Shown here one piece after another: positions 1 through 22,396 of a DNA stretch of 22,396 nt. Where the stretch lies: positions 1-22,396 of the IMG/VR virus record IMGVR_UViG_3300032235_000326; one strand, written 5' to 3'. This DNA is from a virus. The position numbers and the translations under genes are program-made. Numbering within the stretch: position 1 is the first letter of the stretch; each line of letters opens with the position of its first letter. Below the pieces are notes generated by a model, which did no database searches, was not told the DNA's origin, and worked only from the letters and a program-made list of their open reading frames with translations.

Positions 1-63
1 AGGAAAGCAGCATTAGAAGATAAGTTACGTGAACTTAATCATTCAGAGCTTATAAAAAATTAA
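1..63 (+). CDS. 3' end of an unidentified gene (partial)
   Basis: Twenty sense codons, open from the left edge of the window, end at a TAA at 61-63. The visible peptide is charged and probably helical (ends in HSELIKN). The next gene starts two bases after this stop, so the two are probably co-transcribed. Too little is visible to name a family. That it is a real gene end is inferred from the tight coupling to the next ATG and the coding-like composition. Confidence 0.5.
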   Translation, partial: RKAALEDKLRELNHSELIKN

Positions 64-65
64 TT

Positions 66-716
66 ATGAAAAAATTATTGAATTTCAAAAACATCGCTAT
101 TGTAGCATTGATTATTTATTGTTTACTACAATGGTTTAATCCAGGTGGTGTAATGCCAGGTGGAAGAACTATCAGAATTGATGGTAAAAAGTATGAAGTT
201 ATCAAACACGAAATCGATACGGTTGATGTGATTAAAACAAAAGTGGTAACTAAGAAGGGTGATGATATCTATCACGAAACAATCGTTGAAAAAGAAGTAT
301 TAATTCCTGCAGTTGTAGATACCGCAGCATTATTAAAAGATTACTATTCAAAAGTATTATATAAAGATGTATTGGTATTGCCAGATTCATTAGGAACTGT
401 GGCTGTAACCGATACAATTTCACAAAACAAAATCTTAGGTAGAACTTTCAATGCAAATGTTAAGCAAAGAACTATCAAAGAAACTATGATTGTTAAAGAG
501 CCAGCTAGAAACCAAGTTTACTATGGTTTAACAGGTGGATTCAATAAAGCAGATGTTGTTTCTTCAATAGGAGCAGGATTAATGTTGAAAACTAAAAAAG
601 ATAAAATATATCAATTTACTTTAGGTGTAAATAATAGAATTGTAGATGGTACTACCGGTGGATTATCACCATATGTTGGATTCGGTACTTATTGGAAGAT
701 TAAAGTAAAAAAATAA
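66..716 (+). CDS. membrane-anchored protein with beta-rich C-terminus, possibly spanin-like
   Basis: A 216-residue protein with one N-terminal hydrophobic segment (about residues 9-23, flanked by Lys), which suggests a signal anchor or signal peptide. Residues 38-140 alternate short charged and beta-prone stretches with several DT motifs. From about residue 150 the sequence becomes Gly/Tyr-rich and beta-like (YYGLTGGF, YVGFGTYW), reminiscent of outer-membrane beta strands. From memory, similar anchored, DT-rich proteins with such tails are common in Bacteroidota phages and are sometimes suspected of linking inner and outer membranes during lysis, but I cannot confirm the family. It ends directly before the terminase ATG with no gap, so it is probably in the same transcript. 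No Shine-Dalgarno sequence precedes it. A virion or other envelope protein is an equally open alternative. Confidence 0.75.
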   Translation: MKKLLNFKNIAIVALIIYCLLQWFNPGGVMPGGRTIRIDGKKYEVIKHEIDTVDVIKTKVVTKKGDDIYHETIVEKEVLIPAVVDTAALLKDYYSKVLYKDVLVLPDSLGTVAVTDTISQNKILGRTFNANVKQRTIKETMIVKEPARNQVYYGLTGGFNKADVVSSIGAGLMLKTKKDKIYQFTLGVNNRIVDGTTGGLSPYVGFGTYWKIKVKK

Positions 717-2330
717 ATGAGTAATCAGGTTCAGCAAAATACTAAGAATTTAAAGCAGATTATTGCTGAAGAGTATAGAAAGTGTGCGTTAGACCCAATA
801 TACTTTATGAAGAAGTATTGTGTCATTCAACATCCCACACGTGGTAAAATTCCATTTCATCTATATCCATTTCAGGAAAATTGTTTAGATGAATTCAAAG
901 ATAATAGATTTAACATCATTCTTAAATCCCGCCAATTAGGTTTATCAACCCTATCGGCGGGCTTTATACTTTGGAAGATGTTATTCAACCAAGACTTTAA
1001 TGCGTTGGTTATTGCAACTAAAGTAACTGTTGCAAAAAACTTAGTAGAGAAGGTAAGGGTTATGCACGATTTATTACCTATTTGGTTAAGAGATGGTTCA
1101 ACGGCAGCAGCTGAAGATAACAAACTATCGCTTAAATTAAAAAATGGTTCTCAAGTAAAAGCAATCGCATCTTCTCCAGATGCAGGACGTTCGGAAGCCC
1201 TATCACTATTGGTAGTGGATGAGGCGGCATTCATTAGAGATATCGATGAAATTTGGTTATCGGCACAATCAACTCTATCAACGGGTGGTAGTGCTATTAT
1301 TCTTTCTACACCAAATGGTGTGGGTAACTTCTTTCATAAGACTTGGGTAGCAGGTGAAGCAGGGCAAAATGGTTTCAATTGTATTAACTTACATTGGACT
1401 GTACACCCTGAAAGAAATCAAAGTTGGAGAGATGAACAAACTCGAATTTTGGGAGTTAAAGGAGCAGCACAAGAATGTGATTGTGACTTCATTGGTTCGG
1501 GTGATACCGTAATCGACCCGGCACTATTAACGTGGTATAAAGAAACATATGTAATGGAGCCCGTAGAAAAAAGAGGATTCGATGGAAACCTTTGGATATG
1601 GGAACATCCTAATTACAACAGGCAATATATGATATCTGCCGACGTGGCGAGAGGAGATGGTTCGGATTATTCCACATGCCAAATTATTGATATCGAAGAT
1701 TCATCGCAAGTTGGGGAATATAAAGGTAAAATTGATACAAAAGATTTTGGTAACTTTTTAACTGCATTAGCAACCGAATATAATAACGCATTATTAGTAA
1801 TTGAAAATGCTAACGTTGGTTGGGCATGTATTCAGCAAGTAATCAATAGAGGGTATCCGAATTTATTCTATATGAGTAACGATTTACAGTATGTAGATAC
1901 TGAAAGACAGATGAGTAACAAATATTATAGAGAAGAAAGAAGTATGGTAGCAGGATTTTCTACTACATCTAAAACTCGTCCTCTTATTATATCCGCATTA
2001 GACAATTATATAAAGGATAAAGATATCTTAATTCGTTCTAGTAGATTAATTGATGAGTTATTTACTTTTATATGGCATGGTGGTAGAGCTGAAGCAATGA
2101 AAGGATATAATGATGACCTTACGATGTCATTGGCAATAGGGTTATGGGTAAGAAATACAGCGTTAAGATTAAGACAAGAAGGTATTGATTTGACAAAGAG
2201 TATGTTGAACTCAACTACTATACAAAATGATACAGGAGTGTACGCTTCAAACTGGCAACAACAACGTAATCCATATGAAATGGACTTGGGTAGAGGGCAA
2301 ACTGAAAACTTAACTTGGTTACTTCGATAA
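717..2330 (+). CDS. 17: terminase large subunit, T4 gp17-like (ATPase plus nuclease)
   Basis: DNA-packaging motor that docks on the portal, translocates DNA with ATP and cuts the concatemer. The 537 residues carry the expected order. A deviant Walker A motif lies at residues 70-78 (KSRQLGLST), with the Lys at the front of the loop rather than before the Ser/Thr, as in many phage terminases. Walker B is LLVVDEA at 164-170, with Asp168 and Glu169. The coupling motif is LSTPNG at 196-201. The C-terminal RNase H-like nuclease shows Asp309 (SADVARGDGSD), Glu363 (VIENANVG) and Asp466/Asp467 (NDDLTMSLA), which match the three acidic positions of gp17-type nucleases. T4 gp17 is 610 residues, so this form is somewhat shorter. 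The ATG follows the preceding stop directly. The portal gene lies two genes downstream, the usual packaging neighbourhood. Confidence 0.96.
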   Translation: MSNQVQQNTKNLKQIIAEEYRKCALDPIYFMKKYCVIQHPTRGKIPFHLYPFQENCLDEFKDNRFNIILKSRQLGLSTLSAGFILWKMLFNQDFNALVIATKVTVAKNLVEKVRVMHDLLPIWLRDGSTAAAEDNKLSLKLKNGSQVKAIASSPDAGRSEALSLLVVDEAAFIRDIDEIWLSAQSTLSTGGSAIILSTPNGVGNFFHKTWVAGEAGQNGFNCINLHWTVHPERNQSWRDEQTRILGVKGAAQECDCDFIGSGDTVIDPALLTWYKETYVMEPVEKRGFDGNLWIWEHPNYNRQYMISADVARGDGSDYSTCQIIDIEDSSQVGEYKGKIDTKDFGNFLTALATEYNNALLVIENANVGWACIQQVINRGYPNLFYMSNDLQYVDTERQMSNKYYREERSMVAGFSTTSKTRPLIISALDNYIKDKDILIRSSRLIDELFTFIWHGGRAEAMKGYNDDLTMSLAIGLWVRNTALRLRQEGIDLTKSMLNSTTIQNDTGVYASNWQQQRNPYEMDLGRGQTENLTWLLR

Positions 2331-2336
2331 TTTTTA

Positions 2337-2346
2337 TATATTTATA
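2337..2346 (+). promoter_or_regulatory. candidate late promoter element, TATATTTATA
   Basis: The exact decamer TATATTTATA lies in the 41-base gap after the terminase, 25 bases before the next ATG. The same core recurs in six other gaps of this window. It resembles the Bacteroidota -7 box TAnnTTTG and is also the reverse complement of a T4-like late TATAAATA box. Its promoter role is inferred. Confidence 0.45.
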
Positions 2347-2371
2347 TGTTGAAACTATAAAATAGATTAAA

Positions 2372-2866
2372 ATGATAAAATTAGGCGGACTTATAGACTT
2401 ACATCCATTAAAAGAAATGGATAATCCTTGTTGGAAAGGATATGAAATGGTAGGTACAAAGAATAAGGATGGTAAAGAAGTACCAAACTGTGTACCAATC
2501 AACGAAGCAGATGAAAATGAACCAACTGAATATGATGTAGAGAACGGAGAGGATATGAAAGAATTCGTTCAGTTTATGAGAGAATATACTCAATATTTAG
2601 CAGAAGCAAATTGTAATTGTGTATATGAAGCCGAATATCAAGGTAGAAAAGTACAATTAGGTAAACCAATGCAGGGTGATGTAAAGAAATTTAAAGTTTA
2701 CGTTAAAAATGGTGAGGGAAATGTAGTGAAAGTAAACTTTGGTGACCCTAATATGAGAATTAAAAAATCTAATCCTGATAGAAGAAGAAGTTTCAGAGCT
2801 AGACACAATTGCGATACACCCGGTCCGAGATGGAAAGCGAGATATTGGAGTTGTAGAAAATGGTAA
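2372..2866 (+). CDS. small Cys-rich two-module protein between terminase and portal
   Basis: A 164-residue protein with two recognisable blocks joined by an acidic linker (about residues 46-62). The N-terminal block, about 18-42, has Cys20 and Cys40 around a Gly/Lys-rich turn (NPCWKGYEMVG, VPNCVP). The C-terminal block, about 105-164, is very basic and ends with a Cys/His cluster: His145, Cys147, Cys161, with Cys81 and Cys83 further upstream. I remember both blocks as recurring, separately or together, in proteins of pelagic T4-like phages, and the C-terminal block also in some giant viruses, always without assigned function. The Cys/His arrangement could bind zinc and the basic end could contact DNA, but both are inferences. 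Its place between terminase and portal suggests a role in packaging or in the head core. Confidence 0.85.
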   Translation: MIKLGGLIDLHPLKEMDNPCWKGYEMVGTKNKDGKEVPNCVPINEADENEPTEYDVENGEDMKEFVQFMREYTQYLAEANCNCVYEAEYQGRKVQLGKPMQGDVKKFKVYVKNGEGNVVKVNFGDPNMRIKKSNPDRRRSFRARHNCDTPGPRWKARYWSCRKW

Positions 2867-2923
2867 TTTATTTGTTAATATCAAATAATTTCCATATCTT
2901 TAAAACAAACTATAAAATAACAA

Positions 2924-4648
2924 ATGGCAGATAAAACATTTTTCGGTAGGTTACAAAAATTATTTTCAACCAAAACCATCGTTCGTAAAACATCTAAGGG
3001 TGTAAAGGTAATAGACACCGATGAGTATCAGAGTTTATCAACAAACTTAGTAGATAGATACACTCGTATGCGTACTCCGCAATATAGTGGTGGATTGATA
3101 GAATCAGCGATGGCTTATCAGCAAGTTCGTATAGATTTATTCAGAGATTACGATGGTATGGATAACGACCCAATCATTGCATCAGCATTAGATATATACT
3201 CCGATGAAGCGACTGTAAAAAATGAATTAGGCGATGTATTAAAAATTAATTGTGCTAATGAGAATACAAAAGAAATATTGCACAACTTATTCTATGATAT
3301 TCTTAATGTAGAATTCAATTTATGGCCTTGGACAAGAAACTTAGTTAAATATGGTGATTTCTTTTTACAATTAGAAATTTCACCCGAATTGGGTATTGTA
3401 AACGTAATGCCAATGTCTGTTTACGAAACATCGAGAGTAGAAGGATTCGATGACCAAAACCCACAAAGAGTTAAATTCGTATATTCACCATTCCAAAATC
3501 CAAACAGCGCCTTATCAATGGCATCTGCAAAAAAAGAATATGAAAACTATGAAGTAGCACACTTCCGTTTATATTCTGATTCAAATTTTTTACCATATGG
3601 TAAATCTATGGTAGAAGGTGGTAGAAGAGTTTGGAAACAATTAATGTTAATGGAAGATGCGATGTTAATCCATCGTATTATGAGAGCACCTGAAAAGAGA
3701 ATCTTTAAGGTAGATGTTGGTAATATTCCACCAACCGAAGTTGATAACTACATGCAGAAAATTATCAACTCATCTAAGAAAGTTCCATTCTTAGACCCAC
3801 AAACGGGAGAGTATAACTTAAAATATAACGTTCAAAACTTAATCGAAGATTACTATATGCCGGTTCGTGGTAGCGATAATGGTACATCTATCGATACATT
3901 GAAAGGATTGGAATATAATATGATTGAAGATATCAATTACTTAAAAGGTAAATTGATGGCAGCATTGAAGATTCCAAAAATCTATTTAGGATATGAAGAA
4001 GATGTTAGTGGTAAAGCTACATTAGCTGGACAGGATGTTCGTTTTGCAAAAACAATCGAAAGAATCCAAAAGGTATTAGTATCAGAATTAACTAAGATTG
4101 CAATTGTACACTTATATGCACAGGGGTTAGATGCCGCTGATGATTTAGATTTCTCATTAGAGTTAACTACACCATCTAAAATATATGAGCAAGAAAAAGT
4201 TGAATTATATACATCTAAAATAGCATTAATTACACAAATGCAACAAACCAAAATGTTCTCTAAAAAATGGATGTACGATGCTATTATGAATATGAATCCT
4301 GAAGAGCAAGATGAGTTAACAGTTGATGTAATAGAGGATACTAAACAAATGTTCCGTTTAACATCAATTGAAACGCAAGGTGTTGACCCGGCAAAAGAAA
4401 CAGGAACAGAAGAACCAACTAATGTAGAAGAAGAAATTCAAAAAATAAAAGAAGAATTAGAGGAAGAAGGCAAAGTTGGTAGACCAAAAGACCCGGTTAG
4501 ATATGGTAAGGATGACCATCATTTAGGAAGAGACCCATTGGGTATTAAGAGTTTAAAGCAAAAAACTCAAAGAGAATCCAAAGAAATATTTAAAGATATG
4601 TTGGGTAACAAAAAAACTATTTTGATGGAAGATTTGGATAAAAAGTAA
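2924..4648 (+). CDS. 20: portal vertex protein, T4 gp20-like
   Basis: Forms the dodecameric ring at one head vertex through which DNA enters and leaves, and nucleates head assembly. The 574 residues compare with 524 in T4 gp20. Recognisable gp20-family features are the region around residues 80-100 with DPIIASALDIYSDE, the middle segment with FRLYSDSNFLPYGKS followed by RRVWKQLMLMEDA, the stretch IHRIMRAPEKRIFKVDVGN, and the later LKIPKIYLGYEED. The C-terminal tail after about residue 490 is charged and low in complexity, with a GRPKDP basic turn. It lies between the terminase block and a run of head-core genes that leads to the prohead protease, as expected. The start ATG has an A-rich leader and no Shine-Dalgarno sequence. 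Confidence 0.95.
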   Translation: MADKTFFGRLQKLFSTKTIVRKTSKGVKVIDTDEYQSLSTNLVDRYTRMRTPQYSGGLIESAMAYQQVRIDLFRDYDGMDNDPIIASALDIYSDEATVKNELGDVLKINCANENTKEILHNLFYDILNVEFNLWPWTRNLVKYGDFFLQLEISPELGIVNVMPMSVYETSRVEGFDDQNPQRVKFVYSPFQNPNSALSMASAKKEYENYEVAHFRLYSDSNFLPYGKSMVEGGRRVWKQLMLMEDAMLIHRIMRAPEKRIFKVDVGNIPPTEVDNYMQKIINSSKKVPFLDPQTGEYNLKYNVQNLIEDYYMPVRGSDNGTSIDTLKGLEYNMIEDINYLKGKLMAALKIPKIYLGYEEDVSGKATLAGQDVRFAKTIERIQKVLVSELTKIAIVHLYAQGLDAADDLDFSLELTTPSKIYEQEKVELYTSKIALITQMQQTKMFSKKWMYDAIMNMNPEEQDELTVDVIEDTKQMFRLTSIETQGVDPAKETGTEEPTNVEEEIQKIKEELEEEGKVGRPKDPVRYGKDDHHLGRDPLGIKSLKQKTQRESKEIFKDMLGNKKTILMEDLDKK

Positions 4649-4664
4649 TAATCCATAACAAAAG

Positions 4665-4674
4665 TATATTTATA
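4665..4674 (+). promoter_or_regulatory. candidate late promoter element, TATATTTATA
   Basis: An exact second copy of TATATTTATA lies in the 46-base gap after the portal gene, 20 bases before the next ATG. It would start a transcript carrying the head-core genes and the protease. The promoter role is inferred from recurrence and spacing. Confidence 0.5.
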
Positions 4675-4694
4675 TCAGAGAAATTATATAATTA

Positions 4695-5570
4695 ATGAAA
4701 AATATTAAGCATTCTAAATTTAAAAACACGGGGTTCATCTTTGAATTATTGGTTAGACAAATTACATCTGAAATTATGTCTGGCAAACCAAATTCAAAAG
4801 CGGAGAAGATATTAAAAGAATATTTTTCTGCTAAAAAAGAACTTTCAAAAGAATTAAAACTATATCAATATTTGATTAACGAAAAATATAATTCGGAATC
4901 AAAAGCAGAAAAGTTTGTTGAAACTGTATGTGAAGCACGTAAAAGATTAGACGAGCAAAAACTTACAAAAGAAAAATATAATCTCATTAAAGAAATTAAA
5001 GAATCTTATAATATAGATGATTTTACTAAATCTCCTATTTCAAATTATAAGAACTTAGCATCGATTTATAAAATTTTTGAAGCAAGCATTACTAAAGAAT
5101 CATTTGAACCAAAAGATATCGTTAATTCAAAATTTACAATCGTTGAAAATATGATTAACTCATCGATTGAAAATAAAGATAAAAAAGTAAACGATAGAGT
5201 TTTAGAAGAATATAGAAAGCAAGATGAAGAAGTTAGAATGCTATCATATAAAATGTTAGTAGAGAACTTTAACAAAAAATACAATAATCTATCAGCAGGT
5301 CAAAAAAACTTATTAAAGGAATATATTAATAACATTAATAATACCGGTAAGTTAAAAGAATATGTTAACGAAGAAGTTAACAAATTATCCGAAGGATTAA
5401 AAGAAGTGGGCTCTAAAGTTTCAGATAAAGTAACTAAAATTAAATTAGCAGAAACGATTTCCAATATCAAAAAAATCAAATCGGTTAAAAAATTAAGAGA
5501 ATCTCATTTATCGGCATTGATGATGAGTTATGAATTATTGAAAGAATTAAAAGATAGTTTAAACAAATAA
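4695..5570 (+). CDS. helical Lys/Glu-rich protein, probable head-core or virion component
   Basis: A 291-residue protein, very rich in Lys, Glu, Asn and Ile, predicted by eye to be almost entirely alpha-helical with coiled-coil stretches (about 40-130 and 190-290). The N-terminus (KFKNTGFIFELLVRQIT) resembles an N-terminal motif I remember from unassigned proteins of T4-like phages of marine bacteria, found near the portal. No enzyme motif, signal peptide or membrane segment is visible. In T4 the small core proteins 67 and 68 sit between the portal and the protease, so by position this could be a core or scaffold protein. That is positional inference only; the sequence does not obviously match 67 or 68. 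Confidence 0.85.
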   Translation: MKNIKHSKFKNTGFIFELLVRQITSEIMSGKPNSKAEKILKEYFSAKKELSKELKLYQYLINEKYNSESKAEKFVETVCEARKRLDEQKLTKEKYNLIKEIKESYNIDDFTKSPISNYKNLASIYKIFEASITKESFEPKDIVNSKFTIVENMINSSIENKDKKVNDRVLEEYRKQDEEVRMLSYKMLVENFNKKYNNLSAGQKNLLKEYINNINNTGKLKEYVNEEVNKLSEGLKEVGSKVSDKVTKIKLAETISNIKKIKSVKKLRESHLSALMMSYELLKELKDSLNK

Positions 5571-5574
5571 AATT

Positions 5575-5814
5575 ATGAGTACAAATTATAGAGCATATAA
5601 AGTATCACAAGTATCCGGTTCTGTTGCATTTGGAGAATATTCACAACATCCAAAAACTTGGGCTATTATGAAGGGTGAATCAAATTGTAGTGGAAGTATA
5701 TTATTAGAAGGGGGAGGGAGTATAAATTTAGCTTCATTGGATAATCACCAAATATTTCCTTGCTATCCAAAATATTTGACTATATCAGCAGGTTCAGTAT
5801 TAATTTTAGAATAA
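5575..5814 (+). CDS. small beta-rich hypothetical protein
   Basis: A 79-residue protein starting four bases after the previous stop. It is Ser/Gly-rich and looks like a compact beta domain (SGSILLEGGGSINL, then YLTISAGSVLILE). It has two Cys residues, near positions 38 and 63. No family is recognised with certainty. Its composition and small size would suit a virion surface or spike subunit, but nothing else supports that. The short leader contains AAAATT before the ATG and no Shine-Dalgarno sequence. Confidence 0.7.
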   Translation: MSTNYRAYKVSQVSGSVAFGEYSQHPKTWAIMKGESNCSGSILLEGGGSINLASLDNHQIFPCYPKYLTISAGSVLILE

Positions 5815-5825
5815 ACTAATTAGAA

Positions 5826-6590
5826 ATGCCAGCAGTATCTAAAGCACAACAAAGATTTATGGGTATGGTGCATGCCGCTGATAAGGGAGAAACTCCTGCA
5901 TCACCGGAAGTTGCGAAGGTAGCAAAATCTATGGATGATAAAGATGCTAAAGATTTTGCATCAACAAAGCATGATGGTTTGCCTGAAAAAATAAAAGAAA
6001 TAGTATTAGCTGAATTACGTTCAGTTAGAGCTATTCAAACCGACTACGCAAAAGTATTGGATGCTATGGAAAAGCATTTATCGGCATACAAACAATCCAA
6101 AGGAACTCCATCCGAAAAACAACACATTCAGCAATTAAAAACATTAACCGCACAAAAGAAAAAATTAGCAGCAGAATTGGATGCTAAAGTTAGTGGTATG
6201 TATAAAGATGCTGAATTAAAGGTTGATGAAATGAATACGACCGGAAATGTTGATGGATATGGTACTCCATTTGCATTTGGTAAGGGTGAGGATGAAAAAG
6301 CTAAAGGAAAAAGACAAGCCGATTTGACTGGCTATTCGGTAGTTAAAGAAAATCGTTGGTTAGAATTAAAAAGAGATGAATCAACTGCACAATCTAAAAT
6401 AGGAAAAGGTATTTCTAATATCAATAAACAATTAGCAGAAATGGAAAGATTTCTCAATTGGTATGGAAAAATTAAGAATGAAAGTGGTGTAGATAATAAA
6501 AGTTATTGGAAAAGAACAAATAGTCATATTTATAGTATAAAGGAAAGACTATTAAAATTAGACCAAAAAATTAGACAAATTTCAGAATAA
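5826..6590 (+). CDS. DUF3008-like N-terminus fused to a helical domain
   Basis: A 254-residue protein. Residues 1-60 (SKAQQRFMGMVHAADKGE, then ASTKHDGLPEKI) match, from memory, the small domain called DUF3008, common in T4-like phages and some bacteria and of unknown function. A coiled-coil stretch follows at about 65-135. A motif around TTGNVDGYGTPFAF (about 139-152) then leads to a C-terminal helical domain from about 176 (NRWLELKRDES, RFLNWYGKIKNESG, YWKRTNSHIY). I recall the last domain as recurrent in pelagic T4-like phages, without a known role. The stop overlaps the next ATG by one base (TAATG), so translation is probably coupled. Position in the head block suggests a core or internal head protein; this is inferred. 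Confidence 0.85.
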   Translation: MPAVSKAQQRFMGMVHAADKGETPASPEVAKVAKSMDDKDAKDFASTKHDGLPEKIKEIVLAELRSVRAIQTDYAKVLDAMEKHLSAYKQSKGTPSEKQHIQQLKTLTAQKKKLAAELDAKVSGMYKDAELKVDEMNTTGNVDGYGTPFAFGKGEDEKAKGKRQADLTGYSVVKENRWLELKRDESTAQSKIGKGISNINKQLAEMERFLNWYGKIKNESGVDNKSYWKRTNSHIYSIKERLLKLDQKIRQISE

Positions 6591-6904
6591 TGAAAATATC
6601 TCAATTAAAAGAGCTTGTTAGACAAGTAGTAAAGGAAGAAAACGATTATCAACAATTATTCAAACATATGTTGGATAAGACTGGTAAGGATATCAATTCA
6701 ATGGGCGATGATGAAAAGAAGAAATTCTTCAACGCCGTAGATACTGCTTACAAAGCAAAATCAGAAGGAAAATTGAGAGGATATAATGAGGCTGAATTAA
6801 CAGCTGGCCAAAAGAAGATTGATACCGATGGTGATGGTGAGATTGAAGGTTCAGACTTAGCAGCATTGAGAGCCAAAAATGAAGGGGCTCAAAAAAAAAA
6901 GTAG
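6590..6904 (+). CDS. EF-hand-like small protein, zero-frame product of a probable -1 frameshift gene
   Basis: A 104-residue protein. The N-terminus is an amphipathic helix (MKISQLKELVRQVVKEE) of a type common at the start of small proteins in pelagic T4-like phages. Near the C-terminus lies one calcium-loop-like sequence, DTDGDGEIEGSD (about residues 81-92), with Asp at loop positions 1, 3, 5 and 12, Gly at 6 and Ile at 8, as in EF-hand and dockerin loops. The gene ends in a run of ten A bases read as Lys-Lys-Lys and then TAG. The last two sense codons form the in-frame heptamer A_AAA_AAG, a classic -1 slippery site. The reading frame that continues beyond has no start codon of its own, so a longer fusion of 243 residues is likely. 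The ATG overlaps the previous stop by one base. Confidence 0.85.
   Translation: MKISQLKELVRQVVKEENDYQQLFKHMLDKTGKDINSMGDDEKKKFFNAVDTAYKAKSEGKLRGYNEAELTAGQKKIDTDGDGEIEGSDLAALRAKNEGAQKKK
6895..6904 (+). promoter_or_regulatory. -1 frameshift signal: A_AAA_AAG followed by TAG
   Basis: In the zero frame of the upstream gene, bases 6895-6901 read A_AAA_AAG and 6902-6904 are TAG. This heptamer is the one used in Escherichia coli dnaX. It is the end of a ten-A run (6891-6900). Slipping back one base makes the next codon GTA at 6901 and opens 139 further codons. A purine stretch GAAGGGG (6881-6887) lies seven bases upstream, roughly where dnaX has its stimulatory Shine-Dalgarno-like sequence. I saw no obvious strong downstream hairpin. 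Transcriptional slippage or a homopolymer error in the assembly are alternatives. Confidence 0.6.
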
Positions 6905-7320
6905 TTAATGAAAGTGTAGTTGAAGGAATACTTGCAACTATAACATTAGCGATATTGGGTAAAGTAGTTATCTATTTTATTTATGAATTAGCTAAAAAAG
7001 TAGGTAACTACATAAATGGTAACAACGAATACAAAAAAGCTGTTACTAAAATATTAGAATCAATATCTAATAATAGACAAGCTACAAACGATATAGCTAA
7101 ATTATTAGATAGCAACGATGGAATAAATAACGGAGTTGCCGATAGAATTGTGAAATTAGGATATGTACAAACTCAAATTACAAAAACGAGTGATAGTACA
7201 AATGGTGAGTTGGATGAAACTGAATTAAAAAATCATTTAAAAACTGCGTTAATAAAAGCGTGGGAAGATAAAGGATTGACTGATAAAGCGGCTGATAAAG
7301 TAAAAAAAGATATAAGATAA
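6901..7320 (+). CDS. membrane-segment protein in the -1 frame, no start codon of its own (frameshift extension)
   Basis: From the slippery site this frame reads 139 codons to a TAA, immediately before the protease ATG. There is no ATG between the upstream in-frame stop (TGA at 6880-6882) and the membrane segment. The first possible alternative start is a TTG at 6955, inside the hydrophobic stretch, which would cut the segment. The encoded part begins VVNESVVEGIL, has a hydrophobic, probably transmembrane segment (about GILATITLAILGKVVIYF), and continues with a helical, charged region ending ADKVKKDIR. I do not recognise the family. The simplest reading is a C-terminal extension of the EF-hand-like protein made by -1 frameshifting, giving a membrane-associated minor form. 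If the A run is miscounted by one, the two would be a single ordinary gene. Confidence 0.65.
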   Translation, partial: VVNESVVEGILATITLAILGKVVIYFIYELAKKVGNYINGNNEYKKAVTKILESISNNRQATNDIAKLLDSNDGINNGVADRIVKLGYVQTQITKTSDSTNGELDETELKNHLKTALIKAWEDKGLTDKAADKVKKDIR

Positions 7321-7911
7321 ATGAATAAAGGATTATTAATAGAAACTCATTTGTTCGAAGCTAAGCTCGTAGAGCAAGATAATGGGACATATTTGGTGAA
7401 AGGAATTTTACAAAGAGCAGGTGCTCCCAATCAAAATCATAGAAGATATCCTAAAGAAATATTGGAGAGAGAGTGTAAAAAATATGAACAACTTATCAAA
7501 GAGCGTAGAGCATTGGGTGAATTAGACCATCCGGACTCTCCTGTTATTAATCTTAAAAACGTTTCTCATAATATCAGAGAAATTGGTTGGGATGGTGATG
7601 ATGTTGTTGGTGTAGTAGAAATTCTTTCAACTCCATCTGGAAATATCCTTAGAGAATTATTAAAAAATAATATTCGTTTGGGTATTAGTAGTAGAGGACT
7701 AGGTTCGGTAAAAGAACTAAGTGATGGTACTTTAATGGTTCAGGAAGACTTCGAATTAGTTGGATGGGATTTTGTATCAAACCCTTCTACACATGGGGCA
7801 TTTATGGCACCAATGAACGAATCAAAGCAATGGGCAAAGGTTGCAGAAGAATGTGGAAAGTTCTGCAAAGCACAAGATTTAATGAGAGAAATCATAATAG
7901 AATTAAACTAA
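7321..7911 (+). CDS. 21: prohead core protease, T4 gp21-like
   Basis: Serine protease that cleaves scaffold, core and capsid proteins during head maturation. The 196 residues (T4 gp21: 212) show the family hallmarks: the segment RAGAPNQNHRRYPKEIL at about 32-48, the catalytic-His region GELDHPDSP with His70, and the catalytic-Ser region GISSRGLGS with Ser124, followed by EDFELVGWDFVSNPS at about 142-156. This is the assemblin-like fold shared with herpesvirus and HK97-type proteases. The N-terminus contains Glu-bearing sites (LLIET, LFEA) that could be self-cleavage points. The ATG follows the previous stop directly. Small head-core proteins lie on both sides, and scaffold and capsid genes lie downstream, the usual 21-22-23 order. 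Confidence 0.95.
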   Translation: MNKGLLIETHLFEAKLVEQDNGTYLVKGILQRAGAPNQNHRRYPKEILERECKKYEQLIKERRALGELDHPDSPVINLKNVSHNIREIGWDGDDVVGVVEILSTPSGNILRELLKNNIRLGISSRGLGSVKELSDGTLMVQEDFELVGWDFVSNPSTHGAFMAPMNESKQWAKVAEECGKFCKAQDLMREIIIELN

Positions 7912-7917
7912 TATAAA

Positions 7918-8334
7918 ATGGCAAAGTTAGTAAACTTAATACCAATTACATCGATGGCAAATGAATCGGTAAGTGATGGGGATTTAAAAAAAGTAAAAGA
8001 TATCTTAGCACAAATAGAAAAGTTAAGAGTAGCATCCAACGCTGGTAAAATTACCGCTCAACAATTCATCGATAAATTTGTACCATTACAAAAGCAATTA
8101 AAAAGTATAAAAATGGAATCAATGCATGAATCATTGGATGATATGGATGCAACGTTACCGGCGCAAGTTGAAAGATTCTTAGATAGAGCAGTTGGCGCAA
8201 TTAAAGGATATAATTTATCAAAGAAAAAAGAACAATTGATAATTGCAAAAATTATTGATGCATTGAATTTGGATAGAGCACAATTAATGCAAGCTATTCA
8301 AAAAATTAAGAAAAACGATATTCTAAAGAAATAG
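7918..8334 (+). CDS. small helical hypothetical protein, probable head-core protein
   Basis: A 138-residue, Lys-rich, largely alpha-helical protein. Residues 20-65 look like a helical hairpin (LKKVKDILAQIEKL, then FVPLQKQLKSIKM), and 83-138 contain further helices ending in KKNDILKK. It contains Met/Glu stretches (ESMHESLDDMD) that could be protease sites. No family is recognised. It lies six bases after the prohead protease and four bases before the next gene, and several genes of this kind surround the protease, so a role as internal core protein is plausible but inferred. Confidence 0.8.
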   Translation: MAKLVNLIPITSMANESVSDGDLKKVKDILAQIEKLRVASNAGKITAQQFIDKFVPLQKQLKSIKMESMHESLDDMDATLPAQVERFLDRAVGAIKGYNLSKKKEQLIIAKIIDALNLDRAQLMQAIQKIKKNDILKK

Positions 8335-8337
8335 TAT

Positions 8338-8766
8338 ATGTTAAAGTTAAAAGACCTTCTAAATGAGCAAGAGGAGTTTCAACAACTTCCTACTGAAATC
8401 AAAAAACACTTTTTGGAAATAATTTCTACATTTGGTCAATTTGGTGAACAAATGAATAGAAAATCTGATATCAGAACTATTGCTGAAACTTTAGGTGGTA
8501 TTGCAGATGCGGCACAAGAATATACTTTGAGAGAAGGTGGTGATTGGTTTGATAGAGTTACTATTAAACGTAATATGAAGGAATTGAAAGCATTGCACGA
8601 AAAGTTCCAAAAAGAATCATTAGAAGCAAAAGCACAAGAACAAAGATTGGAAGCTCTATATGAAGATATGGGGCACGTATTAAATAGATACTTCGAAATA
8701 GCAGATGTTTCTGAAGAAGTTATGAGAAATAGATTAGGTCTAAAAGAATGTAAAACTTGCAAATAA
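8338..8766 (+). CDS. helical hypothetical protein, head block
   Basis: A 142-residue protein with a short amphipathic start (MLKLKDLLNEQEE) similar in style to other small proteins of this block. The middle (about 68-112) is a long charged helix, probably coiled coil (MKELKALHEKFQKESLEAKA). It ends with a Cys pair, CKTC, at residues 138-141. No enzyme signature is visible. The ATG at 8338 is preceded by TAGTAT and no Shine-Dalgarno sequence. Its stop shares a base with the next ATG (TAATG), so its translation is probably coupled to the Dps-like protein. I recall similar proteins next to such genes in other phages only vaguely, so the call stays hypothetical. Confidence 0.8.
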   Translation: MLKLKDLLNEQEEFQQLPTEIKKHFLEIISTFGQFGEQMNRKSDIRTIAETLGGIADAAQEYTLREGGDWFDRVTIKRNMKELKALHEKFQKESLEAKAQEQRLEALYEDMGHVLNRYFEIADVSEEVMRNRLGLKECKTCK

Positions 8767-9137
8767 TGGAAGAATTAGCATCATTATTATTACAAAGTAG
8801 AACACAAGCTCATTCATTTCATTTGGGTGTTAGAGGTGTAGGTTCACATTCCGCACATTTAGCATTGGGAGATTACTACGATTCAATCGGTGGATTAATA
8901 GATGGGTTGGTAGAAGTATATCAGGGTAAAGAAGGTTTGATTCAATTATCTGGCATCGGAGTATTGGATAAGAACAATGATATCAAAAACATAATTAATT
9001 ATTTTGAAAAATTATGTGTAATGGTTGCAAAGTTAAGACAAAATCCTAAATTACAAGATAGCTGGATTCAAAACGATATAGATACTGTTGTATCTTTATT
9101 ATATAAAACTAAATATAAATTAGTAAACCACCAATAA
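8766..9137 (+). CDS. Dps/ferritin-like four-helix protein
   Basis: A 123-residue protein. The segment starting at His19 (HLGVRGVGSHSAH, then YYDSIGGLIDGLVE) aligns without gaps to the ferroxidase region of Dps as I remember it from E. coli. His19, His31, Asp46 and Glu50 fall at the same spacing as Dps His51, His63, Asp78 and Glu82. The fifth ligand position is Gly35, with Asp36 next to it. The later helix region (about 73-120) fits the last two Dps helices. Dps is about 167 residues, so this form lacks the N-terminal part. Similar short phage proteins are, I believe, filed as a family of unknown function. It could bind iron or DNA, or use the fold only structurally. I start at ATG 8766 because it overlaps the previous stop; a TTG nine bases upstream lies inside the previous gene. 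Confidence 0.8.
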   Translation: MEELASLLLQSRTQAHSFHLGVRGVGSHSAHLALGDYYDSIGGLIDGLVEVYQGKEGLIQLSGIGVLDKNNDIKNIINYFEKLCVMVAKLRQNPKLQDSWIQNDIDTVVSLLYKTKYKLVNHQ

Positions 9138-9143
9138 TAAGTT

Positions 9144-9341
9144 ATGTTGATTATTGATGTTAAAGATGGAAACATCGAAAAAGCATTAAAAGCTTACAAG
9201 AGTAAAGTAAAAAGTGTAAAGCAAATTGAGCAACTTAGAGATAGAAAAGAGTTTGAAAAACCATCTGTAACTAAGAGAATTAATACTCAAAAAGCTATAA
9301 GAAAAGAGAAATTACAAAATATTTTTGATAAAAACAAATAA
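9144..9341 (+). CDS. rpsU: ribosomal protein bS21 homologue
   Basis: A 65-residue, strongly basic protein that I recognise as bS21 of the small ribosomal subunit. It has the family start (MLIIDVKDG, then IEKALKAYKSK), a middle with QLRDRKEFEKPSVTKR at about 30-45, and a basic C-terminal helix. The length and the start resemble the flavobacterial form rather than the enterobacterial one. bS21 sits near the 3' end of 16S rRNA. In Bacteroidota it takes part in hiding the anti-Shine-Dalgarno sequence, and phage-encoded bS21 genes are known from environmental phages, where they were linked to late infection. Here it ends the head-core transcript just before a terminator. Its ATG has only AATAATAAGTT upstream and no Shine-Dalgarno sequence, so any feedback control of the kind reported for host rpsU would not apply. 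Confidence 0.93.
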   Translation: MLIIDVKDGNIEKALKAYKSKVKSVKQIEQLRDRKEFEKPSVTKRINTQKAIRKEKLQNIFDKNK

Positions 9342-9366
9342 TTTCTTTAGTTTTCTAAAAAATTTA

Positions 9367-9376
9367 TATATTTATT
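9367..9376 (+). promoter_or_regulatory. ATATTTAT motif copy upstream of the bS21 terminator
   Basis: TATATTTATT lies 25 bases after the bS21 stop and directly before the hairpin at 9384-9408. The sequence fits the recurring motif, but the spacing does not fit a promoter for the scaffold gene well: a transcript started here would enter the terminator almost at once, and the ATG is 153 bases away. It may be a partly attenuated promoter or not a promoter at all. Confidence 0.3.
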
Positions 9377-9383
9377 TTCGAAT

Positions 9384-9408
9384 ATCCTATCCTATATAGG
9401 ATTTTTTT
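9384..9408 (+). terminator. rho-independent terminator after bS21
   Basis: ATCCTAT (9384-9390) and ATAGGAT (9396-9402) form a seven-pair stem with a five-base loop, followed by a run of seven T (9402-9408). A nested perfect palindrome, ATCCTATATAGGAT (9389-9402), offers an alternative fold. It separates the head-core and bS21 genes from the scaffold and capsid pair. Confidence 0.75.
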
Positions 9409-9529
9409 GATTAAGACAATCGTTGGTTAATGAATACCCTTCTCTTATAAGGTGTGACCGAACAATCAACAAAATATCATTGAAGTTCCACAATTACAAT
9501 AACTTCACAGGAACAAACTCATTTAAAAA
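9409..9529 (+). promoter_or_regulatory. long, possibly structured leader of the scaffold-capsid transcript
   Basis: About 120 bases lie between the terminator and the scaffold ATG, far more than before any other gene here. Possible pairings include GTTGGTT (9422-9428) with AATCAAC (9464-9470, one G-U pair), a small inner CCTT/AAGG stem (9438-9441 with 9449-9452), and, closer to the ATG, GAAGTT with AACTTC around 9483-9510. No Shine-Dalgarno sequence is visible. A promoter must lie here or just upstream, but I see no clear TAnnTTTG box. Function is inferred from length and position. Confidence 0.35.
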
Positions 9530-10726
9530 ATGGCAAATTCAAAATTGTTAAAAGAAGCAATCGCAGATGCTAAAGCGGTTAAAGAAACTGCATTGGCTAA
9601 CGCAAAGCTTGCTTTAGAAGAAGCCTTCACACCAAGACTACAGTCTATGTTAACTCAAAAGTTAAGAGCTGAAGCTGAAATGGAAGGGGACGAGGAGCAA
9701 GTAGATGAAGAATTAGATTCAACAGGAATCGGTTCTTCTACATCTAATCCTACTTTGGATGCGCACACTGAATTCGAAGCTGGTTCTACTGAAACTACAT
9801 CTGGTGAGCCAGGTGCACAAGTAGATGACTACAAAAAAGTAGCAGATATCAACGAAGAAGAAGGCGCAGAAGAAATGGATAAAGATACTGAAATCGCAGA
9901 ATTAAAGGCTAGATTAGCTGAATTAGAAGGCGAAGATTCAGAAGAAGAAAATCCTTTTGCAGCTGCAGAAGGTGAAGATGGAATGGATGCAGAAGCAGAC
10001 CCATTCGCATCTATGGAAGGTGATGGCGAAGAGTACGATGTTACTGGTATGGAACCAGAAGAATCTGAAGAAGATGACATGGACTTAGAAGCAATCATCA
10101 GAGAGTTAGAAGCACAATTAGGTGATGAAGAAGGTTCAGAAGAAGTACCTGCAGAAGAGCCAATGGCTGAAAATTTAGCAGATGGTTCAGAAGCTGGAAC
10201 TGACAAAGGCGAAGACCCTAAAGTAGTTGTAACTAACGAAGCTGAAGAAGAATCAGATGAAGTTGACTTAGAAGAAATTTTAAGAGAAATGGAAGCTGAT
10301 ATGAAAGGCGACGAAGAGAAAGTTGATGAAGCTGAAGAAACCGAAAAAGATAAGGAAATCGAAGAAGCTTACAAAACTATCAAATCATTACAAAGAACTA
10401 TTAACGAAGTAAACTTATTAAACGCTAAGTTATTATTCGCTAATAAATTATTCAGAGCTCACAACATGACTAACGAACAAAAAGTTAAAGTGATTGAAAC
10501 TTTGGATAGAACAAAATCAGTAAGAGAGGTTAAATTGGTATTCTCTACATTAGCAGAGAACTTCAAATACACTTCAACTAACAAAACAGCTAAAAAAACA
10601 ATCAAAGAAGGAATCGCTTCTAAAGCAGTTAAATCAACTGCACCGAAAGCAGCAGCTAAGCAAGTAATTGCAGAATCTGCAGATTTTTCTAATAGATTTA
10701 AGAAATTAGCAGGTATTATTAAGTAA
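9530..10726 (+). CDS. 22: prohead scaffold/core protein, T4 gp22-like
   Basis: Internal scaffold on which the capsid shell assembles; it is then degraded by the prohead protease. The 398 residues exceed T4 gp22 (269). The start is an Ala/Lys-rich helix (about 1-55). The centre (about 50-265) is extremely acidic, rich in Glu, Asp, Gly and Met, and contains near-repeats such as DMDLEAIIRELEAQL and EVDLEEILREMEADM. The C-terminal part (about 275-335: INEVNLLNAKLLFANKLF, VKVIETLDRTKSVREVK) is the most typical gp22-like segment. The last 30 residues are basic and end in FKKLAGIIK. The gene sits between the protease and the capsid gene, as in T4, and shares a short gap and probably a transcript with the capsid gene. 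The longer acidic centre may reflect a larger core or looser constraint on length. Confidence 0.92.
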   Translation: MANSKLLKEAIADAKAVKETALANAKLALEEAFTPRLQSMLTQKLRAEAEMEGDEEQVDEELDSTGIGSSTSNPTLDAHTEFEAGSTETTSGEPGAQVDDYKKVADINEEEGAEEMDKDTEIAELKARLAELEGEDSEEENPFAAAEGEDGMDAEADPFASMEGDGEEYDVTGMEPEESEEDDMDLEAIIRELEAQLGDEEGSEEVPAEEPMAENLADGSEAGTDKGEDPKVVVTNEAEEESDEVDLEEILREMEADMKGDEEKVDEAEETEKDKEIEEAYKTIKSLQRTINEVNLLNAKLLFANKLFRAHNMTNEQKVKVIETLDRTKSVREVKLVFSTLAENFKYTSTNKTAKKTIKEGIASKAVKSTAPKAAAKQVIAESADFSNRFKKLAGIIK

Positions 10727-10757
10727 TTCATAACAAAAACAATTAAAAGTACATAAA

Positions 10758-12371
10758 ATGGACTTAAAAAAATTAATGAACGGAGCTAACCCACAAAGCA
10801 TTATGCTTGAGCAAACTAGAGGTTTGAAAGCAAAGTGGGAAAAAACAGGATTGTTAGAGAACGCAGGTTCTGAAACATCTAAGCATGGTATGGCAGTAAT
10901 GTTAGAAAACCAAGCAAAACAATTATTAGACGAGGCTACAAGAACAGGTACATCTTCAGGTTCTGAAGAGTGGGCTGGTGTTGCGTTACCTTTAGTAAGA
11001 AGAATCTTTGGTTCTATCGCATCTAAAGAGTTCGTTTCAGTTCAACCAATGAACTTACCTTCAGGTCTTATTTTCTACATGGACTTCAAATATGGTACTA
11101 ACCAAACAGGTAGACCAGCACAAAACGAATCTTTATTCGGTAATGGTGGTGCTTTTGGTAAAGATTCTCAATCTCCAGCTGGTAACAAATTAGGTTCTAC
11201 TCAAGCTACTGAAGGTGGTCTTTATGGAGCAGGTCGTTTTGGATATACAATCAACGATATCGATACAGCAGTTGTTGCAACTATTGCATCAGCTTCATTA
11301 TCAGATATCAATTTTGATTTGAAAAACTCAACTTTCTCTGCATCTTTCGCAGCTGAAAAAATCAAAAAATTATCAGTAGAATTGCCAGCAGGTGCTGATT
11401 GGAATGGTGCAAGAGCATTTGAATTAGTACAATCAGGTTCTGGATTTACTTTCTATCCTGAATATACTGCAGTAAACGCAGGAACTGCTAGTTTCTTCGC
11501 AGCATATACTTCAGCTGTAACTACTGGTTCAGTAGGTGCAACTTTATCATACCACGCACAACCAACTGATATCTCTCGTGGTGACTTCGAAGATAGAGGT
11601 TCAAACTTGGATATTCCAGAAATTGAATTAGAATTGAAATCAGAACCAATCGTTGCTAAGACTCGTAAGTTAAAAGCAATTTGGACTCCTGAATTAGCGC
11701 AAGATTTGAACGCATACCACTCTGTAGATGCAGAAGCGGAATTGACTCAAATGTTAAGTGAGTACATCTCTTTAGAAATCGACTTAGAAATCTTAGAAAT
11801 GTTACAAGCTAACGCTTTCACAACTGATTATTGGTCTGCAAGAGTTGGATATGATTACAATTCAGTAGCAAACGCTTTCCAAGTAGATTCAAATGCAGCA
11901 GCAGCTTCAGCATACACAAAATCAACTTGGTATCAAACTTTAGGTATCAAATTACAAAAGGTATCTAACAAGATTCACCAATTAACAATGAGAGGTGGAG
12001 CAAACTTCTTAGTAGTTTCTCCTAACGTAGCAACTATCTTAGAATCAATGAATGGTTTCTCTGCTAACCCAGGTAAAGACGCTTTATCTTTCGCAGCAGG
12101 TGTAACTAACATCGGTTCAATCTCAAATAGATACGATGTTTACAAAAACCCTTACATGACTGAGAACGTAATCTTATTAGGTTTCAAAGGTTCTAACTTC
12201 TTCGAAACCGGAGCAGTTTACGCACCATATGTACCATTGATTATGACTCCTTTAGTGTACGACCCAACTAACTTCACTCCTAGACGTGGTGTTATGACTC
12301 GTTACGCTAAGAAAATCGTAAGACCAGAATTCTACGGTAAGATTATCGTTGATGGTATCAACACTCTTTAA
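10758..12371 (+). CDS. 23: major capsid protein, T4 gp23-like
   Basis: Shell subunit of the head. The 537 residues compare with 521 in T4. Family features include VSVQPMNLPSGLIFYMDFKYG at about 94-114 (T4 has a closely similar VQPMNSPTGQVF), and the segment KTRKLKAIWTPELAQDL followed by HSVDAEAELTQMLS and LEIDLEILEML, which parallels T4 KSRQLKAQYSIELAQDL. The N-terminal 59 residues look like the removed propeptide. LLDEA gives a Leu-x-Glu/Ala site after Glu59, close to the T4 site after Glu65. Codons look strongly selected: TCT, GGT, AAC and TTA recur. The leader before the ATG is A-rich without a Shine-Dalgarno sequence. A strong terminator follows 22 bases after the stop. Confidence 0.97.
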   Translation: MDLKKLMNGANPQSIMLEQTRGLKAKWEKTGLLENAGSETSKHGMAVMLENQAKQLLDEATRTGTSSGSEEWAGVALPLVRRIFGSIASKEFVSVQPMNLPSGLIFYMDFKYGTNQTGRPAQNESLFGNGGAFGKDSQSPAGNKLGSTQATEGGLYGAGRFGYTINDIDTAVVATIASASLSDINFDLKNSTFSASFAAEKIKKLSVELPAGADWNGARAFELVQSGSGFTFYPEYTAVNAGTASFFAAYTSAVTTGSVGATLSYHAQPTDISRGDFEDRGSNLDIPEIELELKSEPIVAKTRKLKAIWTPELAQDLNAYHSVDAEAELTQMLSEYISLEIDLEILEMLQANAFTTDYWSARVGYDYNSVANAFQVDSNAAAASAYTKSTWYQTLGIKLQKVSNKIHQLTMRGGANFLVVSPNVATILESMNGFSANPGKDALSFAAGVTNIGSISNRYDVYKNPYMTENVILLGFKGSNFFETGAVYAPYVPLIMTPLVYDPTNFTPRRGVMTRYAKKIVRPEFYGKIIVDGINTL

Positions 12372-12393
12372 TCTTTATTGAATTAAAGAATAT

Positions 12394-12425
12394 AAAAGGG
12401 GAAGTAGAAATACTTCCCTTTTTTT
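12394..12425 (+). terminator. strong rho-independent terminator after the capsid gene
   Basis: GGGAAGTA (12399-12406) and TACTTCCC (12411-12418) form eight pairs closed by a GAAA tetraloop. The stem is extended by a G-U pair and four A-T pairs, and a run of seven T follows (12419-12425). It ends the scaffold-capsid transcript and insulates the following fibre-type gene. Confidence 0.92.
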
Positions 12426-12446
12426 ATGCCGATATAACAAATTATC

Positions 12447-12456
12447 CATATTTATT
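12447..12456 (+). promoter_or_regulatory. candidate late promoter element, CATATTTATT
   Basis: A copy of the recurring ATATTTAT core, placed after the capsid terminator and 22 bases before the next ATG. Because the terminator should block upstream transcription, a promoter is expected in this gap, which makes this one of the better-supported copies. Confidence 0.5.
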
Positions 12457-12478
12457 GGTGTAACTTAACACTTATTAA

Positions 12479-13618
12479 ATGTCAAACGTAATTTTCAAAG
12501 CATACGATTTACCAATTTACACATTAGATGCGGCTGATAAAATCCTTTCTTCACAAGGAAATAATGAATTGGGGTATGTTCCAGCTCTTACATTTGCAAC
12601 AACCGGTTCAAATATATTCACCGGTGGACAAATTTTAGTTGGTAATCTTACAATTGATGGTGACATATTTGCAAACACATTCAATGTAACAACTTCATCA
12701 ATAAATCATTTCACTGCATCTACTAATTTTGGATTGGATGATGGTGATACTCACACATTTACTGGTTCGGTTAAAATTACAGGCTCACTAAATACAATTG
12801 GTAGTGTAACAACAACCGGTTCTTTGTTAGTAAGTGGTTCAACAACTCAAATTGGAAATAATACTCTACAAGGAAATACACTATTAAGTGGAACGATTGG
12901 AATTACCGGAAATTCAACTTTAACGGGTTCATTTTTAGTAAGTGGTTCAACGACTCAAATTGGAGATAACAATTTATATGGTAATACTTGGTTATATGGT
13001 GCAATTGATGTAAGTGGTTCAACTAATTTCCACAATCACACTATTACAATGACAGGTTCAATGTACACAAGTGGTTCTCAATCTATCACAGGTTCATTGG
13101 ATGTTAAAGGAAATATAAATGTAGCAAGTGGTTCAGAGTTTTATTTAGCCGGAAATAAATTATTCAATTACGGGCAATTTAGTGATACAACTACACAGAG
13201 TGGAAGTGCGGATACTGCATATTCTATGAAATTAAATACAACCGATTTTGCACATGAAGTTACTATTGCAAATGGAACTAGAATAACACCAGCAAACACA
13301 GGTATATACAATTTACAATTTTCAGCACAAATGGAAAATACTGCAAATAGTACAATTGATTTTGATATTTGGTTGGCATATACGGGTAGTAATGTTGCAA
13401 ATTCAAACACAAATATTACATTAACAAAGGTAGCAGGTTCTTTGGGTAGAAGTGTTGCCGCATGGAACTGGATGTTACCCATAGTTGCAAATGATTATGT
13501 TGAAATAAAATGGAGTTGTAATGATTCAACAGGTCAAATTGCTTCACAAGGAACACAAACAAACCCGTCAAGACCCGCAATTCCATCCGTTATTGCAACA
13601 TTCACACAAATAGGATAA
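12479..13618 (+). CDS. beta-helical fibre or decoration protein with C1q/TNF-like C-terminus
   Basis: A 379-residue protein. Residues 1-60 form an N-terminal module. Residues 60-225 are short beta repeats rich in TGS and SGS (for example LVSGSTTQIG), including two 36-residue units, as in elongated trimeric phage fibres. From about residue 233 the sequence changes to a globular beta-sandwich type: NTGIYNLQFSAQMEN, DIWLAYTGSN and a final VIATFTQIG strand. This strand pattern is like C1q/TNF jelly-roll domains seen at the tips of phage fibres, and might bind a receptor or sugar. It lies between the capsid and neck genes, separated from both by a terminator and candidate promoters. A head decoration, whisker-like fibre or tail fibre are all possible. 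Assignment to a fold is by eye. Confidence 0.85.
   Translation: MSNVIFKAYDLPIYTLDAADKILSSQGNNELGYVPALTFATTGSNIFTGGQILVGNLTIDGDIFANTFNVTTSSINHFTASTNFGLDDGDTHTFTGSVKITGSLNTIGSVTTTGSLLVSGSTTQIGNNTLQGNTLLSGTIGITGNSTLTGSFLVSGSTTQIGDNNLYGNTWLYGAIDVSGSTNFHNHTITMTGSMYTSGSQSITGSLDVKGNINVASGSEFYLAGNKLFNYGQFSDTTTQSGSADTAYSMKLNTTDFAHEVTIANGTRITPANTGIYNLQFSAQMENTANSTIDFDIWLAYTGSNVANSNTNITLTKVAGSLGRSVAAWNWMLPIVANDYVEIKWSCNDSTGQIASQGTQTNPSRPAIPSVIATFTQIG
12827..13042 (+). repeat. two 108-base tandem units inside the fibre gene
   Basis: Unit 1 (12827-12934) and unit 2 (12935-13042) both start with TTAGTAAGTGGTTCAAC and encode LVSGSTTQIG followed by a GNT turn and an hhG-type strand. Similarity is high in the first half and fades in the second. 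It probably represents duplication of a beta-helix coil pair of 36 residues. Confidence 0.75.
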
Positions 13619-13636
13619 CTTATCTTTTTATATTCT

Positions 13637-13646
13637 TATATTTATA
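13637..13646 (+). promoter_or_regulatory. candidate late promoter element, TATATTTATA
   Basis: An exact TATATTTATA decamer lies in the 49-base gap after the fibre-type gene, 21 bases before the gp13-like ATG. It would drive the neck and tail-completion genes. No clear hairpin terminator separates it from the preceding gene. Confidence 0.5.
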
Positions 13647-13667
13647 AGTAAATATAATTGGAATAAT

Positions 13668-14888
13668 ATGTCTTTAAACTTAAAATGGCCAGGTAGTGGT
13701 TCAGCAATTGTAGAAATTTCAGGCTCATCAACAACATCATTAGGATTGACTCCGTTTGGTATATATGATTTAGATACTGATTTTTACAATGATGCACCAA
13801 AGACAGCTGTATGGTGTGCAAAACGTTTGGGATACCCAATCGTAGATGTTGAAATGATTGATGAGCAGTTTTATGCTTGTTTCGAAGAAGCAACTTCTGA
13901 ATATTCTGCGCAAGTAAATCAATTTAATCTTAGAAACAATTTGGATATCTTAAAAGGTACTCCAAAAAATGCAAGAGCAAATTACTCACAAACGCTTGTA
14001 GATGGCTCGTTTCTACCAACTGTTGTTAGAATGTCACAACAATATGGTACAATGGCTGGTGTGGGTGGTAATACTTCTATTAAAAAGGCATATATTGATT
14101 TAGTGCCGGGTCAACAAAAATACAATTTAATGAGTGCATCTGTTGATACAGAAAGTTCTGCATCATTTACTACAATGTTTACGGGTTCATCTACGATTGA
14201 TGTAACTAGAGTTTATTACGAAGCTACTCCCGCTATTCAAAGATTTTTTGACCCATATTCGGTTGGTGGACAGGGAACATTAAACTTAATGGATGAAATG
14301 GGATTTGGTTCATATTCGCCGGCTGCACAATTCTTATTAATGCCTTTATATGAAGATGTTTTGAGAATACAAGCAATCGAATTGAATGACCATATTCGTA
14401 AATCGCATCATACATTTAATATTGTTGATAATAAAATAGAAGTATTTCCATTACCAAAAGAAGGGTTTGGTCCTACTAGATTATATTTTGATTATATGAG
14501 TAGAGATGAATTTGAACATGATTCTCAAACTATTCAATCGGATTCACTTTCTGATTATTCCGATATTCCATATGATTTCATTCAATATTCCTATATTAAT
14601 GATGTTGGTAAACAATGGATTAGAAAATATACATTGGCACTTTCAAAAGAATTATTGGGTGCTATTAGAGAGAAATATAATTCAATTCCAATTCCAGATG
14701 GTGAGGTATCATTAGATGGAGCGGCATTAAGAGCTGAAGCACAAGTTGAAAAAGATGCACTAATAACGCAACTTAGAGAAAACTTAGAAGAATTGAGTAG
14801 AAAGAATGTGATGGAAAATAAAACGCACGAATCAAACCATCAGCAAGAAATGTTAAGAAAAGTTCCTTTAAAATTATATGTAGGATAA
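13668..14888 (+). CDS. 13: neck protein, T4 gp13-like (head completion)
   Basis: Head-completion protein that sits on the portal and, with gp14, seals the packed head and allows tail attachment. The 406 residues exceed T4 gp13 (309). The section at about 46-100 (WCAKRLGYPIVDVEM, FYACFEEATSEYS, LDILKGTP) and the following VVRMSQQYGTMAGVGGNTS closely resemble gp13-type neck proteins of cyanophages as I remember them. The first 25 residues are an extra Gly/Ser-rich stretch. The C-terminal part (about 345-406) is helical and charged (EVSLDGAALRAEAQVEKDAL). It is followed two bases later by the gp14-like gene, as in the T4 order 13-14-15. Confidence 0.88.
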   Translation: MSLNLKWPGSGSAIVEISGSSTTSLGLTPFGIYDLDTDFYNDAPKTAVWCAKRLGYPIVDVEMIDEQFYACFEEATSEYSAQVNQFNLRNNLDILKGTPKNARANYSQTLVDGSFLPTVVRMSQQYGTMAGVGGNTSIKKAYIDLVPGQQKYNLMSASVDTESSASFTTMFTGSSTIDVTRVYYEATPAIQRFFDPYSVGGQGTLNLMDEMGFGSYSPAAQFLLMPLYEDVLRIQAIELNDHIRKSHHTFNIVDNKIEVFPLPKEGFGPTRLYFDYMSRDEFEHDSQTIQSDSLSDYSDIPYDFIQYSYINDVGKQWIRKYTLALSKELLGAIREKYNSIPIPDGEVSLDGAALRAEAQVEKDALITQLRENLEELSRKNVMENKTHESNHQQEMLRKVPLKLYVG

Positions 14889-14889
14889 T

Positions 14890-15345
14890 ATGCCAAAATT
14901 TATATCAGATAGAGATGTAACGTTTTTCAAAGGAATTGCCAGAGAATTGGTAGATGTTGTTGTACAAAATGCTATTGTATTATTCAAAGTAAATTTGAGT
15001 GAAACTAAAATAAATTTGTATGGCGAATCTATTAGTAAGACTTGGCATCCCGGCGTAGAATTATTTGCATTAATCAACAAAGAACCCGAAACTGCAAATT
15101 ACGAAGGATTTGGACCTGATGCGAATCAAAACGTAGAATTTAGAATAGATAGATGGATGTGTGAGGAAAAAAGTGCATACCCAGAAATTGGAGATGTTAT
15201 TTTCTTCGATGGTTCGTACTATGAAATAGATAATACAAATGAAATTCAATTCGTTGGAGGACAACCGAATAATAGCTTTAGTATCGTATGTAGTACATTT
15301 ATGGTTAACAGGTCGGCATTAAACATAGAAGAAAGAATTAAATAA
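14890..15345 (+). CDS. 14: neck protein, T4 gp14-like
   Basis: A second head-completion or neck protein. At 151 residues it is much shorter than T4 gp14 (256). The recognisable core is in the second half: EGFGPDANQNVEFRIDRW, then YPEIGDVIFFDGSYYEIDN and EIQFVGGQ. This parallels the T4 segment with FGMQVSDEVTLSI, EGDLIYFPMDNSLFEIN and a closing YQLGQ. The long C-terminal tail of T4 gp14 is missing. Its place between gp13-like and gp15-like genes, with gaps of one base on each side, supports the call. Sequence resemblance is by eye; position is the stronger argument. Confidence 0.85.
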   Translation: MPKFISDRDVTFFKGIARELVDVVVQNAIVLFKVNLSETKINLYGESISKTWHPGVELFALINKEPETANYEGFGPDANQNVEFRIDRWMCEEKSAYPEIGDVIFFDGSYYEIDNTNEIQFVGGQPNNSFSIVCSTFMVNRSALNIEERIK

Positions 15346-15346
15346 T

Positions 15347-16468
15347 ATGTCAATAAATCCAATTAAGCCCAATTTAAATAGGGCAAACGAAATAAAATCC
15401 AACGTTGGAGATGTTAAGAAAAGTGTAGGTCTATTTGATATAGATTACGCTATGATGACGTATTTGGAGGATGTTGCTTTACCAAAATTGGATTACAATG
15501 GTAAATCAGTTAGTATTCCTGTAATTTATGGTAACTCCGAAAGATGGAAAGGAGCAAGAAGAGATGGTGCTTATAGAGATAAAAAGGGAGTTATACAATT
15601 ACCTTTAATGATGATTCGCAGAACATCTATCGCAAAGGATGAATCAATGCCAATGCAGAATAGACACGTTTCATATCCAACAATTACGAAATATTCAAAA
15701 GATAATAGATACGATAGATTTACTGCGTTGGGTGGTAGTACAAAACCTAAATACGAATTATTTAATATTGTAATGCCTGACTACGTTGAGGTAAATTATG
15801 AATGTATGGTTTGGACAGATTATACCGAACAATTGAATTCAGTAATTGAGCAATTAAACTTTACATCGCAATATTGGGGAGATAGAGATAAATTTAAATT
15901 TAGAACATCTATTTCAGATTTCAATGTAATAAATGAAGTTGGAGAAGGTTCACAAAGAATTAATAGAGTTGAATTTAGTTTGAATGTAAAAGCGCATTTA
16001 TTGCCTGAAACATTCGATGGAGAACGTACAACGAGAAAATCAATGTCAACAAAACGAGTTGTAATTGCAACCGAAACGGATGTGACAAGTGGAAGTAATA
16101 GATTGGAAGGCGTACTTACAACACCATCTCCATATTATGATAATAAAGATTTGATAGATTTTTTATCGTTGAATAATACGAAAACACAAAATCCAATTAC
16201 AAACGATACTATAACTTTTGCAAACATAAAATTAATTAAAACACCATCGTTATTGGCATCCGTTATTACATCGGGCATTTCCGTTGGCAGTGATTCGTAT
16301 GATGTTAAACTTTATATAAATGGTACGAGATATTATCAAAATACTCATTTTACCGTATCGATAACATTGACATCCCTTACAATAAACTTTATTTCAGGAT
16401 TATTTTCACAACCAATTGATAGTGGTGATGAAATAACAATAACAGGTAAATTTATTGATATCGTATAA
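15347..16468 (+). CDS. 15: tail completion and sheath stabilising protein, T4 gp15-like, with extra C-terminal domain
   Basis: Caps the contractile tail and joins it to the neck. T4 gp15 has 272 residues; this has 373. The gp15-like core is about residues 25-250: SIPVIYGNSERWKG at 56-69 (T4: RVPITYASKEHF), KPKYELFNIVMPDYVEVNYECMV from 133 with the following WTDYTEQLNSVIEQL, and INRVEFSLNVKAHLLP at 205-220. The additional C-terminal part contains, at about 318-371, a small beta domain with YING, then FTVS and SGDEITITGKFIDIV. The pattern resembles common phage add-on beta domains and recurs at the ends of the next two genes. The stop overlaps the next ATG by one base. Confidence 0.87.
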   Translation: MSINPIKPNLNRANEIKSNVGDVKKSVGLFDIDYAMMTYLEDVALPKLDYNGKSVSIPVIYGNSERWKGARRDGAYRDKKGVIQLPLMMIRRTSIAKDESMPMQNRHVSYPTITKYSKDNRYDRFTALGGSTKPKYELFNIVMPDYVEVNYECMVWTDYTEQLNSVIEQLNFTSQYWGDRDKFKFRTSISDFNVINEVGEGSQRINRVEFSLNVKAHLLPETFDGERTTRKSMSTKRVVIATETDVTSGSNRLEGVLTTPSPYYDNKDLIDFLSLNNTKTQNPITNDTITFANIKLIKTPSLLASVITSGISVGSDSYDVKLYINGTRYYQNTHFTVSITLTSLTINFISGLFSQPIDSGDEITITGKFIDIV

Positions 16469-16797
16469 TGAAAAGAACTCTATTAGATATAACGAGGCAA
16501 ATAGATAGGCATCAACATAAAGCCGTTTTAATTCCAAAGGACTTAAATCATCCCGATTATTTTATATTTGAAGCAAAGGGATTTAGATTCGTAGAAATAT
16601 TAAGAGAAATTCAGACAAGAATTACACAAGATAGATTGGTGGTTTATATAAATACTCAATCAATAAGTGCTAGAGATTATATAGCTGAACAAAGTGGGGA
16701 TGGGTTACTTTTAAAATTTATTAAAAATAATTTTGAATATAATTTAGATGATGATGATTATATCGAAATCGAAGGAGATATAGAACAATATGCTTAA
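16468..16797 (+). CDS. small protein with C-terminal add-on beta domain, tail block
   Basis: A 109-residue protein with no recognised family. The first half is mixed (RQIDRHQHKAVLIPKDL). The second half (about 56-107) runs LVVYINTQSISARDYI, then LKFIKNNFEYNLDDDDYIEI and EGDI. It follows the same pattern as the C-terminal domain of the preceding gp15-like protein: a YI(N) strand, an aromatic turn, an hhF strand, an acidic turn and a final I.I.G strand. It overlaps its upstream neighbour by one base and its downstream neighbour by eight, so all three are probably translated in a coupled way. A minor tail or neck accessory protein is a positional guess. Confidence 0.8.
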   Translation: MKRTLLDITRQIDRHQHKAVLIPKDLNHPDYFIFEAKGFRFVEILREIQTRITQDRLVVYINTQSISARDYIAEQSGDGLLLKFIKNNFEYNLDDDDYIEIEGDIEQYA

Positions 16798-17338
16798 ACA
16801 ATTTAATTCAAATGCCAGAAAACTAAATAGGATTATACCAAAAATAAATCCTAATAATTTAGTGTCAACTGATTTGACGGGTAGTTTGTTAAATATAGAA
16901 GTTCCTACCAATACAAAATTCAATTCTAATACAAAATCAAATCCAAATACTACTAAATTAGTAAATAATAAAAGTAAAATTTCCGATTTCTATAACGAAA
17001 TATTACAATTTTCAGGCAGATATGTTAATAGAAATATTGATGAATTTAATAATATCGAAAATACCCTTACAATATATAATGTTAGATTAGATTATGGTAC
17101 TGATGGAGCATCTCCTGAAAATTTTGAAGTATTAACATTTGGTCTACATATTCCCGGCGATTATACAATATATGAAGATAATCAAAATGTTGTTATAAAA
17201 CTAAATAATAGGTATATAGATTTCGATTCTGTAACAATAAATGATATTTATGTTTTTGGAAAATTAATTGATATTCCAATTGCAACCGAAGATAATTCAG
17301 TAATAACAACCGAAGATGGTTTGGATATAATAATATAA
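16790..17338 (+). CDS. hypothetical structural protein with TED-repeat tail
   Basis: A 182-residue protein. Residues 38-65 are low-complexity Asn/Thr/Lys, likely a flexible linker. Residues 66-90 are helical. About 93-163 form a beta-rich part ending FGKLIDIPI, whose arrangement echoes the C-termini of the two genes before it (ITGKFIDIV in the gp15-like protein). The last 17 residues carry ATEDNS and TTEDGLDIII, a short TED-containing tail that I have seen repeatedly at the ends of phage structural proteins. The ATG lies inside the end of the previous gene (eight-base overlap) and the stop is three bases before the next ATG. Probably a tail or neck accessory protein; function unknown. Confidence 0.8.
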   Translation: MLKQFNSNARKLNRIIPKINPNNLVSTDLTGSLLNIEVPTNTKFNSNTKSNPNTTKLVNNKSKISDFYNEILQFSGRYVNRNIDEFNNIENTLTIYNVRLDYGTDGASPENFEVLTFGLHIPGDYTIYEDNQNVVIKLNNRYIDFDSVTINDIYVFGKLIDIPIATEDNSVITTEDGLDIII

Positions 17339-17341
17339 TAA

Positions 17342-19402
17342 ATGGCAACAAACGTAAGAAAAAAGATATCGGAGTTAACCGCATTGAGTTCGGCATCATT
17401 GGATACTACATTAGTAGGAGTAGATGGTGGTACAACGTATAAAATAGAGTTAGATACTTTAGCAGATGCAGTAACTTCACGTGTAAACATATTAGATAGA
17501 ACTAGATTATCATCTTTAGAATCCGTAACATCTTCGTTTGAAAGTAAAGGTAGAAATATTATAAGTTCATCTGCACAAATATCTGCATTTGGGTTTATAA
17601 GTTCATCTCATACTGATATAACTTCATTAAATTCATTTACATCCTCACAATTAGTATTAAATACCGCATTTAATAATGGTATAAGTGCAAGATTACAAAC
17701 ATCTTCTTTTAATGATTTTTCAGCATCCGTACATAGTGAAATTGTAGCAGCAACAAATGAACAATCATTCAATGGATTGGTTAGTGGTTCATCTCAATTT
17801 ACATCCTCATACGATGAAAGATATGTATTGAGTGGTAGTATAACACAAACAACTTGGGATAACATTGCAAATAAACCAGATGGTATAGTTTCTCAATCTA
17901 CGGATTTAAGTTCTCTAAATACATTTACTGCAAGTATTTCAACTGCAAGTTTAGTAACATCTATCTCAAATTTAAACACATTCACAGCATCACAATCTAC
18001 ATCATCATTAGTGGATAGACTGGGTGCATTGGAATTTTCCGCATCAAGAGCAACATCATCCATAACAGAATTGTATGATAATGCATTTATTTGGACTCAA
18101 AAATTTGATTTAATAGATAGTGTAAGTGGTAGTTGGATTACTGAAAGTGAAACGGGTTCATTTTTGACACCATTAAATGGTACAATAAGTTCATCTGCAC
18201 AAATAACTACATTTGGATTTGTTAGTGGTTCTTACGAAACAACAGGTAGAGGTATCATATCTTCATCTGCTAATTTAGTAACTACATCATCTTTCAATTC
18301 TTATACTGCAAGTATTTCAACTGCAAGTTTAGTAACATCTATTTCAAATATAAATTCATTTACACAATCATTCTCATCATCGGTAGATAATAGATTAGAT
18401 ACATTAGAATCATCTATCATAACAGGTAGTGTAAACTATGTTCAAAAATTGGGTAGTAGAGTTACAGGAGTTACATCAACGGGTGTAACAATAATAAGTG
18501 AAACCATAACAACAACCGGTAACCCAGTTCAAATTATGGTAACGGGTGATGCAAATCCAATAGGAGGTGTTGCTTGGACTAGATTACAAATTTATAGGGA
18601 TAGTACCGCAATTGGAAATATCGTTCACGTTGAAAATTCTTCAAACTTAAACGTTCCATATTGTGTAAATGTAATAGATACACCATCGGCAGGAACTTAC
18701 ACATATAGTATGAGGACTGTTAGTGGTCACTCCGGTACGTTTGATTTTGGTGAACAATCCGGCCCTACCTTAACGGCAGTAGAATTAAAAACAAACACAA
18801 ACTTACCATCTACAAATAACACATTTACAGGAACAAATACATTTAGAAGCACAACCATATTTGCATCAGCTGGTGGAGATGAAGGTGGTGAAATTCAATT
18901 CGGCGTACCGGTAACAAATACCACATTACAAAATCGTGTAACCGCTGATGTTTGGCAAAATAGATTGAGATTTTTTGAAGGTAGTGCTGGTGCTAATGGT
19001 GTTTATATTGATTTGAGTAAACCTACTGGAAATAATAATGAAATAACATATAAAGCAAGTGGATTAGTAAACGCAGGAACTTTTGTTCAATTGGATAATA
19101 TTAAAGCCACAATCACAACAACGGGAAATCGTGGTTTAAGTCTGGCTACTGTTTCAGGAACATTTGTTTGTAATATAGCTGGTAATTATGCCGGAGCCGT
19201 TGTTGGAGCTAGTGGAACATCAGGTACTGCAACAATAACAACATCCGCATCTACTTCAATATTTGGTTGGGGATTTACCACTCAAGGTGATATAGCAACT
19301 TATATCATAACCGATACTACAAATAGTAGAGCCTATCGTATCACAATACAAATTGGTGGTAGTTATCTAAATAATTTAGTTTCAATCGAAAGATTACATT
19401 AA
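17342..19402 (+). CDS. long Ser/Thr-rich tail-fibre-type structural protein
   Basis: A 686-residue protein. The first 40 residues (KISELTALSSASLDTTLVGV) match a frequent N-terminal module of phage structural proteins that starts with an ISEL/ISQL motif. Residues about 50-370 consist of repeats of the type SSAQI.FGF.SS and SLVTSISNLNTFTAS, consistent with a trimeric, extended, partly coiled-coil shaft. From about 375 the sequence becomes beta-rich and globular in two parts: about 375-480, with an ISETITTTGNPVQIMV start, and about 490-686, ending SYLNNLVSIERLH, without low-complexity repeats. The C-terminal part is the best candidate for receptor contact. No chaperone or peptidase motif is seen. 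The ATG follows the previous stop by three bases. Confidence 0.88.
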   Translation: MATNVRKKISELTALSSASLDTTLVGVDGGTTYKIELDTLADAVTSRVNILDRTRLSSLESVTSSFESKGRNIISSSAQISAFGFISSSHTDITSLNSFTSSQLVLNTAFNNGISARLQTSSFNDFSASVHSEIVAATNEQSFNGLVSGSSQFTSSYDERYVLSGSITQTTWDNIANKPDGIVSQSTDLSSLNTFTASISTASLVTSISNLNTFTASQSTSSLVDRLGALEFSASRATSSITELYDNAFIWTQKFDLIDSVSGSWITESETGSFLTPLNGTISSSAQITTFGFVSGSYETTGRGIISSSANLVTTSSFNSYTASISTASLVTSISNINSFTQSFSSSVDNRLDTLESSIITGSVNYVQKLGSRVTGVTSTGVTIISETITTTGNPVQIMVTGDANPIGGVAWTRLQIYRDSTAIGNIVHVENSSNLNVPYCVNVIDTPSAGTYTYSMRTVSGHSGTFDFGEQSGPTLTAVELKTNTNLPSTNNTFTGTNTFRSTTIFASAGGDEGGEIQFGVPVTNTTLQNRVTADVWQNRLRFFEGSAGANGVYIDLSKPTGNNNEITYKASGLVNAGTFVQLDNIKATITTTGNRGLSLATVSGTFVCNIAGNYAGAVVGASGTSGTATITTSASTSIFGWGFTTQGDIATYIITDTTNSRAYRITIQIGGSYLNNLVSIERLH
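17927..18342 (+). repeat. 38-base direct repeat in the fibre gene (two copies, 378 bases apart)
   Basis: Bases 17927-17964 and 18305-18342 are identical by eye and encode the same TASISTASLVTS segment. Both copies are in frame, so recombination between them would delete or duplicate 126 residues without a frameshift. Confidence 0.85.
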
Positions 19403-19403
19403 C

Positions 19404-19413
19404 GATATTTATA
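19404..19413 (+). promoter_or_regulatory. ATATTTAT motif copy, GATATTTATA
   Basis: This copy of the recurring motif fills the 15-base gap before the short fibre-like gene and ends only four bases before its ATG. If used as a -7/-10 box, the transcript would be leaderless or start inside the gene. The promoter role is therefore doubtful here. Confidence 0.3.
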
Positions 19414-19417
19414 AAAT

Positions 19418-19885
19418 ATGGCAAACTTAATAAGATTAAAACAAATAGAAAGTGGTTCGGCACTACAACAATCCGCAGAAGTTGGTACAAATTTCAGTGC
19501 TTCGGTAAATAGTATAGTATCACAATCTTTAGAAACTACACTTTCGGCATCTATCGTAAATATTATAACAAATAATGTTGTAGCAGTTTTACCAGAAGGT
19601 GTAATATCATCATCTGCGCAAATTGTAATTAACGATACATCGGGTCAATTATCGGGTTCGAGAGTTATCGGAGATATCGCAGCAACATCTGTAAATTATG
19701 AAGATATTGTTGGACTACCAACATTGGTATCTGGTTCAGAGCAAATCATCGATATACTAATTCCGTTGAATCAACATTCTGCATCAATTAACCAATTTAC
19801 CGCATCATTGGATAGTACATACGCTACTGATGCTGAACTTTCGGTATCTCAATCGAATATAAGTATCGATATGGGAGAGTGGTAA
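19418..19885 (+). CDS. short fibre-like structural protein, possibly truncated
   Basis: A 155-residue protein. The start (MANLIRLKQIESGSALQQ) resembles an N-terminal module of virion proteins in pelagic phages that I recall as usually leading into a long repeat shaft. Here only short shaft-type segments follow (GVISSSAQIVIND, SASINQFTASLDSTY), and the protein ends at ISIDMGEW with no globular tip. The 100 bases after the stop are AT-rich and do not look like continued coding sequence. It may be a genuine short connector or a remnant of a longer fibre gene that lost its distal part. The repeats are of the same type as in its two neighbours. Confidence 0.78.
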   Translation: MANLIRLKQIESGSALQQSAEVGTNFSASVNSIVSQSLETTLSASIVNIITNNVVAVLPEGVISSSAQIVINDTSGQLSGSRVIGDIAATSVNYEDIVGLPTLVSGSEQIIDILIPLNQHSASINQFTASLDSTYATDAELSVSQSNISIDMGEW

Positions 19886-19937
19886 AAATTAATATATTAG
19901 ATATATCATATAATGTAATACGATTAGAAAAAATTTA

Positions 19938-19947
19938 GATATTTATA
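19938..19947 (+). promoter_or_regulatory. candidate promoter element, GATATTTATA
   Basis: A copy of the recurring motif in the 100-base gap before the last fibre gene, 38 bases upstream of the ATG. The gap is long enough to hold a promoter, and no terminator hairpin was seen in it. Confidence 0.4.
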
Positions 19948-19985
19948 AAGGAATTCAAATCAGAAAAAAGAAATAACCAAACAAT

Positions 19986-22396
19986 ATGGCACAAATCATT
20001 AAACACAGACGTGGTAGTTTAGAAGCCTTATCAGCTGTAACCTCATCCCTTCAGAAAGGTGAGTTGGTAATAGCTTCAGGCTCATCAAATCTATCCGTAA
20101 CAAACGGAGCATCGATTGTATTTGCAGTTCCAGAAAATGGACAAGTACAAGCGGTAAATAGATTTTTAGTAGGAGCTTCTGCACCAAACACATTTGCTGC
20201 AGGAACTTATAACGGAATGTTAAAAGGAGTTCCTTACTACGCGAGTGGTAGTTCTACCTTATACTTATTAGGAGAAGGTGCTAATGAGATACCAAACTTA
20301 ACAGGTAACATTAGTACATTTAGTGCTTCAGTAGCATTATCAATTAATGCATTGAGTTCATCTATTGGTGGTGGTGCGATTGGTACATCGGTAGCAGCAT
20401 TAAATACATTTAGTGCATCCGCATTAACTAGATTGACTGCATTGGAAGTTGAAACTTCTAATTTGGAAACATTTAGTGGTTCTCAATTAACTCAAAATTC
20501 GAATTTAGCAACCTATACGGGGTCTGTTAATACGAAATTGACAGAAGTTGGTGTTGTAACTGCTAGTTTAATATTATCGGCATCAGCAGCTAAGACTACT
20601 AATGATTCGCAAGGTGTTTCTATAACAAACTTAAATACATTTAGTGCGAGTGTAAATACTTCGGTATCTAACTTAAATACTCTTACCGCATCTGCACTAA
20701 CACGATTAACCGCATTAGAAGTTGAAACCTCTAATTTAGAAACTTTCAGTGCTTCGGTATTGACTAGATTAACGGAAGTTGGTGTAGTTACGGGTTCGTT
20801 GATTGCATCAGCATCAGCAGCTAAGACTACTAATGATTCGCAAGGTGTTTCTATAACAAACTTAAATACGTTTAGTGGTTCTCAATTAACTCAAAATACT
20901 GCATTAGCAACTATTACAGGTTCATTAATTTCAACCGCATCTTCTACTGTTGGTAGATTAAACGCAATTGAAGCAGTTAGCGGAACGTTTGCGAGAACAA
21001 ATAGTGGTAACGTATTTAATGGTACGCAAGTAATTACCGGCTCATTATACATTACACAAGATTTAGTTGTATATGGTTCATCATCTTTACAAAATATTAC
21101 GGCTAGTAGATTAGATGTTGGTACTAATCAAATCGTTCTTAATACGGCAACACCTAGTGTTAGATTTGGTGGTATTTCGGTATCGGATTCGGGTAGTGCG
21201 CAAGGTAGAAGTGGTTCATTATTCTGGGATTCATTAAACGACCATTGGTTAAATATAAACCCATCTGGTAGTGATGAAGGATACAACTCCGCAATGATAA
21301 TCAACGGACCTAAAAATACAGGTTCAATTGGAAATGAAGTTGGATTAACTCAATTCAAAGTTCCTGTATCACAAGGGGAAGACCATATACAAGATTCACA
21401 AATTACGGATGATGGTACAACCGTATCTATCGCAGGTAATTTAACAATAACTGGTTCAATAAATGCAGCACAATTAACCGCAATTGGAACGATTACGGGT
21501 TCATTGATTTTATCAGCAAGTGCAGCATCAGTAGCAAATGCAAATCAAAATACATTTACCGCATCTGCGTTAACTAGATTTACTAATTTAGAAACAACTT
21601 CGGCAAGTGTTAATACCGCAATTGCAGCATTAAACTCATTTACATCTTCTAACTCATCTACAACCGCATTAAACGCATTTACGGCATCAGCGGATGGTAG
21701 ATTTACAACATTAGCAAGTGTAACTGCATCATTAAACGCATCAACTGCTTCACAACAAATTAGCATCGATGCTTTAAATACTTTTAGTGCATCTGAAAAT
21801 GGTAAATCAGCAACGTTAGCAACTGTTACCGCATCGTATGATGGTAGATTTACTACATTAGGAACATATACCGCTTCGGTTGATGGTAGATTTACCACAT
21901 TAGCAACTTTGACTGGTTCAAACGCAGTTAGATTAACTAATTTAGAAACTACTTCAGCAAGTGTTAATATTTCGGTAACTAACTTAAACGCATCATCGGC
22001 ATCACAACAAATTAGTATTAATGCTTTAAATACGTTTAGTGCATCGGTAGATGGTAAATCGGCAACTTTAGCAACTCTTACCGCATCATATGATGGTAGA
22101 TTTACAACTATCGGTTCGGTAACTGCATCTTATGATGGACGTTTTACTTCATTAGCAACTATAACTGGTTCATTGATATCATCGGCATCCGCTGATAGAG
22201 TTTCAATAACTAACATCAATACTTTAACATCTTCTGCATTAGTAAGATTTACCAATTTAGAAACAACTTCGGCAAGTGTTAATACGAGTATTTCTAATAT
22301 CAATACATTCACTTCTTCTTTTGGAACTACATTCAGTTCTTCGGTAGATAGTAGATTAGATACATTAGAAGGAACGGGAACAATACAGGGAGTTGG
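19986..22396 (+). CDS. large repeat-rich tail-fibre-type protein (partial, runs off the window)
   Basis: Open from ATG 19986 to the window edge (803 full codons, no stop). The N-terminus (MAQIIKHRRGSLEALSAV, KGELVIASGS) is a typical head of phage fibre proteins that pairs an IKHRRG motif with a KGEL strand. Residues about 110-335 are shaft repeats (LNTFSAS, TRLTALEVETSNLE, AAKTTNDSQGVSITNL) that suggest a trimeric coiled coil. About 338-500 is a non-repetitive insert (NVFNGTQVITGSLYI, QIVLNTATPSVRFGG, GSLFWDSLNDHWL), which I recall as a recurring intramolecular domain of pelagic phage fibres. After it the shaft repeats resume (YDGRFTTL, TNLETTSASVN) to the edge. The C-terminal tip is not visible. 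Minus-strand open frames over this region come from repeat composition. Confidence 0.9.
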   Translation, partial: MAQIIKHRRGSLEALSAVTSSLQKGELVIASGSSNLSVTNGASIVFAVPENGQVQAVNRFLVGASAPNTFAAGTYNGMLKGVPYYASGSSTLYLLGEGANEIPNLTGNISTFSASVALSINALSSSIGGGAIGTSVAALNTFSASALTRLTALEVETSNLETFSGSQLTQNSNLATYTGSVNTKLTEVGVVTASLILSASAAKTTNDSQGVSITNLNTFSASVNTSVSNLNTLTASALTRLTALEVETSNLETFSASVLTRLTEVGVVTGSLIASASAAKTTNDSQGVSITNLNTFSGSQLTQNTALATITGSLISTASSTVGRLNAIEAVSGTFARTNSGNVFNGTQVITGSLYITQDLVVYGSSSLQNITASRLDVGTNQIVLNTATPSVRFGGISVSDSGSAQGRSGSLFWDSLNDHWLNINPSGSDEGYNSAMIINGPKNTGSIGNEVGLTQFKVPVSQGEDHIQDSQITDDGTTVSIAGNLTITGSINAAQLTAIGTITGSLILSASAASVANANQNTFTASALTRFTNLETTSASVNTAIAALNSFTSSNSSTTALNAFTASADGRFTTLASVTASLNASTASQQISIDALNTFSASENGKSATLATVTASYDGRFTTLGTYTASVDGRFTTLATLTGSNAVRLTNLETTSASVNISVTNLNASSASQQISINALNTFSASVDGKSATLATLTASYDGRFTTIGSVTASYDGRFTSLATITGSLISSASADRVSITNINTLTSSALVRFTNLETTSASVNTSISNINTFTSSFGTTFSSSVDSRLDTLEGTGTIQGV
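20580..20869 (+). repeat. 59-base direct repeat, 231-base period, in the last fibre gene
   Basis: Bases 20580-20638 and 20811-20869 are identical by eye. They encode the AAKTTNDSQGVSITNLNT segment and its flanks. The 231-base period equals a 77-residue unit that also contains the TRLTALEVETSNLE block, so a whole shaft unit was probably duplicated recently. Confidence 0.85.
21585..22285 (+). repeat. 32-base direct repeat (two copies 669 bases apart) in the fibre shaft
   Basis: Bases 21585-21616 and 22254-22285 are identical by eye and encode NLETTSASVNT. Between them are further degenerate copies of YDGRFTTL and ALNTFSAS units, so the whole interval is one diverged repeat array in frame. Confidence 0.75.

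Follow-up and report, generated by a model that had tools for sequence, protein, structure and literature searches.

Gene A of a T4-like phage and the reading frame behind it, here called B, very probably form a cassette for programmed −1 ribosomal frameshifting, located in the prohead-core region, as judged from the sequence of the locus and of its relatives. The window, that is the whole stretch of DNA analyzed, comprises 22,396 nt (positions 1 to 22,396 of IMG/VR record IMGVR_UViG_3300032235_000326). Most ribosomes would translate gene A through CAA AAA AAA AAG and terminate at the adjoining TAG, to give a soluble protein of 104 aa. A minority, delayed by a 3' hairpin, would let tRNA-Lys slip back one base on A_AAA_AAA or A_AAA_AAG and would then read on through GTA GTT AAT GAA and beyond, producing a 243-aa A-B fusion with a hydrophobic helix and a helical bundle. 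We infer both that the slip occurs at the ribosome, not at RNA polymerase, and how efficient it is. The features of the window on which the argument draws are as follows.

2924..4648, plus strand: gp20-type portal protein (PF07230)
6590..6904, plus strand: gene A (0 frame), 104 aa, with helical N-terminus MKISQLKELVRQVVKEE, EF-hand/dockerin-like loop DTDGDGEIEGSD and tail GAQKKK-stop
6881..6887, plus strand: Shine-Dalgarno (SD)-like GAAGGGG, 7 nt before the heptamer; not conserved and probably no stimulator
6891..6900, plus strand: A10 run, the proposed slip site, with two in-phase heptamers
6892-6898, plus strand: in-phase heptamer A_AAA_AAA
6895-6901, plus strand: in-phase heptamer A_AAA_AAG
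6901..7320, plus strand: frame B (−1), 139 aa, without its own start; predicted C-terminal part of the 243-aa fusion
6902..6904, plus strand: 0-frame stop TAG, adjoining A_AAA_AAG
6904..6950, plus strand: RNA hairpin, proposed 3' stimulator (from folding and shuffle z; consensus inner stem about 6913-6945)
6906..6908, plus strand: third-frame TAA, close behind the A-run
6964..7011, plus strand: second predicted RNA hairpin, inside B, clear only in the window's subclass
7321..7911, plus strand: gp21-type prohead protease (Peptidase_S77, PF03420, E 1.5e-29), directly downstream of B; N-terminus MNKGLLIE
8757-9137, plus strand: DUF5856 protein (PF19174, E 1e-11), between protease and bS21
9144..9341, plus strand: phage ribosomal protein bS21 (PF01165, E 1.6e-12), of relevance to whether the host ribosome uses SD sequences
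10758..12371, plus strand: gp23-type major capsid protein (PF07068, E 4.4e-77)

Slip site and reading frames

The 3' end of gene A reads AAT GAA GGG GCT CAA AAA AAA AAG TAG, ending at 6904. The −1 frame is open from GTA (6901) to TAA (7318-7320), a length of 139 codons, and the ATG of the next gene adjoins it directly at 7321. The earliest start-type codon of frame B is a TTG at 6955, within the hydrophobic segment, and the predicted fusion comes to 104 + 139 = 243 aa. Each of these points agrees with the initial annotation, which had described an in-frame A_AAA_AAG followed at once by TAG, a −1 frame of 139 codons abutting the next gene and lacking an ATG before its hydrophobic segment, and products of 104 and 243 residues. 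The slip-site run is not a matter of chance, because it is the only A-run longer than seven in the window and such runs are rare elsewhere in related loci. Within 577 kb of related loci, all 75 A-runs of at least ten lie at the slip site; a wider, redundant set of 1.98 Mb holds eight other contexts with runs of that length, several of them apparently non-coding.

Scanning IMG/VR with A, B and B profiles yielded 83 distinct loci in which the start of B could be aligned, and the gene A search kept 80 relatives. Relative to the upstream frame, B is at −1 in 80 of the 83 loci, in frame in three and at +1 in none. An in-phase heptamer is present in every one of the 80 frameshift loci (A_AAA_AAG in 67, A_AAA_AAA in 13), as are an A-run of 9 to 12 (A9 in 1, A10 in 50, A11 in 28 and A12 in 1) and a 0-frame stop 0-4 nt past the run. 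Gene A tails ending in QKKK or EKKK correspond to A10, and those ending in xKKKK to A11. The initial annotation had proposed comparing frame relation and run length in homologues, and both comparisons went its way: run length is always consistent with the frame, and the three in-frame loci belong to one clade, which lacks the hairpin. The single A9 run occurs in L206, and the sequence upstream of B in L206 and L207 is the only variant in which a sense codon (AAT) separates the heptamer from the stop; the EF-hand part of gene A has apparently been lost in these two loci. A third-frame stop is also kept 4-8 nt past the run in all 80 loci, a frequency above that expected from codon usage alone (about 10^-2.5 over 26 clusters).

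The upstream protein varies among relatives through insertions and added modules, and the slip site and B remain unchanged. Insertions between GYNE and AELT or ELT are found in L008, L010, L013, L020 and L024, and modules have been added to the C-terminus of A in L015, L047 and L098. Module borders often fall at an E-A or similar step, and the modules always lie upstream of the slip site; possibly the prohead protease cleaves the gene A product as a modular polyprotein. Some relatives possess only A. In these, gene A ends without an A-run and the protease gene follows directly, and B was absent from seven such contigs, one of 209 kb, when the whole contigs were searched. No cultured phage record in the collection and no bacterial genome carries B. 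The family spans a large group of uncultured T4-like phages, whose hosts are probably Bacteroidota.

In three distinct loci of one clade (L071, L094 and L095, with near copies), B is in frame and has its own ATG, beginning MIKLKSLLIEVMKKKSVNEN and overlapping the stop of the upstream gene. The in-frame B has the leader MIKLKSLLIE, in which LIE ends at residue 10, and its homologous part starts exactly at the predicted frameshift entry point. The possession of its own ATG in this clade indicates that B is a real protein. The in-frame B genes still hold an A10 run (ATG AAA AAA AAA AGT), where no frameshift is needed. Their synonymous-shuffle z values are −0.7 to −1.1 (about −0.9 on average), meaning that the hairpin is absent. 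In-frame relatives without the hairpin provide an unusually clean natural comparative control.

The downstream hairpin and the nature of the proposed slip

The GAAGGGG that the initial annotation noted seven bases upstream of the heptamer is indeed present at 6881-6887, but its proposed role as a Shine-Dalgarno-like stimulator did not hold up. The SD match within 18 nt upstream is 3 nt or shorter in 22 of 39 representatives, and Bacteroidia ribosomes do not use SD sequences (PMC9976891). A dnaX-style upstream stimulator is unlikely, since GAAGGGG is not conserved and the Bacteroidia do without SD use; as a conserved feature of the family it was rejected, many relatives having no such element.

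Evidence for a stimulator is found instead on the 3' side. The 135 nt from position 6886 of the window give a folding z of −5.3. With dinucleotide shuffling, the 80 nt after the A-run have a mean z of −3.05 in the 39 representatives, 82% of which fall below −2, and a mean of −3.10 over all 80 loci. Most windows in the surrounding 1.3 kb lie between +0.2 and −0.8 (about −0.4), and a few inside B reach −1.3 to −1.8. When synonymous codons were shuffled with the B protein kept, the mean z over the 80 loci was −3.33, with 73 of the 80 below −1.64, and the hairpin is therefore not a by-product of the amino acid sequence. The value for L001, which is identical to the window here, is −2.4. Predicted hairpins are weak in L098, L208, L012 and L024 (in both windows tested) and in L253 (in one window).

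Covariation was seen in the VNEN class, the larger subclass (alignment A2, 29 sequences), where columns 24-71 are U-A in 12 sequences and C-G in 11. At least five simultaneous U-A/C-G switches map to a tree built without the hairpin region, and the covariation score of alignment A2 exceeds all 500 shuffles and all slid registers. The hairpin of the window's own subclass shows little covariation, its sequences being too alike. The inner stem starts about 8 nt past the heptamer in alignment A2 and about 11-12 nt past it in the window's class, which has a short outer stem at the stop; the usual spacing from heptamer to structure is 5-9 nt (PMC5009743).

Is it the ribosome that slips, or RNA polymerase? 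RNA polymerase slipping on the A10 run would yield mRNAs with one extra A or two fewer, and normal decoding of these would give the same A-B fusion. This is the main remaining rival, which the initial annotation had not considered. With 9-12 A's (10-11 in nearly every locus), the run exceeds what a single heptamer requires, and in all 80 loci it reaches the homopolymer length of about 8 or more that marks transcriptional slippage. A-runs longer than seven are known sites, and A9 works in Thermus dnaX (PMC3711429). The third-frame stop would cap the product of a shift in the opposite direction, a modest point. However, the strongest additional conserved element is a downstream RNA hairpin, which is still untranscribed when the polymerase slips, and the hairpin is under synonymous-site selection and missing where B is in frame. 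A fixed shift direction among orthologues points to ribosomal and not transcriptional slippage, for which shifts in two directions would be the sign (PMC3711429), and the direction among the 80 frameshift loci is always −1. The in-phase heptamer is equally invariant, and a run as short as A9 was found once only. Ribosomal slippage is favored because of the selected hairpin, its loss in the in-frame clade and the constancy of direction and heptamer, and we regard polymerase slippage as the source of the fusion as improbable, although both processes may contribute. In E. coli, A_AAA_AAG ranks with the most efficient −1 motifs (PMC4066793).

Two further explanations would dispense with slippage altogether. 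Ribosomes could reinitiate past the stop of A, or initiate there at a non-AUG codon, and so make B by itself, with no fusion. The clade in which B starts at its own ATG speaks for this; elsewhere, however, no start codon before the hydrophobic helix is common to the frameshift loci. NTG codons before the end of that helix are scattered or absent, which makes independent initiation unlikely, the neighboring ATG codons are in the wrong frame, and the conserved part of B starts right at the slip site. An internal start for B was accordingly rejected as effectively excluded, and a separate B is very improbable. The frame break could also be a sequencing or assembly error, for which a homopolymer is the classic spot, or the gene could be decaying. 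The same layout is nevertheless found in 80 distinct sequences from many independent metagenomes, B is under purifying selection and the hairpin is selected, so that error or decay is also effectively excluded, with hardly any probability left to it. The −1 ribosomal frameshift proposed in the initial annotation thus gains strong support from comparison: direction and heptamer hold in 80 of 80 loci, B is conserved from the junction onward and the hairpin is selected.

The two proteins and their place in the head operon

In alignments of relatives, B is conserved from residues V2 and E4, right from the junction, to its end, and a dN/dS of about 0.35 reflects purifying selection. It consists of a hydrophobic helix (about residues 4-32) followed by a helical bundle. 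The Kyte-Doolittle 19-residue maximum is 1.8-2.4 in every member tested, and the AlphaFold model is helical and confident (pLDDT 86), with its first helix at residues 4-32. No significant match to B was obtained among solved structures and no useful family match in Pfam or PHROGs. The single match in BFVD (E 2.1e-5, TM 0.82 by query length) is to an uncharacterized 204-aa protein of an uncultured Caudovirales phage and offers no clue to function. For A, AlphaFold gave a poor model (pLDDT 57), and there was no significant PHROG match. The initial annotation called gene A EF-hand-like: D78, D80, D82, G83, I85 and D89 of the loop are invariant in relatives, although the Pfam matches to EF-hand and Dockerin_1 (E 0.015-0.06) score below the curated cut-off. 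The calcium-loop motif that it gave to the 243-residue form, taken as a loop in B, was rejected, as that EF-hand-like loop is not conserved among relatives; the conserved loop is the one in A.

A T4-type terminase and the gp20-type portal gene lie upstream of gene A. In the T4 map, core genes 67 and 68 are followed by gene 21, and by analogy the position of A and B between portal and protease would correspond to this 67/68-21 region. To our knowledge, T4 has no frameshift at the core-gene position. In T4, internal proteins reach the prohead by means of short capsid-targeting sequences at their N-termini, and gp21 cleaves after L/I-x-E (PMC9026906). In the window, A (LKE8), the protease (LIE8), the scaffold candidate at 9530 (LKE9) and the gene at 8338 (LNE10) have an L-x-E that ends at residue 8-10, and an N-terminal L-x-E at this distance was found in no other window ORF checked. 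N-termini of this kind, which resemble T4 capsid-targeting leaders and the gp21 cleavage motif, cluster in putative prohead-core genes (6590, 7321, 8338 and 9530), and also occur in the in-frame B of L071 and L094. The putative leader of A, together with MIKLKSLLIE on the in-frame B, suggests that the frameshift lends A's leader to B. Judged by position and short motifs, both A and B are probably taken into the prohead core, to which A would contribute a targeting leader and B a membrane-type helical domain; our best guess for B is a minor protein of the core or of ejection that is membrane-active. More tentatively, and with the balance of probability against it, the frameshift could be viewed as a dosage device: a set minority of core subunits would carry B into the head, the gp21-type protease would release it and it would be ejected into the next host, one clade having instead given B its own leader, without the hairpin.

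The isolate capsid proteins closest to that of the window are from a Microcystis phage (54.8%) and Flavobacterium phages (52.6%). These capsid relatives, the phage bS21 and the low G+C content together suggest a Bacteroidota host. The bS21-encoding Bacteroidetes phages (PMC9723584), which are from freshwater and have predicted Bacteroidetes hosts, likewise combine a head block of terminase, portal, protease and capsid genes with bS21. In those phages bS21 is on the reverse strand, whereas here it is on the same strand as the head genes, and no frameshift is mentioned in the text of the paper.

Relation to known recoding systems

The cassette resembles the −1 frameshifting of dnaX and of IS1/IS3-type elements in its heptamers, its direction and its 3' stem-loop at a spacing of roughly 5-9 nt. 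It differs from them in its longer A-run, in the stop placed right after the heptamer and in its genes, which form an unrelated family within the head operon of a phage. It also has no conserved upstream SD element, a stimulator found in dnaX and IS911, though not universal. In phages, capsid-gene frameshifts are known in T7/T3, A2, A118/A500 and PSA (PMC5009743), and the suggestion in the initial annotation that a head-block frameshift would be new was consequently too broad. The cases of T7/T3 gene 10, Lactobacillus phage A2 and Listeria phages A118, A500 and PSA share with ours the placing of the frameshift, toward the 3' end of a head gene, and a minority product with a C-terminal extension. 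There, however, the major capsid protein is extended, often by an Ig-like domain, whereas here a 104-aa putative core protein of T4-like phages would gain a hydrophobic helical domain. The lambda tail assembly chaperone gpG/gpGT likewise comes from a small structural gene in which a −1 shift extends a minority of the product; no sequence relation to it was found. A tail assembly chaperone was rejected as the identity of our gene, which lies between portal and prohead protease and not before a tape-measure gene, and which has no significant PHROG match. The T4 core and internal proteins (gp67, gp68, IPI-III and Alt, with leaders cut by gp21) share the place next to gene 21, and the L-x-E near residue 8-10 would mark a candidate leader of the same type. 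No sequence similarity to them was found, and the cleavage and packaging of A and B are putative.

A search of open-licence papers returned no report of a frameshift at this position or in this gene family. A frameshift family between portal and gp21-type protease thus appears to be unreported, the mechanism itself being known. With it, the head-assembly region of T4-like phages gains a recoding family that is widely conserved, in hosts that are probably Bacteroidota with ribosomes that ignore Shine-Dalgarno sequences. Gene callers will overlook B or annotate a truncated gene that starts at TTG, and predicted proteomes of these phages therefore lack a conserved 243-aa protein.
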